64,000 nucleotides of DNA. Origin: Erythrobacter sp. (GTDB taxonomy: Bacteria; Pseudomonadota; Alphaproteobacteria; Sphingomonadales; Sphingomonadaceae). A program made the position numbers and the translations under genes. The stretch is taken from NCBI GenBank assembly GCA_024642335.1, contig JAHEBH010000005.1, forward strand, positions 1 to 64,000, given 5' to 3'. Positions 1 to 64,000 of this stretch are shown in pieces. The notes under the pieces were generated by a model. The model did no database searches. It was not told the origin of the DNA and saw only the letters and a list, made by a program, of their open reading frames with translations. The first letter of the stretch is position 1. Every line of letters starts with the position of its first letter.

Positions 1-455
1 TCCGCCACGCGGTCCAGCGCCAGCCTGAGCACGAGCTTGCCACTGCGGGCAGGCCATTGCAGGCACTTTTCGGCGACCGGCAATGTCTCGCCCGCGCAGA
101 CCACACGCCACAGGATGTCCTGCAGTCCCTTTCCCGCCTGCGCCAGCGCGCCGTCGAATCGTTGGCGCGCTGCGATCTGGCGCTCGGTCGGGGTCAGCCC
201 CTGGTCACCCGATCCCTTCACCCGCACCGCGTCCCAGCGCATGGTGATGTTCGGGGAAAGTTGCGCGCGCTCATAATCCGCGCGCAGACGTTCGCCGGCA
301 TCGAAGAGCCGACCATCAAGATGACCGTGGGCATGGAGCCATGCAAGCGGGCTCTCCGCCAGGTTGACCGTGACGCTCCTGCGGCGGCGGCTTACTCCGC
401 CCTCGCGACGTGGCCCCTCGCTGGTCAGTTCGCGTTCCACCAGTTCACGTTGCAT
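1..455 (-). CDS. DUF6456 domain protein (partial, runs off left edge)
   Basis: This reading frame is open from an ATG at 455 to the left edge of the window, so the C-terminus is missing. A strong Shine-Dalgarno (GAGGAGGGG) lies just upstream of the ATG. The visible part contains ESPLAWLHAHGHL, GERLRADYERAQLSP, then DILWRVVCAGE and WPARSGKLVLRLALD. These match my memory of DUF6456, a small alphaproteobacterial family of possible DNA-binding regulators. No function is established that I know of. It is transcribed away from the XRE regulator at 551, and the two share a 95-base divergent promoter region. Confidence 0.8.
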   Translation of the reverse strand, partial: MQRELVERELTSEGPRREGGVSRRRRSVTVNLAESPLAWLHAHGHLDGRLFDAGERLRADYERAQLSPNITMRWDAVRVKGSGDQGLTPTERQIAARQRFDGALAQAGKGLQDILWRVVCAGETLPVAEKCLQWPARSGKLVLRLALDRVA

Positions 456-506
456 GCGAATCCCCTCCTCTCGCTGTGGACAGTGCCCTTGCCAAATGGT
501 GAGATG

Positions 507-516
507 TGTAGGAAAG
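507..516 (+). repeat. TGTAGGAAAG motif in divergent promoter
   Basis: This decamer lies between the DUF6456 gene and the XRE regulator. The same decamer occurs on the opposite strand at 8333-8342 and 17214-17223, and similar TCCTA/TAGGA half-sites lie upstream of the S24 regulator near 32794-32827. It could be an operator. Its function is unknown. Confidence 0.35.
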
Positions 517-550
517 AAGAAACCGATTTGGTTATTGATGGAGAGTGCGC

Positions 551-1123
551 GTGATCAACCGCATCCGCGATATTCGCAAGCAGAAGGGCATGACCCTGGC
601 TGAGGTGGCTGCCGCCTGCGAACCACAAACGACGGCGCAAACCATCGGCAGGCTCGAGACGGGCATGCGCAATCTCTCGCTGGTATGGATGAACCGTATC
701 GGCGCAGCGCTGGGAGTTGATCCCGAACTGCTGGTAAAAAGCTCCGGGGAAGCCGTGCCGCAGATCGTCGCCCGCCTGACGGACCAGGGCGCGGAACCGC
801 TCGGCAAGCCGCGCGATGCCATCCTGCCGACGCAGCTGAAGGATGGCGAAACACTGCTGTGCCTCACTGTCGAGGCGCCCCAAGGCGAATATCGCAGCGG
901 TGACCAGCTATGGATGCGGCAGGTTGCGCCAGACAATGCAGCAAGCATCATCAACCGCGACGTGCTCGTCCCGCGCAGCGGCGGGCGCTTCGCATTCGGC
1001 AGGCTGATCGACAGGCAGGGCGCAATGGTCGGCTTGCTGCCGCCCGGGATCGGGCAGCGTCAGATCGTCATCGACAACCCCGCTTGGCTGGCGGTCGCCG
1101 AAATGCTCGTGCGCAAGCTCTAG
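551..1123 (+). CDS. XRE-family helix-turn-helix regulator with S24-like C-terminal domain
   Basis: The N-terminal 60 residues form a Cro/CI-type HTH (RIRDIRKQKGMTLAEVAAAC, then TIGRLETGMRNLS). The C-terminal half (about residues 85-190) is beta-rich, with YRSGDQLWM resembling the segment after the active serine in LexA/S24 peptidases, but I see no Ser-Lys dyad. It probably binds DNA without self-cleavage. GTG 551 is chosen over GTG 545 because the GGAG at 540-543 is 7 bases from 551 but only 1 from 545. The target is unknown. It could autoregulate through the TGTAGGAAAG motif just upstream. Confidence 0.8.
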   Translation: MINRIRDIRKQKGMTLAEVAAACEPQTTAQTIGRLETGMRNLSLVWMNRIGAALGVDPELLVKSSGEAVPQIVARLTDQGAEPLGKPRDAILPTQLKDGETLLCLTVEAPQGEYRSGDQLWMRQVAPDNAASIINRDVLVPRSGGRFAFGRLIDRQGAMVGLLPPGIGQRQIVIDNPAWLAVAEMLVRKL

Positions 1124-1140
1124 CCTCGCGGGGAGACCCG

Positions 1141-2118
1141 TCAGGCTTCGCCGCGGGCCTTCTTCTCCTGCACATCGGCCACGCTTTCGCGCGGCACGAA
1201 GCTGTCCGAACTCACGCCCAGCCAGATCAGGATCGGCGCAGCCATGTAGACCGAGCTGTAGGTACCCACGAAGATGCCCAGCGTAATCGCGGCAGTCAGG
1301 CCGAACAGGCTTGCAGGGCCGAACAGCAACAGCGGGACCAGCGCTATCAGCAAGGTCAGCGAGGTCATCACCGTGCGCGCCAGCGTCTCGTTCACCGAGA
1401 GGTCGAGGAGCTCGGGAATGGGCATCTTGCGATATTTCTTCAGGTTCTCGCGGATGCGGTCATAGACCACGATCGTATCGTTCAGCGAATAACCGATGAT
1501 GGCGAGGATCGCGGCAATGATCTGCAGGCTGAATTCGAGCTGCAACAGCGCGAACATGCCCAATGTCAGCGACACGTCATGGAACAGCGCGAACAGCGCG
1601 CCGACACCGAACTGCCATTCGAATCTGACCCAGATGTAGAGTGCGATGGCCAGCATGGCGAAGATCAGGGCCTGCAGCGCCGTATCGCGGAATTCGCTGG
1701 CCACCTTGCCGGACACCGTGTCGTTGCCGTCCTGGCGAACGCCCTCATAGGCGTCCTTGATCGTGGCGATGACCTGGTTACCAATCTCGGCCGCCGCTCC
1801 GGGAACGCCCTCCACCTCCTCGGGCAGGCGGACGCGGATGGAGACTTCATTCGCGCCGCCGAAGCGCTGCACGACGGGATCACCATAGCCGAGAGCGGTC
1901 ACGCGCTCGCGCAGGTCGTCAATAGGCGCCTCTTCCATCTGCTCGAAAGTGAGACGCACTTCCTGGCCGCCGGCGAAGTCCACGCCGTAGTTGAGGCCAT
2001 TGGTATAAACGAGACCCCAGCTGGCGATGATCAGCAGCACGCTGACCACGTAGAAGGGCAAGCGCCACTTCAGGAACTTGATGTTCGTGTCATCCGGGAC
2101 GAGCTTGAGAAGTCGCAT
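1141..2118 (-). CDS. secF: Protein translocase subunit SecF
   Basis: SecF, an inner-membrane subunit that with SecD and YajC uses the proton gradient to help pull preproteins through SecYEG. The 325 residues have one N-terminal membrane helix, a periplasmic domain beginning with the GVDFAGGQ signature, and a block of five further helices. That block includes the GYSLNDTIVVYDRIREN motif typical of RND-type SecF. The start ATG is 15 bases after the secD stop, so secF is the last gene of yajC-secD-secF. Length and motifs are normal for separate (unfused) alphaproteobacterial SecF. Confidence 0.97.
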   Translation of the reverse strand: MRLLKLVPDDTNIKFLKWRLPFYVVSVLLIIASWGLVYTNGLNYGVDFAGGQEVRLTFEQMEEAPIDDLRERVTALGYGDPVVQRFGGANEVSIRVRLPEEVEGVPGAAAEIGNQVIATIKDAYEGVRQDGNDTVSGKVASEFRDTALQALIFAMLAIALYIWVRFEWQFGVGALFALFHDVSLTLGMFALLQLEFSLQIIAAILAIIGYSLNDTIVVYDRIRENLKKYRKMPIPELLDLSVNETLARTVMTSLTLLIALVPLLLFGPASLFGLTAAITLGIFVGTYSSVYMAAPILIWLGVSSDSFVPRESVADVQEKKARGEA

Positions 2119-2133
2119 AATCCTACCCTTCCC

Positions 2134-3732
2134 TTACACGTTGATGTCCGAAGGCCGCGCCTTGCGCAGCCAGCCGGCAACCCACATGCGGGTCAGCGTC
2201 ACGCCCGTGAAGACGGAGGTGAACAGGCCGATAATCAGAACCACGGCGAAGCCGCGAACCGGTCCGGAGCCGAACAGGAACAGCAACACACCGGCGATGA
2301 AGTTCGTAACGTTGGCATCATAGATCGCGCGGCTGGCCTCCTTGTAGCCATTCTCGACCGCGGCGACCACGCGCCGTCCGCGTTTTCGCTCCTCACGGAT
2401 GCGTTCATAGATCAGCACGTTGGCGTCTACCGCGGCACCGATGGTGAGTACGAAGCCGGCGATGCCGGGAAGCGTCAGCGTGGTGCTGAGCACGGCCATG
2501 ATACCAAGGATCATCAGCACGTTGATGAACAGCGCAGCGGTCGCATAGAGGCCGAAGCGACCGTAGGTCGAAACCATCAGCAGGATCACCAGCAGCGTTC
2601 CGATGCCCATCGCGATGGTTCCGGTCCTGATCGATTCCGCGCCGAGGTCCGGGCCGACGGTGCGTTCTTCCACGACGGTGAGGTCAACCGGAAGCGCGCC
2701 CGAATTGAGAGAGATGGCCAGCTGTGTCGCCGACTTTACCGTGAAGCCGCCCGTGATCTGTGAAGTGCCCGCCAGGATCGGTTCCCGGATTGTGGGTGCG
2801 GAAAGGACCCTTCCGTCCAGGATAATGGCGAACTGGCGGTTCACGTTGTCCGTAGTCAGGCGGGCAAAGCGCTGCGTGCCTTGCGAATCAAACGTGATCG
2901 AAACGGCAGGCTCATTGGTCTGTGGGTCAAAGGTCTGCTGCGCGCCGGTGAGTGAATCGCCGCGCACGCCGCCCAGCCGCTTCACTGCGAGGACTGTACC
3001 CTCGTAATCACCACCGGGCGCACCGGGCACCAGTTCGCTGCCGGGACGCGCTATACCTTGAGCGATTTCCGTCTGCAGCGCCTGCGTATCGAGCAGCTTG
3101 AATTCCAGCCGTGCGGTCTGCCCCAGAAGGGCTTTCAGTTCCTCAGGGTCGGCCAGTCCGGGCACCTGCACCACGATGCGGTTATCGCCCTGGCGGATGA
3201 TCGTGGGCTCCCTGGTACCAAGCGAGTCGATGCGGCGACGCACGACATCGGTCGCGCTGTCCATCGCCAGTGTGATCGCGTCCTGCAGGCCCGATTCGGT
3301 CTGCGTCAGGAGCATGCGGTTGCCGTCGACAACCTCAAGGTTCCATTCGCTCACCAGCCCCGCGCCGTTCATCAGAGGCAGGATCGCTTCGCGCGCTGCA
3401 TCAACTTGAGCGGGATCATCCAGCAGGAAGGAAAGGCGGCCATCGGCGGTGGAAATATCGCCGATGCGGATGGCAGGATCTTCATCCGCCAAGGCATTGC
3501 GGACTGCTTCTTCCATGTTCTCAAGCCGCTGCTGGGCGACCTGGCTCTGGTCTGCCTCAAGCAGGATGTGGCTGCCCCCGGCAAGGTCGAGCCCCAGGTT
3601 AACCGTCTTGTCGGGCAGGGACTCGGGCCAGGGCGTATTGGTCAACGATGCCAGCGATGGCAGCGCGGCCAGCATGACAATGGCGGTAATCCCCCAGAGC
3701 CAAATCCTCTTCCAGCGCGGAAAGTCGAGCAT
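2134..3732 (-). CDS. secD: Protein translocase subunit SecD
   Basis: SecD, partner of SecF in the Sec accessory complex. The 532 residues comprise an N-terminal membrane helix (about 9-27), a large periplasmic P1 domain opened by NLGLDLAGGSHILLE, and five C-terminal helices (about 370-520) carrying GAAVDANVLIYERIREE. These motifs identify SecD rather than SecF. It starts 18 bases after the yajC stop, and the order yajC-secD-secF is the classic one. There are no frameshifts or missing motifs. Confidence 0.97.
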   Translation of the reverse strand: MLDFPRWKRIWLWGITAIVMLAALPSLASLTNTPWPESLPDKTVNLGLDLAGGSHILLEADQSQVAQQRLENMEEAVRNALADEDPAIRIGDISTADGRLSFLLDDPAQVDAAREAILPLMNGAGLVSEWNLEVVDGNRMLLTQTESGLQDAITLAMDSATDVVRRRIDSLGTREPTIIRQGDNRIVVQVPGLADPEELKALLGQTARLEFKLLDTQALQTEIAQGIARPGSELVPGAPGGDYEGTVLAVKRLGGVRGDSLTGAQQTFDPQTNEPAVSITFDSQGTQRFARLTTDNVNRQFAIILDGRVLSAPTIREPILAGTSQITGGFTVKSATQLAISLNSGALPVDLTVVEERTVGPDLGAESIRTGTIAMGIGTLLVILLMVSTYGRFGLYATAALFINVLMILGIMAVLSTTLTLPGIAGFVLTIGAAVDANVLIYERIREERKRGRRVVAAVENGYKEASRAIYDANVTNFIAGVLLFLFGSGPVRGFAVVLIIGLFTSVFTGVTLTRMWVAGWLRKARPSDINV

Positions 3733-3750
3733 GGTTTTGCGGCCTATCGG

Positions 3751-4068
3751 TCAGTCGTTGGCCGGCTTGCCGCCGGGGGGCAGGATGTCGCCGATCATCG
3801 ATTTGACCATTTGCACGCGCACGCCCTGGGCAATCTCGACCTCGGCATATTCGTCATCCACCTTGGTCACTTTGCCGATTATGCCACTGGAGGTCACAAC
3901 CTTGTCGTTGCGCTTCACCGAAGCGACCTTGGCCTTGTGCGCTTTCTGCTGCTTCATTTGCGGACGGATGATCAGGAACCAGAAGATCAGCACCATGCCG
4001 ATAATCGGAATGAAGCCTATCAGGCCTCCTCCTGCGGACGATGCACCGGCGGCGAGAAAATCGAGCAT
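3751..4068 (-). CDS. yajC: Preprotein translocase subunit YajC
   Basis: YajC, a small single-pass inner-membrane protein that associates with SecDF. The 105 residues begin with a glycine/serine-rich stretch, then a membrane helix (about 18-38, IPIIGMVLIFWFLIIRP) followed by the diagnostic RPQMKQQK. A soluble domain of about 50 residues follows (VTSSGIIGKVTKVDDEYAEVEI), matching the YajC family closely. It is the first gene of yajC-secD-secF. The roughly 175-base gap to the tRNA-Pro gene on its upstream side must contain its promoter. Confidence 0.96.
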   Translation of the reverse strand: MLDFLAAGASSAGGGLIGFIPIIGMVLIFWFLIIRPQMKQQKAHKAKVASVKRNDKVVTSSGIIGKVTKVDDEYAEVEIAQGVRVQMVKSMIGDILPPGGKPAND

Positions 4069-4197
4069 AGAAATTTCCCATCAGGAAATGGATATCAGAA
4101 GCGAACTACATGGCCGCGATTGGCTGATGTTCAACCCCCTCCCCGGCACGTGGGCGCAGCGCCTAGCAGTAATGCAACAGGAGGGCAATCGACCGGC

Positions 4198-4226
4198 TTG
4201 CCTTGCGCAGTGGAGGTGCCTATAGG
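4198..4226 (+). promoter_or_regulatory. Candidate promoter of tRNA-Pro(GGG)
   Basis: A -35-like TTGCCT (4198-4203), a 17-base spacer and a -10-like TATAGG (4221-4226) end 19 bases before the mature tRNA 5' end. The same TTGC-N17-TA layout precedes the other tRNA pair and several operons here. Confidence 0.45.
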
Positions 4227-4245
4227 CGCGGCTCTCCACTGGTCT

Positions 4246-4322
4246 CGGGACGTGGCGCAGTCTGGTAGCGCACTATACTGGGGGTGTAGGGGTCGCTGGT
4301 TCGAATCCAGTCGTCCCGACCA
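4246..4322 (+). tRNA. tRNA-Pro (anticodon GGG)
   Basis: The 77-base cloverleaf has acceptor arms CGGGACG/CGTCCCG, a D-arm with GCGC stems, anticodon stem CTATA/TGTAG enclosing loop CTGGGGG (anticodon GGG at 4280-4282), and a T-arm with GGTTCGAATCC. CCA is encoded at 4320-4322. The first base C opposite G, with discriminator A, fits bacterial tRNA-Pro. Leader bases 4236-4243 are complementary to 4319-4326, which includes the CCA end. Confidence 0.96.
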
Positions 4323-4428
4323 GTGGAAATCCCTGCTGCATTTGTTCCCCCTCCAGCTTGCCTTGTCCGCGATCGGCGCTACTCTGCGATCATAACGGTC
4401 GTTAGCAACAGGCCGAAAGGGAGAGAGC

Positions 4429-5328
4429 ATGAAACTTGCGGCAACGCTGATGGCAGGGCTCGCCTGCCTCGTATCCACCAATCTGGCGGCGCAAGAGGCG
4501 GAACAGGCGCCCGAACAACCCGAAGTAGTCCGTCCGCTCACGCCGATCCCGCGCGAGCGCCTGGAAGGCATGATCCCCAAGCATCCGGGATATCTGGGCG
4601 CGCTGGCGCCGGCCAATCTCAATGCCGACAGGCCCCCTGCCCCGATCAACATCACCGGCACATGGTTCATTGACCTGTCAAAGGGTTTTGCCGATTACAT
4701 GTTCGGCCCGCCCTATCCGCAATTCGGCCCCGAGGGGATCGAGGCGCTGATCGAGCAGCCGCTCGCCTCGGCCCGCGGGGAAACATATCGCGATTCGATC
4801 GGCCAATGCTACCCGCCGGGCATGCCGATGATCATGACGCGCGTCTGGCCGCATGCCTTCATCCAGATTCCCACCGCGGTCTACATGATCTCCGGCTTCA
4901 ACAATTCGGTCCGCACGATCTTCCTCGACGGGCGCGACTTCTCCGATCCGGACCTGGTGGTGCCGAGCTACAATGGCGAGAGCGTGGGCCATTTCGAAGG
5001 CGATACGCTGGTGGTGCACACCAAGTATTTCGAGACCGACAATCACTGGATCGACCTTGGCATCCCGATTTCATATGATTTCGAGATGGTCGAGCGCATT
5101 CGCCTGGTGGAAGGTGGCACGGTGATGGAAATCGAATACCAGCTGATCGATCCCAACATGTGGGAAGGCGAATGGAAATCGACCAAGCGTTTCCTTCGCG
5201 CCGATTACACTGACATTAATGAAGCAAACTGCATCCTGGCCTATAACGCCAACCTGCCGGGCACGGACCTTGGCAGCGAGACTGCCGAGGATCGCGGCAT
5301 GACCCAGATCGGGGAGGACGGAGAATGA
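4429..5328 (+). CDS. Secreted protein of unknown function (family A, copy 1)
   Basis: I do not recognise a named function. The 299 residues start with a Sec signal peptide (about 1-21, ending LAA before Gln-Glu). A proline-rich linker follows, then a domain with NITGTWF (about 75-80), a cysteine in GQCYPPG (C127), RTIFLDGRD (162-170), VGHFEGDTLVVHT (186-198) and a second cysteine (C268). The same landmarks, in the same order with two cysteines, occur in the proteins at 6120 and 11248, so the three are paralogues. The two cysteines could form a disulfide in the periplasm. The stop overlaps the start of the DUF6152 gene (ATGA), suggesting coupled translation of the pair. Confidence 0.85.
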   Translation: MKLAATLMAGLACLVSTNLAAQEAEQAPEQPEVVRPLTPIPRERLEGMIPKHPGYLGALAPANLNADRPPAPINITGTWFIDLSKGFADYMFGPPYPQFGPEGIEALIEQPLASARGETYRDSIGQCYPPGMPMIMTRVWPHAFIQIPTAVYMISGFNNSVRTIFLDGRDFSDPDLVVPSYNGESVGHFEGDTLVVHTKYFETDNHWIDLGIPISYDFEMVERIRLVEGGTVMEIEYQLIDPNMWEGEWKSTKRFLRADYTDINEANCILAYNANLPGTDLGSETAEDRGMTQIGEDGE

Positions 5329-5726
5329 GGTTTCTTGCAGCCGCGGCTTTGCTGGCGATGGGCGTGGCCCTGCCTGCCGCCGCGCATCACAGCTTCGCCA
5401 TGTTCAACCAGCGCCAGATCATGACTCTGGAAGGCACGGTGACGGAGTTCCAGTGGACCAACCCCCACGCCTTCATCGAGATGGACGTGCCGCAGCAGGG
5501 GCGCACGGTGCATTGGAGCATCGAGCTCAACAGCCCCAACAATCTCAAACGACAGGGCTGGAGCCGCGTATCGCTGCGATCGGGAGAGCGGGTAACCCTG
5601 CGCATGAATCCATTGCGCGATGGTGCGCATGGCGGACTTTTCCTCGACCTGGTGAAAGCAGATGGAACCGTGCTCGACAGCGGCATGCCGAAGAACGGCG
5701 AGCCGGTGAACGTGCCCAGTCTCTAA
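5325..5726 (+). CDS. DUF6152 family exported protein (family B, copy 1)
   Basis: A small protein of 133 residues with a clear signal peptide (1-20, ending PAAA). The predicted mature protein begins HHSFAMF. The rest fits DUF6152: EGTVTEFQWTNPHAFI (His48 in NPH), WSIELNSPNNL, GWSRVSL, GERV and a PLRDGAHGG segment. It looks like a compact beta-barrel, possibly OB-fold-like. No function is established that I know of. It overlaps the upstream family A gene by 4 bases and is followed after 16 bases by a second DUF6152 gene. The exposed His-His N terminus suggests metal binding, which is my inference. Confidence 0.88.
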   Translation: MRFLAAAALLAMGVALPAAAHHSFAMFNQRQIMTLEGTVTEFQWTNPHAFIEMDVPQQGRTVHWSIELNSPNNLKRQGWSRVSLRSGERVTLRMNPLRDGAHGGLFLDLVKADGTVLDSGMPKNGEPVNVPSL

Positions 5727-5742
5727 GGAAGGAGCGCTAGTG

Positions 5743-6123
5743 ATGAATAATGCCATGAAACAGATATTTGCCGCGCTTTCCCTGACTGCACTTGCAGTGC
5801 CTGCTGCGGTTTTTGCCCATCATTCCTATTCCATGTTCGACATGCAGCGCACCATCGTTCTCGAAGGCACCGTGGTGCAATTCCGCTGGTCGAACCCGCA
5901 TGCCTTCATCCGGGTCAACGCCCAGGTGGGCGGCAAGGCCGAGGAATGGTCGATCGAAATGACCAGCCCGAACAACCTGGCACTTGAAGGCTGGACCAGA
6001 CGCACCGTGCAGCAAGGCGACAAGGTGAAACTCCATGTCCACCCGCTGCGTAGCGGCGCACAGGGCGGTGCGTATGCCGGGATCGAGCTGCCCAACGGAT
6101 CATCGCTGGGGACTGTCGAGTGA
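5743..6123 (+). CDS. DUF6152 family exported protein (family B, copy 2)
   Basis: A tandem paralogue of the preceding gene, 126 residues. ATG 5743 is preferred over GTG 5740 because GGAG at 5731-5734 is 8 bases away. The signal peptide ends AVFA, and the predicted mature protein starts HHSYSMF. Conserved landmarks follow: EGTVVQFRWSNPHAFI (His53), WSIEMTSPNNL, GWTRRTV, GDKV and HPLRSGAQGGA. The close match to copy 1 in order and spacing indicates duplication. Its stop overlaps the next gene as GTGA, so the A-B-B-A genes probably form one transcript with coupled translation. Confidence 0.88.
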   Translation: MNNAMKQIFAALSLTALAVPAAVFAHHSYSMFDMQRTIVLEGTVVQFRWSNPHAFIRVNAQVGGKAEEWSIEMTSPNNLALEGWTRRTVQQGDKVKLHVHPLRSGAQGGAYAGIELPNGSSLGTVE

Positions 6124-6908
6124 GGATCGCTGCCGCGTTTGCCGCCGGGCTGATCCTTGCCTCCATTCCTGCCACAGCGCAGGTATCCTCCCCTGCGCCC
6201 GAAGGCATCGCCGCAAGCGACGCCGCCGGTTTTGCCAAGGGGCGCTTCCACGAGCTCGACGCACTGCCCGACTGGGGCGGGATCTGGTTCGTGTCCTTCC
6301 AGCGCGACCCCGATGCGCCGCCCCCCGCCGAGCTGAAGCTCAAGGGCGAATACCAGCTGCGGCTGCAGGAATGGCGAGCCGAAGTGCGCGCCAACAATGG
6401 CATCGAGCGCAGGCCGCGCGGCAATTGCTCGCCGCCGGGCCTGCCGGGCATCATGCGCCTGCCGCAATACCCCTACGAATTCCTGTTCACTCCGGGACGC
6501 GTCACCATCAATCAGGAAGCCTGGATGCAGACGCGCACGATCTGGACCGACGGGCGCGAACACCCGCCGCTGGAGGAGATCGACCCGACCTATCACGGCC
6601 ATTCGATCGGCCATTGGGAAGGCGATACGCTGGTGGTCCATACCGTGGGCATTTCGCCCGAGCTCGAGATCAATGACGGCGCCTACCATTCGGACCAGTT
6701 CGTGCTGGAGGAGCGCATCCACCTTTCGGCAGACGATCCGAATATCCTGATCAACGAAATGCGTATGTCCGATCCCGAGGCATTTGAAGAGCCGTGGGAA
6801 ACCACCGTGCAATACCGGCGCGACCGGCATGGTACGCTGATCGAATTCCAGTGTTCGCAGAACGATCGCAACCCGGTGGACGAAGAAGGCTACACGATTT
6901 ACGAATAG
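6120..6908 (+). CDS. Secreted protein of unknown function (family A, copy 2)
   Basis: This 262-residue exported protein starts at GTG 6120, overlapping the DUF6152 stop by 4 bases. The signal peptide spans about 1-20 (ending ATA). Family A landmarks are PDWGGIWF (50-57), GNCSPPGLPG (C103), RTIWTDGREH (139-148), HSIGHWEGDTLVVHT (161-175), a downstream His-Ser-Asp and EER, and C245. The two cysteines align with those of the copies at 4429 and 11248. No catalytic motif is obvious, and a substrate-binding or scaffolding role is as likely as an enzyme. It closes the A-B-B-A set. Confidence 0.85.
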   Translation: MRIAAAFAAGLILASIPATAQVSSPAPEGIAASDAAGFAKGRFHELDALPDWGGIWFVSFQRDPDAPPPAELKLKGEYQLRLQEWRAEVRANNGIERRPRGNCSPPGLPGIMRLPQYPYEFLFTPGRVTINQEAWMQTRTIWTDGREHPPLEEIDPTYHGHSIGHWEGDTLVVHTVGISPELEINDGAYHSDQFVLEERIHLSADDPNILINEMRMSDPEAFEEPWETTVQYRRDRHGTLIEFQCSQNDRNPVDEEGYTIYE

Positions 6909-6935
6909 GAAAACGTTCGACTTCGCGCGGCGTGC

Positions 6936-8252
6936 CTAACGGCGCGTCGCGTCGAAGGCGAAGTTGACCGTGACGTTGCCGCCCAGGCCACCCGCGGCGT
7001 CACCCACGCCGATGCGGAAGGCATTGCGATCGATCACAGCCTGTCCGCTGACAGAGCGCCTGTTGCCACTGCCCGCCAGACGGAAGGCAAGCGATTGCGG
7101 ACGCGATGCTCCCTTCAGGGTCAGCGTGCCGTTGGCGCGGTAATTGCCATCCCCCTGGCTGGTGACAGAGGTGGAACGCCAGGTCGCGGTGGGGTTTGCG
7201 CTTGCGGCAAGGAAATCTGCGCCGCGCAGCATCTCGTCCTGCGTCGAATCTCCCAGCGTGGCGCTGGAAAGCTGGATATCGATGGAAATCTGCGCGGTGG
7301 CCGGATTGGCGGGGTCCATCGCGATGCGCCCGCCCCAGCTGCCGAAACTGCCGTTCATCTGCATGTCGCCGCTGGCGACCGAGAAGCGTAGCGACCCGCC
7401 GGGCTGGATGGTCCAACTGGGTGCGGGTCCGGCCGCTGCCTGAGCAGCAGCGGCTGCTTCGGCGGCTGCGGCAGCTTCTGTCGCAGCGGCATCGTCCGTG
7501 CCTGCCGCTTCATCATGATCATGCGTGCTGTGATCGTGTTCGCCTGCGGCTTCGCCGGTCGCGTCGCCTTCGGCTGCATCTTCATGCTCGTGTGCTTCGA
7601 CTTCGGTTCCATGATCCGTAGCGTGGTCATGCTCCTCCTCGCGCGGGCCGATACCGAAGAAGACCGCACCGCCCAGCAGGAATACGCCTGCTGTCAGCAG
7701 CATCGCCGGACCGGCGCCGCTGCCCGGGGCCATGCGCGAAAGATAGTTGTCGCCTTTCGTGAACTGGTGCCGCAGCGCCCCCGCCACATGCAGCAGGAAC
7801 AGGGCGATACCGATGAAGGCAATCAGCTCGTGCGCCTCCTCGAAGGTATGGTTGAGCGATTGCGCCACCGGCAGATGCGGCCAGGGCACAATGCCGAACA
7901 GCAATGTGGGGACATCGATCTCGGCACTCGACACGATCAGCCACCCGGTCAGCGGCGCGAGCACCATGAAGGCATAAAGCAGCACATGCACGGCAGAGGC
8001 GAGGAAACCGGCAAACCCCCGTTCCACCTTGGGCGGAGCCTTGAACATCAGCCGCCACACAAGGCGCAGGACGCTCAGCAGCAGGATGGTAATGCCGATG
8101 CTCTTGTGCAGCTGGTACAGTGCAAAGCCGCTGGCATCGTGAGGCATGGTGAAGCCGATCGCCATTTCGGCGGCGAGCGCGAATGCAATCAACCAGTGGA
8201 GCAGGATCGCGCCGCTCGAATAGCGCTGCGCCATGATGCTGTTCAGTCCCAT
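6936..8252 (-). CDS. Cytochrome b561 domain fused to YceI domain
   Basis: A 438-residue fusion. Residues about 8-170 are a cytochrome b561/Ni-Fe-hydrogenase-type b domain with four membrane helices and candidate haem histidines H19, H49, H141 and H155. A further helix (about 183-201) leads into an acidic, histidine-rich linker (nine His between 208 and 246) and an alanine-rich stretch. Residues about 278-437 form a YceI-like lipocalin fold (SWTIQPGGSLRFSV, ADFLAA, GTLTLKG, DRNAFRIG). YceI proteins bind isoprenoids, so a quinone-linked redox role in the periplasm is plausible. Met7 is an alternative start. A shorter unfused b561 lies at 19755. Confidence 0.9.
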   Translation of the reverse strand: MGLNSIMAQRYSSGAILLHWLIAFALAAEMAIGFTMPHDASGFALYQLHKSIGITILLLSVLRLVWRLMFKAPPKVERGFAGFLASAVHVLLYAFMVLAPLTGWLIVSSAEIDVPTLLFGIVPWPHLPVAQSLNHTFEEAHELIAFIGIALFLLHVAGALRHQFTKGDNYLSRMAPGSGAGPAMLLTAGVFLLGGAVFFGIGPREEEHDHATDHGTEVEAHEHEDAAEGDATGEAAGEHDHSTHDHDEAAGTDDAAATEAAAAAEAAAAAQAAAGPAPSWTIQPGGSLRFSVASGDMQMNGSFGSWGGRIAMDPANPATAQISIDIQLSSATLGDSTQDEMLRGADFLAASANPTATWRSTSVTSQGDGNYRANGTLTLKGASRPQSLAFRLAGSGNRRSVSGQAVIDRNAFRIGVGDAAGGLGGNVTVNFAFDATRR

Positions 8253-8326
8253 TTGTGGAGGCTCTCCGTCACTTTTGGCGGCTTCCTAGGACGTTCACCC
8301 GCCCCAATGCAAATGCGCTTTGACCG

Positions 8327-8342
8327 AAACCCCTTTCCTACA
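8327..8342 (-). repeat. 16-base intergenic repeat (TGTAGGAAAGGGGTTT)
   Basis: The 16 bases at 8327-8342 recur identically at 17208-17223, and 10 of them recur at 507-516 on the other strand. This copy lies 53 bases before the holin start. Whether it is an operator, a promoter element or a dispersed repeat cannot be decided from one window. Confidence 0.4.
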
Positions 8343-8394
8343 GAACGGTTTGCCGCACATTCCCCACGGCGAATCGCAAATTGGGAGCGTAATC

Positions 8395-8808
8395 ATGGCC
8401 CTACTCGACACGCTTATCGGCCCCATCGCATCGATCATCGACAAGGTGATCCCGGACAAGGAAGCGCGCGACCGCGCCAAGCTGGAGCTGCTCCGCATGG
8501 AGGGAGCGCAGGAATTGCAGATGATCGAGGCGCGCATGTCCGCCATCATCGCCGAGGCGCATTCGAGCGACCCCTGGACCAGCCGCGCCCGGCCCAGCTT
8601 CCTCTATGTCATGTATGTGATGCTGCTCTTCGCTATCCCGATGGGAATCCTCGCCGCCTTCCGCCCTGACGCCGCGCGCGACATTGCCACGGGCATGAAT
8701 GCCTACCTCAATGGCCTGCCCGAACCGCTCTACGCGCTCTTCGGCACCGGCTACCTCGGCTATACTGCGGCCCGCCAATGGGGGAAGATCAAGGGCGTGG
8801 AGAGGTAG
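8395..8808 (+). CDS. GTA-type 3TM holin family protein
   Basis: A 137-residue protein of the holin family known from gene transfer agents. The N-terminal helix contains IGPIASIIDKVIPDKEARDRAKLEL. A hinge with DPWTSRARPSFLY leads into a membrane helix (YVMYVMLLFAIPMGILAAF), and a second hydrophobic segment near the end (LYALFGTGYLGYTAARQWG) completes the protein. Holins permeabilise the inner membrane for phage-like particle release. No endolysin, capsid or tail gene is present nearby, so this is an isolated copy. The start at 8395 is chosen because a GGGAG precedes it and the family begins MALLDTLIGP-like. An upstream in-frame ATG at 8320 would add unrelated residues. Confidence 0.82.
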   Translation: MALLDTLIGPIASIIDKVIPDKEARDRAKLELLRMEGAQELQMIEARMSAIIAEAHSSDPWTSRARPSFLYVMYVMLLFAIPMGILAAFRPDAARDIATGMNAYLNGLPEPLYALFGTGYLGYTAARQWGKIKGVER

Positions 8809-8846
8809 GCTCTTCACTCACCATCCCGGCGCGGGCCTGAAACGCT

Positions 8847-8874
8847 TTGCATGTGCGCTTGGCACCGCTAATGC
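8847..8874 (+). promoter_or_regulatory. Candidate aroQ promoter (possibly leaderless)
   Basis: TTGCAT (8847-8852), a 16-base spacer and TAATGC (8869-8874). The expected transcription start, about 7 bases downstream, coincides with the aroQ ATG at 8881, and no Shine-Dalgarno is visible. Confidence 0.42.
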
Positions 8875-8880
8875 GCAGTC

Positions 8881-9315
8881 ATGTCCAATACCGTCTATGT
8901 CCTCAACGGCCCGAACCTGAACCTGCTCGGCCTGCGCGAGCCGGAGATTTATGGCTCGAACACGCTCGACGATGTCGCGGCCATGCTGGAAGACCGCGCG
9001 CAGGATCTGGATCTGCGCGTGGACGTGCGCCAGTCCAACCACGAAGGCCACATCCTCGACTGGATGCATGAGGCCTTTGCCGAGGATGCCAGGGCGATCA
9101 TCCTCAATGCCGGCGCGCTGACGCATACCAGTATCGCGCTCTACGATGCGATCAAGGCAATCACTGTGCCGGTCATCGAAGTCCACATTTCCGACCCGAC
9201 CACGCGCGAGGAATTCCGCCACATTTCCTATGTAGGAATGGCCGCAGCCCATACGATTCAGGGGCATGGCGTGAAGGGATACGTTGAGGCTCTGGAGTAT
9301 ATCGCCGCGCTATAA
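8881..9315 (+). CDS. aroQ: 3-dehydroquinate dehydratase, type II
   Basis: Type II dehydroquinase removes water from 3-dehydroquinate to give 3-dehydroshikimate, the third step of the shikimate pathway, in the cytosol. The 144 residues carry all family signatures: VLNGPNLNLLGLREPEIYG with the catalytic tyrosine, RQSNHEGHILDW, LNAGALTHTSIAL and EVHISDPTTREEFRH. Length is typical. No ribosome-binding site precedes the ATG, which lies at the expected transcription start of a promoter-like sequence, so the message may be leaderless. accB and accC follow on the same strand, the common aroQ-accB-accC arrangement, but 88 bases with another promoter candidate separate aroQ from accB. Confidence 0.97.
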   Translation: MSNTVYVLNGPNLNLLGLREPEIYGSNTLDDVAAMLEDRAQDLDLRVDVRQSNHEGHILDWMHEAFAEDARAIILNAGALTHTSIALYDAIKAITVPVIEVHISDPTTREEFRHISYVGMAAAHTIQGHGVKGYVEALEYIAAL

Positions 9316-9341
9316 TCTGGCTGGTCTTAGGCGCGCAGGCC

Positions 9342-9370
9342 TTGCCATGACGCGCCGCACGAACTAGCGC
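9342..9370 (+). promoter_or_regulatory. Candidate accBC promoter
   Basis: TTGCCA (9342-9347), a 17-base spacer and TAGCGC (9365-9370), lying 34 bases before the accB start. It matches the TTGC-N17-TA pattern seen at other genes here, though the -10 is a poor match to TATAAT. Confidence 0.33.
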
Positions 9371-9403
9371 GTTGGACAGAAATCTACCCATAAAGAGGTT
9401 TGC

Positions 9404-9883
9404 ATGGCCGAAACCAAAGGCTCCACCGGGCGCAGCGCCGCAATGAAGATCGATAGCAAGCTGGTTCGCGAACTGGCAGATATGCTGGCCGAAACCGGTC
9501 TGACGGAAATCGAAGTGGAAGATGGCGACCGCAAGATTCGCGTCTCGCGCGGCGGTGGTATTGCGCCGGTTGTGGCTGTACCTGCACCGGCCGCAGTGCC
9601 TGTTGCTGCTGCGCCCGTGGCTCCTGCAGAAGCGCCCGCAGCCGACTTATCCAACGCGGTGAAATCCCCGATGGTGGGCACCGCCTATATGTGCGCCGAA
9701 CCCGGTGCAGACGCCTTCGTGAAGGTCGGTGACAGTGTGAAGACGGGCGATACCTTGTTGATCGTCGAAGCCATGAAGGTGATGAACCCCATCACCGCGC
9801 CCAGGGACGGCACCATCCAGCAATTGCTGGTGGAGAACGGCCAGCCGGTCGAATACGACCAGCCCCTCGTCGTCATCGGCTGA
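9404..9883 (+). CDS. accB: Acetyl-CoA carboxylase biotin carboxyl carrier protein
   Basis: AccB carries the biotin that shuttles CO2 between biotin carboxylase and carboxyltransferase in the first committed step of fatty acid synthesis. The 159 residues have an N-terminal helix ([14 protein letters not shown]), an Ala/Pro-rich linker (about 54-80) and a C-terminal biotinyl domain (about 85-159) with the EAMKVMN biotinylation site at Lys125. The ATG at 9404 gives an extension of about 13 residues before MKIDSK. Met14 is a possible alternative start. accC follows after 8 bases, so the two are cotranscribed. Confidence 0.97.
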
Positions 9884-9891
9884 GGCTGGAC

Positions 9892-11244
9892 ATGGCGATT
9901 ACACGCATCCTGATTGCCAATCGCGGGGAAATTGCCCTGCGTATCCATCGCGCGGCGCATGAAATGGGGATCGAGACCGTGGCGGTCCATTCCACCGCCG
10001 ATGCCGATGCCATGCATGTGCGGCTGGCAGACCATGCCGTCTGCATCGGCCCACCTGCGGCGGCCGACAGTTACCTCAACACCGCCGCGATCATCTCCGC
10101 CGCCGAAGTCACCGGCGCGGATGCGATCCATCCCGGATACGGCTTCCTGTCCGAAAATGCGCAGTTCGCCGATATCGTCGAGGCGCACGGCATCGTCTGG
10201 ATCGGACCCAAGCCCGAACATATCCGCACCATGGGCGACAAGGTGCAGGCGAAGAAGACCGCCGGTAATCTTGGCCTGCCGCTGGTTCCCGGCTCCGACG
10301 GCGCGATTTCCGATTTCGACGAAATGCGCAAGGTTGCCGACGAGATCGGCTATCCGGTGATTGCCAAGGCCGCAGCCGGCGGCGGCGGACGCGGAATGCA
10401 GGTCATTCCCGATGCGAAGTTGATGGAACCGCTGGTCAAGCGGGCCATGTCCGAAGCCAAGGCCGCCTTTGGCGACGATACGATGTACCTGGAGAAATAC
10501 CTCGGCAATCCGCGGCATATCGAATTCCAGGTGTTCGGTGACGGCAAGGGCAATGCCATCCATCTGGGGGAGCGCGATTGCAGCCTGCAGCGCCGCCACC
10601 AGAAGGTTTTCGAGGAAGCCCCCTCCCCCGTCATCACGCCCGAAGAGCGCGAGCGCATGGGCGGCATCGTCGCCAATGCCATGGCCGACATGGGATATCG
10701 CGGCGCGGGCACGATCGAATTCCTGTGGGAAGATGGCGAGTTCTACTTCATCGAGATGAACACCCGTTTGCAGGTGGAGCATCCGGTGACAGAGGCGATC
10801 ACCGGCGTCGATCTGGTGCGCGAACAGATCCGCATTGCCGATGGCAAGGCGCTATCGGTGAAGCAGGAGGAACTGGTTTTCTCTGGGCATTCTATCGAAT
10901 GCCGCATCAATGCCGAAGACCCGTTCACCTTCGTGCCCAGCCCCGGCAAGGTCACCGCCTACCACCCGGCGGGCGGCATGCATGTGCGCGTCGATAGCGG
11001 GCTCTATGCCGGTTACTCCATCCCGCCCTATTACGATTCCATGATCGCCAAGCTGATCGTCTACGGCCGCACGCGCGAAGGCTGCATCATGCGCCTGAAA
11101 CGCGCGCTGGAGGAGATGGTGGTCGAAGGCGTGAAGACCTCGATCCCGCTGCACGCCGAACTGATCAAGCAGCCCGACATATTGTCAGGCGATTACACGA
11201 TCAAATGGCTGGAAGAGTACCTGGCAAAGCGGGGGGTGGAGTAG
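9892..11244 (+). CDS. accC: Biotin carboxylase, acetyl-CoA carboxylase subunit A
   Basis: AccC carboxylates the biotin on AccB using ATP and bicarbonate. The 450 residues contain the preATP-grasp fold ([14 protein letters not shown]), the ATP-grasp glycine loop ([10 protein letters not shown]), [15 protein letters not shown], the [14 protein letters not shown] catalytic segment and a biotin carboxylase C-terminal domain. Length is standard. It ends 3 bases before the convergent family A gene, so there is essentially no intergenic space for a terminator. Confidence 0.98.
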
Positions 11245-11247
11245 GTT

Positions 11248-11985
11248 CTACTCTGCCCCAACACTCTGATATTCGAGCGCAAAACTCGGGTCGCATTCAT
11301 AAGGATAGACGTGCTCGCCCGCGCGCCTTGACCAGCTGATGAAGCGCGCGCCTTCATTCTCGATCACGGCCGGATCGCTGAACCACTGGGTCGAGACAAG
11401 GCGCGTTCCGCCGTCTACCAGCCGGTAGCGTTCCTGCATCACGATATCGTCCGTGTGATCGAGACCGTTATTGGTGATGGTCGATGCAGCGATATGGGTG
11501 GTGTCCACCACCAGTTCGTCGCCATCCCAGTGCCCGGTCGAAAAGCCCATCTTGGTGTGCGGAAAATCCTCACCCGGATGCTCGCGGCCATCCATGAAGA
11601 TCAGGCGCATCTGGTCGAAATATTCGTACTTGAAAACAATCAGATCGTCTGTCTGGTGCACTTCCCAAGGGAATGGTCCCTGGATGGAATAGACGATGCT
11701 GGGCGGCAGGCAGACGCGGGCAATCGTCATGTCGTTTTCGGCCTGCCAGGTTCCGGCATGCGCGGCGGCTTCGGGCGTCAGCACCAGTTCACCGAATTCG
11801 CCGCGCGGAAATTCTGCCGCACCGGCATCCTCCACCATCCCCACGCCATCGGGCAGCTTGTCCATCAAATCCTTCGGGCGATCCACCGGGCCGAAGTCGG
11901 GAGCCCAGAAACCGGACAAATCGGGATGATCCTGCGCGGCAACAGGGCTGGCAAGGAATGCCAGAACAAACAATGCCTTGCGCAT
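11248..11985 (-). CDS. Secreted protein of unknown function (family A, copy 3)
   Basis: The third paralogue, 245 residues, on the minus strand. The signal peptide is about 1-17 (ending VAA). Landmarks are PDLSGFWAPD (21-30), ARVCLPPS (C92), RLIFMDGREHPG (127-138), GFSTGHWDGDELVVDT (147-162), DHTDDIVMQERYRLV and C231. The order and the two cysteines match copies 1 and 2. ATG 11985 is chosen: the stop of the DUF6152 gene upstream and this ATG share one base (TGATG), a typical re-initiation junction. An upstream TTG at 11988 is less likely. Here the order is B then A, the reverse of the first half of the 4429-6908 set. Confidence 0.85.
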   Translation of the reverse strand: MRKALFVLAFLASPVAAQDHPDLSGFWAPDFGPVDRPKDLMDKLPDGVGMVEDAGAAEFPRGEFGELVLTPEAAAHAGTWQAENDMTIARVCLPPSIVYSIQGPFPWEVHQTDDLIVFKYEYFDQMRLIFMDGREHPGEDFPHTKMGFSTGHWDGDELVVDTTHIAASTITNNGLDHTDDIVMQERYRLVDGGTRLVSTQWFSDPAVIENEGARFISWSRRAGEHVYPYECDPSFALEYQSVGAE

Positions 11986-12371
11986 CAATCCTCACCCACC
12001 GTGAAAGCCTGACCGATTGGCGTGCCATCAAGCGTGGTGGCGCTGCGCAGGCGCAAATAGGGTTTGCCGTCACGCGAAGGCCAGCCATCGATCTTGACCC
12101 TGTCGCCCGCATGCAGGCTGCTCCGCGACCAGCCACGCCGCTGCAGCACGACAGGGGCCGTCGTCTCGACGCGCCACTTCTCGATATTGCCATCACTACC
12201 GATCACATCGAGTGCAATCGTGGCATGCGGATTGGTGAAACGGAAAGCAGTCACCTGCCCTTCAATCGCGACCGTACGCGTTTCGTCGAAGAAAACGGCG
12301 AAGGAATGGTGAGCCGCCGTCGAAACCGAAATCGCAGCCATCAGCACAGCAACGCCAGAGATTAAACGCAT
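11985..12371 (-). CDS. DUF6152 family exported protein (family B, copy 3)
   Basis: 128 residues with a signal peptide ending STAA and a predicted mature start HHSFAVF. It has EGQVTAFRFTNPHATI (His49), EKWRVETTAPVVL, GWSRSSL and GDRVKIDGWPSRDGKPYLRL. It is more divergent than the tandem copies at 5325 and 5743 (NPHATI, no SPNNL), but it keeps both N-terminal histidines and the NPH histidine. It is translationally coupled to the family A gene downstream. The Lrp/AsnC regulator upstream on the same strand ends only 5 bases before this start, so the three genes may be cotranscribed. Confidence 0.86.
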   Translation of the reverse strand: MRLISGVAVLMAAISVSTAAHHSFAVFFDETRTVAIEGQVTAFRFTNPHATIALDVIGSDGNIEKWRVETTAPVVLQRRGWSRSSLHAGDRVKIDGWPSRDGKPYLRLRSATTLDGTPIGQAFTVGED

Positions 12372-12376
12372 GACAA

Positions 12377-12841
12377 CTACTCCAGTGGAACGCCGGGTTC
12401 GTGCTTCGCGGTGCGGATCGTCAGCGATGTCTTGACGCTCGCCACATTGGGTGCGGGTGTCAGGTGGCTCGTCAGGAACTCCTGGAAACTCTGCAGGTCA
12501 CGGCTGACGATCTTGAGGATGAAGTCGATCTCCCCGTTCAGCATGTGGCATTCGCGCACTTCGGGCAGCGCCTTGATGTGATTTTCGAATGCCCGCAGGT
12601 CCTCCTCCGCCTGACTGCGCAGGCTGACCATGGCGAACACGGTGATGGCGAAACCCAGCTTCGACGGGTCCAGGTCTGCATGATAGCCGCGGATGACGCC
12701 CGAATCCTCCAGCGCGCGCACCCGCCTGAGGCATGGCGGCGCGGTCAGGCCCACGCGGCTTGCAAGGTCCACATTGGTCACCCTGCCTTCTGCCTGCAGC
12801 TCTGCCAAAAGCCGCCTGTCGATCTTGTCCAGAGTAGCCAT
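12377..12841 (-). CDS. Lrp/AsnC family transcriptional regulator
   Basis: A 154-residue feast/famine regulator. The winged HTH at the N terminus (LDKIDRRLLAELQAEGRVTNVDLA, then APPCLRRVRALEDSGVIRGY) is followed by an alpha-beta RAM domain with the usual EVRECHMLNGEIDFILKIVSRDLQSFQEF segment. Such proteins form dimers or octamers and respond to amino acids. ATG 12841 is preferred over 12856 because a GGGAAAG sits just upstream of it, while the earlier ATG has no ribosome site. It reads directly into the DUF6152/family A pair, and could control them. Confidence 0.93.
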   Translation of the reverse strand: MATLDKIDRRLLAELQAEGRVTNVDLASRVGLTAPPCLRRVRALEDSGVIRGYHADLDPSKLGFAITVFAMVSLRSQAEEDLRAFENHIKALPEVRECHMLNGEIDFILKIVSRDLQSFQEFLTSHLTPAPNVASVKTSLTIRTAKHEPGVPLE

Positions 12842-12928
12842 TGTTCTTTCCCGCATCGTTGAAGTTCGACTGCTACGCGTTTGTGTAATGAAATATGCGC
12901 GAAAGCAGCTCGATCCGAAACATTATTT

Positions 12929-12957
12929 TTTATGAAGATTGTTGTCCCGCTTTGCAA
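12929..12957 (-). promoter_or_regulatory. Candidate lrp promoter
   Basis: On the minus strand, TTGCAA (12957-12952), a 17-base spacer and CATAAA (12934-12929) sit in an AT-rich patch about 90 bases before the Lrp start. It could also serve the DUF6152-A pair. Confidence 0.4.
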
Positions 12958-13049
12958 CGTGCGATCCGGCGCACGAGCGGCCTTGGGCAAGACCGTCTAT
13001 TAGCATGATGCGCAAGAATCTGCGCAGCAAATGGGATTCGCGTTAACAC

Positions 13050-14807
13050 ATGCTGTTCGATGACCGTCTCGTAACCGTGCTTCGCACCCGTCCGGGTGGC
13101 GAAACGGCTGCGCGCACGCAATTCAGGCAGTTGATCGATCTGTTGGGCAGCCAGCCGGCAGCCGAAGGTGAAGAGCCGCGATACGGCAAGATCCTCGCAT
13201 TTCTGGACCAGGCTGCACAGATGGACGCGGAAGAGCGCGAGCGATTGCTGGTCCAGCCCGCACTTGCAACGCGCAATCCGACGGTCCTGACCTATCTCGC
13301 CTTCCTGAAGCTCGCCGAATTGTCCGAACGAATTCCCGAAGACGAACGTTCGCGGATCCTGCGCGAGCCGGGCCTGCGCCTGCGCAATCGGAGGATCGTG
13401 GCCTTTCTCGCTGGTGGAGACGCCAAGCCTGCCGCAGCCGCGCTCGCCACTGCCCGGCTGAGCGAAAAGGACTGGCAGCGGCTCATCCCGAAACTTCCGA
13501 TCGTCGCACGCGGATTCCTTCGCCACCGCCGCGATCTTCCTGGCGGCGCCAAGGCACTGTTGGAGCAACTTGGCGTGCAGGACCGCGTGCTGCCGCAGCC
13601 AGAAGGAATTGCAATCGACAGCACCGCTGCGGCGGAGATCGGCGGGGCTGGCAAGAGCGACGGAATCCGCGCGCTGTTGCGCCGGATCGAAGCATTTCGC
13701 GAAGCGAAGCGCACCAGCGACGGTGCCCCTCGCCTGCCGCTAGGTGACCTGGTCGAAGAAGGCCAGATCGGGCCGCTCGACCATTTCCCGTTTTCCAGCA
13801 ATGCGCAGGGCCGCATCGACTGGGTCGAAGGGGATTTCGCCCCGCTCGTGGTCGGCATGAAGCTCGCCGGTCAGGTTGCACGGCTGGCGGAAGGCGACGC
13901 AGAAGCCATGCGCTCGCACCATCCCTTGCTCGGGGCGCAGCTGGTTATCGACGGGGCGGGTATCATTTCGGGTACATGGCTGGTCGATGCCGAACCGACA
14001 TTCGACGAGGCCGGTCACTTCACAGGCTATCTTGGCCGCATCAGGCGCCCCGAATTCGCGCTTCCGGCCCCCGCCAACGATACCGCGTCAGGTGACAGCG
14101 TGGCAGACCGCATGCGGCAGCTACTCCACGAATTGCGAACGCCGGTGAATGCCATCCAGGGTTTTGCCGAAATCATCCAGCAGCAATTGTTCGGCCATGT
14201 TCCCAATGAATATCGCGCACTTGCGGCTGGCGTGGCGGTCGATGCGGCCAAGCTCCTGGCCAGCTTTGACGAGATCGACCGGCTGACCAAGCTCGAATCC
14301 GGTGCGATGGAACTCGCCGCAGGCGACGCGGACCTGCGCGAGGTGGTGTTGCAGACCATCCAGCGGCTGGAGGGCGTGCTGCGCAACCGCGATGCCGGTT
14401 TCGAACTGCGCATGGCGGGCTCACCCTTCACCACCTCCCTGGCGCGCGAGGAGCTTCTGGTGATGGTCTGGCGCATCTTCGCCACGCTCGCAGGATCGCT
14501 TGCCCTGCGCGAAAATGTCAGCGTGTCGCTCTCCAGCAGCGCAGGAGAGATTGCACTCGACCTCGAACTGCCCGCCGCGCTGGCTGCCCTGCCAGACAAG
14601 TATGCAACGCCTGTACCGGAGGAACGACCCGTGATCTCTGCGGGCATGTTCGGCGCTGGCTTTTCCTTCCGGCTGGCGCAGGCAGAGGTTCGCTCTGCCG
14701 GCGGCACTTTCGGCTTCGAGGAGGGGCGGCTGCACGTCACCCTCCCGCTCTCGCCAGGCGAAATCATGCCCCAGGCCAGCGAGGCCCAGGACGAGCACGT
14801 CGCATAG
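13050..14807 (+). CDS. Sensor histidine kinase-like protein with degenerate ATPase domain
   Basis: 585 residues. The N-terminal 230 residues are mostly helical and not recognisable. A PAS-like segment is possible around 270-335 (GDFAPLVVGMKL, GTWLVDAEPTFDEAGHFTGYLG). A HisKA helix follows with RQLLHELRTPVNAIQGFAEII, the phospho-acceptor being His360. The C-terminal region has the size of a HATPase_c domain and ends GFSFRLAQAEVRSAGGTF, like a G2 box, but I find no N-box asparagine and no DxGxG. It is probably a phosphotransfer protein or pseudokinase. No response regulator is adjacent and no membrane helix is evident. Confidence 0.8.
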   Translation: MLFDDRLVTVLRTRPGGETAARTQFRQLIDLLGSQPAAEGEEPRYGKILAFLDQAAQMDAEERERLLVQPALATRNPTVLTYLAFLKLAELSERIPEDERSRILREPGLRLRNRRIVAFLAGGDAKPAAAALATARLSEKDWQRLIPKLPIVARGFLRHRRDLPGGAKALLEQLGVQDRVLPQPEGIAIDSTAAAEIGGAGKSDGIRALLRRIEAFREAKRTSDGAPRLPLGDLVEEGQIGPLDHFPFSSNAQGRIDWVEGDFAPLVVGMKLAGQVARLAEGDAEAMRSHHPLLGAQLVIDGAGIISGTWLVDAEPTFDEAGHFTGYLGRIRRPEFALPAPANDTASGDSVADRMRQLLHELRTPVNAIQGFAEIIQQQLFGHVPNEYRALAAGVAVDAAKLLASFDEIDRLTKLESGAMELAAGDADLREVVLQTIQRLEGVLRNRDAGFELRMAGSPFTTSLAREELLVMVWRIFATLAGSLALRENVSVSLSSSAGEIALDLELPAALAALPDKYATPVPEERPVISAGMFGAGFSFRLAQAEVRSAGGTFGFEEGRLHVTLPLSPGEIMPQASEAQDEHVA

Positions 14808-14867
14808 GCCGGGGCACGCCTGCGCGAGGTCACGGACAAGGTAATTCGCAAGTAATGTTCATGCCGC

Positions 14868-14896
14868 TTGCCAGCGTGGCAAGCTGCCGCTAGGTC
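14868..14896 (+). promoter_or_regulatory. Candidate promoter of the tRNA-Ile2/tRNA-Pro pair
   Basis: TTGCCA (14868-14873), a 17-base spacer and TAGGTC (14891-14896), 35 bases before the tRNA 5' end. The layout is identical to that at tRNA-Pro(GGG). Confidence 0.4.
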
Positions 14897-14931
14897 CCGC
14901 GCCGCGGAACGGGGTTCGCCCCGGTGGTGCA

Positions 14932-15007
14932 GGGCCTGTAGCTCAGCGGTTAGAGCTGGCCGCTCATAACGGCTAGGTCGCGGGTTCGAATCCTGCCGGG
15001 CCCACCA
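14932..15007 (+). tRNA. tRNA-Ile2 (anticodon CAU, lysidine type), possibly tRNA-Met
   Basis: The 76-base cloverleaf has acceptor GGGCCTG/CGGGCCC, D-arm GCTC/GAGC, anticodon stem GGCCG/CGGCT with loop CTCATAA (CAT at 14965-14967) and T-arm GCGGGTTCGAATCCTGC. CCA is encoded. The overall sequence resembles bacterial tRNA-Ile with a modified CAU anticodon (AGGTCGC variable region) more than elongator or initiator Met. The distinction is made by family resemblance only. Confidence 0.8.
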
Positions 15008-15027
15008 GCCTTCCGCACGAAATCGGT

Positions 15028-15104
<77 letters not shown>

Positions 15105-15116
15105 GTTTTGGCTAGC

Positions 15117-15141
15117 GAAAACCGTCCGGGGGACGGTTTTC
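15117..15141 (+). terminator. Perfect 11-bp hairpin after tRNA-Pro
   Basis: GAAAACCGTCC, a 3-base GGG loop and GGACGGTTTTC form a perfect stem 12 bases after the tRNA CCA end. The 3' arm itself contains TTTT. It is a likely intrinsic terminator of the tRNA transcript, working in either orientation. Confidence 0.65.
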
Positions 15142-15268
15142 CGCCAATGTTCCCCAGCGCAAGCGAAGGGGGCGGAGCCATTACACTTCACCTTGCCCCG
15201 CCCGCACTTAGCCCCTATCTGCGCGAGCAAATCCATACACCCCACGAATACCCCGCAAAGGACGACGA

Positions 15269-16942
<1,674 letters not shown>

Positions 16943-16952
16943 TCTGCCGTCA

Positions 16953-16971
16953 CCCCGGACTTGATCCGGGG
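16953..16971. repeat. REP-type hairpin CCCCGGA/TCCGGGG
   Basis: A 7-bp perfect stem with a CTTGA loop, 10 bases after the ettA stop. Elements of the form CACCCCGGACTTGATCCGGG are frequent extragenic palindromes in sphingomonads. It may also end the ettA transcript. Confidence 0.6.
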
Positions 16972-16997
16972 TCCAGCTTCGATCTGTTTCTCTCGTC

Positions 16998-17017
16998 ATT
17001 CCCGCGAAGGCGGGAAT
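16998..17017. repeat. REP-type hairpin ATTCCCGC/GCGGGAAT
   Basis: An 8-bp perfect stem with a GAAG loop. Together with 17048-17067 it forms an inverted pair of near-identical palindromes about 30 bases apart. Confidence 0.6.
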
Positions 17018-17047
17018 CCTGTCAGTTCCCGAGTGGCACCGCTCTGG

Positions 17048-17067
17048 ATCCCCGCCTACGCGGGGAT
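17048..17067. repeat. REP-type hairpin ATCCCCGC/GCGGGGAT
   Basis: An 8-bp perfect stem with a CTAC loop, the reverse-oriented partner of the palindrome at 16998-17017, differing at a few stem and loop positions. Confidence 0.6.
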
Positions 17068-17106
17068 GACGATGGGTAATGGTTTGTCGAGCGAACCCCG
17101 TTCGTC

Positions 17107-17180
17107 CTGAGCTTGTCGAAGGACTGTCTTTCTCTTTCGTCCAGCCCATCCGAACAAAGACGATGCTTCGACAAGCTCAG
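17107..17180. repeat. Inverted pair of CTGAGCTTGTCGAAG elements
   Basis: The 15 bases at 17107-17121 recur as an exact reverse complement at 17166-17180. This CTTCGACAAGCTCAG core is a known-looking dispersed repeat of many proteobacterial genomes. The 44 bases between the arms hold no other signal. Confidence 0.6.
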
Positions 17181-17207
17181 CATGAGCGGGCGGGGTGAAG
17201 TGGGATC

Positions 17208-17223
17208 AAACCCCTTTCCTACA
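17208..17223 (-). repeat. 16-base intergenic repeat (second copy)
   Basis: Identical to 8327-8342 and sharing its first ten bases (minus-strand reading) with 507-516. Here it lies in the gap downstream of the LacI-like gene and next to the REP patch, so it may be a dispersed repeat rather than an operator. Confidence 0.4.
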
Positions 17224-17392
17224 CAGCACCACCTCGCATAGACCCAAACCCGGCTCATTCCACCGTCCGGCTCTCCAGCCGCTGGCACGCGGCATCGCTC
17301 CCCCTTGCGAGGGGAGAGAATTTTTCCCTTTGGACAGTGTTAAATGTGTAAACCCAGCCAGCCTTGGTGCGACCCGAAGGACTGACCTGCTC

Positions 17393-18235
17393 CTAACTTA
17401 CGGGAACAACCTCGCGGCAATCGGCGACCGAATCGCGTTGGACGATCTCGAAATCGATCACCTTGTATTCGTTTGCCCTGCCCGGGTTGCGGGTACGTTC
17501 GCCGATAATGCGGCCCGCCGCTTCGCCCATTGCCTCAAGCGGCTGGCGCACGGTGGTCAGGCGCGGGTGGACATGCGATGCCACCACATTGTCGTCATAC
17601 CCAACGATCGAAATATCGCGCGGAATGGAAATCCCCGCCTCTCGCGCCGCATCGATGATGCCTGCCGCCATTTCGTCGTTCGAGGCGAAGATCGCTGTCG
17701 GCTTGGCGGCGAACAGCTTTGCTGCCTGCTCCTGCCCTGACTTGCGCGTGAAATCGCCCTGCGCGACCAGCGTCTGGTCCACGCGAATGCCCTTTGCGCC
17801 CAGGGCATTGGTATAGCCATTGTAGCGCCGCATGCTGACCAGCTGCGAGTTTGGTCCGCGCATGATCCCGATCCGGCGATGGCCGCGCGCCGTGAGCAGG
17901 CCGGTAATGGCCGAAGCGGCCTGGAATTCGTCCATGCATACGACATTGCCGCGCTCGGGATCGAGCAGCGGGGCAATGCGGACATAGGGGATCTTGCTGG
18001 CTTCTATGAGAGAGAGAATCTGCCGGTCATCGGAAACCGGAGGTGAAAGGACAACGCCGGCAAAACTCATGCTCTTCAGCACATCGGCGGCAGATTCCTG
18101 TTTACCGTAAACATTTACCGAAGAGAGGATACATCCCGACATTCCTATGGTCGAACTGATCCCCTGACGGAGGCGGGCGACATAGTCTTCACCGGGGTTG
18201 TCAGACAACAACAACACTGTCTTTGGAGCGCTCAT
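17393..18235 (-). CDS. LacI-family effector-binding domain protein lacking the HTH
   Basis: The 280 residues correspond to a full periplasmic-binding-like core of LacI/GalR regulators: TVLLLSDNPGEDY at the start, GVVLSPPVSDD, GHRRIGIMRGP, ALGAKGIRVD, AIFASNDEMAAGIIDAAREAG, DISIVGYDDNVVASHVHPRLTTVRQPLEAMGE. Normal LacI proteins are 330-345 residues with an N-terminal HTH of about 55 residues. Here there is none, and an in-frame TAA lies five codons upstream of the ATG. It may act as a co-regulator, a sugar sensor or a decaying gene. No sugar catabolic genes flank it. Confidence 0.82.
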   Translation of the reverse strand: MSAPKTVLLLSDNPGEDYVARLRQGISSTIGMSGCILSSVNVYGKQESAADVLKSMSFAGVVLSPPVSDDRQILSLIEASKIPYVRIAPLLDPERGNVVCMDEFQAASAITGLLTARGHRRIGIMRGPNSQLVSMRRYNGYTNALGAKGIRVDQTLVAQGDFTRKSGQEQAAKLFAAKPTAIFASNDEMAAGIIDAAREAGISIPRDISIVGYDDNVVASHVHPRLTTVRQPLEAMGEAAGRIIGERTRNPGRANEYKVIDFEIVQRDSVADCREVVPVS

Positions 18236-18592
18236 TGCGAAGCCCTTCGTTTATTCTTTAGCGAACCGAGAGGCGGATGTTAACGCGAGTTGATGAAGAA
18301 AATATCAATTGCATAAGCTACAGAAAACGCCACGAATTTGGTTAAAACTGGTTTGCCGGCACCGGAAAATTGAGGGCCGGAATCGCCTGCAAGGCCAAGT
18401 CTGAGCCGGACTTTCCTGCAGCCCTCCTCTTCCCCTTACCCTGCCCAGGAGACGCACCGCCTGCCAAGCTGCGAACATGAACGGCGGGCACACGAAGCGG
18501 TTCAGAGATGCGACAGGGCGTTGGGCTTAGGACTCGGAACAGTCAATCGCCGCAGCCACTCGGCGGCAAAGGTCAGCAAGCAGGAGGATGCG
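18236..18592. other. 357-base intergenic region without recognisable gene
   Basis: This is the divergent region between the HTH-less LacI protein and the RcnB-like gene. The left third is AT-richer and probably holds the promoter of the LacI-like gene. I see no convincing ORF, RNA or repeat. An AGGAGG ribosome site at its right end serves the RcnB-like gene. Confidence 0.6.
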
Positions 18593-19672
18593 ATGATGCG
18601 CCTGCCCGATACATTGAAGACAAGCGGCCTGGCTGCGCTGGCAGTGGCCATGGCTGTTCCGGCCTTTCCGGTTCAGGCTTCGGCGAATTCCGAAAGTTCG
18701 GCGCAGGAGCAAGGAGAAGTCCGCCAGAACCGGCGCACGCAGGAGCAGTCGCGACAGGAGCGACGCAGCAACGATGATAATCGCAGCCAGATCCGCGAGG
18801 CACGCCAACAGGCACGCCAGGTCGAGCAACGCAGTGAAGCTCGCGCAGCCCGCGTAGAAGACCGCGGCAACCGTCAGGCGCAACGCCTGCAGGAACAGGG
18901 TCAGCCGCAGGCAGCCCGCCAGGTCGATCGCAACAGCGAACAACGTGCCCGGCAGATTGAACAACGCGGGGAACAGCGTGCTGCCGTGATCCGGCGCGAT
19001 GTCCGCCAGGACAACATCCGCACAGCGCAACAAGAGCAGGAACGCACCCGTGCAGTCCTCAACCGGCGCACGGACCGTGACCGCAATCAGGAAAGGACGC
19101 GGACCGACAACCCGCCGCGCAACCTGGGCGAGAGGCTCGGTGCGGTCGACAGCAGCGCTATCGACCGGGTCGAACAGCGGCGTGAAGAGCGCCGCGAGGA
19201 CAGGCGCGAGGAACGCCGCGATCGCGACTATCGCGACGGTGACCGCAATCGTGATTACCGCGACCGGGACCGCAATCGCGACTACCGCGACCGCGACCGG
19301 AACGGCTCATACCGCGACGGCTATCGCGAAGCCCGCAGGGATGCCAGGCGCGATTATCGCCGCTGGAACCGCGATAACTGGCGCCGCGACCGGCGCTATG
19401 ACTGGAACCGCTATCGCTATTCCAACCGTGATATCTATCGCCTGGGCCGCTACTACGCGCCCTATCGCAACTATCACTATCGCCGCTTCAGCATCGGCTT
19501 CTACATCGACAGCCTGTTTTTCGGCAGCCGCTACTGGATCAGCGACCCTTGGCGCTATCGCCTGCCGGACGTCTACGGCCCCTATCGCTGGGTGCGCTAT
19601 TATGACGACGTTCTGCTGGTGGATATCTACACCGGCGAGGTGGTGGACGTGATCCACAACTTCTTCTGGTAG
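18593..19672 (+). CDS. RcnB-like exported protein with Arg/Gln-rich repeats
   Basis: About 359 residues. ATG 18593 (or the adjacent ATG 18596) follows AGGAGG and opens a signal peptide (about 5-30, ending VQASA). The middle is extremely rich in Arg, Gln, Glu and Asp, with three tandem copies of a nine-residue RDYRDRDRN-type unit. The C-terminal 70 residues turn aromatic and end WRYRLPDVYGPYRWVRYYDDVLLVDIYTGEV with a final HNFFW, which fits the RcnB family (periplasmic Ni/Co homeostasis in E. coli). A metal role is inferred only from that domain. Confidence 0.8.
   Translation: MMRLPDTLKTSGLAALAVAMAVPAFPVQASANSESSAQEQGEVRQNRRTQEQSRQERRSNDDNRSQIREARQQARQVEQRSEARAARVEDRGNRQAQRLQEQGQPQAARQVDRNSEQRARQIEQRGEQRAAVIRRDVRQDNIRTAQQEQERTRAVLNRRTDRDRNQERTRTDNPPRNLGERLGAVDSSAIDRVEQRREERREDRREERRDRDYRDGDRNRDYRDRDRNRDYRDRDRNGSYRDGYREARRDARRDYRRWNRDNWRRDRRYDWNRYRYSNRDIYRLGRYYAPYRNYHYRRFSIGFYIDSLFFGSRYWISDPWRYRLPDVYGPYRWVRYYDDVLLVDIYTGEVVDVIHNFFW
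19223..19303 (+). repeat. Three tandem 27-base units inside the RcnB-like gene
   Basis: Units at 19223-19249, 19250-19276 and 19277-19303 each encode a nine-residue Arg-Asp-Tyr-Arg-Asp-X-Asp-Arg-Asn repeat. Differences are mostly at third codon positions, so the repeats are kept at protein level. Confidence 0.75.
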
Positions 19673-19716
19673 GCCCCCAACCGGCTTGTTGCCGGAAGAG
19701 TGGCCGGTAACAGGAA

Positions 19717-19744
19717 CCCCCGCCGAGCGATCGGCGGGGGTTTT
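19717..19744. terminator. Strong rho-independent terminator
   Basis: CCCCCGCCGA, a GCGA loop and TCGGCGGGGG make a 10-bp perfect stem followed by TTTT. It lies between the RcnB-like gene and the convergent cytochrome b561 gene and ends the former. Confidence 0.85.
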
Positions 19745-19754
19745 CCTCAGCGGA

Positions 19755-20297
19755 TCAGCCCTTGGGAGTCCCGAAGGGCAACATCCGCCAGAGGTTGCCG
19801 TCCTTGTCCACCACCATGTGCTTTATGCTGCCAAGGATATGCAGCGCGACCAAGGCCAGCATGATGGTTGCGAGGGTGGCGTGAAGTTCCAGCAGCTCAT
19901 GCCCGGTTTCCTGGCCAAATCCCACCGGCAGGATGGGCCAGACGATGCCATACATGTTGATCGCGAAATCATAGCCGGAGATGCCGATCCAGCCGAGCAG
20001 GGGCAAGCCGATCAGCAGGACATAGAATGCCGCGTGCATTACCTTGGCCAGCTTGGCCTCCCAGGCCTTGAGCGCCGGGTTGAGCGGCGGCGGCTTGTGG
20101 ATCAGTCGCCAGCCAATGCGCACAAGCGAAAGCAGCAGGATCGCCATACCCAGTGCAAAATGGTTCGCCATGACGGCACCTCGCTCGGCATCGGGCAAGT
20201 GCTCTGCACTTTCGGCAATGCGCCAATTGACGATCACTGCAATGGCAATCGCCCAGTGCAGCAGCATCGCGACAACCGAATATCTGTTTCCAGCCAT
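19755..20297 (-). CDS. Cytochrome b561 family protein
   Basis: The 180 residues have four membrane helices and a b561 histidine pattern: LLHWAIAIAV near the N terminus, NHFALGMAILLLSLVRIGWRL, KVMHAAFYVLLIGLPLLGWIGIS, and HELLELHATLATIMLALVALHILGSIKH. It probably carries two haems b and passes electrons between quinol and a partner. It resembles the b561 half of the fusion at 6936 without linker and YceI. ATG 20297 is chosen, with GGGGAG 8 bases upstream; an upstream TTG (20318) is unlikely. Confidence 0.92.
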   Translation of the reverse strand: MAGNRYSVVAMLLHWAIAIAVIVNWRIAESAEHLPDAERGAVMANHFALGMAILLLSLVRIGWRLIHKPPPLNPALKAWEAKLAKVMHAAFYVLLIGLPLLGWIGISGYDFAINMYGIVWPILPVGFGQETGHELLELHATLATIMLALVALHILGSIKHMVVDKDGNLWRMLPFGTPKG

Positions 20298-20395
20298 TGA
20301 ATTCACTCCCCGTGCCAATCAGATGGTGAATTTACGATCACAATTCGGCCAAGTCCATGCTTGCGCCATTCCAAAGGGTTTGGAAAAGAGACCGC

Positions 20396-21073
20396 ATGGC
20401 CGTGAAAACAAGATCAGAGTTCCTGAGGCAGCAGCCCGCCCTGCGCAAACTGGGCGCACAGGTGCGCAATCGCCTGACCGCCAATCCCGCCGTTTGGAAA
20501 GTCCCAACGGAAGATGCGGAGATTTATGCCGTCGCGGATTTCATCAAGCCCGAGGAATGCGAGCGGCTGATCAAGCTGATCGACGATGTCGCCAAGCCCT
20601 CCACTGTCTTCGACCTCGATTACTCGGACGGCTATCGCACGTCCTATTCGGGCGATGTCGATCCGCACGATCCCTTCATCAAGAAACTCAACCGGCGTAT
20701 CGACGATCTTATGGGCATCGACCCAACTTTTGGGGAGACGATCCAGGGCCAGCGCTACCTGCCTGGCCAGCAGTTCAAGCCGCATCATGACTGGTTCCAT
20801 CCCAACACCAGCTATTGGGATTTCGAGATGGGCCGCGGAGGGCAGCGCAGCTACACCACCATGGCATTCCTCAACGACGTGGAAGAAGGCGGCACGACCG
20901 ACTTTACCGAACTCGGTATGTCGATCGAGCCCAAACCCGGCGTGCTGCTGCTATGGAACAATGCCGATCTGGACGGGCTGCCCAATCACAAGACCATCCA
21001 CGCGGGCACGCCCGTGGTGAAGGGGGTGAAATATATCTTCACCAAATGGTATCGTGCAGAGAAGTGGAATTGA
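20396..21073 (+). CDS. 2OG-Fe(II) oxygenase, prolyl 4-hydroxylase type
   Basis: 225 residues. The double-stranded beta-helix core carries the iron ligands HxD at His130-Asp132 (KPHHDWF) and the distal His202 (KTIHAGTPV), with a basic 2-oxoglutarate residue about ten positions later (Lys212 in GVKY). NGQRYLPGQ-like and RSYTTMAFLNDVEEGGTTDF segments match prolyl 4-hydroxylase alpha-subunit homologues. The substrate is unknown; bacterial members hydroxylate ribosomal or EF-Tu proline or free peptides. ATG 20396 was preferred over 20357 because of a GGAAAAGAG upstream and family length. Confidence 0.92.
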   Translation: MAVKTRSEFLRQQPALRKLGAQVRNRLTANPAVWKVPTEDAEIYAVADFIKPEECERLIKLIDDVAKPSTVFDLDYSDGYRTSYSGDVDPHDPFIKKLNRRIDDLMGIDPTFGETIQGQRYLPGQQFKPHHDWFHPNTSYWDFEMGRGGQRSYTTMAFLNDVEEGGTTDFTELGMSIEPKPGVLLLWNNADLDGLPNHKTIHAGTPVVKGVKYIFTKWYRAEKWN

Positions 21074-21091
21074 GCAGGCGCTCAGTACCGG

Positions 21092-22714
21092 TCAGGCCCT
21101 TTCAAGCGCCTCTGCGATCAGCTTGCGGCTGTTTGTTATCCCGTAGAGCGCGATGAAGCTGCCCATGCGCGGCCCCTGATCGCTGCCCAGCAGCGTCTGG
21201 TAGAGCGCCTTGAACCAGTCGCGCAGGTTCTCGAAACCGTGCTCTTCCTTCTTGCCGATTTCATACACCTCGGTCTGCAAGTCCTCCGCCGAAGTATCCG
21301 CCGGAACGGAGGCCAGATAGGCATCGAGATCGCGCAGCGCAGCCGCCTCATTCGCGGTGGGCGCGCGTTTCTTCAGCGTGGGCGCAACGAAATCGCGGTT
21401 ATAGGCGAGCGCCTTCTCGACCAGCCGGTAGAGGTCCGGATGATCGTCCGGATCGGCATCGTGCATGTAGTTGCCGAGGTATGACCACACCTGCTGGTGC
21501 GTGGCATCGGCGCCCAGTACGGCTACGAGGTTGAGCAGCAGGCCGTAGGTAACCGGCAGGCTGTCACCCGCGCCATCGTCGTTACCCATCGCGTGCAGAA
21601 GGTTCCAGGCCGGGTTTCCCAGCCGTTTGTCCCAATCCTGCGACGGGATGGCAGTGCGGAACTGCCAGTATTCATCCACCGCGCGCGGGATCACACCCAC
21701 GTGGAGCTGCTTGGCGCTCTTGGGATTGGCGTAGATGTAATGGCCCAGGCTTTCCTCACTGCCATAGGTCAGCCATTCCTCAATCGAGAGGCCGTTGCCC
21801 TTGGACTTGGATATCTTCTCGCCATTGGCATCGAGGAAGAGTTCGTAAATCATGCCTTCGGGCTTGCGGCCGCCCAGCACATTCACGATGCGGCCAGATT
21901 GCGTGACGCTGTCGGTCAGATCCTTGCCGCACATCTCGTAATCGACGCCCAGCGCATACCAGCGCATGGCCCAGTCGACCTTCCATTGGAGCTTGGCGCG
22001 TCCCCCGAGGATCGACTGATCGACCATCTCGCCGTCATCCTCGAAGCGGACCAGCCCCGCCTCCGGGTCGATCACTTCAACGGGAACCTGCAGCACAATC
22101 CCGCTCTTGGGGCTGATCGGCAGCACGGGCGAATAGGTCCTGCGGCGCTCCTCGCGCAAAGTGGGCAGCATGATATCCTGGATATCGTCATACTTGCGGA
22201 GGACCTGCTTCAGCGCCTCGTCAAAGGCTCCCGAATTGTAACGGTCAGATGCCGAGACGAATTCGTAGTCGAAGCCGAAACGGTCGAGGAATTCGCGCAG
22301 CCGGGCATTGTTGTGATGGGCAAAACTCTCGTGTGTGCCGAAGGGGTCGGGAATGCGCGTCAACGGCTTGCCGAGGTGGCTCTCGAGCAGGTCCTTATTG
22401 GGCACATTGTCGGGGACCTTGCGCAATCCGTCCATATCATCGGAAAATGCGACCAGCCGCGTAGCTGCGGGAGCCCCGCCCTCGCTCGCCACGATTTCAT
22501 AGGCGCGGCGCACCAACGTGGTGCGCAGCACTTCCTGGAAAGTACCGATATGCGGCAGGCCCGATGGGCCATAGCCGGTTTCGAACAGCACAGGCTCGAC
22601 CTTACCGTCTTTGGTGGCTTTGGCGCCGTCGAACCGCTTTGCAAGCCTCTGGGCCTCCTGGAAGGGCCAGGCCTTGGTTACGCGGGCGGCGGAGATCAGT
22701 GCATCGTCGAACAT
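21092..22714 (-). CDS. lysS: Lysyl-tRNA synthetase, class I
   Basis: The class I LysRS (archaeal/alphaproteobacterial type) charges tRNA-Lys. The 540 residues contain the HIGH-like element PSGLPHIGTF and the KMSKS-like element EKISKSKGNGLS, with the Rossmann core and a helical C-terminal anticodon-binding region. The start at MFDDALIS (22714) fits the family; an in-frame upstream ATG (22804) would add 30 unrelated residues. It is convergent with the oxygenase gene 18 bases away. No class II LysRS is present in the window. Confidence 0.97.
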   Translation of the reverse strand: MFDDALISAARVTKAWPFQEAQRLAKRFDGAKATKDGKVEPVLFETGYGPSGLPHIGTFQEVLRTTLVRRAYEIVASEGGAPAATRLVAFSDDMDGLRKVPDNVPNKDLLESHLGKPLTRIPDPFGTHESFAHHNNARLREFLDRFGFDYEFVSASDRYNSGAFDEALKQVLRKYDDIQDIMLPTLREERRRTYSPVLPISPKSGIVLQVPVEVIDPEAGLVRFEDDGEMVDQSILGGRAKLQWKVDWAMRWYALGVDYEMCGKDLTDSVTQSGRIVNVLGGRKPEGMIYELFLDANGEKISKSKGNGLSIEEWLTYGSEESLGHYIYANPKSAKQLHVGVIPRAVDEYWQFRTAIPSQDWDKRLGNPAWNLLHAMGNDDGAGDSLPVTYGLLLNLVAVLGADATHQQVWSYLGNYMHDADPDDHPDLYRLVEKALAYNRDFVAPTLKKRAPTANEAAALRDLDAYLASVPADTSAEDLQTEVYEIGKKEEHGFENLRDWFKALYQTLLGSDQGPRMGSFIALYGITNSRKLIAEALERA

Positions 22715-22862
22715 GGTGCGGGCCTTTTGCCGAACGGGGAGTTTTTCGCAAGCGCGAAACGAAAAAGGGCGGGCCGTCTGGAACGCCGCGGAATTACCCT
22801 GCATTCGCGGCGTATCGTCCAGTGCCTGGATTCATCTAATTGTATCAGGTGCCAGTAGGTGC

Positions 22863-22891
22863 TTGGCAGGCCACGAACCCGAAGCTAGCCT
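22863..22891 (+). promoter_or_regulatory. Candidate promoter of tannase-family gene
   Basis: TTGGCA (22863-22868), a 17-base spacer and TAGCCT (22886-22891), 31 bases before the ATG. GGGAGAG ribosome site follows at about 22911. Confidence 0.38.
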
Positions 22892-22921
22892 TTGCCCGAA
22901 AACAAGGTTTGGGAGAGAACC

Positions 22922-24427
22922 ATGAAGAAGCTTGCCGCTGTCAGCCTGACGGCAATTGCCCTTGCCGCCTGTTCGGAAACGCAGGAGGCGCCGTTCGAAA
23001 CCGTGATCGCCTCGGCAGAGGATTGCGCCTCTTTCGACACATCTCTTCTTGGCGCGGAAAACGCCGCTTCCCAGTGGGTGGAAGCCAGCGAGGGCGTGCC
23101 CGCCTTCTGCGAAGTCACGGCAACGCTTGCCCCGGCAGAAGGCTCCGCCATTGGCGTCGTCTTCCGTCTGCCCGAGCGTTGGGAAGGCAAGGTCCTGGGC
23201 CTCGGCGGCGGCGGCTGGGCCGGCAATGTCACGCTGATGAGTGCGGCGGACGGCCTGTCGAAAGGCTATGCCACCATGCAGACCGATGGCGGTAATGCGG
23301 GCACCGATGTCTGGGCCAACGAATGGGTGGTGGAACGCCCTGCCAGTGCCGAGGACTTCTCCCACCGCGCAATCCACGAGATGACCGTGGCGGGCAAGGC
23401 CGTGGCTGACAGCTTCTATGGCACACAGCACCGCCGTGCATATTATCAGGGATGCTCAACTGGCGGCCGCATGGGCCTGATGGAAGCCCAGCGTTATCCC
23501 GAAGACTATGATGCGATCATCGCGGGTGCGCCGGTCTATACTCTGCAGGTCCAGACCAGCTCAGTCTTCCGCGCGCAGAATTTTGCCGCAGGCGGCGGCG
23601 CGGCAGGTTTCACGCCTGCCGACCTGCAGCTGGTGCAGGACGCGGCCGTTGCCATGTGCGATGCCAAAGACGGACTGGAAGACGGGCTGATCAACGATCC
23701 TGCCAACTGCGGCTTCGATCCCGCCAGCCTGCAGTGCGAGGCCGGCAAGACCGACAGTTGCCTCACAGCGCCGCAGGTCGGCGCGCTGAAGTCCGCCTAT
23801 GAAGGCGTGCGCGCTTCGGATGGCAGCTATTCCATGCTTCCCATGCGTAAGGGCGGAGAGGCCGGATGGGCGTTCTTCGTTGGTGTCGACGGAACGGGCA
23901 ATGATGCCACGCGCGGCGGCGGCCTTGGCGGTCTCTTCCCGCTGTTTTTCGCGCCGGAAGAAGGCGTGACACTGGCGAATTTCAGCGCTGCCAACTACCT
24001 CACCGTGCGCAGCAGCGCCTTTGCCGAAATGTACGAGGCCAGGAGCACCGACCTCTCTGCCTTCTTCGGCCACGGCGGCAAATTGCTGATGTACCACGGC
24101 GAGAATGACGCTGGCCCCAGCCCCGTCGGTTCCGCCGATTATGCCGAGGCGCTGCTGGCCGCCAACGATGCAGCCGCCAGCCAGTATCGCTATTTCACCC
24201 TGCCCGGCGTCGGCCATTGCGCCGGTGGCCCGGGCGCGGACAGCGTGGACTACCTTGGCGCGCTCGATGCCTGGGTCGAAACTGGCATTGCTCCCGAGCG
24301 TCTGATCGGCGGCAAGCGCGACGGCTCGCTCACCCGTCCGCATTGCGCGTGGCCCAATGTCGCGCGTTTCGAGGGTGAAGGCGATCCCAACAATCCCGAT
24401 GGCTGGAGCTGTGTCCCGCGCAGCTGA
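22922..24427 (+). CDS. Tannase/feruloyl esterase family lipoprotein
   Basis: 501 residues. The N terminus is a lipoprotein signal with a LAAC lipobox (Cys17). The alpha/beta-hydrolase domain shows the CS-D-HC pattern of the tannase family: Cys178-Ser179 in GCSTGGRMG, Asp396 in YHGENDAG and His432-Cys433 in GVGHCAGG, where the two cysteines are expected to pair across the active site. Such enzymes cleave gallate or hydroxycinnamate esters, or related aromatic polyesters. The true substrate is unknown. It stands alone with its own promoter candidate and terminator. Confidence 0.93.
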   Translation: MKKLAAVSLTAIALAACSETQEAPFETVIASAEDCASFDTSLLGAENAASQWVEASEGVPAFCEVTATLAPAEGSAIGVVFRLPERWEGKVLGLGGGGWAGNVTLMSAADGLSKGYATMQTDGGNAGTDVWANEWVVERPASAEDFSHRAIHEMTVAGKAVADSFYGTQHRRAYYQGCSTGGRMGLMEAQRYPEDYDAIIAGAPVYTLQVQTSSVFRAQNFAAGGGAAGFTPADLQLVQDAAVAMCDAKDGLEDGLINDPANCGFDPASLQCEAGKTDSCLTAPQVGALKSAYEGVRASDGSYSMLPMRKGGEAGWAFFVGVDGTGNDATRGGGLGGLFPLFFAPEEGVTLANFSAANYLTVRSSAFAEMYEARSTDLSAFFGHGGKLLMYHGENDAGPSPVGSADYAEALLAANDAAASQYRYFTLPGVGHCAGGPGADSVDYLGALDAWVETGIAPERLIGGKRDGSLTRPHCAWPNVARFEGEGDPNNPDGWSCVPRS

Positions 24428-24452
24428 TCAATCGATCGCAGCATCATAGAGA

Positions 24453-24480
24453 GGGCGGTACCGCAAGGTGCCGCCCTTGT
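24453..24480 (+). terminator. Rho-independent terminator after tannase-family gene
   Basis: GGGCGGTACC, a GCAA loop and GGTGCCGCCC form a 10-bp stem with one G-T pair, followed by a T-rich stretch (TTGTTCTT). Confidence 0.75.
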
Positions 24481-24543
24481 TCTTGGGACAATGCAGCCCC
24501 GCACATGTTTACTTTTCGTTCCGCCTTACGCATGGTCTGATCG

Positions 24544-27267
24544 ATGACCGCAATCCCCCTCCCCGCGCTTCATGCCAGCCATGCCGGCTGCTGGCTGCGC
24601 TCCGCCAATGGCGAGACGCGCACAGTGGGCAAGGGGGAGGCGGTGATGGCCGCCGCGGACACCCCGCTACTGCTGGTCAACGCGCCACTGGTGGCGACGC
24701 GTTTGGGATATCCGGACCTGTCGGGACTCGACCTGCTGGAGCTCTTCGCCTTCGTGCATCCGGCACGGTTCTGCGTTCCCACGCCCAAAGGCCTTGCCCA
24801 TGCCCTGGGCCTGGATGAACCCGCCGATGGCGATGATGTGCCGCGTTTCCTGCAGCAAGCCGCGGGTGCCTTGCTCGAGGCTTGCGAGAGCGGCGAATGG
24901 CCCGAACGGGAAGGCGCATGGAGCACGCTGCAATCGCTCGCCCGCCTGCGCTGGCCCTGGGCAGGCGTGATTGCTCCGCACATCCGCCAGCCCGAACGTG
25001 CCGAGAAATGGCTCTTTTCGCGTCTGCCCGAATGGGAGGAAACCGGTGACCGCCCGCAACCCGCACAACTGCACTTGGATAGCCAGGCCGTGCAGTCCCG
25101 GCTCTCGCAACTGACAGGCGAAGGCGCCGAACAGCGCGAGGGACAGCAGGCCTATGCCAACGAGGTCGCCAGGATATTCGCTCCGCGCACCAAACGCGAA
25201 GCCCCGCACATGCTGCTGGCGCAGGCGGGTACGGGCATTGGCAAGACCCTGGGCTATCTCGCCCCAGCTTCACTTTGGTCGCAGGCCTCGGGTGGCACAG
25301 TCTGGGTCTCCACCTTCACCAAGAACCTGCAGCGGCAGTTGCGCAGCGAAAGCGCCCGCGCCTGGCCCGAGGAACGGCCCGACGGTTCGCGCCCGGTGGT
25401 GATCCGCAAGGGGCGGGAGAACTATCTCTGCCTGCTCAACCTGGAGGACGCCCTGCAAGGCGGCTTTGGCGGGCGCGCGGCGATCCTGGCGCAACTGGTG
25501 GCCCGCTGGGCGGCCTATAGCCGCGATGGCGACATGATCGGCGGGGACCTGCCAGGGTGGCTCGGCACTTTGTTCCGCAGCCGCGCGATCAAGTCGCTGA
25601 CCGACCAGCGCGGCGAATGTATCTACGCCGGGTGCCCGCATTACCGCAAATGCTTCATCGAACGTGCCGCCAGGGCAAGCGCGCAGGCCGACCTTGTCAT
25701 CGCCAACCATGCGCTGGTGATGGTCAATGCTGCGCGTGGTCGCGACCATGCCCAGCGCCCCACGCGCATCGTTTTTGACGAGGGCCACCACGTCTTCGAG
25801 GCCGCCGACTCGACCTTCTCCGCCGCATTGACGGGAATGGAGGCGGTGGAACTGAAACGCTGGCTTCTCGGACCCGAACGCGGTTCGAAAGGGCGGCGGC
25901 GCGGGCTTTCCGCACGGCTCGCCGATGTTTCCAGTTATGACGAACGGGGAGCCAAAGCGATTGCCGCCGCTTGCCATGCGGCCGAGTGCCTGCCCGGCAG
26001 CGGATGGCTGCAACGGCTCGCCGAAGGAGAACCCTCGGGCGAGATCGAGACGCTGCTCGCCGCGGTGCGCGCCGTCACCTATGCCCGCGACGAAGGCGGC
26101 GGGCAGGAGGCAGGCTATGGCATCGAGACAGAGGCAGCACAGCTCGACGGCAATTTCGTCGAACTGGCGCAACAGGCGGCTATCGCCCTGGCCCGGGTCC
26201 GCCAACCGCTGATCCGCCTCGGCGTAAGGCTGGAAGCGATACAGGAGGATGCGCCCGACTGGATGGATGCACAGGGCCGCGCCCGCATCGAAGGCGCACG
26301 CCAATCTCTTGCATGGCGGATAGACTTGATCGCCGCATGGGAAGCGCTGCTCGAACGCATGGGCGGGCCATGCAATCCGGATTTCGTGGACTGGCTCGCG
26401 GTCGACCGGTCGGATGCGCGCGAATATGATGTCGGGCTGCATCGCCATTTCCTTGACCCCATGATGCCCTTCGCCCGCACCGTGCTGGCAGGAACGCACG
26501 GCGTCATGCTGACCAGCGCCACGCTAAAGGACGGCGATGACTGGGCCAGCGCGGTTGAACGCTCCGGCGCACAGCATCTCGATATCACGCCGATGCTGAC
26601 ACAGGCGCAGAGCCCCTTCGACTATGCAAATAATGCCGAAGTTCTGATCATCACCGATGTGAAGAAGGGTGACCTGGCCGCACTTTCCGGGGCCTATGCA
26701 CGGATCATCGAGGCAAGTCGCGGCGGGGTGCTTGGCCTGTTCACGGCGATCCGGCGGCTGCGCGCCGTACATGGCCGCATTGCCGACCGTCTCGCCCGCG
26801 CCGGGCTGCCGTTGTTCGCCCAGCATGTCGATCCGATCGACACGGGCACGCTGGTCGATATCTTCCGCGACGATCCGCGTTCCAGCCTGCTGGGAACCGA
26901 TGCCTTGCGCGATGGTGTCGACGTGCCCGGCCATTCGCTGCGCTGCGTTGTGATGGAGCAGGTCCCCTGGCCCAAGCCGAGTATCCTGCACCGTGCCCGC
27001 CGCGCGGCGAACGGTGGCAATGCCCATGATGACCGGATCATCCGTGCGCGTCTGGCACAGGCTTTCGGTCGGCTCATCCGCAGCAAGGATGACCGGGGCT
27101 TTTTCATCGTGCTGTCTGCCGCCTTCCCCTCGCGTTTGCTCAGTGCATTCCCGCAAGGCACTCCTGTCACCCGATTGACGCTGGAGGATGCTTTACAACA
27201 TGTCGAAGCAGGTGTTTGGGTTTCCGCCCATAACCAAACCGAATCCGAGGATACGCAAGCGCGGTGA
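24544..27267 (+). CDS. ATP-dependent DNA helicase, DinG/XPD-like with Fe-S cluster
   Basis: 907 residues of a superfamily 2 helicase. Walker A is AGTGIGKT (about 228-236) and the DEAH-like box is FDEGHH (about 411-416). Four cysteines between these motifs (C296, C359, C364, C370 in YLC and GECIYAGCPHYRKC) match the 4Fe-4S ligand arrangement of XPD/DinG. C-terminal motifs include VMLTSATLKDG, GVDVPGHSLRCVVMEQVPWPKPS and QAFGRLIRSKDDRG. The N-terminal 150 residues are unlike the core and unassigned. A role in resolving R-loops or repair is inferred from the family. Its stop overlaps the SixA-like start (GTGA). Confidence 0.93.
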   Translation: MTAIPLPALHASHAGCWLRSANGETRTVGKGEAVMAAADTPLLLVNAPLVATRLGYPDLSGLDLLELFAFVHPARFCVPTPKGLAHALGLDEPADGDDVPRFLQQAAGALLEACESGEWPEREGAWSTLQSLARLRWPWAGVIAPHIRQPERAEKWLFSRLPEWEETGDRPQPAQLHLDSQAVQSRLSQLTGEGAEQREGQQAYANEVARIFAPRTKREAPHMLLAQAGTGIGKTLGYLAPASLWSQASGGTVWVSTFTKNLQRQLRSESARAWPEERPDGSRPVVIRKGRENYLCLLNLEDALQGGFGGRAAILAQLVARWAAYSRDGDMIGGDLPGWLGTLFRSRAIKSLTDQRGECIYAGCPHYRKCFIERAARASAQADLVIANHALVMVNAARGRDHAQRPTRIVFDEGHHVFEAADSTFSAALTGMEAVELKRWLLGPERGSKGRRRGLSARLADVSSYDERGAKAIAAACHAAECLPGSGWLQRLAEGEPSGEIETLLAAVRAVTYARDEGGGQEAGYGIETEAAQLDGNFVELAQQAAIALARVRQPLIRLGVRLEAIQEDAPDWMDAQGRARIEGARQSLAWRIDLIAAWEALLERMGGPCNPDFVDWLAVDRSDAREYDVGLHRHFLDPMMPFARTVLAGTHGVMLTSATLKDGDDWASAVERSGAQHLDITPMLTQAQSPFDYANNAEVLIITDVKKGDLAALSGAYARIIEASRGGVLGLFTAIRRLRAVHGRIADRLARAGLPLFAQHVDPIDTGTLVDIFRDDPRSSLLGTDALRDGVDVPGHSLRCVVMEQVPWPKPSILHRARRAANGGNAHDDRIIRARLAQAFGRLIRSKDDRGFFIVLSAAFPSRLLSAFPQGTPVTRLTLEDALQHVEAGVWVSAHNQTESEDTQAR

Positions 27268-27794
27268 AACTGCTGGGCCTCCTTCGCCATGCCAAATCCG
27301 ACTGGGATGACATTTCCCGGCGAGATTTCGATCGCGGTCTAAATGCCCGCGGACGCAAGGGTGCCGCGCTCATAGGCGAACACATCCGCAAGCACGGCGC
27401 GGCGTGGGATGCAATCCTTGCCAGTCCCGCTGAAAGGGTCAAACGCACATTGGAGGCATCCGGCCTGGCGCAACCTGTTACCTTTGACGAGGCAGCCTAT
27501 CTGTCAGATGCGGCCACGCTTTTCCGGTTGATCCGTGAACATGGGGGAGAGGCAGAAGCGCTCCTGCTGGCGGCGCACAATCCCGGTCTGCAGGAACTTG
27601 TCCTCTCCCTCGTCGGTCCGGAGAACGAGAACCGCTGCTTCGACGAATTGATGACAAAATATCCCACAGCGACATTCGCTGTTGTTGAACTGGATATCGA
27701 TGATTGGAATGATTGCGCGCCGGGTTGCGGGCGCATCGTCCATTTCGCCCGCCCGCGCGACCTCGACCCCGAGCTGGGGCCAGAATACAACTGA
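27264..27794 (+). CDS. SixA-type histidine phosphatase family protein
   Basis: 176 residues beginning at GTG 27264, inside the helicase stop (GTGA overlap). LLGLLRHAKSDW carries the RHG-like phosphohistidine motif (Arg-His-Ala), SPAERVKRTLEASG matches the second basic motif, and LLAAHNPGLQELV supplies the second catalytic histidine. This is the short SixA-like branch of the phosphoglycerate-mutase superfamily, which dephosphorylates phosphohistidine on phosphorelay proteins. The link to the helicase is positional only. Confidence 0.9.
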   Translation: MKLLGLLRHAKSDWDDISRRDFDRGLNARGRKGAALIGEHIRKHGAAWDAILASPAERVKRTLEASGLAQPVTFDEAAYLSDAATLFRLIREHGGEAEALLLAAHNPGLQELVLSLVGPENENRCFDELMTKYPTATFAVVELDIDDWNDCAPGCGRIVHFARPRDLDPELGPEYN

Positions 27795-27809
27795 ACGGGC
27801 GGCCCTTGG

Positions 27810-28193
27810 TCAGGCGGCAGCGAGCGCGTCCGACAGTCTTCCGCGAACCGCTTTCAGCCTGTCCAGAACATCGGCAGCGCGCGGTTCTGTATCCCGCACG
27901 ATTTCCTCGCCTGCTGTTTGATCGCCACTCTCGATAACCTGCCGCGCGCCTTTCAACGTGTAGCCTTCGAGATTGATCAGGCGGTCGATCTCCGCAACCA
28001 ACGCCACATCTTCCGGCCTGTAAAGGCGGCGCCCTCCGCTTCTCTTCAGCGGGCGAAGCATCGGGAACTGCTGTTCCCAATAACGCAGGATGTGCTGCTT
28101 GATACCGAACCCGCTCGCCACTTCGCCGATAGTGCGCATGGCATCGGGCGCCTTGCCGTCCGTGAAGAAGACAGAGGCCGATGGCTCGCTCAC
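27810..28193 (-). CDS. MerR-family transcriptional regulator
   Basis: 127 residues. The winged HTH is intact ([29 protein letters not shown], then [11 protein letters not shown]), followed by a short dimerisation helix. There is no cysteine-containing effector loop, so it is not a metal sensor of the classical type. The start overlaps the ihfA stop as ATGA. A MerR gene after ihfA is a widespread alphaproteobacterial pairing, and its target is usually unknown. Convergent with the SixA gene. Confidence 0.92.
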
Positions 28194-28498
28194 GATCCCT
28201 CGGCGATCCTGTCTTTCAATTTCTGGCTGGCACGGAACGTCATGACCCTGCGCGGCGTGATCGGCACTTCCACACCCGTTTTGGGATTGCGGCCTATGCG
28301 TTCTTTCTTGTCGCGGAGCACGAAGCTTCCGAAGCCGGAAATCTTCACATTCTCGCCATCTGCCATGGCGTCACACATCTTGCTCAAGATCTCTTCGACC
28401 ATGTCCAAGCTTTCCGAGCGCGAAAAACCCATCTTGCGGTTGATCGTCTCAGCCAGATCGGCACGGGTCAGAGTCCCAACGGATCGCATTGCGTCCAT
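28190..28498 (-). CDS. ihfA: Integration host factor subunit alpha
   Basis: A nucleoid protein that binds and sharply bends DNA as a heterodimer with IhfB. The 102 residues show the HU/IHF fold: [52 protein letters not shown] with the beta-arm proline, and [25 protein letters not shown] and the arm sequence favour the alpha subunit. AGGAGAAGGA supports ATG 28498. It is separated from fabH by 107 bases containing its own promoter candidate. Confidence 0.96.
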
Positions 28499-28534
28499 GC
28501 GTTCCTTCTCCTTTTTTCTACGCGGCCCGAAACA

Positions 28535-28563
28535 ATAATGCAGGAATCACCGCCTCTTGGCAA
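28535..28563 (-). promoter_or_regulatory. Candidate ihfA promoter
   Basis: On the minus strand, TTGCCA (28563-28558), a 17-base spacer and CATTAT (28540-28535), 36 bases before the ATG. One of the best matches to a sigma-70-type promoter in the window. Confidence 0.5.
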
Positions 28564-28605
28564 GGTTACCGAGTGAGTTACCTTCCACAGCCGTGTACGC
28601 GGCTT

Positions 28606-29574
28606 CTAGACACGCAGCAGGCTGGCACCCCAAGTGAAACCACCGCCCATGGCTTCCAGCATCACGAGATCGCCGCGCTTGATCCGCCCGTCCTTCCAGG
28701 CGGTATCGAAAGCGAGTGGAACAGACGCAGCAGATGTGTTGGCGTGCTGGTCCACCGTCACCACGACCCGCTCCATCGGCAAGCCCAGTTTACGGGCCGT
28801 AGCGTCCAAAATGCGGAAGTTGGCCTGGTGCGGCACAACCCAATCGATTTCCTCTGCAGAATGGCCCGATTCGTCCAGAACGTCCTTCAGCACCTGAGCC
28901 AGGTTGACGACAGCGTGACGGAAGACCTCGCGCCCCTTCATTCTGAGCTTGCCGACGGTACCGGTCGTGGAAGGCCCGCCATCGGTATAGAGCAAGTCCT
29001 TGTGCTCGCCATCGGCGTGTAATTTGGTAGCCAGGATTCCCGGGCCACCTTCACTCTCGACCTCTTGCGCAGAGATAACCATCGCACCCGCACCATCACC
29101 AAAAAGGACGCAGGTCGACCGGTCTTCCCAATCGACGATCCGGCTCAAGGTCTCGGCGCCAATCACCAGTGCGTTGGTAGCCAGGCGATTCTTGAGCATC
29201 GAATCGGCCGCACCCAAGGCATAAAGAAAGCCCGAACAGACGGCGGCAACGTCGAAGGCCGCAAATCCTGCACCCCCCAGGCCCTTCTGAACGATCGTGG
29301 CGGTAGAGGGGAAGGTGACATCGGGCGTCGCAGTGGCAAGGATAAGGAGATCGATATCCTTGATCGTCATGCCGGCATCATCAAGCGCAGCTTGCGCAGC
29401 CCTGATCGCCAAGCTGGAAGTAGTCTCGCCCTCACCGGCGATATAGCGCTGGGCGATGCCCGTCCGTTCGCGAATCCATTCGTCGCTGGTATCGACCTGC
29501 TTCGCAAGTTCCTCGTTGGTGACCAGCCTGCGCGGGAGCGCAGAGCCAACGCCTTTGAATACCGAACGGATCAC
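28606..29574 (-). CDS. fabH: 3-oxoacyl-ACP synthase III
   Basis: FabH condenses acetyl-CoA with malonyl-ACP to start fatty acid synthesis. The 322 residues have the active-site cysteine in [12 protein letters not shown], the histidine in [18 protein letters not shown] and the asparagine in [14 protein letters not shown]. Length and motifs are standard. Its ATG overlaps the plsX stop by 4 bases, so plsX and fabH are translationally coupled. Confidence 0.98.
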
Positions 29575-30623
29575 TTGGTACCGGCCCCATTCTCGCGCAA
29601 TTTGTTTTCACCCAGCTCGGCAAGGTCGGCTGTAATGCGCTCTGTCAAATTTTCCTCCAGCAAACGGGCGGCCACTTCAACCGCATTGGCCACGCCTTGC
29701 GTGTTGGCGCTGCCATGCGACTTCACCACCACGCCATTGAGGCCCAGGAACACGCCGCCATTGTGGTTGTTCGGATCCAGATGGTGGCGCAGCAATTCGG
29801 TGGCCGGGCGCGAAACGAGGAAGCCGATCTTGGAACGCAGCGAGGAAGTGAAAGCGTTCCTGAGCAGGTCAGTGACAAAACGCGCAGAGCCTTCAATGGC
29901 CTTGAGCGCGATATTGCCCGAAAATCCGTCCGTGACGACCACGTCCACTTCGCCGCGATTGATCTTGTCGGCCTCGACAAAGCCCTGGAAGGCGAGCGAG
30001 AGGCCCGATGCTTCACGCAAGCGCGCGGCCGCTTCCTGCAGGTCGCCGGTACCCTTGATATCTTCCGTACCGATATTGAGCAGGCGCACGCGCGGCGTAT
30101 CCTTGCCCGTCACGATCCGCGAGTAGGCGGCGCCCATGATGGCGAACTGGACGAGATTGCGCGCATCGCATTCGGTGTTGGCACCCAGATCAAGCATGAC
30201 CACATCGTTATCGCCAAGCGTGGGCATGATCGCCGCCAATGCAGGGCGGTCGATACCCGGCATTGTCCGCAGCGCCAGCTTGCTCATCGCCATCAGTGCA
30301 CCGGTGTTGCCCGCGCTGACTGCGGCTCCGCAATCGCCCGACTTCACGGCATTGATGGCAAGGCCCATGCTGGTGGTCTTGGCGCGGCGCAGCGCCTGGG
30401 TAGGCCTTTCATCGCCTGCCACCACATCGTCGCAATGGAGAATCTCGGAAGCCCCGGCCATGCCGGGATGCTGGTCGAGCGCGGCCTTGATGCGCGCTTC
30501 GTCACCCACCAGCAGGAAATTGAATTGATCATGCCGACGACGTGCAAGCGCCGCGCCCGAGATCATGACGCGCACGCCTTCATCGCCGCCCATCGCATCA
30601 ATAGCGATACGCGGCAGGCTCAT
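29571..30623 (-). CDS. plsX: Phosphate acyltransferase PlsX
   Basis: PlsX converts acyl-ACP to acyl-phosphate for the first acylation of glycerol-3-phosphate in phospholipid synthesis. The 350 residues start [12 protein letters not shown], with [51 protein letters not shown] and [12 protein letters not shown] motifs of the family. It lies 26 bases after rpmF and overlaps fabH, giving the conserved rpmF-plsX-fabH order. Confidence 0.98.
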
Positions 30624-30649
30624 ACGCAGTCTTCCCCTTTAATGCGGGC

Positions 30650-30832
30650 TTAAATGCCCTTGGGCTCGACGATCTGGCGACCGTTATAGTGGCCGCAAGC
30701 GGGGCACAGATTGTGCGGACGCTTGAGCTCACCACAGTTGGAGCATTCGTGGAAGGCTTCAACCCTCAACGAATCATGGGCACGACGGTTACCGCGACGA
30801 TGCGGAGATGTTTTTCTTTTAGGGACAGCCAT
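30650..30832 (-). CDS. rpmF: 50S ribosomal protein L32
   Basis: A 60-residue ribosomal protein, [20 protein letters not shown] at the start, then [18 protein letters not shown], a four-cysteine zinc ribbon. First gene of rpmF-plsX-fabH. A promoter candidate lies 26 bases upstream of the start. An imperfect inverted repeat containing CCGCG-CAAG-CGCGG (30896-30909) lies further upstream and could be a structured element, but I cannot assign it. Confidence 0.98.
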
Positions 30833-30857
30833 TGCGGCACCTGTTCCTTGAAAATGC

Positions 30858-30886
30858 TAAAACTGTTGGCAGCCGCCCTAGGGCAA
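30858..30886 (-). promoter_or_regulatory. Candidate rpmF-plsX-fabH promoter
   Basis: On the minus strand, TTGCCC (30886-30881), a 17-base spacer and GTTTTA (30863-30858), 25 bases before the rpmF ATG. Confidence 0.42.
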
Positions 30887-31021
30887 GCACCTCCCCCGCG
30901 CAAGCGCGGTTTCCGGTGCCCTAAGATGCGGCGAAGGCGCGCGCTATAGACCATTCTCGCGGCGTTGCAAGCCATGAAGTCCTCCATTAGCACCTGCATC
31001 GGGACCCAAAGAGGAATTGTC

Positions 31022-31417
31022 ATGTTCGAACTTCAAATCACGCTGATTTCCGCCGCCGTCGCAGCACTCATCAATCTCTGGCTGGCGTTTCGCTGCGGGT
31101 CCGTAAGGGGCAAGGAAAAGATCATGCATGGCGATGGGGGAAATCCCATGCTGATGCGGCGAATGCGCGCCCAGGCCAATTTCGTGGAATACACGCCCTT
31201 CGCGCTGATACTGGTCGGTGCCCTGGAGGCGAGCGGATATGGCGGATGGCCCCTGGCTTTGGCCGCAGGCCTTTTCTTGCTGGGAAGAATCGCGCACGGC
31301 ATCGGAATGGACAGCGAAGGTCCTGCCAAGCCGCGCATGATCGGCATGCTGCTGACATTGCCCATTCTGATCGCGCTAGCGGTGGCAGCTCTGCTGGCAG
31401 CCTTCGACATTATCTGA
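31022..31417 (+). CDS. MAPEG family membrane protein
   Basis: 131 residues with four membrane helices. MAPEG landmarks are LWLAFRCGSVRGKEKIMHGDGGNP (the R.G loop after helix 1), MRRMRAQANFVEYTPFALILVGALE and GRIAHGIGM. Family members are glutathione-dependent membrane enzymes in eukaryotes; bacterial roles are mostly unassigned. ATG 31022 is chosen because of GAGG upstream and because the family starts at this hydrophobic helix. Convergent with the MBL-fold gene. Confidence 0.88.
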   Translation: MFELQITLISAAVAALINLWLAFRCGSVRGKEKIMHGDGGNPMLMRRMRAQANFVEYTPFALILVGALEASGYGGWPLALAAGLFLLGRIAHGIGMDSEGPAKPRMIGMLLTLPILIALAVAALLAAFDII

Positions 31418-31434
31418 GGGTTCTGGCGCGGCCC

Positions 31435-32106
31435 TCAGTGCTTGCTGAGCGCCGCGTCACCGACAAAGGGGTTGGTCTGCCGTTCCTGACCGAACGTGCT
31501 CGGCTGACCATGGCCGGGCACGAAAGTCACCTCGTTCCCCAGCGGCCAGAGTTTGCCTGTTATTGCGTCGATCAGGTCCTGATGATTGCTCATGGGGAAA
31601 TCGGTACGGCCGATAGACCCCTGGAACAGCACGTCGCCCACAAAGGCAAACTTGGTCTGCGGGTGGAAGAAGACCACGTGCCCCGGCGTATGTCCCGGGC
31701 AGTGGATCACCTGCATCTCGATCTCGCCGAAAGAGACCGTGTCGCCATCCTTCAGCCAGCGATCGGGCTCGAAGATCTCGCAATGCATCTGGAAACGCGG
31801 CCCGTCGTCCTCAAGACGGCTGATCCAGAAACGGTCATCCTCATGCGGCCCTTCGACCGGCAGGCCCAGTTCCTTCGCCAGCATGCCCGCCTGGCCGCAA
31901 TGATCGGCATGGCCGTGGGTGAGGAGGATCTTCTCCACCCTCACGCCGGATCGCGCAATCGCATCCTTGAGCTTGTCGAGATCGCCACCCGGATCGATCA
32001 ACGCCCCGCGCATGGACTTCGAACACCAGACCAGAGAGCAATTCTGCTGGAATGCTGTGACGGGAATGATGGCAGCACGTAAGGGGGATTTCTGGGCTTC
32101 GCTCAT
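31435..32106 (-). CDS. MBL-fold metallo-hydrolase (glyoxalase II-like)
   Basis: 223 residues with the metallo-beta-lactamase zinc motif THGHADHCGQ (HxHxDH), a second ligand histidine in HCPGHTPGHV, and an aspartate in FVGDVLFQGSIGRTDFP, with VPGHGQPS near the C terminus. It resembles the short YcbL/type II glyoxalase-like hydrolases, which lack the C-terminal domain of GloB. The substrate is not known; S-lactoylglutathione or another thioester is possible. Confidence 0.93.
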   Translation of the reverse strand: MSEAQKSPLRAAIIPVTAFQQNCSLVWCSKSMRGALIDPGGDLDKLKDAIARSGVRVEKILLTHGHADHCGQAGMLAKELGLPVEGPHEDDRFWISRLEDDGPRFQMHCEIFEPDRWLKDGDTVSFGEIEMQVIHCPGHTPGHVVFFHPQTKFAFVGDVLFQGSIGRTDFPMSNHQDLIDAITGKLWPLGNEVTFVPGHGQPSTFGQERQTNPFVGDAALSKH

Positions 32107-32135
32107 ACAGGCTTAGTGGCAAGCTGGCGGGACAA

Positions 32136-32762
32136 TTACAATCGCCCGCTCTTCCAGACGACTCGGCCGACGATTGCGAAATCGCTGCCTTCCACCGAAA
32201 TCGGCGGGTAGGCGAGGTTCTGGCTGAGCAGGGAAAAGCGCCCTCCGCCCTGCGATGCGACGCGCTTGACCAGCAAATTATCGTCCATGCGCACGACATA
32301 GATGCCATCGCGAAAGGCCTTGGGGCTCAGATCCACCAATAAATCGTCGCCTTCGCGCAGCAATGGCTCCATCGAATCGCCGATCACGCGAACGGCGGAT
32401 AACTTGGCGGGTTCCAGCCCCTGTTCGCGCAGCCATTTGTGCGAGAAGCGGAAGGCATCGAAGACAAGCTCCTCCCCGTTGGCTGCACCCGGCCCGGCAG
32501 AGGTTTCTACCGCCAGTCGCGGCACATCGATCCAATCACGATCCATTTCGTAGGAGTTTTCCTGCGCCGCACCCAATTCCACCTCGGAGACACCAAAGAA
32601 GCGAGCCAGCTTTCGGCGATCCTCCTCCTCCAGCTTTCGCGGGCTACCTTTGGAAATATATTGCTGCAAATACGTACTATTACGACCCAGCATACGCGAA
32701 AGTGAAGCAAGACTGCTGCCCTTTGCCCTGGCCAATTCGGCGAGCCGTTCCTTTGGTGTCAT
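32136..32762 (-). CDS. XRE/S24-family LexA-like transcriptional regulator
   Basis: 208 residues. The N-terminal HTH (LAELARAKGSSLASLSRMLGRNSTYLQQYISKG) is of CI/XRE type. The C-terminal S24 peptidase domain has the Ser130 in VIGDSMEP and the Lys166 in NLLVKRV, 36 residues apart as expected for the dyad. No Ala-Gly cleavage bond is obvious, so self-cleavage is uncertain. The promoter region contains repeated TCCTA/TAGGA half-sites overlapping the probable -35 and -10, pointing to autoregulation. Divergent to two small unknown genes. Confidence 0.9.
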   Translation of the reverse strand: MTPKERLAELARAKGSSLASLSRMLGRNSTYLQQYISKGSPRKLEEEDRRKLARFFGVSEVELGAAQENSYEMDRDWIDVPRLAVETSAGPGAANGEELVFDAFRFSHKWLREQGLEPAKLSAVRVIGDSMEPLLREGDDLLVDLSPKAFRDGIYVVRMDDNLLVKRVASQGGGRFSLLSQNLAYPPISVEGSDFAIVGRVVWKSGRL

Positions 32763-32793
32763 GTTCCATTTCCTGCATCGCGAAGAAATTTCT

Positions 32794-32827
32794 TCCTATA
32801 CGATGTAATTTTCCTAGACAAGTAGGA
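32794..32827. promoter_or_regulatory. Operator-like array of TCCTA/TAGGA half-sites
   Basis: TCCTA at 32794-32798 and 32812-32816 and TAGGA at 32823-32827, the last two forming an inverted repeat with a 6-base spacer. The array overlaps a minus-strand promoter candidate, TTGTCT (32821-32816) and TATAGG (32800-32795), and so would regulate the S24 gene. The half-sites resemble the TTTCCTACA motif seen upstream of the holin and the first XRE gene. Confidence 0.45.
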
Positions 32828-32900
32828 TTTGAAAATTCAGCAATGAACTCAGGCGATTCGCCGCCCAGCGATGAACGGATTTCCAAGGAGGGTACCTGCA

Positions 32901-33089
32901 ATGCTGATTCGCAAGATCGAAGTCTTCCTGCGCCGGACGGGAATGCCGGCCACCAAGTTCGGCCGCCTCGCCGCCAAGGACCCCCGCTTCGTGCTCGACT
33001 TGCGCAACGGCCGCCTGCCGCGTGCAGCAACGGAAATACGCGTGGAACATTTCATGAACGAATACCGGGAGCGTACCCATGCATATTGA
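32901..33089 (+). CDS. Small HTH-like protein of unknown function
   Basis: 62 residues. AGGAGGG ends 8 bases before ATG 32901, a strong ribosome site. The sequence LIRKIEVFLRRTGMPATKFGRLAAKDPRFVLDLRNGR, then RVEHFMNEY, looks like a CI/Cro-type helix bundle (GRLAAKDPRFV resembles the phage repressor recognition region). I do not know a named family. It is divergent from the S24 regulator and overlaps the next gene by 11 bases, so it may belong to a small regulatory cassette. Confidence 0.72.
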   Translation: MLIRKIEVFLRRTGMPATKFGRLAAKDPRFVLDLRNGRLPRAATEIRVEHFMNEYRERTHAY

Positions 33090-33435
33090 AGTCAAAGCCT
33101 CCCCCCAACCTCCGCACACCAGGCGCCGCACACCGGGAGAAAAACTGGTCGAAGCACTGCTGGAACTTGCCCAAGGCCAGGGAACAATCACGCGCCACGC
33201 CGAAAAGAGCTGGGCCAGCATCACCTTCGCCGGGACGCGGCATCGCGTGGACTTGAAATTCGAAGGCGTCGATGCGGTGGAAGCGGGAGAGTGCTTCATC
33301 GCCTTCCTGCCGGAGCATGAATTCACCATACCAGGGCAGATAGTCGCAGATGCTTCCGTGGTGGAGGTCGACCACCGGCTCTACCCGCCGCTGATGCTGG
33401 TCAGCTGCGAATTGCTGCTGCTGGAGGAGGGTTGA
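33079..33435 (+). CDS. Conserved-looking protein of unknown function (118 residues)
   Basis: 118 residues, no signal peptide and no membrane helix. It starts 11 bases inside the preceding gene in another frame, with GGGAG ahead of the ATG. The sequence mixes basic N-terminal residues (TRRRTPGEKLVEALLELAQ) with beta-like segments (ASITFAGTRHRVDLKFEGVDAVE) and ends LLLLEEG. I do not recognise it. Its linkage to the small HTH-like gene and divergence from the S24 repressor suggest coordinated regulation, inferred from position. Confidence 0.75.
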   Translation: MHIEVKASPQPPHTRRRTPGEKLVEALLELAQGQGTITRHAEKSWASITFAGTRHRVDLKFEGVDAVEAGECFIAFLPEHEFTIPGQIVADASVVEVDHRLYPPLMLVSCELLLLEEG

Positions 33436-33555
33436 GCCAAACATCGGGCCACGATAGTGCCCCGCAAGGGCGAACGCCCGCCCGCAGGCGCCCCGCAGCG
33501 AAGCGGAGGGAATAGCGCAGAGGATGTGAGGCCGGGATGGACCTCACCAGACAAA

Positions 33556-34992
33556 CTATACCCGCCGGATCACCAGGTTCCTGATCTCGGTCATGTCTTC
33601 CATGGCAAAGCGGATGCCTTCTCGGCCAAGACCGGAATCCTTCACCCCGCCATAGGGCATGTTGTCGACGCGGTAGGAAGAGACATCGTTCACCACCACG
33701 CCGCCGACATCAAGCACGTCCCAGGCTTCCAGCACCTTGTGGATGTCGCTGGTAAAGATGCCCGCCTGCAGTCCGAACTTTGAATTGTTGACCTCTGCCA
33801 GCGCTTCGTCCCAGTCGGAGAATTTGGAGAGGTTCGCCAGCGGGCCGAATGCCTCCTCGGTCACAGCATCGCAGGACGGGTTCACGCCTTCGAGCAGCGT
33901 TGCCTCCAGCATCGCGCCTTCCAGCCCGCCACCGCAGAGCAGCGTTGCGCCATCGGCGACGGCGGCATCGATCCAGCCCTTGAGGCGGGTGGCCTCCTTC
34001 ACCGAAATCATCGGACCGATGAAGGTGCTGCGGTCCTTGGGATTGCCTGCCTTGAGCGTCCTGGTCTTCGCGACGAGCAGGTCCTTGAAGGCATCATATA
34101 TCTCCTCGTGGATGATGATGCGCTGCACGCCAATGCAGCTCTGGCCGCTCTGGTAGAAGGCGCCGAAGATGATGCGATCAACCGCGTGGGCGAGGTCGGC
34201 ATACTTGTCCACGATCACCGCTGCATTGCCGCCCAGTTCCAGCACCACGGGCTTCTTGCCCGCCTTGGCCTTGAGCGCCCAGCCAACGGCGGGCGAACCG
34301 GTGAAGCTGAGCAGCTTCAGCCGCTCGTCAGTGGTGAACAAATCCGCCCCGTCACGGCTGGCTGGCAGGATGGAAAAGGCGCCTTCAGGCAGCACATCAC
34401 ATTCCGACAGCACCTCGCCCATAATGATCGCGCCGAGCGGCGTCATGCTGGCGGGCTTCATCACGAAGGGGCAGCCCACCGCGATGGCAGGCGCAATCTT
34501 GTGCGCAGCCAGGTTGAGCGGGAAGTTGAAGGGCGAGATAAAGCTGCACGGCCCAATCGGCACCCGCTTCCACATGCCCATATAGCCTTTGGCGCGCGGG
34601 GAAATGTCGAGCGGCTGGACTTCACCGTAATTGCGTGTCGCCTCCTCTGCAGCGATGCCAAAGGTATCGATCAGGCGGCCAACCTCGCCTTCGGCATCGT
34701 TGATCGGCTTGCCTGCCTCCACGCACAGCGCATAGGCCAGTTCGTCGAATCGCTCCTTGAAACGAGCGACGCAGTGATTGAGCACATCGCGCTTTTCATA
34801 GCTCGCCAGCCGCGCCATTGGTTCTGCCGCACGGGTCGCACCGGCAATTGCCTCCTCGATCACATCGGGCGTGGCCAGCGCAGTGCGGAAGGCGACTTCG
34901 CCAGTATATTTGTCCGTCACCTCGAGGTCGGCATTGGGCTGCGCGGCCTTGTTGTTGAGGTAGAGCGGATAGGTGTCCTTGAGAGCGACCAT
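33556..34992 (-). CDS. NAD(P)-dependent aldehyde dehydrogenase
   Basis: 478 residues. The catalytic cysteine is in GQSCIGVQR and the general base in VLELGGNAAV; FISPFNFPLNLAAHKIAPA and LSFTGSPAVGWALKAKAG match cofactor-binding segments of the ALDH superfamily. It oxidises an aldehyde to the acid; substrate unknown. The start at 34992 shares one base with the stop of the acetolactate-synthase-like gene (TGATG), so the two are coupled. An upstream in-frame start (35097) would lie inside that gene. Confidence 0.94.
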   Translation of the reverse strand: MVALKDTYPLYLNNKAAQPNADLEVTDKYTGEVAFRTALATPDVIEEAIAGATRAAEPMARLASYEKRDVLNHCVARFKERFDELAYALCVEAGKPINDAEGEVGRLIDTFGIAAEEATRNYGEVQPLDISPRAKGYMGMWKRVPIGPCSFISPFNFPLNLAAHKIAPAIAVGCPFVMKPASMTPLGAIIMGEVLSECDVLPEGAFSILPASRDGADLFTTDERLKLLSFTGSPAVGWALKAKAGKKPVVLELGGNAAVIVDKYADLAHAVDRIIFGAFYQSGQSCIGVQRIIIHEEIYDAFKDLLVAKTRTLKAGNPKDRSTFIGPMISVKEATRLKGWIDAAVADGATLLCGGGLEGAMLEATLLEGVNPSCDAVTEEAFGPLANLSKFSDWDEALAEVNNSKFGLQAGIFTSDIHKVLEAWDVLDVGGVVVNDVSSYRVDNMPYGGVKDSGLGREGIRFAMEDMTEIRNLVIRRV

Positions 34993-36653
34993 CACAGCTC
35001 CTTCGACAGCTTCTTGATGTCGATGTTCAATATCTGGTCGTTCTCCGCGTAATCGACCGGACAATCGATCAAGTGCACGCCCGGCGTATCGCGGCAATAG
35101 GCGAGCGTTTCGCGCAGGTGCTCGCTGCTTTCTACGCGATGCCCCTGTGCGCCGAAGCTCTCGGCAAAGACCACGAAATCGGGGTTGCCATAGGTCAGGC
35201 CCCAGTCCTTGAAGCCCATATTGGCCTGCTTCCAGCGGATCATGCCATAGGCATCGTCGCGCAGGATAAGCACGGTCAGGTTGAGGCCGAGGCGCACCGC
35301 GGTCTCCATCTCCTGGTCGTTCATCATGAAGCCGCCATCGCCGCAGATCGCCATCACCTTGCGATCAGGATAGAGCATGGCGCTCATCATGGCAGAAGGC
35401 AGGCCCGCCCCCATGGTCGCCAGCGCATTGTCGAGCAGCACTGTGTTGGGAAGATACGCCTCATAGCCGCGCGCGAACCAGATCTTGTAGACGCCATTGT
35501 CGAGGCAGATGATCCCGTCGTGCGGCATGCAATCGCGCACCTGCTGCACAAGATGCGGCGGGAAGATCGGGAAGCGCGTGTCGCCCGCCAGAGCGCTGGT
35601 ATGCTCCACCTCCGCCTTGCGATAGGCGAGCATGTGGTCAAAGTTCCAACTGCGGTTGGGCGTGATGTCTTCCTTCATTTGCCAGATGGCATTGGCGATA
35701 TCACCGATCACCTCGATTTGCGGGAAGTAGACAGGATCCACTTCCGCCGTGCGGCTGGACACGTGGATGACCTTTGGCCCGCCGGGCTTCATGAAGAATG
35801 GCGGCTTCTCAATCACGTCATGCCCGACATTGATGATGCAGTCCGAATCCTCCACCGCGCGGTGGACAAAATCGCCCGCTGACAATGCCGCGCAGCCGAG
35901 GAAGAGCGGGTGGCGTTCATCGATCACACCCTTGCCCATCTGTGTGGTGAGGAAGGGGATGCCCGTCTTCTCGACGAATTGCAGCAGCATGCGCCCGGTC
36001 ATCTTGCGATTGGCCCCGGCACCGATCACAAGGATTGGCGCCTTGGCTTTCTCGATAGCCTGCACCGCCTGCCGCACTGCCTTGGGTTCGGCGGAAGGAC
36101 GGCGCGCGACCGAGCGCGGGATCGGCTTTGCATCGGTGTGTTCGTCGGCAATGTCCTCGGGCAGTTCAAGATGCACCGCGCCGGGTTTCTCCTCCTCCGC
36201 CAGGCGATAGGCTTCGCGCACGCGGCTGGGGATGTTGTCACCCGCTGCCAGCTGGTGCGTATATTTGGTGATCGGATCCATCATCGCGACCACGTCGAGG
36301 ATCTGGAAACGGCCCTGCTTGCTCTTCTTGATCGGCTTCTGGCCGGTGATCATCATCATCGGCATGCCGCCCAGCTGGGCATAGGCCGCAGCCGTCACTA
36401 AGTTGGTCGCGCCTGGGCCGAGTGTGGCAATGCAGACACCGGTCTTGCCTGTGTGGCGACCATAGGTGGCGGCCATGAAACCCGCGCCCTGCTCATGCCT
36501 GGTGAGGATTAGCCTGATCTTGTCCGAACGGGAAAGGGAATCGAGAAAATCGAGATTTTCCTCTCCCGGAACGCCAAAGATATACTCGCAACCCTCTTCT
36601 TCCAGACACTGGATGAAAAGATCCGATGCTTTCTGTTTGCCGTTTTCCGCCAT
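34992..36653 (-). CDS. Acetolactate synthase large subunit-like ThDP enzyme
   Basis: 553 residues of the thiamin-diphosphate family. The catalytic Glu lies in RHEQGAGFMAATYGR, and the ThDP/Mg site is GDGGFMMNDQEM plus RDDAYGMIRW, where Asp stands at the second-ligand position, as in the catabolic acetolactate synthase branch. KQANMGFKDWGL is typical of that branch. No regulatory small subunit gene (ilvH-type) follows, so it is not obviously the biosynthetic isozyme. It is coupled to the aldehyde dehydrogenase gene. ATG 36653 is chosen because the longer frame adds 47 residues that match no family. Confidence 0.9.
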   Translation of the reverse strand: MAENGKQKASDLFIQCLEEEGCEYIFGVPGEENLDFLDSLSRSDKIRLILTRHEQGAGFMAATYGRHTGKTGVCIATLGPGATNLVTAAAYAQLGGMPMMMITGQKPIKKSKQGRFQILDVVAMMDPITKYTHQLAAGDNIPSRVREAYRLAEEEKPGAVHLELPEDIADEHTDAKPIPRSVARRPSAEPKAVRQAVQAIEKAKAPILVIGAGANRKMTGRMLLQFVEKTGIPFLTTQMGKGVIDERHPLFLGCAALSAGDFVHRAVEDSDCIINVGHDVIEKPPFFMKPGGPKVIHVSSRTAEVDPVYFPQIEVIGDIANAIWQMKEDITPNRSWNFDHMLAYRKAEVEHTSALAGDTRFPIFPPHLVQQVRDCMPHDGIICLDNGVYKIWFARGYEAYLPNTVLLDNALATMGAGLPSAMMSAMLYPDRKVMAICGDGGFMMNDQEMETAVRLGLNLTVLILRDDAYGMIRWKQANMGFKDWGLTYGNPDFVVFAESFGAQGHRVESSEHLRETLAYCRDTPGVHLIDCPVDYAENDQILNIDIKKLSKEL

Positions 36654-36730
36654 GTTCCGTGATCCCCCCAATGGGCTTGCCAAACCAAGCCTCTGGGAAG
36701 CGTAACAGAGGTTGAAACGGGAGTCAGTCG

Positions 36731-37672
36731 CTAATAGCCCAATGCCAGATCGACCTGCGAGACCATAGGTTCGCCGCGCAGAAAGTGCCCACAATTCTCG
36801 ATGAAGCGCTGCGCCGCCACCTTGCGGTTGGCCTCAGTCGGCAGGCCGGCCATGTGCATGGTGATGTGGCAGTTGGGCGTGTCCCACAACGGGTGCTCGG
36901 GCGGCAGGGGCTCAGGATCGGTCAGGTCGAGGATGGCCCCGCCCAGCCTGCCACGAAGCAGCGCCGCCATCAGCGCATCCTGGTCCACAATATCGGCGCG
37001 CGCGACATTCACCAGCACGGCGTCCTGCTTCATCGCGGCGATCACATCAGCATCGATCATGCCGCACGTCTCTGGCGTACCGGGCATGGCGAGCACCACC
37101 CAGTCGAATTCGCCGATCCGGCTGCGCCATTCCTCGGGGCCGAGAGCGCCCTCGCCCCCGCTGCGGCGCACGGGAGTAACCTCGGCGCGGAAACTGGAGA
37201 GCATGCGCCCCACCGCCTGTCCGATTTCGCCATAACCCATGATCAACACCTTGCTGCCGGCCAGCTCACGCTTGCCTTCCACGCTGGGTGCCAGCCACTC
37301 GTGCCGGTCCGCGGCGCGCACGATATCGGCATGGCCGCGCGCAAAGGCGAGCATGGCCATCAGGGCAAATTCGGCCACCGCATTGGAAGTGAAACCTGAT
37401 CCATTGGTCAACTGGACGCCACGCGATCGCAGGTCAGCCAAGGGCATCCAGTCAACTCCCGCGAATATGGTGTTCAGCCATTCGAGATTGGTGGACCGAC
37501 GGATGGATTCGAGCGGGGCTGACTTGTCGAACATGTCGAACCAGCCGATTTCCGCCTGCGGCGCGAGCTCGACCATCTGCTCGCCAGTTTCCCACCACAA
37601 CGCTTCGATCCCGTCGGGAAGCTGCCCTTCCAGCAAAGGCCGGATAACGGCGGGAAGGACGGCAATGGTCAC
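36731..37672 (-). CDS. D-2-hydroxyacid dehydrogenase family protein
   Basis: About 313 residues. The NAD-binding Rossmann motif is LIMGYGEIGQAVGRML, with the catalytic arginine in VNVARADIV, a glutamate near PEPLPPEHPLW and the histidine in CHITMHMAG. It reduces or oxidises a 2-hydroxyacid; substrate unknown. GTG 37672 is preferred because it gives a TIAVLPAVI start like related proteins and overlaps the cysS stop as GTGA. ATG 37681 is an alternative. It is followed 77 bases later by the acetolactate-synthase-like gene. Confidence 0.9.
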   Translation of the reverse strand: MTIAVLPAVIRPLLEGQLPDGIEALWWETGEQMVELAPQAEIGWFDMFDKSAPLESIRRSTNLEWLNTIFAGVDWMPLADLRSRGVQLTNGSGFTSNAVAEFALMAMLAFARGHADIVRAADRHEWLAPSVEGKRELAGSKVLIMGYGEIGQAVGRMLSSFRAEVTPVRRSGGEGALGPEEWRSRIGEFDWVVLAMPGTPETCGMIDADVIAAMKQDAVLVNVARADIVDQDALMAALLRGRLGGAILDLTDPEPLPPEHPLWDTPNCHITMHMAGLPTEANRKVAAQRFIENCGHFLRGEPMVSQVDLALGY

Positions 37673-39156
37673 AACTGCCATTCCCAACCCAGCGGGTCGC
37701 CATCCATCACTTCGACACCCTTGGCGGATAATTCATCGCGCAGGGCATCGGAGGTGGCGAAATCCTTCGCCGCACGCGCTTCCTTGCGGCGAGCCATGAT
37801 GTCCTCGATCTCCGCTTCCGAAGTTGCCACACCCTTGGGCCGGATGCGCAGCTCCGCACGGTCCAGCGTCATGACGCCAAGGCCAAGCACGGCATCCATC
37901 GCGGCGAGAACCTGCAACTTATGCACCGGGTCCATCTTCTTCATGCCCAGCACTTCCTCGAACACGGTGAGGGCCTGGGGCGAGCCCAAATCGTCTGAAA
38001 TCGCCTCATCAAAGCGCGCGAGGAACGGCAGCAGCGCGCCGCCAATCCGGTCATGCGCTTCGCCCAACGTCCAGCCACCCTCCGGCTCCTTCGGCAGCGC
38101 ATCCGCTCGCGCCTTTGTGTTCGCCACGCCCATCAGGATGCGCTTGAGCCGCGTCAGCGAGGCCTCAAGGCCTTCCCAGCTGAATTCCAGCTCGCTGCGG
38201 TAATGGGCCTGCAGGCACATCAAGCGGTAGGCGAGCGGGTGGTAGCCCTTGTCCATCAGCAACTGCAGCCGCAGGAATTCGCCCGCACTCTTGCTCATCT
38301 TGCCGCTGCGCTCGACGAGGAAATTGTTGTGCATCCAGATGCGCGCGCCGCTGTTCGCCGCCTCGCCAAGTGAGCCACAGCCGCAAAAAGCCTGGTTCTG
38401 CGCGATCTCGTTCGGGTGGTGGATTTCGCGGTGGTCGATCCCGCCAGTATGGATATCGAAGGGAAAGCCGAGCAGCTTGCCGCTCATCACGCTGCATTCG
38501 AGATGCCAGCCGGGAGCGCCCTTGCCCCACGGCGAATCCCATTCCATCTGCCGCTTCTCGCCCCGGGGAGTCTTGCGCCAGATGGCGAAGTCGGCAGCAT
38601 TGCGCTTGCCTTCGACCGTGTCGATGCGGCCTTCACCCTCTTCAGTCACCGCACGGGCGAGCCGCCCGTAATCCTCGACGGTAGAGACATCGAAATAGAG
38701 GCCGCTCTCGAGCTCGTAGCAATGCTTGTCCGCAATGCTCTCAGCGAATTCCAGCATCTCGTCGATATAGTCCGTGGCGACAGACCAATGCGCCGGCTGG
38801 CGAATGTTGAGCGCCTTCACATCGGCCCAATAGGCCTCAGTATAATGCTTCGCGATGTCCCAGATGGACTGCGCGCGTTCCGCAGCCATCTTCTCCATCT
38901 TGTCCTCGCCCGCATCGGCATCGTCCGTCAGGTGCCCGACATCGGTGATGTTGATGACATGGGTGAGCTTGTAGCCCTTCCAGCTCAGCGTGCGGCCCAA
39001 CAGGTCGGCAAACACATAGGCGCGCATGTTGCCGATGTGCGGATAGTTATAGACCGTCGGCCCGCAGGTATAAACGCGCGCCTCACGCGCGTGGACGGGC
39101 TGGAAGTCCTCCAGCTTGCGGGTCAGCGAATTGAACAGGTGCAGCGGCGTGGTCAT
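37669..39156 (-). CDS. cysS: Cysteinyl-tRNA synthetase
   Basis: CysRS charges tRNA-Cys. The 495 residues include the zinc/HIGH segment YTCGPTVYNYPHIGNMRAY, GAPGWHLECSVM, HNFLVE and the KMSKSAG loop. Length and motifs are normal. The stop overlaps the next gene (D-2-hydroxyacid dehydrogenase) by 4 bases, an unusual coupling for a tRNA synthetase. The upstream DUF2939 gene ends 45 bases before the start. Confidence 0.98.
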   Translation of the reverse strand: MTTPLHLFNSLTRKLEDFQPVHAREARVYTCGPTVYNYPHIGNMRAYVFADLLGRTLSWKGYKLTHVINITDVGHLTDDADAGEDKMEKMAAERAQSIWDIAKHYTEAYWADVKALNIRQPAHWSVATDYIDEMLEFAESIADKHCYELESGLYFDVSTVEDYGRLARAVTEEGEGRIDTVEGKRNAADFAIWRKTPRGEKRQMEWDSPWGKGAPGWHLECSVMSGKLLGFPFDIHTGGIDHREIHHPNEIAQNQAFCGCGSLGEAANSGARIWMHNNFLVERSGKMSKSAGEFLRLQLLMDKGYHPLAYRLMCLQAHYRSELEFSWEGLEASLTRLKRILMGVANTKARADALPKEPEGGWTLGEAHDRIGGALLPFLARFDEAISDDLGSPQALTVFEEVLGMKKMDPVHKLQVLAAMDAVLGLGVMTLDRAELRIRPKGVATSEAEIEDIMARRKEARAAKDFATSDALRDELSAKGVEVMDGDPLGWEWQL

Positions 39157-39201
39157 GGGTTGGCGCTTTGGCGGGATTTGGCCTTGGTGGTCAAGCGCTG
39201 G

Positions 39202-39708
39202 CTATCCCCACTCCGGCAATTGCACCCCGACAAGGTCCCAGCCAAGCCCGTCACGCTCGAACTGCATCACCGGCCCCGGGCTTCCGTCGTCATAGGTTGA
39301 GACGCCGCGAAAACTGCCAAGACCACCGCGCTCGACATCCCAGGTGAGCTTCTGCCCGCGCGAACCTTGCGGAACCATTTGCGCGGTGAAACCGCCAATG
39401 GTGACCACATTGGCAAGGCCTTGCGGTGTCAGGGCAACATCCACAGCGCTTTCTGCAAGTTCGCCTACAATAGCGCCGCCGATCTGCGTCAACAGACCGC
39501 CATCCTGCGTCCGCGCATCTATCGCCTCGCGCATCTGCGCCTGCGTGCCTTCGCGGAGCTGTTCGAAATCGATGCGCTCGTCCAGCTCCTCCAGATCGCG
39601 CTCCTTCGCCGCTTCGACGATCCCGTTCATCGCCAACCATGGCGAGGCGAGATACCAGCCGCCGAAAAGGGCCAAAGCGAACAGGATCAGTGAGAGGACC
39701 TTCTTCAT
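39202..39708 (-). CDS. DUF2939 domain protein
   Basis: 168 residues. ATG 39708 opens a single N-terminal membrane anchor or signal (MKKVLSLILFALALFGGWYLA), then a soluble domain with WLAMNGIVEAAKERDLEELDERIDFEQLREGTQAQ, which fits DUF2939. No catalytic residues are recognisable, and function is unknown. It is transcribed towards cysS and may lead the cysS-D2HADH-ALS-ALDH run. Confidence 0.85.
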   Translation of the reverse strand: MKKVLSLILFALALFGGWYLASPWLAMNGIVEAAKERDLEELDERIDFEQLREGTQAQMREAIDARTQDGGLLTQIGGAIVGELAESAVDVALTPQGLANVVTIGGFTAQMVPQGSRGQKLTWDVERGGLGSFRGVSTYDDGSPGPVMQFERDGLGWDLVGVQLPEWG

Positions 39709-39773
39709 ATGACTTTTCTTGCCAAGCGCCGCGCTTGTGGGCAAGTCTTGAGCACAAATTGGGGGTTGAAGGC

Positions 39774-40373
39774 ATGTCGGACGAGGTAGCAAAGCCAGCC
39801 AAGCCGCTGACGCAAATTTTTCATCGTGAGCGGGTCGAGTATTGGGCACTGGTAGCAGAGATTGTTGCGGCGTTTGCTGTCGTGCTTTCGCTGGTTTTCG
39901 TTGGCTTGCAAGTTCGAGCCAGCAATTTCATTTCGGCTCGTGAGGAACTCAATTCTTCGCTTGAGCAATCCTCGAGCGTTCGTCGATCAATTTATCAAGA
40001 CCGTTCTACTGCCCTACTCTTTGTTTCAGGCATGGCTGCACCGCAGGATCTCGACCGGGCTGACAGGCTTAGGTTCAAATACCTTATGGACGAACAGTCT
40101 TGGTCGATTTTCGCGCTTTGGATTCGCCATCAAGAGAGCGAGCCCGATTATCCGCTTAGCGCATTGAACGATCTGGCAGGGTTCATGTGTACTCCGGGCG
40201 GTCTTGCCTACTGGAACAACGCAAGACACGAATTGGACCCGAATTACGCTGCCGCTGTCGAGGAAATGGCTGTGGCGCTCACACTTGCGGACGGAGCACC
40301 CTGTGATCTCTCAACCACGACAGTACCCCTGATGCAAATACCTCACCGGACAGAACTGCCGCCGGTCGAGTAA
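39774..40373 (+). CDS. Hypothetical single-pass membrane protein, lower GC
   Basis: 199 residues. An N-terminal region precedes one membrane helix (LVAEIVAAFAVVLSLVFVGLQV), followed by a soluble domain with SAREELNSSLEQSSSVRR and a cysteine-containing C-terminal stretch. I do not recognise the family. Codon use looks distinctly lower in GC than the neighbours (by eye about 50-55 % against about 63 %), suggesting recent acquisition. GGGGG lies about 8 bases before ATG 39774. The stop directly abuts the convergent cobT stop with no gap. Confidence 0.75.
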   Translation: MSDEVAKPAKPLTQIFHRERVEYWALVAEIVAAFAVVLSLVFVGLQVRASNFISAREELNSSLEQSSSVRRSIYQDRSTALLFVSGMAAPQDLDRADRLRFKYLMDEQSWSIFALWIRHQESEPDYPLSALNDLAGFMCTPGGLAYWNNARHELDPNYAAAVEEMAVALTLADGAPCDLSTTTVPLMQIPHRTELPPVE

Positions 40374-42194
40374 TCACTCCACCTCGAATAGATCCGCCAG
40401 CTGCTCGATAATGGTGCCGCCGAGCTGTTCCACATCCATGATCGTCACGGCCTTCTTGTAATAGCGGGTCACGTCATGGCCGATGCCGATGGCGACAAGC
40501 TGGACGGGTGATTGCTTCTCGATCCATTCGATCACCTTGCGCAGATGCGTTTCGAGATAGCCGGCATTGTTCACGCTGAGCGTTGAATCGTCGACCGGTG
40601 CGCCGTCAGAAATCACCATCAGGATGCGGCGGTCTTCGGGGCGGGCGAGCAGGCGGTCATGCGCCCACAGCAGCGCCTCACCGTCGATATTCTCTTTCAG
40701 CAGGCCCTCGCGCATCATCAGGCCGAGATTGCGGCGCGCGCGGCGCATGGGCTCATCCGCCTTCTTGTAGATGATGTGCCGCAGGTCGTTGAGGCGTCCG
40801 GGACTTTGCGGTTTGCCATCGGCCAGCCAACGCTCGCGCGATTGGCCGCCTTTCCAGGCGCGGGTGGTGAAGCCGAGGATTTCCACCTTCACCCCGCAGC
40901 GCTCCAGCGTGCGCGCCATGATATCCGCGCTGATCGCGGCGATGGATATCGGCCGCCCGCGCATACTGCCGGAATTGTCGATCAGCAGGGTAACAACGGT
41001 GTCCTTGAACTCCTGGTCCCGCTCGATCTTGTAGGAGAGCGAATGGCCGGGGCTGACGACCACGCGGGCGAGCCTTGCAGCATCGAGCAGCCCCTCTTCC
41101 TGGTCGAAATCCCAGCTGCGGTTCTGCTGCGCCATCAGGCGCCGCTGGAGGCGGTTGGCAAGGCGCGTGACCACGCCTGCGAGCCCTGCCAGCTGGCTGT
41201 CGAGATAGGCGCGCAGCCGGTCCAGCTCCTCGTAATCGCACAGGTCCTGTGCTTCGACCACTTCGTCAAAAGCTTCGGTGAAGACCTTGTAATCAAAGGT
41301 TTCGGGCAAGTCCGTCCATGGCCGGTTGGGGCGCACGGGCATCATGCCCTCTTCGCCGTCATCGCCCGGCTCTCCCTCGGTCATCTCGGTTTCTTGCTCG
41401 ACCTGCTCGGTCTCGTCGGATTCGCCCTCGGCGTCGCTCTGCTCGCCTGCGATCTGCTGTTGCTGGCTGTCCTGATCGATCTGGTCGTCATCGCCGTCCT
41501 GATCGCTCTGGTCCTCGCCGTCCTCATCCTCGCCGGAATCGTCATCGGCCTCGTCCGGCTCGTCCTGCGTGTGGACCAGCTCGAGGTGGCGCAGCATGTC
41601 GATGCAGAGCGTCTGGAAGGCCTTCTGATCATCCAGCGAGAGCGCAAGGCGCTCGAAATCCTCGCCCGCACTCTCCTCGATCCAGTCGCGCACGAGCTCG
41701 ACGCCCTGGCTGGCGACTTCGGGCACCGGCTGGCCGGTCAGCTTCTCACGCAGCAGCAAGGCCAGCGCCGTCTGCACAGGCACCTCCTCGGCAGTCTCGG
41801 CGCGGGTGATGGGATCGGCGGCAATGCGCACATCCATCGAGGCATCGAGGTTTGCGCGCATGCCGGCGAAATTGTTCGCCCCCAGCGCCTCGTAACGCAC
41901 CATTTCCACCGCGTCGTAACAGGCACGCGCGGCTGGCTCGATCGGCGCGTGGCGCATGTGCAGCGCATCGTTGTGATGGCGCATACGCAGTGCGAAACTG
42001 TCGGCAAAGCCGCGCGCGGTCGCCGCCTGTTCGGGCGGCAGGGCACGGCCCGGCATGGGCACGCGGATATTCTTGCCCTGGACTGTGGGTGTATCCGCCG
42101 TCCAGCCCACCTCCGCCTCAGGCTCATGCCCGATGGCGCGCGCGGCACCGGTCAGTGCGAGCTTGAAGCGATCGAGGGGAGATTCGTTGGCCAT
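40374..42194 (-). CDS. cobT: Cobaltochelatase subunit CobT
   Basis: CobT belongs to the aerobic cobalamin pathway, where CobN, CobS and CobT insert cobalt into hydrogenobyrinic acid a,c-diamide. The 606 residues show a helical N-terminal region, a long acidic tract (about 210-290, rich in Asp, Glu and Gln) and a C-terminal von Willebrand A domain with the MIDAS motif DNSGSMRG (about 404-411). All are hallmarks of CobT. No CobS or CobN gene is adjacent in this window, so the chelatase genes are dispersed, or the protein may act with a CobS elsewhere. Confidence 0.96.
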
Positions 42195-42334
42195 TGCCGC
42201 CCGCTATAAAGCCTCTCCCGGCCAGCGAAACCCCATCATGCCGGGATCACTTGGTCATATTGCGAAGCTGTCATCGATTTTCTGGCGCCGCGCGCTTGCA
42301 GCATCGCACTCTCACCGCCCATATCGGCAGCACG

Positions 42335-44500
42335 ATGAACCGCGCCCGCCTGCTCATATTCAATGCCGCGCTTGGACCGCTCGATTACCGCGTTCCGGAC
42401 GGAATGGATGTACGTCCCGGCTCGGTCGTGGTCGCTCCCTTGGGTCCGCGGCAGATCGTCGGCATCGTGTGGGATCCGCAGTACCTGCCGGCGGATTCTG
42501 TTCCCGAAAGCAAGCTGCGCCCGCTCATCGGCGTGCTGCCGGTCCCACCGCTCAAGCCCGCTCTTATGCGGCTGATCGAATGGACGGCGGATTACTATTG
42601 CGCTTCGATGGCCAGTGTCGCGCGCATGGTGATCTCTAGCGGCGGGGCCTTGAAGGGCGCAGCCACCATGACCGAATATCGCCTTACCGGCGGCATGCCC
42701 GAGCGCATGACGCCGCAGCGGCAAGCGGCCATGGAAGCACTGGAGGGCGAGCAGGCCACCATCCGCGAGCTCTCTGGCATTGCCGGCGTATCCGAAGGTG
42801 TGCTGCGCGGCCTCGTCAACCAGGGCGTGCTGGAGCCGGTGGAGGTTGATTGTGATCGCCCCTATCCGCGTGCGGTCGCCAATTTCGATGTGCCCGAACT
42901 GAGCGAGGAACAGCGCGAAGTGGCAGACCGATTTGTCAGCGCGGTGAAGGCGCACAAGTTCGCGCCCTTCCTGCTCGATGGCGTGACCGGATCGGGCAAG
43001 ACCGAAGTCTATTTCGAGGCAATCGCCGCAGCGATTAGGGAAGATCGGCAGGTCCTTGTCCTCTTGCCCGAAATTGCGCTTACAGAAGCCTTCCTCAAGC
43101 GCTTTGAAGCGCGTTTCGGTACCGCTCCGGTGCTGTGGCATTCCTCGCTCAAGGCAACCGAACGCCGCCGCGCCTGGCGTGCCATCGCCAGTGGCGAAGC
43201 ACAGGTGGTAGTGGGTGCCCGTTCCGCCCTGTTCCTGCCCTATGACCGGCTCGGCCTGATCGTGGTCGATGAAGCGCATGAGATCAGCTTCAAGCAGGAT
43301 GATGGCGTGCGCTACAACGCCCGCGACATCGCCGTGATGCGCGCAAGGTTCGAGGAATTGCCCGTGATCCTCGCCAGCGCCACGCCCGCGCTGGAAAGCC
43401 TGACGATGGCGGACCAGGGCATTTACGAGAAGCTGGTGCTGCCCAGCCGCTTCGGAGGCGCGGAACTGCCCGATATCGCCACGGTAGATCTGACAAAGGA
43501 AAAACCTCCCCGCCAGTGCTGGATCGCCCCGCCACTGGTCAAGGCGCTGGAGGAACGGCTGGAGCGCGGCGAGCAATCGCTGCTCTTCCTCAATCGCCGC
43601 GGCTATGCCCCTCTGACCTTGTGCCGCCATTGCGGGTATCGCTTCAAATGCCCCAATTGCAGCGCCTGGCTGGTCGAACACCGCCTGTCGCAACGCCTCG
43701 CCTGCCACCATTGCGGTCTGGAAACCGCCCCGCCCGATGCCTGCCCCGAATGCGGTGAAAAGGATTGCCTCGTCGCCTGCGGCCCCGGAGTCGAGCGCAT
43801 CGCCGACGAGGTGCGCGAGATTCTGCCCGATGCGAGGGTGGCCGTGATCACCTCCGACACGCTCAATTCGCCAGAGAAGATTGCCCATTTCATCACCGCG
43901 ATGGAGGAAGGCGCGATCGACGTGATCGTGGGCACACAGCTCGTCACCAAGGGCTTCCATTTCCCCGAACTGACGCTGGTTGGCGTGATCGATGCCGATC
44001 TGGGGCTGGAAGGCGGCGATCTCCGCGCGGCGGAACGGACATATCAGCAGATCGCGCAAGTGGCTGGCCGCGCCGGTCGCGGAGACAAACATGGCGAAGT
44101 GCTGATCCAGACGCGCCACCCCGACGCGCCCGTCATCGCAGCACTCGCCGCTGGAGATCGCGACGCCTTCTACGAGGCGGAAACCGAGGCCCGCCGCCAT
44201 GCAGGTGCCCCGCCCTTCGGCCGCTGGGCAGCGATCATCATTTCGAGCGAGGACGACAAGGAAGCGCGCGAGGCTGCCAACCGCATTGGCGCGTCGCGCC
44301 CCATGCTGGACGATGTGCAAATCCTCGGTCCGGCTCCGGCACCGCTGGCGCTGCTGCGCAACCGCTACCGCTATCGCCTGCTCATCAACGCCCGCCGCAG
44401 CGCCAATGTGCAGGATGTGATTCGGCAATGGTTGGGATCGCAGCAATTTGCTCCAGGCGTACGCGTCAACGTGGATATCGACCCCTACAGCTTCGTCTAG
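42335..44500 (+). CDS. priA: Primosomal replication protein N' (PriA helicase)
   Basis: PriA restarts collapsed forks by loading the primosome. The 721 residues contain a DNA-binding N terminus (ALGPLDYRVPDGMDV), Walker A GVTGSGKTE, DEAH-box VVDEAHEISFKQDDG, and the zinc-binding cysteine block CRHCGYRFKCPNC, HHCGLE and CPECGEKDCL. ATG 42335 is chosen over an in-frame ATG 42194 because the extra 47 residues fit no domain and the family starts near here. Convergent with the AraC/Ogt gene 9 bases away. Confidence 0.97.
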   Translation: MNRARLLIFNAALGPLDYRVPDGMDVRPGSVVVAPLGPRQIVGIVWDPQYLPADSVPESKLRPLIGVLPVPPLKPALMRLIEWTADYYCASMASVARMVISSGGALKGAATMTEYRLTGGMPERMTPQRQAAMEALEGEQATIRELSGIAGVSEGVLRGLVNQGVLEPVEVDCDRPYPRAVANFDVPELSEEQREVADRFVSAVKAHKFAPFLLDGVTGSGKTEVYFEAIAAAIREDRQVLVLLPEIALTEAFLKRFEARFGTAPVLWHSSLKATERRRAWRAIASGEAQVVVGARSALFLPYDRLGLIVVDEAHEISFKQDDGVRYNARDIAVMRARFEELPVILASATPALESLTMADQGIYEKLVLPSRFGGAELPDIATVDLTKEKPPRQCWIAPPLVKALEERLERGEQSLLFLNRRGYAPLTLCRHCGYRFKCPNCSAWLVEHRLSQRLACHHCGLETAPPDACPECGEKDCLVACGPGVERIADEVREILPDARVAVITSDTLNSPEKIAHFITAMEEGAIDVIVGTQLVTKGFHFPELTLVGVIDADLGLEGGDLRAAERTYQQIAQVAGRAGRGDKHGEVLIQTRHPDAPVIAALAAGDRDAFYEAETEARRHAGAPPFGRWAAIIISSEDDKEAREAANRIGASRPMLDDVQILGPAPAPLALLRNRYRYRLLINARRSANVQDVIRQWLGSQQFAPGVRVNVDIDPYSFV

Positions 44501-44509
44501 GCCATAAAC

Positions 44510-45349
44510 TCATAGATGGGCTTCGCGCTCTCGCCTCAGGAGCTCGGCCTTGATTTTCGTCCCATAGGCATAGCCCCCGAGCGACCCATCCGCTGCAATC
44601 ACACGGTGGCATGGCACCAGCACCGCCACCGGATTCGCACCATTCGCCCCGCCGACAGCGCGGCTGGCCTTGCGCGTACAAACGGCAGCGGCGACCTCTG
44701 CATAGCTGCGCGTCTCGCCCGGTGGAATTGCACGCAATTGCGCCCAGACACGCTGCTGGAAAGGCGTTCCCTCGACGTCGAGAGGAAGGTTGTTTCCCGT
44801 CGCAGGCCGTTCGATCACCTCGAGCACCTTTGCAGCAAGGTCTTGCGGCACCGCACCTTCTGCCAACTCGGCATTGGGGAATTGCGCCTTGAGTTCGACC
44901 TCACCCTCATTGAAGGACAGGCGGCAGATGCCTTTCTCGGTCACGGCCAGCAGCGCAGGGCCGAGCGGCGTGTGCAGCACCGTCCAGCCGATCACCACAC
45001 CCGCACCGCCCTTTCGCCAGGCCGATGGCGTCATGCCCAGCCGCGCCTGCATGGCGGCATAAAAGCGCGCCGGACTCTCATACCCGGCATCATATATGGC
45101 GTCCGTCACCCGCTGGCCGTTCCTGAGCGCCGCCACGGCACGCTCTTCCCGGATCGCACGGGCAAAGGCGGCGGGGGAGAGGCCGGTCATCTGCTTGAAC
45201 AGGCGCTGGAAATGGCTGGGCGAATAACCGACTGATTTGGCGAGCTCGGACAAGGCGGGTGCCTTGCCTTCGCAATCGAGAAGGCGTGCTGCCTGCGCCA
45301 CAGCCTTCTGGGTTTCCATGTTGATTTCAGGACTCGTCATGGCCGACAT
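44510..45349 (-). CDS. AraC-type HTH fused to O6-methylguanine-DNA methyltransferase (Ada-like)
   Basis: About 279 residues. The N-terminal part is an AraC/XylS HTH (LAKSVGYSPSHFQRLFKQMTGLSPAAFARAIREERA). The C-terminal part is an Ogt/AGT domain with the suicide cysteine in VPCHRVI and the flanking GTPFQQRVWAQL and GANPVAVL segments. It lacks the N-terminal Ada zinc/methylphosphotriester domain, so it resembles a two-domain Ada homologue. It repairs O6-methylguanine and may control its own gene. Start is uncertain between ATG 45349 and ATG 45340. Confidence 0.92.
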   Translation of the reverse strand: MSAMTSPEINMETQKAVAQAARLLDCEGKAPALSELAKSVGYSPSHFQRLFKQMTGLSPAAFARAIREERAVAALRNGQRVTDAIYDAGYESPARFYAAMQARLGMTPSAWRKGGAGVVIGWTVLHTPLGPALLAVTEKGICRLSFNEGEVELKAQFPNAELAEGAVPQDLAAKVLEVIERPATGNNLPLDVEGTPFQQRVWAQLRAIPPGETRSYAEVAAAVCTRKASRAVGGANGANPVAVLVPCHRVIAADGSLGGYAYGTKIKAELLRREREAHL

Positions 45350-45417
45350 CTTAGGGCGGACCTGCTGAATTGCTTCTCGAATCTTGCGCTTGCCACTTGG
45401 GAGTGTGATGGAGGGGC

Positions 45418-47001
45418 ATGAAATCACATTTTTCCCTTTCTCGCCTGCTTGCGCTGGTCCTGTTCGCGACTTCATGGCTAGTCGCCGGCCCGGCCCATGC
45501 GGACCCTGCCGATATCGACGCTGCGGCGCGCGGTGTGGTTCGCGTCGTGGTTGTCGGGCGAGACGGGGAAACAGTCTTCCCGATCAGTCACGGAACCGGA
45601 TTTGCGGTGGATGGGGAAACCATCGTCACCAATGCGCATGTTGTCGGGCCAGCCATCGAAGACCCCCGCCTGTCCATAGGTATTGTCCCCTCCGATGGCG
45701 GCGAGGCTGTTTATGGCCGGGTCCTTTCCGTCTCCCCGCGCAACGATCTGGCCTTGATCACCACCACCAGCCCCTTGCGCCTGCCGCCACTGACCATCGC
45801 GGGCAATCCGCCAGCCAATGCCGGCACTGTGACTGCGATCGGCTATCCGATGAATGTCGACCAGGCGCAGGGGTTGGGGGAAGAGGACATCTTCCGCGCC
45901 CAGCCACCGGTGACCAGCCAGGGCTTCCTGTCCGGACGTCGCCCCAGCCGCGAATTCGATACCTTGCTGCACACTGCCCCCATCGCGCGCGGAAACAGCG
46001 GTGGACCGCTGGTGGATGAATGCGGCCGGCTGGTGGGCGTCAATTCCTTCGGTGCGGAGAGCCAGGGGACCGAAGCGGAGTTCTTCTTCGCGGTAACCGT
46101 GCGCGAATTGCTGCCTTTCCTGCGCGCGAACGAGGTGACGCCGCGCATCAACTCCATGCCCTGCCGCAGCCTGGCAGTTCTCGATGCCGAAGAGCAGGAA
46201 CGCCAGCGCCAGCGCCTGCAGGCAGCGCAAGCAGACGAGGAAGCCGACGAACGGGCCCGGGCGCAGCGTAGCGCCGACATGCGCCGCGAGATCGAATTTG
46301 CCATGATGGATGAACGCGCCAATGGCATGGCGCTGAGCCTGCTGTGCTTTATGCTCTTTGTCGGCAGCGCTGTCTTTGCCGTCGATGCGCATCGTCGCGG
46401 TGACTTTCGTGCGCGGTCATTTGGTGGATCGGCGGCACTTCTCGCTCTGGTCGGTTCAGGAATAGCTTGGCTCAGCCGCCCGAACTTCAATGAAGTCGAA
46501 GAACGGCTGGAAGAGCGGCTGCGCGACGAAATGGCTGCGGAGGACACCGGCGTGATCATCCCTGTCATCACCGAGGGCACACTTGCCTGTACGCTCGATG
46601 CCTCGCGCAGCCGGGTCCTGGGCGCGCCGGTCGAAAATCTGGAAATGGGCTGGAGAGACGGAGGCTGCATCAACGGCCAGACCCAATTCGGCCTGACCGG
46701 AGACGAATGGAGCCGGGTGCTGGTACCCGCCAACGAGGAAGCCGTTTCCATCAGCCGCTATAATGAAAGCACCGGCGAATATATTGTCGAGCGCTATTTG
46801 CTCGATCGCAACGCCATGGGCGAAGCACGCGCCGCGAGGGCACAGATCCAGGCCCCGTCGTGCGACAGCGGTGAAGAGGCCGCGAGGATTCTTGGCGACC
46901 AGCAGCTGTCCATCGTCGCCTCGCTGCCGCCACTCCCCAATGAACGGTTTGTCTACAGTTGCAATCTTGTGCCTGAGGCGAAATCGACAGCGCCGGAATA
47001 G
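45418..47001 (+). CDS. Membrane-tethered trypsin-like serine protease (S1C-like)
   Basis: 527 residues. The signal peptide is about 1-28 (ending AHA). The protease domain has catalytic His74 (TNAHVVG), Asp110 (RNDLALI) and Ser194 (RGNSGGPLV). There is no PDZ domain. A charged, coiled-coil-prone segment (about 250-300) precedes two closely spaced membrane helices (about 305-350). The C-terminal periplasmic or cytosolic domain (about 365-527) has several cysteines and is unassigned. The arrangement of protease, coiled coil, two helices and a terminal domain is unlike DegP. Own promoter; divergent from the Ada-like gene. Confidence 0.9.
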   Translation: MKSHFSLSRLLALVLFATSWLVAGPAHADPADIDAAARGVVRVVVVGRDGETVFPISHGTGFAVDGETIVTNAHVVGPAIEDPRLSIGIVPSDGGEAVYGRVLSVSPRNDLALITTTSPLRLPPLTIAGNPPANAGTVTAIGYPMNVDQAQGLGEEDIFRAQPPVTSQGFLSGRRPSREFDTLLHTAPIARGNSGGPLVDECGRLVGVNSFGAESQGTEAEFFFAVTVRELLPFLRANEVTPRINSMPCRSLAVLDAEEQERQRQRLQAAQADEEADERARAQRSADMRREIEFAMMDERANGMALSLLCFMLFVGSAVFAVDAHRRGDFRARSFGGSAALLALVGSGIAWLSRPNFNEVEERLEERLRDEMAAEDTGVIIPVITEGTLACTLDASRSRVLGAPVENLEMGWRDGGCINGQTQFGLTGDEWSRVLVPANEEAVSISRYNESTGEYIVERYLLDRNAMGEARAARAQIQAPSCDSGEEAARILGDQQLSIVASLPPLPNERFVYSCNLVPEAKSTAPE

Positions 47002-47019
47002 TCTTTCCCAACCGCTGAC

Positions 47020-47048
47020 TTGCATCGCTGCCACCCCGGTGCTAGGCG
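47020..47048 (+). promoter_or_regulatory. Candidate atp operon promoter
   Basis: TTGCAT (47020-47025), a 17-base spacer and TAGGCG (47043-47048), about 91 bases before the GTG of atpH. Confidence 0.35.
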
Positions 47049-47139
47049 CGCGCCAACCTTGCCGGGACCAACCCGTTTGCGTCCACTTTACGGCAAGAGA
47101 AATCTTTCGTTTTCGGTAACCTCACAAGGGACCATTCGC

Positions 47140-47697
47140 GTGGAGCTTTCCGCCGGTATTAAGGCAAGCCTAGCCGGGCGTTATGCATCGGCACTCTTCG
47201 ATCTCGCAAGCGAGGCGGGGACGGTCACGACCGTCGAATCCGACCTTGAGAAGCTTGCGGCGGCGCTGGCCGAATCGGGTGAACTTCGCGCCCTCATCAA
47301 GAACCCGGAAGTAAGCCGCAGCCAACTGGGCAAGGTCATGGGCGGCATTGCCGACTATCTCGGCCTGTCCGGCCTGACGACCAACTTCCTTGGCGTGCTG
47401 GCCGAGAATCGCCGCGTGGCAGACCTGCCCGCCATGATTCGCGCCTTTGCCGCAATCGCTGCAGCCCAGCGCGGCGAGGTGAATGCCGAAGTCGCCAGCG
47501 CCCACCCGTTGAGCGAAGCCCAGCTGGCCGAGCTCGAAGCAAAGCTGCGCGCCCGCGAAGGCCGCACCGTCAAACTGAAATCACGCGTCGATCCCGGCCT
47601 TCTGGGCGGGCTCGTTGTCACCATTGGATCGAAGCGCATCGACAGCTCGATCCGCACCCGTCTCAACTCGCTTGCGCAAGCAATGAAGAGCGCCTGA
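47140..47697 (+). CDS. atpH: ATP synthase F1 subunit delta
   Basis: The delta subunit links F1 to the peripheral stalk. The 185 residues begin at GTG 47140 ([16 protein letters not shown]), matching the family N terminus. [22 protein letters not shown] and [26 protein letters not shown] are the standard delta motifs. It is first of atpHAGDC; the Fo genes are not here, as usual in alphaproteobacteria. Confidence 0.96.
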
Positions 47698-47720
47698 AAG
47701 CTCACTTGAAAGGCTGATAA

Positions 47721-49250
<1,530 letters not shown>

Positions 49251-49281
49251 GCCTGAACAGAGACCAATCTAGGGAGCCATC

Positions 49282-51628
<2,347 letters not shown>

Positions 51629-51633
51629 GCGAC

Positions 51634-51891
51634 ATGGCACTCCACTTCGAACTCGTAACCCCGGCCAGGCTGGTCCGCTCTGAAGATGTCCACATGGTGG
51701 TCGTCCCCGGTGCGGAAGGCGAATTCGGCGTGCTGGAAGGCCATGCGCCCTTCATGTCGACCATCCGCGACGGTGCGGTGCAGGTTTACAAGACCGCCGG
51801 CGGCGAGCCGGAGAGCATCGAGGTCAAGGGCGGATTTGCCGAGGTAGGCGAGAACGGCCTGACGGTTCTGGCCGAACACGTCGAAGGCTGA
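51634..51891 (+). CDS. atpC: ATP synthase F1 subunit epsilon (short form)
   Basis: 85 residues, a beta-sandwich only ([44 protein letters not shown]). The C-terminal two-helix domain found in most bacterial epsilon subunits (130-140 residues) is absent, as is common in sphingomonads. That domain is the ATP-hydrolysis inhibitor elsewhere, so regulation probably relies on something else. It closes atpHAGDC 5 bases after atpD. Confidence 0.95.
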
Positions 51892-51913
51892 TCGCCCCGA
51901 CAACCGTTACAAG

Positions 51914-51940
51914 AAGGGCGCCCGCTGCGGCGCCCTTTTT
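51914..51940 (+). terminator. Rho-independent terminator of the atp operon
   Basis: AAGGGCGCC, a 6-base loop and GGCGCCCTT followed by TTT. It ends 23-49 bases after atpC, and its last base is the final base of the convergent HNH gene. Confidence 0.85.
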
Positions 51941-52221
51941 CATGCTCGTCCTGTACGCGTCGGCGCGTGGAAGTCGGGCGGCTTGCCTGCTATCCATTTG
52001 AGGAACTTGGCAACCTCCGCATGTTCGCGGACCGTCGCCACATCCTCTCCCATGCGCGACAATTGCGCATTGGTGAAGTGGGCATGGATCGTGCGGTGGC
52101 AGATCGGGTGCACATTGACGGTTATCCGCCCCTTCTTCGCTTTGGGGATTGGGTGGTGGATCTCCGTCATGCTGCCCAACGGCCTGCCACAGAGCCAGCA
52201 GGATGGAGCCTCGCCGGTCAT
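51940..52221 (-). CDS. Small HNH endonuclease family protein
   Basis: 93 residues. CWLCGRP, MTEIHHPIP and VHPICHRTIHAHF form an HNH/zinc-finger arrangement with four cysteine or histidine metal ligands and a candidate catalytic histidine pair. It starts inside the stop of the EamA gene (ATGA), so it is coupled to it. Small HNH proteins are widespread, often as phage or defence relics. Nothing here identifies a restriction partner. Confidence 0.82.
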   Translation of the reverse strand: MTGEAPSCWLCGRPLGSMTEIHHPIPKAKKGRITVNVHPICHRTIHAHFTNAQLSRMGEDVATVREHAEVAKFLKWIAGKPPDFHAPTRTGRA

Positions 52222-53117
52222 CGTTCTTGCGTCGATGCAAGAATGCGGCCGTCCCACCACAGGATCATGCCTGCCACCACAATGATTGCCGCACCGGCCA
52301 GCGTCGCCAGATCCGGAACATTGTCGAACACCAGCCAGCCGAGCGCCGATGCGGTGATGAGTTGCACATAGGTGGCAGGCGCAATCGTAGCCGCCCCCGC
52401 CCTGGTCGTGCCGTAGTATATCAGCGCATGGCCGACGGTTCCGGTGATCGCCACCAGCACCGATCGCAACACTACCGTCCAGTCAGGCAAGGAAAGGGCG
52501 AACATCGCCACGCCGCTGGCATGTCCAATGAAGCTGAACGGAACCAGAAATCCTGCGGTCCCTGCAGCCACGAAAAATTGCATGGACAGCACGCTGCCTC
52601 TTCCTGCTGCGGCGCGATTGGCGATCACCAGAAGGCTCATCCCCAGCGCCGTTCCCAGCGGCAGAAGGCCCGCCCAACCCAGCGCGAGAACATTCGGTCG
52701 CAGGATCACCAGCACACCTGCAAAGGCTGTTGCGATCGCAACCCAGGTGACTGGGCGTACTTTCTCTCCCAACAGCGGCCCGCTGAGCAGGGCAGTGAAG
52801 GCTGGTGCCACAAACGCTATCGAGATGGCGGTAGTCAACGGCATGATGAACACGGCCGAGAAGAAGCAGAGGGTGGCCAGCGCCAGGCTTGCACCGCGTG
52901 CCAGTTGCAGCAGCGGATGCTCGGTCTTGAGGGCCCTTCTTCCCTCGCGAAGCGTCAGCAGAAGCCCCAGGAATACTGCTCCGATGCAAAACCGCAGGGC
53001 CGCAAACGCCAGCGGGGACCAGTTTCCCGACACGGTCTTGGTGACCGTATCGCCAAGCGAGAACAGCGCGAAGCCGGCAATCGCCGCTGCCAGGCCCACT
53101 CTTTCATCGCGAAGCAT
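52218..53117 (-). CDS. EamA/DMT family transporter (copy 1)
   Basis: 299 residues with ten predicted membrane helices in two EamA repeats (first about 10-145, second about 150-290). GAVFLGLLLTLREG, ALSGPLLGEKVRPVTW and AALGWLVFDNVPD-like segments are typical. Substrate unknown (metabolite or amino acid exporters). Preceded 6 bases upstream by a second DMT gene on the same strand, and coupled to the HNH gene after it. Confidence 0.9.
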   Translation of the reverse strand: MLRDERVGLAAAIAGFALFSLGDTVTKTVSGNWSPLAFAALRFCIGAVFLGLLLTLREGRRALKTEHPLLQLARGASLALATLCFFSAVFIMPLTTAISIAFVAPAFTALLSGPLLGEKVRPVTWVAIATAFAGVLVILRPNVLALGWAGLLPLGTALGMSLLVIANRAAAGRGSVLSMQFFVAAGTAGFLVPFSFIGHASGVAMFALSLPDWTVVLRSVLVAITGTVGHALIYYGTTRAGAATIAPATYVQLITASALGWLVFDNVPDLATLAGAAIIVVAGMILWWDGRILASTQER

Positions 53118-53123
53118 TGCGCA

Positions 53124-54020
53124 TCATTTCTTGCTCGCTGAGCGGTTGCGGCTGTCATGCCAGAGATAGAGGCCCGCCCCGATGATGATGGCCGCGCCCA
53201 CCAGGGCCAGTCCGTCCGGTCTGTCCATAAAGAAGATCCACCCGAGCGCTACGGCCATCAGCAATTGCCCATATGTCATGGGCGCGATCGTGCCCGCCCC
53301 TGCCCTCGCCGTTCCCATATAGATCAGCCACTGTGCCAGCGTGGCGGAGAGGCCGATAAAGGCGCATCGCGCGACAATGGACCAGTGCGGCCAGCTCATC
53401 GCAAAGCCTTCCAAACCCGAGAAATGACCCAGTGTCGTCGCCACCAGCAGGAAGATCATAGCCGTGACCGACATGTAATATTGCATGGCCATGATACTTG
53501 CCCGCCCATGCACCTTGCGATTGGTGATGATGACCACGGCCATGCCGGTCGCCCCCATCAGCGGGAACATTACCCCCCAGCCTGCGCTCTCGAAACTGGG
53601 GCGCAGCACGATGAACACGCCGATGAAGGCGGCGACTGTCGCGATCCATGTGCTCCTGCGCGCCTTCTCTCCCAGGAAAACCATGGCTAGCAGCGCGGTG
53701 ATGATCGGCTGGGTAAAGGCGATGGTCGTCGCTTCTGACAAGGGCATGATCCACACGGCCAGGAACATGCCGATGGCGGACATGCTGATCGATATGCCGC
53801 GCAACCATTGCAGCCTGTCCTTGGGCAGTGCGAGCGCGCCGATGCCTTCCTGTCGTACGAGCAGGACGCACAGCAATGCGGTACCCACGACATAGCGCGT
53901 CGCCGCCATCGCAGGTGCCGGCCATTCACCCGCCATCCCCTTGATGATCGCATCGCCGATGGAGAGCGTGCAAAAGCCCGCCAGCGCATAGAGCAATCCG
54001 GCACGGTCAGAATGTTGCAT
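53124..54020 (-). CDS. EamA/DMT family transporter (copy 2)
   Basis: 298 residues, ten membrane helices, paralogous to the downstream EamA protein (shared IAFTQPIITALLAMVFLGEKARRSTW and TRAGAGTIAPMTYGQLL versus AFVAPAFTALLSGPLLGEKVRPVTW and TRAGAATIAPATYVQLI). The pair arose by tandem duplication. ATG 54020 is chosen; an upstream frame would start at 54077 with unrelated residues. Substrate unknown. Confidence 0.9.
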   Translation of the reverse strand: MQHSDRAGLLYALAGFCTLSIGDAIIKGMAGEWPAPAMAATRYVVGTALLCVLLVRQEGIGALALPKDRLQWLRGISISMSAIGMFLAVWIMPLSEATTIAFTQPIITALLAMVFLGEKARRSTWIATVAAFIGVFIVLRPSFESAGWGVMFPLMGATGMAVVIITNRKVHGRASIMAMQYYMSVTAMIFLLVATTLGHFSGLEGFAMSWPHWSIVARCAFIGLSATLAQWLIYMGTARAGAGTIAPMTYGQLLMAVALGWIFFMDRPDGLALVGAAIIIGAGLYLWHDSRNRSASKK

Positions 54021-54179
54021 GCAGAGAGCGCCCCCTTCTTGTGGTGACGACTTACGCGCTGCACTGGCGCGGGGCAAACAAAGCTTGGCTGGCGTGCCGT
54101 AGTTTTACCAATCGTTAAATCATCATGCTTAACAAAGCCCTATTGAGCAGGCGGTTAGGCCTGCACGCCTGGGGGCCCG

Positions 54180-55205
54180 ATGACCAAGCTGATTATCCAG
54201 ATTCCGTGCCTGAACGAAGCCGAGAGCCTGCCGGAGACCCTTGCCGCCCTCCCCCGGCGGATAGAGGGCGTGGACGTGATCGAATATCTCGTGATCGACG
54301 ATGGCAGCAGCGACGATACGGCACAGGTGGCCCGCCAGTGGGGCGTCCACCATATCGTGCGCCATCGCCGCAATCGCGGCCTTGCGGCCGCTTTCTGCAG
54401 CGGAATCGATGCCGCATTGGCGGCCGGCGCGGACATCATCGTCAATACCGATGCCGACGGGCAGTATGAGGGAGCAGACATTGCCTTGCTGGTGCAGCCG
54501 GTCCTGCGCGGAGAGGCGGATATTGTCCTGGGTGACCGCGGAGTGGCCGACAATGCCCATTTCGGGCCGTTCAAGCGCCTGCTCCAGCGCCTGGGTAGCG
54601 CCGTCGTGCAGAAGCTCGCCGGCACGCAGGTGAACGATGCAGTCAGCGGATTTCGCGCGATCAGCCGCGATGCCGCGCGCCGGATCAATATCACCACCGA
54701 GTTTTCCTATACCACCGACATGCTGATCCAGGCAGGTCGCAAGCGTATGGCTATCAAGACGGTGCCGATCCGCACGCATGCCACCATGCGCCCGTCACGC
54801 CTGTTCAAGTCCATCCCACGCTTCATCAGCCAGACCGGCGTGACAATCCTGCGCGCCTACACCACGCACAATGCCCTGCGTGTCTTTGTCGGCTCGGGAC
54901 TGGTGACCGCGCTCATCGGTGCCATTCCGATTGTGCGTTTCATGTGGTTCTGGCTGAATGGCGATGGCAGCGGCCACCTCCAGTCGCTGATCATCGGCGG
55001 CGCCCTGCTGATGCTGGGGACGATCATGGCTGTCATGGGCGTTCTGGCAGACCTGATTGCCACCAATCGCAAGCTGCTGGAAATGAACTTGCAGAAAATG
55101 CGTGAGTTGGAGGAAGTGATCACCGCGCGTGACAGCGCGGCCAGGTCGCCCAAGACGAAACCGCGCCTTGTGCCTGAAGGCAAGGAGCGAAAGGCGGCGT
55201 CATGA
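54180..55205 (+). CDS. Family 2 glycosyltransferase with C-terminal membrane helices
   Basis: 341 residues. The GT2 fold has IIQIPCLNEAESL, the acidic VIDDGSSDDTA, and the NTDADGQYE metal-binding motif. Two membrane helices (about 240-260 and 270-295) lie near the C terminus, and a basic, Lys-rich tail ends it. It resembles dolichol-phosphate-mannose-type or polyisoprenyl-phosphate hexose synthases, which make the sugar donor for a GT-C enzyme. The next gene overlaps by 4 bases (ATGA) and encodes such a GT-C-like protein, which supports that reading. Confidence 0.92.
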   Translation: MTKLIIQIPCLNEAESLPETLAALPRRIEGVDVIEYLVIDDGSSDDTAQVARQWGVHHIVRHRRNRGLAAAFCSGIDAALAAGADIIVNTDADGQYEGADIALLVQPVLRGEADIVLGDRGVADNAHFGPFKRLLQRLGSAVVQKLAGTQVNDAVSGFRAISRDAARRINITTEFSYTTDMLIQAGRKRMAIKTVPIRTHATMRPSRLFKSIPRFISQTGVTILRAYTTHNALRVFVGSGLVTALIGAIPIVRFMWFWLNGDGSGHLQSLIIGGALLMLGTIMAVMGVLADLIATNRKLLEMNLQKMRELEEVITARDSAARSPKTKPRLVPEGKERKAAS

Positions 55206-56857
55206 ACGCCACCGCGGCTGTCACGGCTGCCCCGACCACGGGTGATCGCAATTCCCGCTTTGCCGCGGACAGTACAGCCTGGCCGCTGCTCGCGCTGGGC
55301 CTGATTCTGGTCATGCAATTCACGCTGATGTTTACCCGCGCGATCAATTGGGACGAATTCTGGTTCTATTACCACATTGCCGAATTTTCCCGCGGCACCC
55401 TCGAGCAACCGCTGCAAACGATCCATGTGCGACTGTTTGCCTGGCTTCCCGGAATGGCAGGGAACACGGTGGACAAGATCGTTATTGGCCGGATGGCCAT
55501 GCTGGCCTGCGAGGTGGTTACGCTTGGCGCGATCTACCTCATGGCGCGGCGTTTTGTTGACAAGGCGCCTGCCCTGCTCGCGCCCTTGCTTTATGTCTCG
55601 GCAGGATTCGTGTTCCAACACGGATTCTCGTTCCGCACCGATCCGATGGCAACTGCATGCCTCATGGTCTCGCTCGCCATCCTGCTGCGGTCACGGCTGG
55701 ACGTGAAGGCACTCGCCGCGTTCGCGCTGCTCGTGGCGCTGGCCGGCATGATTACCATCAAGATCGCCCTCTACGCTCCCGCCTTTATCGGCATCGCCTG
55801 GCTGCGTTGGAGCGAAACGGGCTATTCCAAGGGCTCTGCCCTGCGGCTCGTTTTGGCTGCTGCCGGAACGGTGGCGGCATTTGCTGCGATCTACAGCTGG
55901 CACGCGCAGGGACTTTCAGCTCCTGCCAACGGAGCGGGCATGGCCAGCTCCGCATCACAATCGATGTTCTTCCTCGGTATCCCGCCCTTCTGGCACATTG
56001 CCCTCAAAGGTGTGGCCTTCTCGATCAGCCTTTCGATCATGATCGCTATCACGCCGGCGCTGATCCGGCGCTCCGACGCGCCGCTGGCAGAAAAGCTGGC
56101 GCTGGCAGGCCTGTGGCTGCCCGTACTGACGCCGCTCTTCTACCTCAACACGCTGGCCTATTTTTACGCCTTCATCCTGGCACCCGTGGCAGTGGCCTGC
56201 GCCCCGGCCATCAGCTCGGTCCTGCAACGCTATTCGGTCAAGGTCCTCTCGCTCGTGGTGCTGGTCATCACCTCCGGCATCTTCCTGGTTGAGGACCGCG
56301 CGGTAATTGATCGCCAGAAGCAGGTGGTGGAAGCGGGAGAAAGGATACTGCCGCAAGGTGCCGCCTATTTCGATTTCAACGGCATGCTCGTGCACTTCAC
56401 CAAGGCCAATGATTTCCTCAGCTCATGGGGCCTGGTGCAATACGCCCAGCGCGGCGCCAATGACTATCGCAACACGATGACGCAGCGGCCCGTGCCCGTC
56501 CTGCTGGCCAATGTCGAGGTTCTGGAAGATGTGATGGCGGGCCGCCCTACTCTGTTCAGCGATGCCGACGTCGCCGCATTGCGCGGAAGCTACATTCACC
56601 ATTGGGGGCCTTTTTTCGTGGCCGGCAAGCAGGTGAACGCACCACAGCAGGTGGAGGAAGAATTCCTCGTACCCGGCACCTACAGGATCGAGGATGGCCT
56701 GCTATCTGTTGACGGCCAAAGCTACACGGCAGGCGAAACGCTGGAGATCAGTCGCGGTTGGCATACGCTGCAAGGCACCGCTACCCTGCGCTGGGGCGAT
56801 GCGCGCCTAATGCCCGACAGAAGCTGGGATGGCGGCCCGCTCTACGTCAAGTTCTGA
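55202..56857 (+). CDS. Multi-pass GT-C-type glycosyltransferase-like membrane protein
   Basis: 551 residues with about 10-12 membrane helices in the first 370 and a soluble C-terminal domain of about 170. An acidic motif in the first extracytoplasmic loop (NWDEFWFY) matches the Asp-Glu motif of GT-C/ArnT/PMT-like enzymes. It would use a polyprenyl-phosphate sugar made by the upstream GT2 protein. It overlaps that gene's stop by 4 bases and converges on the flippase gene with a 16-base overlap. Confidence 0.85.
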   Translation: MNATAAVTAAPTTGDRNSRFAADSTAWPLLALGLILVMQFTLMFTRAINWDEFWFYYHIAEFSRGTLEQPLQTIHVRLFAWLPGMAGNTVDKIVIGRMAMLACEVVTLGAIYLMARRFVDKAPALLAPLLYVSAGFVFQHGFSFRTDPMATACLMVSLAILLRSRLDVKALAAFALLVALAGMITIKIALYAPAFIGIAWLRWSETGYSKGSALRLVLAAAGTVAAFAAIYSWHAQGLSAPANGAGMASSASQSMFFLGIPPFWHIALKGVAFSISLSIMIAITPALIRRSDAPLAEKLALAGLWLPVLTPLFYLNTLAYFYAFILAPVAVACAPAISSVLQRYSVKVLSLVVLVITSGIFLVEDRAVIDRQKQVVEAGERILPQGAAYFDFNGMLVHFTKANDFLSSWGLVQYAQRGANDYRNTMTQRPVPVLLANVEVLEDVMAGRPTLFSDADVAALRGSYIHHWGPFFVAGKQVNAPQQVEEEFLVPGTYRIEDGLLSVDGQSYTAGETLEISRGWHTLQGTATLRWGDARLMPDRSWDGGPLYVKF

Positions 56858-58116
56858 CGATTGAGGATTAAACCGGCAACTGACAGGACAAGCGTCCGCA
56901 AGAGGCCAGCCGCAATCCCTGCATAGGCCGCGCCAACCGGTCCGGACTGCCCCACCAGCTTCCCTGCAAGCGCGACAAGAAGGATCACCGCAAGAACATT
57001 GGCAATAGCGCCAACGTTGACACTGTGATGCAGCACCAGCAAGTGCCAGTACCCGTTGGCCATGACCACGGTGATCGCCAGCATCAGGCAGGCTGGCAGC
57101 ATCAGACCTGCCGCCTCATATTGCGTACCCAGGAAGAAGGTCACCACCGGAACTCCCAACCACAGGGAGCCGAACCAGATCGGCACAGCCAGAACCAGGC
57201 AACCGCCCATGAACAAGCCACCGAAGGATCTTGTGCGCGCGTCCTTGTTCGCAACAGCACGGCTCAGTACCGATTGTGCCGCGTTGAGTACGCCCTGCAA
57301 CGCCATTACGGCAAACATGGACAGTTGCAGCGCAAGGCCGAACTGGCCCACCATCTCCATATCGTCCGCATGATGGCGCAGCAGGATCAGCGGCGCGGCG
57401 AACAGCAGGGCGGTCATCGCGCTGGCTATCCCGATCACGCTGCCCCGGCGCAGCAGGTCTCCCAACTCCTGCTTGTGGATACGCGGAAATACGGGAGCAA
57501 GGCGGCGCATGCGCGGCAGGATCACGCCCACCTCCACGATCCAGCTGATACTGTGCAACGCCAGCAGCACAATGACATTCGCTCCCGCGAGCAAAAGCGA
57601 CAGGCCCAACAGTACCTCTGCCCCACGCACTGCCACCATCGGCCGCATTGCACCGCGCGCATGTTCAAAACCGACGGCCATGTAGCGCAGCCAGTTGCTG
57701 GTGCCGCGCGCCAGCACGGTGGGCAGCAGCACCAGCAATGCCAGCCGCTCGATCTCCACCTCGGTCCGGAAGAGCGCATAGGCAGCCATAAGTCCGCCAA
57801 AGAAACACAGGAGGATAAGACGCACGGCGAGCGAGGTATCCAGCAGTGGCAAGGCCCCTCCCCGGTCCCGCCCCACACGTTCCGCCAAAAGCAGATCAGT
57901 ACCCATTGCGGTAAAGGTGATGCACACGCCGCTCACGGCCAGAGTGTAGCTCCACCAACCGTAATCTTCCGGCCCCAGCCATCTGGCGATGAGGATGGCA
58001 TAGACCGCCCGCAGAAGCGCCTCGGCCCACTCCCCGCCAACATAATCCACCGCATTGCGCCCGATCGACGCCAGCCCCGGAAAACGGGTCGAAAGATCGC
58101 GAAATCTCGCGCTCAC
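56842..58116 (-). CDS. Oligosaccharide/polysaccharide flippase-like protein
   Basis: 424 residues, about 12 membrane helices, with features of the MOP/Wzx superfamily (WLGPEDYGWWSYTLAVSG near the N terminus, paired helices). It likely moves lipid-linked glycans across the inner membrane. Its ATG overlaps the RgpF-like stop by 4 bases, so it is the last gene of GT4-rgpF-flippase. The 3' end overlaps the convergent GT-C gene. Confidence 0.88.
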   Translation of the reverse strand: MSARFRDLSTRFPGLASIGRNAVDYVGGEWAEALLRAVYAILIARWLGPEDYGWWSYTLAVSGVCITFTAMGTDLLLAERVGRDRGGALPLLDTSLAVRLILLCFFGGLMAAYALFRTEVEIERLALLVLLPTVLARGTSNWLRYMAVGFEHARGAMRPMVAVRGAEVLLGLSLLLAGANVIVLLALHSISWIVEVGVILPRMRRLAPVFPRIHKQELGDLLRRGSVIGIASAMTALLFAAPLILLRHHADDMEMVGQFGLALQLSMFAVMALQGVLNAAQSVLSRAVANKDARTRSFGGLFMGGCLVLAVPIWFGSLWLGVPVVTFFLGTQYEAAGLMLPACLMLAITVVMANGYWHLLVLHHSVNVGAIANVLAVILLVALAGKLVGQSGPVGAAYAGIAAGLLRTLVLSVAGLILNRQNLT

Positions 58117-58922
58117 CTGTCCATGTCCCGGTCGACGGCGGACCAGTCGAAATGTTCACCGGTCAACTGGCGTATCCGGTCGAAATTGCGCAGGCGGTAG
58201 GTGTCTTTTCCCCAAAGGAGCGAGGCCTTGAGATAGGGAAAGCCTTGCTCCACCAGCTCGTCGTGCCAGCGGACGGAGCGGTTGACGCGCGTCATGTCGA
58301 AAGGGATCTTCACCCCCATCCCCAGCCGTTCCACTTCAACCATGCGAATACGGTTCAGGAAAGCGGGATCAGGCATGAAGGCAGCATAGGTAAACCCGCC
58401 CTTGGCCAGTGCCCTGGTCAGACCTGCCTCGTAGCGGCCAATCACTTTCTCCTTGTCTTCCAGGTCCTCAACGCCCTGCCAGAAAGCGCGCCATTGCCGG
58501 CTGCGGATCACCGGCGAGGTGAAGACGAAGAAATAGCTCTGCAAATGCCGCCGTATCTGGCGCGAGAGTACCATGCCCCAGAAATCGACATTGCGCGTCT
58601 CCATCTCGGCAAAAATGGGGGCCAGCGGATAAAGCGGGCCGACCACGCTGGAATTGGTCAGGATGACCTCGTCCCATGCGTCCATATCCTCTTGTGCCAG
58701 TGCATCACGCCAGCCGGCAAAGTCCCAGCCGCTATTGCCACGCTCGATCACCGCGTCGCAGATTTCCTCCGCCGCCCGGCGATCCTGCGCCGCAATGGCC
58801 GAGTTGGAAACAAGGACAATCCGCTCGGCGACCGGGCGCAAGCCCTTCAGGTGCTCGCGGATGTAGAAGGGCACGCCGCCTTTGGGATCAAACTGCTGGA
58901 GTATGGCAAGTCGGCGGGTCAT
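58113..58922 (-). CDS. RgpF-type rhamnan synthesis protein
   Basis: 269 residues. LAILQQFDPKGGVPFYIREHLKGLRPVAERIVLVSNS, GNSGWDFAGWRDAL, EVILTNSSVVGPLYPL and HLQSYFFVF are strong matches to RgpF (PF05045), associated with rhamnose-containing polysaccharides. It overlaps the GT4 stop and the flippase start by 4 bases each, placing it in the middle of a three-gene cassette. Whether this organism makes rhamnan is not shown; rmlABCD genes are not in the window. Confidence 0.9.
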   Translation of the reverse strand: MTRRLAILQQFDPKGGVPFYIREHLKGLRPVAERIVLVSNSAIAAQDRRAAEEICDAVIERGNSGWDFAGWRDALAQEDMDAWDEVILTNSSVVGPLYPLAPIFAEMETRNVDFWGMVLSRQIRRHLQSYFFVFTSPVIRSRQWRAFWQGVEDLEDKEKVIGRYEAGLTRALAKGGFTYAAFMPDPAFLNRIRMVEVERLGMGVKIPFDMTRVNRSVRWHDELVEQGFPYLKASLLWGKDTYRLRNFDRIRQLTGEHFDWSAVDRDMDR

Positions 58923-60040
58923 GAACCTGCTCTTTCAAGGATTGCACGCCAATCGGCAACCAGCGCGGGCAAGGCAAAGCTTTGGCGCAGGCTATCGTGC
59001 AGGTTTTCGGGCAAACTTTCCCGCTCCCGCTCGAAGCGTTCGAGCCCTTGCAGCAATGCATCGGCATTACCGGGTCGGACCAGATAGAGTCCTTGCGCCC
59101 CGTCGGGGGCTAGCTCACGCATTGCAGGCGTATCGGCGGTAATCAGCGGTTTGCCCGCAGCGAGCGCCTGGAACACCTTGTTGGGAATGACGCTGGCAGC
59201 CTTCTTCCCCTCGCCAAATATTCCCAGGCAAATGTCCGCTGCGGCCAGATGGTCCCGCAACTGCGCGTAATCGACCCAGGAAATCCGCTCGATATGGCGG
59301 CAATTCGCCGATTCAAGCAGGCGATCGATCCGCTCGGCCTCTTGCCCGCGCCCGATGATCACCCAGCGATATTGCGAGCCGCGCGGCGAGACCGCCGCCT
59401 CCACAATCGTATCGATGCCGTGCAAGGGAATGAACTGGCCGTAAAAGAGCACGCTCGGAAGATCCGCTACCTTCCCTTGCGAAACAGGGATCATGGTAAA
59501 TGCATCTTCCTCCGCTCCCACCAGCACGACGCCAATCTTGCTCGCCGGAATGCCGTGCAGGCTTGCGAAGAGTTTACCATGTTCGGCGGTGTCCAGGACC
59601 ACCAGATCCGCCAGCCGGGCCGCCAATCTCTCGAGAAACCGCAACAAGCGTGCCCGCAAACTGCTCGCCGCGGCCATTCCGCGGTCCTCGACATAGGTAT
59701 TAAAGAGTGAGAGGAATGAATCCCATACGACTGGAATTCCGCGTATTTTTGCAAATACCGCCAGTATCAGGACGTCAAATAATCCGAGATATCCAACCAC
59801 CACGACGTCAGGCTTTTGCGCCCGCAAGAAGCGCCAGATCAGGCGCGGATAGGAGACCGCCCAATGCAAGGCGATGCCAGCCAGCCGAACGGTTCCTTCC
59901 AGCCTGCTCTTGTCCTCCACACCATCCCAGACAGGTGCATGAATTTCCAGCAATTCCGGATCGATCCCCCGCAGGCATTCGCGCATCAGGCGCACCCGCG
60001 GCTTTCCCAGATCATACGTGCCCCAGAGCATTACCCGCAT
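58919..60040 (-). CDS. Family 4-type glycosyltransferase
   Basis: 373 residues. GT-B-like two-domain layout with VMLWGTYDLGKPR at the start, an FYGQFIPLHGIDTIVEA linker, IGRGQEAERI and the C-terminal donor-binding SVIPNKVFQALAAGKPLITADT. It uses a nucleotide sugar, acceptor unknown. ATG 60040 is chosen because the upstream frame residues match nothing. First gene of GT4-RgpF-flippase; the divergent cpaF lies 172 bases away. Confidence 0.9.
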   Translation of the reverse strand: MRVMLWGTYDLGKPRVRLMRECLRGIDPELLEIHAPVWDGVEDKSRLEGTVRLAGIALHWAVSYPRLIWRFLRAQKPDVVVVGYLGLFDVLILAVFAKIRGIPVVWDSFLSLFNTYVEDRGMAAASSLRARLLRFLERLAARLADLVVLDTAEHGKLFASLHGIPASKIGVVLVGAEEDAFTMIPVSQGKVADLPSVLFYGQFIPLHGIDTIVEAAVSPRGSQYRWVIIGRGQEAERIDRLLESANCRHIERISWVDYAQLRDHLAAADICLGIFGEGKKAASVIPNKVFQALAAGKPLITADTPAMRELAPDGAQGLYLVRPGNADALLQGLERFERERESLPENLHDSLRQSFALPALVADWRAILERAGS

Positions 60041-60112
60041 TGCGCATCGCCCTTTCAAGGCCTCGTTCCAGCATAATGGCACTGCCGCATGCAATGCACT
60101 TTCGCGGCAAGC

Positions 60113-60127
60113 TTAACCAGTTCTTCA
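60113..60127 (+). promoter_or_regulatory. Possible CtrA site upstream of cpaF
   Basis: TTAA-N7-TTCA differs by one base from the TTAA-N7-TTAA consensus of the alphaproteobacterial cell-cycle regulator CtrA, 85 bases before the cpaF ATG. Short motif, so weak evidence. Confidence 0.25.
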
Positions 60128-60212
60128 CCTAAATTCGCAAGAAGCACAAATCATGTAATCCGCTGTTTTCCCGCTTCGGGTGCTGCGGAACGTCTAGACG
60201 GGGAATTCGAGC

Positions 60213-61766
60213 ATGAGTGCTTTTGGACGCAAGAACGGAGCTGCTGGCATGGGCAAGGGTGCCCGCCCCTCCTTCGGTGTCGCCAAGCCAATGCATGGCA
60301 CGCAGGCTGGCCCTGGTGGCGCCGCACCCAAGAACGGCGCTCCGCCCGCGGGTGGAGAGCAGTTTCCGCCTATCCCGGCAGAAGGCGCCGATGCCGGCGT
60401 TCCACCGCCTCCGTCTTCTGGCGGCGCGAATCAAGAAGATGCGATGTCCCGTCTGCAGGACCGGGCAAACGCAATTCACGATAACGGCAACGAACCGACG
60501 GGCTTTGAAGCCAGCGTCCACAAGATCAAGGAACAGGTGCTGCCGCGCCTGCTCGAACGCGTTGACCCGGAAGCCGCGTCCACGCTGACCAAGGACGAGC
60601 TTTCCGAAGAATTCCGCCCGATCATCATGGAAGTGCTGGCGGAGCTGAAGATCACCCTCAACCGCCGCGAACAGTTCGCGCTGGAAAAGGTGCTGATCGA
60701 CGAACTGCTCGGCTTCGGTCCGCTGGAGGAACTTCTGGGCGATCCGGACGTGACCGATATCATGGTCAACGGCCCAGACCAGACCTACATCGAAAAGAAG
60801 GGCAAGCTGGTTATCGCGCCGATCAAGTTCCGCGATGAGCAGCACCTGTTCCAGATTGCCCAGCGTATCGTGAACCAGGTCGGCCGCCGCGTCGACCAGA
60901 CCACACCGTTGGCCGACGCCCGCCTCAAGGACGGCAGCCGTGTCAACGTGATCGTGCCGCCGCTCAGCTTGCGCGGTACCGCGATCTCCATTCGTAAGTT
61001 TTCCGAAAAGCCGATCACGATCGATATGCTGCAGGGCTTCGGCTCGATGTCGACCAAGATGGCCACCTGCCTCAAGATCGCCGGTGCCTGCCGCATGAAC
61101 ATCGTTATCTCGGGCGGTACGGGTTCGGGCAAGACGACCATGCTCAACGCCATGTCGAAGATGATCGACCCGGGCGAGCGCGTGCTGACGATCGAGGACG
61201 CCGCCGAACTTCGCCTGCAGCAGCCCCACTGGCTGCCGCTGGAAACGCGCCCGCCGAACCTTGAAGGCCAGGGTGCCATCACCATTGGCGACCTTGTGAA
61301 GAACGCCCTGCGTATGCGCCCTGACCGCATCATCCTGGGCGAAATCCGCGGTGCGGAGTGTTTCGACCTCCTCGCCGCCATGAACACCGGCCACGACGGC
61401 TCCATGTGTACGCTCCACGCCAACAGCCCGCGCGAGTGCCTGGGCCGTATGGAAAACATGATCCTGATGGGCGACATCAAGATCCCCAAGGAAGCCATTT
61501 CGCGCCAGATCGCGGAATCGGTCGATTTGATCGTGCAGGTAAAGCGCCTTCGCGACGGTTCGCGCCGCACTACCAACATCACCGAGGTGATCGGCATGGA
61601 AGGTGACGTGATCGTGACGCAGGAACTGTTCAAGTTCGAATATCTGGACGAGACCGATGACGGCAAGATCCTGGGCGAATTCCGCTCCAGCGGCCTGCGC
61701 CCCTATACGCTGGAAAAAGCGCGCCAGTTCGGGTTTGATCAAGCGTATCTGGAAGCCTGCCTCTAA
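60213..61766 (+). CDS. cpaF: CpaF/TadA-type secretion ATPase
   Basis: 517 residues. A low-complexity N-terminal tail (Gly/Ala/Pro-rich, about 1-80) precedes the ATPase: VNGPDQTYIEKKGKLV, RGTAISIRKFSEKP, Walker A SGGTGSGKTTML, LTIEDAAELRLQQPHW, an aspartate-box EIRGAE and HDGSMCTLHANSP. These match the CpaF/TadA family driving Tad pilus assembly. No other tad/cpa gene (cpaE, tadBC, pilin) is in this window, so it is either split from its operon or an orphan. A hairpin spans its stop codon. Confidence 0.95.
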   Translation: MSAFGRKNGAAGMGKGARPSFGVAKPMHGTQAGPGGAAPKNGAPPAGGEQFPPIPAEGADAGVPPPPSSGGANQEDAMSRLQDRANAIHDNGNEPTGFEASVHKIKEQVLPRLLERVDPEAASTLTKDELSEEFRPIIMEVLAELKITLNRREQFALEKVLIDELLGFGPLEELLGDPDVTDIMVNGPDQTYIEKKGKLVIAPIKFRDEQHLFQIAQRIVNQVGRRVDQTTPLADARLKDGSRVNVIVPPLSLRGTAISIRKFSEKPITIDMLQGFGSMSTKMATCLKIAGACRMNIVISGGTGSGKTTMLNAMSKMIDPGERVLTIEDAAELRLQQPHWLPLETRPPNLEGQGAITIGDLVKNALRMRPDRIILGEIRGAECFDLLAAMNTGHDGSMCTLHANSPRECLGRMENMILMGDIKIPKEAISRQIAESVDLIVQVKRLRDGSRRTTNITEVIGMEGDVIVTQELFKFEYLDETDDGKILGEFRSSGLRPYTLEKARQFGFDQAYLEACL

Positions 61767-61776
61767 GGCAGGCTTC
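61755..61776. terminator. Hairpin overlapping the cpaF stop codon
   Basis: GCCTGCCT, a 3-base loop and AGGCAGGC form an 8-bp stem around the TAA, followed by TTCT. It can work for cpaF and the convergent small gene, but the T tract is short. Confidence 0.5.
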
Positions 61777-62007
61777 TCAGCCCGCTAACCACCCCTTCAA
61801 AGCTACCACCAACAAGCCCACGCCAACAAAGGCGCAGGCGAGGAAGATCGGCGTCCAGGGCATGCAGCCCACGCGGTCGATATGCTTGCGCCTGGCGCGC
61901 AGCCAGTCTGCCGCCAGCGCGATCACAGCTACAAGCAGGAACGCCCCGCTCCACAGGCCGACCACTGTCGCATCGCTGGCAAAGGTTATGAAGGCGGGTA
62001 GATCCAT
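61777..62007 (-). CDS. Small two-helix membrane protein of unknown function
   Basis: 76 residues with two hydrophobic helices (about 17-35 and 52-70) joined by a basic loop (ADWLRARRKHIDRVG) and a PWTPIFLAC segment. No family recognised. It is convergent with cpaF and divergent from the EamA gene at 62085. The codon use is like its neighbours, and an ATG with correct length makes it plausible. Confidence 0.7.
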   Translation of the reverse strand: MDLPAFITFASDATVVGLWSGAFLLVAVIALAADWLRARRKHIDRVGCMPWTPIFLACAFVGVGLLVVALKGWLAG

Positions 62008-62050
62008 GGTGCCGGAGGCATATGATATCTCGTTGCGAAGATCGCAATGC

Positions 62051-62078
62051 TTGCCAATTGCCGCTCCGGTCCTATGGC
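62051..62078 (+). promoter_or_regulatory. Candidate promoter of the third EamA gene (possibly leaderless)
   Basis: TTGCCA (62051-62056), a 16-base spacer and TATGGC (62073-62078). The expected start of transcription, 7 bases on, is the ATG at 62085, and no Shine-Dalgarno is visible. Confidence 0.42.
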
Positions 62079-62084
62079 GAAATC

Positions 62085-63005
62085 ATGAGCGCCAGCGATC
62101 ATCAACACGACCGCCCCCTGCTGGCCCTGCTGATCCGCCTGTTGGGGATTGCCGGTTTCGCGAGCATGGCGGCGCTGATCAAGCTGGCATCCCAGCGCGG
62201 CATCCATCTGGCGGAAATCATCTTCTGGCGGCAATTCGTGACCGTGCCGATCCTGTTCCTGTGGGCGATGATGTCGGGCGGCATCGCACAATTGGGTACG
62301 CAAAGGCCCCGCGCCCACTTCGTGCGCGGCCTCTATGGTATTGCCGGCATGCTGTGCAATTTCGGCGCGGTAATCCTGCTGCCGCTGGCGGAAGCACAGA
62401 CGATCAACTTTTCGGCGCCCATTTTCGCAGTGCTGCTTTCCATCGTCCTGCTCAAGGAAAGCGTCGGATTTTGGCGCTGGGGAGCGGTCGGTGCAGGATT
62501 CCTGGGCATTGTGATCATCGCCCAGCCGGGTGGCGGCCATATTCCGCTGACCGGAGCGTTGGTGGCACTGGGCGGTGCGTTCATGATCGCGCTGATCTCG
62601 ATCCAGATCCGCGACCTCTCCCGAACCGACAAGCCGGTGGTGATCGTCTTCTGGTTCGCAGTCACCAGCGTGGTGCTGTTCATCCCCTTCCAGCCGTTTG
62701 TGATGCAGCACCACAGCTGGGAGAACTGGCTGCTTCTGCTTGCCATCGGCCTTACCGGCACATGGGGGCAGCTTCTGGTCACCGTTGCGCTGCGATACGG
62801 CAAGGTCTCCAGCGTGATCGTGATGGATTATTCCTCCATCATCTGGGCAACGCTCTTCGGATGGCTGCTCTTCTCCGCCCTTCCCCCGGCCACGACTTGG
62901 CTGGGCGCACCACTGATTGTCGTCGCCGGCCTGACTATCGCATGGCGCGAACGCGTGGTCGCACACAGGCGCTTTTCCGACCTGCGAGGAACCGCGGGAA
63001 CTTGA
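62085..63005 (+). CDS. EamA/DMT family transporter (copy 3)
   Basis: 306 residues, about ten membrane helices in two EamA repeats. RLLGIAGFASMAALIKLASQRG opens the first, and LLPLAEAQTINFSAPIFAVLLSIVLLKESVG and VTVALRYGKVSSVIVMDYSSIIWATLFGWLLF are typical. It is a distant paralogue of the tandem pair at 52218-54020. ATG 62085 gives the normal start; the upstream in-frame ATG at 62022 adds unrelated residues. It may be translated from a leaderless message. Confidence 0.92.
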   Translation: MSASDHQHDRPLLALLIRLLGIAGFASMAALIKLASQRGIHLAEIIFWRQFVTVPILFLWAMMSGGIAQLGTQRPRAHFVRGLYGIAGMLCNFGAVILLPLAEAQTINFSAPIFAVLLSIVLLKESVGFWRWGAVGAGFLGIVIIAQPGGGHIPLTGALVALGGAFMIALISIQIRDLSRTDKPVVIVFWFAVTSVVLFIPFQPFVMQHHSWENWLLLLAIGLTGTWGQLLVTVALRYGKVSSVIVMDYSSIIWATLFGWLLFSALPPATTWLGAPLIVVAGLTIAWRERVVAHRRFSDLRGTAGT

Positions 63006-63067
63006 AACCAAGCCAAAACTGGTGTTCCATAGGTTCCAGCCAGTCCGGTGAAAGAAAAGGAACACTT

Positions 63068-63196
63068 ATGACGCGCAAGATCATTCTCGCCATTACCGTG
63101 GGCGCGATGGCGCTTGCTGCCACGGCCTGCAACACGGTGCGCGGCGCCGGCCAGGATCTGGAATCCGTCGCCAACGACGTGGACGAGGCTATTTGA
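63068..63196 (+). CDS. Entericidin A/B family lipoprotein
   Basis: 42 residues, MTRKIILAITVGAMALAATAC then NTVRGAGQDLESVANDVDEAI. A lipoprotein signal with a LAATAC lipobox precedes a short amphipathic tail, and NTVRGAGQDL is the family signature. Entericidins in E. coli form an antidote/toxin pair related to programmed lysis; only one copy is visible here. ATG 63068 is preceded by GGAACAC-like bases. It lies 62 bases after the EamA gene. Confidence 0.9.
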   Translation: MTRKIILAITVGAMALAATACNTVRGAGQDLESVANDVDEAI

Positions 63197-63254
63197 AGCC
63201 AATCGCTACAAGAGCGGGATAGCGTCGTCGCGACAGTGGGCGGGCATTATCGCG

Positions 63255-63848
63255 TCAGGATTTGCGATAGACCAGCATGATATTGTTGGCAGGCATGGCA
63301 ACGCGGCGTGTGCGAACCAGCCCCTGCGCCCCGGCAATCTGGTCCAGCCATTCCGCACTGCGCAGGCCCCACTCCGGATTGCGCTGTTTCAGCCACCCAT
63401 CGAAGGCGATATTGCTTTCGACGGTCTCCACGCCGTCCTCCACATAGGGACCATAGAGGATCAGCGGTGCGCCCTTCGGCAGGATGCGTCCGGCTGCGCG
63501 GACCAGCCCCAGTGTCGCCGCGAGGGGGCTGATATGCACCATGTTGATGCAGAGGATGGCATCGGCATGATCAACCTGCCAAACAGGGGCAGCGGCATCC
63601 AGTTCGAGCGGCTGAGCGATATTGGTGAGACCCGCTTCAGTGCTCCAGGCGGCAATGGAAGCACGCGCTTCGGCCTCGGGATCACTCGGTTGCCATTGCA
63701 GATCGGGAAAGCGCGCTGCGAAATGGATCACGTGCTCGCCCGTGCCACTGGCGAGCTCCAGAACTCTTCCGCTAACCGGCAATTCCTCGGCAAGGACATC
63801 GGCGATCGGTTCGCGATTGCGCGCGGCGGCAGGGGCTTCACGTTTCAT
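63255..63848 (-). CDS. DUF938 SAM-dependent methyltransferase-like protein
   Basis: 197 residues. REAPAAARNREPIADVLAEELPVSGRVLELASGTGEHVIHFAARFPDLQWQPSD supplies the SAM-binding motif I (LELASGTGEH), and CINMVHISP and LILYGPYVEDGVET are DUF938 features. Substrate unknown. ATG 63848 overlaps the stop of the upstream ABA4-like gene (ATGA). A longer frame from 63968 would extend through it. Confidence 0.9.
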   Translation of the reverse strand: MKREAPAAARNREPIADVLAEELPVSGRVLELASGTGEHVIHFAARFPDLQWQPSDPEAEARASIAAWSTEAGLTNIAQPLELDAAAPVWQVDHADAILCINMVHISPLAATLGLVRAAGRILPKGAPLILYGPYVEDGVETVESNIAFDGWLKQRNPEWGLRSAEWLDQIAGAQGLVRTRRVAMPANNIMLVYRKS

Positions 63849-64000
63849 AGCTTGAGCTTCCCCTTGCGGGGGTTGGCGCGGCGCGCGGCAGGCTCGCGGA
63901 GAATGAGCCAGGCCAGCAAGCCTATCGGTCCCGCAAGCAGTGTGAGCAACAGCACAGGCGCCTGCCATAACCGGAAGAAGCCTTTCGCATCGGCATCGCG
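63845..64000 (-). CDS. ABA4-like/DUF4281 membrane protein (partial, runs off right edge)
   Basis: The last 51 residues of an open frame entering from the right edge. A hydrophobic segment (APVLLLTLLAGPIGLLAWLIL) and a basic tail (ARRANPRKGKLKL) recall the C terminus of the small four-helix ABA4-like (DUF4281) proteins. The N-terminal part is outside the window. It is coupled by a 4-base overlap to the DUF938 gene. Confidence 0.5.
   Translation of the reverse strand, partial: RDADAKGFFRLWQAPVLLLTLLAGPIGLLAWLILREPAARRANPRKGKLKL

Follow-up and report, generated by a model that had tools for sequence, protein, structure and literature searches.

DUF6152, a predicted exported protein family with a conserved N-terminal His-His pair, as a candidate metal-binding family on an OB-like fold

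Proteins of the DUF6152 family are predicted to be exported as OB-like barrels whose mature chains begin with two histidines (His1-His2), and we give about equal weight for and against the proposal that this pair and a third conserved histidine (His28) form one metal site, with copper as its likeliest ion. DUF6152 is a Pfam family without assigned function that is present in dozens of copies in some genomes. If the proposal is true, N-terminal-histidine metal chemistry would extend to an OB-like barrel with an invariant His-His pair, and there would be a handle on two further uncharacterised families, GHW and DUF6644. No paper on DUF6152, PF19649 or DUF6644 was found by name in a literature search that had most subscription journals outside its scope.

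DUF6152 genes in the window

Three ORFs of the window (the whole 64,000-nt stretch of DNA that was analysed) belong to DUF6152 (PF19649), as a sequence-only reading of this DNA had assigned them. Their E-values are given below; the bit scores of copies 1, 2 and 3 were 122.7, 108.6 and 100.5 against a family cut-off of 27 bits. DUF6152 was the only Pfam family matched by the three copies at E<=0.1. The features of the two loci are as follows.

4429..5328, + strand: secreted GHW family protein 1 (SVGHFEGDTLVVHT; no Pfam family); its stop overlaps the start of DUF6152 copy 1
5325..5726, + strand: DUF6152 copy 1 (Pfam E 6.8e-36)
5325..5384, + strand: predicted signal peptide of copy 1, ending in LPAAA (from sequence; -3/-1 rule checked family-wide)
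5385..5390, + strand: predicted His1-His2 of mature copy 1 (from sequence and family conservation)
5460..5468, + strand: Asn26-Pro27-His28 of mature copy 1 (from sequence and family conservation)
5740..6123, + strand: DUF6152 copy 2, start GTG 5740 or ATG 5743 (Pfam E 1.8e-31)
5818..5823, + strand: predicted His1-His2 of mature copy 2 (from sequence)
5893..5901, + strand: Asn-Pro-His of copy 2 (from sequence)
6120..6908, + strand: secreted GHW family protein 2; the AF2 model of 6183-6902 has a weak match to fatty-acid/retinoid-binding barrels
6936..8252, - strand: cytochrome b561-YceI fusion (Pfam)
11248..11988, - strand: GHW family protein 3, partner of DUF6152 copy 3 (from sequence and family model)
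11985..12371, - strand: DUF6152 copy 3 (Pfam E 5.8e-29), with His1-His2 at 12311-12306 and Asn-Pro-His at 12233-12225

Copies 1 and 2 are located within a tight four-gene unit, GHW-DUF6152-DUF6152-GHW (4429-6908), whose first and last junctions are overlaps of start and stop codons. Copy 3 and one GHW gene make up a two-gene unit (11248-12371). The translations have an A-x-A-type site directly before HHS[FY] in all three copies, as had been described: LPAAA/HHSF in copy 1, AVFA/HHSY in copy 2 and STAA/HHSF in copy 3. The histidine of Asn-Pro-His follows His1 by 27, 27 and 28 residues (mature positions 28, 28 and 29), close to the 26-27 claimed earlier. The two domains of the b561-YceI fusion are joined by a linker that is rich in Ala, His, Glu and Asp by eye and might bind metal itself.

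DUF6152 is patchy across genomes and multi-copy in some. In profile searches, each count taking in the genome on which the search was centred, positive genomes numbered 16 of 142 in the window's class and 11 of 59 in its family, 12 of 149 in the phylum to which G202 (by name a Bryobacterales genome) belongs, and 4 of 185 in the class to which G201 belongs. None was detected in 14 control genomes. The window's genome has 8 copies, G322 has 18, G234 at least 31 and G202 has 57; G202 was assembled from a metagenome, which may have inflated its counts.

Conservation of the three histidines

A total of 366 distinct DUF6152 copies were compared, two truncated ORFs being set aside for the N-terminal counts. 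The copies came from profile-searched genomes, from a scan of named genome contigs with a pattern that required NPH but did not require HH, and from stretches of genomes with many copies. Of the 364 copies whose N terminus is intact, 363 have His-His at mature positions 1-2, and 365 of all 366 have His28 of Asn-Pro-His. By comparison, 2.6% of the proteins with a signal peptide in the SignalP 6.0 training set have His at mature position 1 (PMC12537917). The alignment of many members that the sequence-only reading had proposed thus bears out its suggestion that conservation at the boundary goes beyond chance. Family-wide variation at the N-terminal histidine, which would have spoken against that reading, was looked for in the 364 copies and was not observed.

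The sole exception, L215 (G202:C244:11976-12212), has Arg-Ala for His-His and Asn-Pro-Ser for Asn-Pro-His. That all three histidines are missing together in this one deviant copy hints that they work as one unit. Another residue, Glu48 (HMM numbering), is present in 335 of 366 copies, yet in only 2 of 5 HHGW rows compared.

To count copies blind to the N terminus, a model (A7) was used that starts at mature residue 31 and was built from 68 of the 90 rows of the DUF6152 alignment A3, some of them drawn from the same genomes on which the model was then run. A7 at E<=0.01 was compared with the full Pfam model at E<=0.001 (0.01 for the window's own genome) on 14 genome handles, as counts per genome and not position by position. 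The two counts were equal in ten handles (8, 7, 7, 18, 11, 8, 15, 10, 10 and 7). A7 gave fewer copies in G202 (56 vs 57), G200 (11 vs 12) and G205 (5 vs 6), and more in G234 (33 vs 31, where the full search had scored 31 of 43 candidates). Two of the 14 handles, G155 and G206, have identical coordinates and are therefore probably one genome. Since a model blind to the N terminus gave about the same copy counts, bias from the search profile is an unlikely source of the His-His pair. An earlier count of 193 of 193 copies with HH was set aside because the search pattern itself had demanded HH; the comparison of the 366 copies made no such demand. Alignments A3 and A4 were thinned by identity, and A4 also by length.

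Export signal and predicted cleavage site

The region upstream of His1 fits the sequence rules for signal peptidase I. Residue -1 is Ala in 340, Val in 8, Ser in 7, Gly in 7 and Thr in 1 of 363 copies, and Pro is at -4 in 217 of 363. Further counts were made by such rules on 361 rows preselected by an HH...PH pattern, 360 of which had sufficient upstream sequence. The -3/-1 rule is satisfied at His1 in 348 of the 360; a hydrophobic stretch is present in 358, its end a median of 7 residues ahead of His1; and a twin-arginine-like pattern occurs in 23. From this we infer that cleavage falls exactly before His1.

Signal peptidase might instead cut elsewhere, after residue 5 or, in the group with Val at -1, before Trp/Tyr/Phe-Val-His-His, and His1 would then not be free. 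A further small-x-small motif is indeed present at +3/+5 in 315 of 360 copies, and Val, which is poor for signal peptidase I, is at -1 in 8 of 363. Each of these eight copies keeps HH and is the second DUF6152 of an adjoining pair, and in the FastTree tree they fall within one 10-tip clade (support 0.97). We consider cleavage elsewhere very unlikely, as Ala, Ser or Gly at -1 in 354 of 363 copies and Pro at -4 mark the -1/+1 boundary, and removal of HH with the signal peptide would leave its conservation unexplained.

Predicted fold and covariation

The mature window protein, modelled by AF2 with alignment A3 (90 rows), is predicted to be an OB-like barrel (pLDDT 91.3, pTM 0.83; mean of 81 over residues 1-10), with strands at 13-25, 28-37, 40-47, 69-77, 83-91 and 96-98. 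The best 50 of 1121 Foldseek matches comprise the mitochondrial SSB Rim1 and other SSBs, PriB, lysyl-tRNA synthetases, PolD/PolC and one T. brucei protein, all of which we take to be OB-fold proteins; the scores are modest (best E 7.1e-4, TM about 0.5). Weak Pfam matches of A3 members include TOBE and OB models. A PDB sequence search with DUF6152 and a GHW protein gave no match at E<=1, and NCBIfam gave nothing for either family at E<=0.1.

Pseudo-likelihood covariation (364 sequences, Neff 286) recovered antiparallel ladders. Among 4278 pairs, 29-49 ranked 2, 4-50 ranked 16 and 5-70 ranked 20. When the deviant copy was left out and pairs were ranked by mutual information, 4-50 again came 16th and stayed among the top 97 pairs in 97% of 60 bootstraps; 29-49 ranked 36, 5-70 ranked 671 and the direct pair 4-29 ranked 1150. 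As residue 29 faces 49, residue 50 should face His28, which places the N terminus plausibly near His28. The 4-50 signal is compatible with convergence of the histidines, and subfamily history could also produce it. In the proposed site the three histidines would lie close together in the fold. The covariation of 1-28 and 2-28 was discounted because these columns vary solely through the one copy that lost all three histidines.

Comparison with known N-terminal-histidine proteins

The core of LPMOs and CopC is a beta-sandwich, in contrast to the OB-like fold predicted for DUF6152. The earlier suggestion of a copper histidine brace had taken these proteins as its models, and a literal kinship with them did not hold. 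No profile match to an LPMO or CopC family was seen for the three window copies or among the 25 families listed of 50 matched by 90 members, and the Foldseek matches among the best 50 were of OB type. With LPMOs, DUF6152 has in common a conserved N-terminal histidine, its free end being predicted, and a further conserved histidine; it differs from them in its predicted fold and in its length of about 110 residues. CopC is secreted with His at mature position 1 and a later His (PMC7529816), and DUF6152 is alike by prediction. Unlike in CopC, the second histidine of DUF6152 is directly at position 2, and the neighbours of DUF6152 are mostly not copper genes.

Signal strapping has yielded further exported families with an N-terminal histidine, namely DUF4198, DUF6702, Ang-1 and Ang-2 (PMC12537917), and the main text of that paper does not mention DUF6152. 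All are uncharacterised exported families with a conserved His1. According to the paper, His1 is kept in 79% of DUF4198, 65% of DUF6702 and 100% of Ang proteins, whereas DUF6152 has an invariant His-His. The crystal structures of DUF4198 and Ang-1 described there are beta-sandwiches, in contrast to the OB-like DUF6152 model, and the anglerases Ang-1 and Ang-2 are joined to a membrane permease domain. The N-terminal-histidine metal proteins considered here (LPMO, CopC, DUF4198 and Ang-1) are beta-sandwiches. A literature search combining OB-fold, copper and N-terminal histidine found no such case. The candidate DUF6152 site would probably be on a fold new to such proteins.

Candidate metal site

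A metal site is the most economical account of three invariant histidines that include one at a predicted free N terminus and were once lost together. On this sequence evidence, some metal is probably bound at His1-His2-His28. Three histidines are a common ligand set for Zn, which speaks for a genuine three-histidine site that holds Zn or Ni instead of Cu. DUF4198, which also has His1, prefers Ni (PMC12537917). We consider Zn or Ni rather unlikely, since a free N-terminal histidine is expected in most cases to favour chelation of Cu(II) over that of other ions, as stated in PMC10952591. The same expectation makes copper the likeliest ion, and as the metal at this site copper may have an even chance. 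The histidine brace is described there as Cu held in a T shape by the NH2 and pi-N of His1 and the tau-N of a second histidine; in DUF6152, a further conserved histidine is available as a ligand in His2 (363/364) and in His28 (365/366).

GHW partner family

The GHW proteins are named after the motif SxGHWEGDTLVVxT, and no Pfam or NCBIfam model matched the three that the window encodes. Partner genes were counted within 1.5 kb of DUF6152, starting from the 361 rows selected by the HH...PH pattern and excluding 46 copies with short flanks. A GHW gene was found beside 255 of 290 copies that do not start with HHGW, vs 1 of 25 HHGW copies. GHW genes are present in 80 of 86 stretches, these being the window, five more stretches of its genome (one of them, L028, without DUF6152) and 80 named-contig stretches. 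GHW matches numbered 16 in the window's genome and, with no more than 150 candidates scored, at least 144 in G202, 109 in G283 and 95 in G234; two HHGW genomes, G028 and G131, had no GHW match. DUF6152 and GHW are fused in four copies, three of which (L009, L212 and L265) keep the histidine motifs. The fourth fusion is L215, which is without all three conserved histidines and is a natural negative control.

The AF2 model of a GHW protein (pLDDT 93.5) resembles CRABP-II and bile-acid-binding barrels in Foldseek, with modest scores (best E 4.6e-4, TMq about 0.35, rmsd about 7 A). The match to retinoic-acid- and bile-acid-binding barrels suggests that GHW is perhaps a barrel for a hydrophobic ligand.

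DUF6644 and the HHGW branch

The HHGW copies form a single clade of 26 (support 0.79, FastTree tree). A gene of the DUF6644 membrane family was found within 1.5 kb of 22 of 25 HHGW copies vs 31 of 290 non-HHGW copies. Among the HHGW-start copies L304-L323, a DUF6644-like membrane gene was seen in 18 of 20 neighbourhoods. Such genes are present in 18 of the 86 stretches, and G202 has 12 DUF6644 matches.

DUF6644 appears faintly CopD-like in sequence. Its alignment (A5) comprises 46 of 51 references, and at E<=1 these 46 members matched DUF2214 (17 members, best E 2.7e-5), SirB (7, 9.1e-5), CopD (7, 0.001) and UPF0093 (3, 0.0098). One DUF6644 gene, G149:C1:1074807, matched the CopD profile with E 3.5e-5, below the profile cut-off. 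In hhalign, DUF6644 gave weak matches to six CopD proteins (probability 4% and 11%, E 0.009 and 0.003; controls 0.2-0.7%). One DUF6152 branch is adjoined by a weakly CopD-like membrane gene, an arrangement reminiscent of CopC and CopD. YcnI (DUF1775) and YcnJ are likewise reported to pair an N-terminal-histidine metal binder with a putative membrane copper importer; YcnI is a mono-histidine-brace protein of a Bacillus copper operon and belongs to a family other than DUF6152.

The main rival to a catalytic role starts from this arrangement. DUF6152 would bind Cu or Ni in the periplasm and deliver the ion to DUF6644 without catalysis, as in CopC-CopD, YcnI-YcnJ or anglerase-HupE, and this is perhaps the role of the HHGW branch. 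In favour of it are the DUF6644 genes beside HHGW copies, the weak CopD, SirB and DUF2214 matches, the TonB-receptor-like genes (identified by eye) in 29 of the 86 stretches, and the view of the authors of PMC12537917 that their four families are binders or transporters rather than enzymes. As an account of the whole family we hold it to be a minority possibility: DUF6644 is near few of the non-HHGW copies, and 57 matches in one genome, among mixed neighbours, are hard to square with a general metal chaperone.

The histidines might also be structural, or a docking surface for GHW or DUF6644, with no metal bound. The recurrent protein partners speak for this, as does the absence of any copper- or other metal-homeostasis family among the 25 listed of 125 Pfam families matched by 116 sampled neighbours in multi-copy genomes. 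We regard it as quite unlikely, because near-absolute conservation of three histidines amid varying residues, together with their joint loss, is typical of metal ligands, and because the same histidines are kept beside two different partner families.

Gene context and proposed role

In the 86 stretches, where gene clusters were named from single Pfam-scanned members, b561-type genes were found in 12 and RPE65-type oxygenases in 11. Of 158 neighbour proteins in multi-copy genomes, 120 were drawn and 116 analysed; they included the metallo-beta-lactamase fold (10), MFS (5), glyoxalase/dioxygenase (3) and cytochrome c of the CBB3 model (3).

For the non-HHGW branch we prefer a GHW-assisted metal-dependent step, on the strength of the paralogue expansion, the fusions and the catabolic-type context. 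In the periplasm, DUF6152 would use its metal for a redox reaction on a small hydrophobic compound bound in the partner GHW barrel, as part of catabolic gene sets. In the HHGW branch beside DUF6644, a CopC-CopD-like metal hand-over would be equally plausible. In its boldest form, which we think on the whole unlikely, the proposal is that DUF6152 and GHW would together be an extracytoplasmic mono-metal (copper) oxygenase or peroxygenase of a new class, with dozens of paralogues in some Acidobacteria. The His1-His2-His28 site on the OB-fold would attack hydrophobic small molecules (terpenoid, steroid or aromatic) in the lipocalin/FABP-like barrel, with electrons from DUF6644 or b561-YceI.

A plasmid of Sphingobium sp. 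TomTYG65 carries GHW-DUF6152-GHW-DUF6152 adjoining two DUF6644 genes, a TonB receptor and annotated monooxygenases. This strain appears in work on bacteria that degrade steroidal saponins, which in its passages on the strain does not link these genes with the trait (PMC10653915). On an 88.8 kb plasmid of Croceibacterium atlanticum (L342), a DUF6152 pair is accompanied by a TonB receptor, a MarR regulator and, in the place usual for GHW, a hypothetical gene; a cation P-type ATPase gene is located about 9 kb further along.
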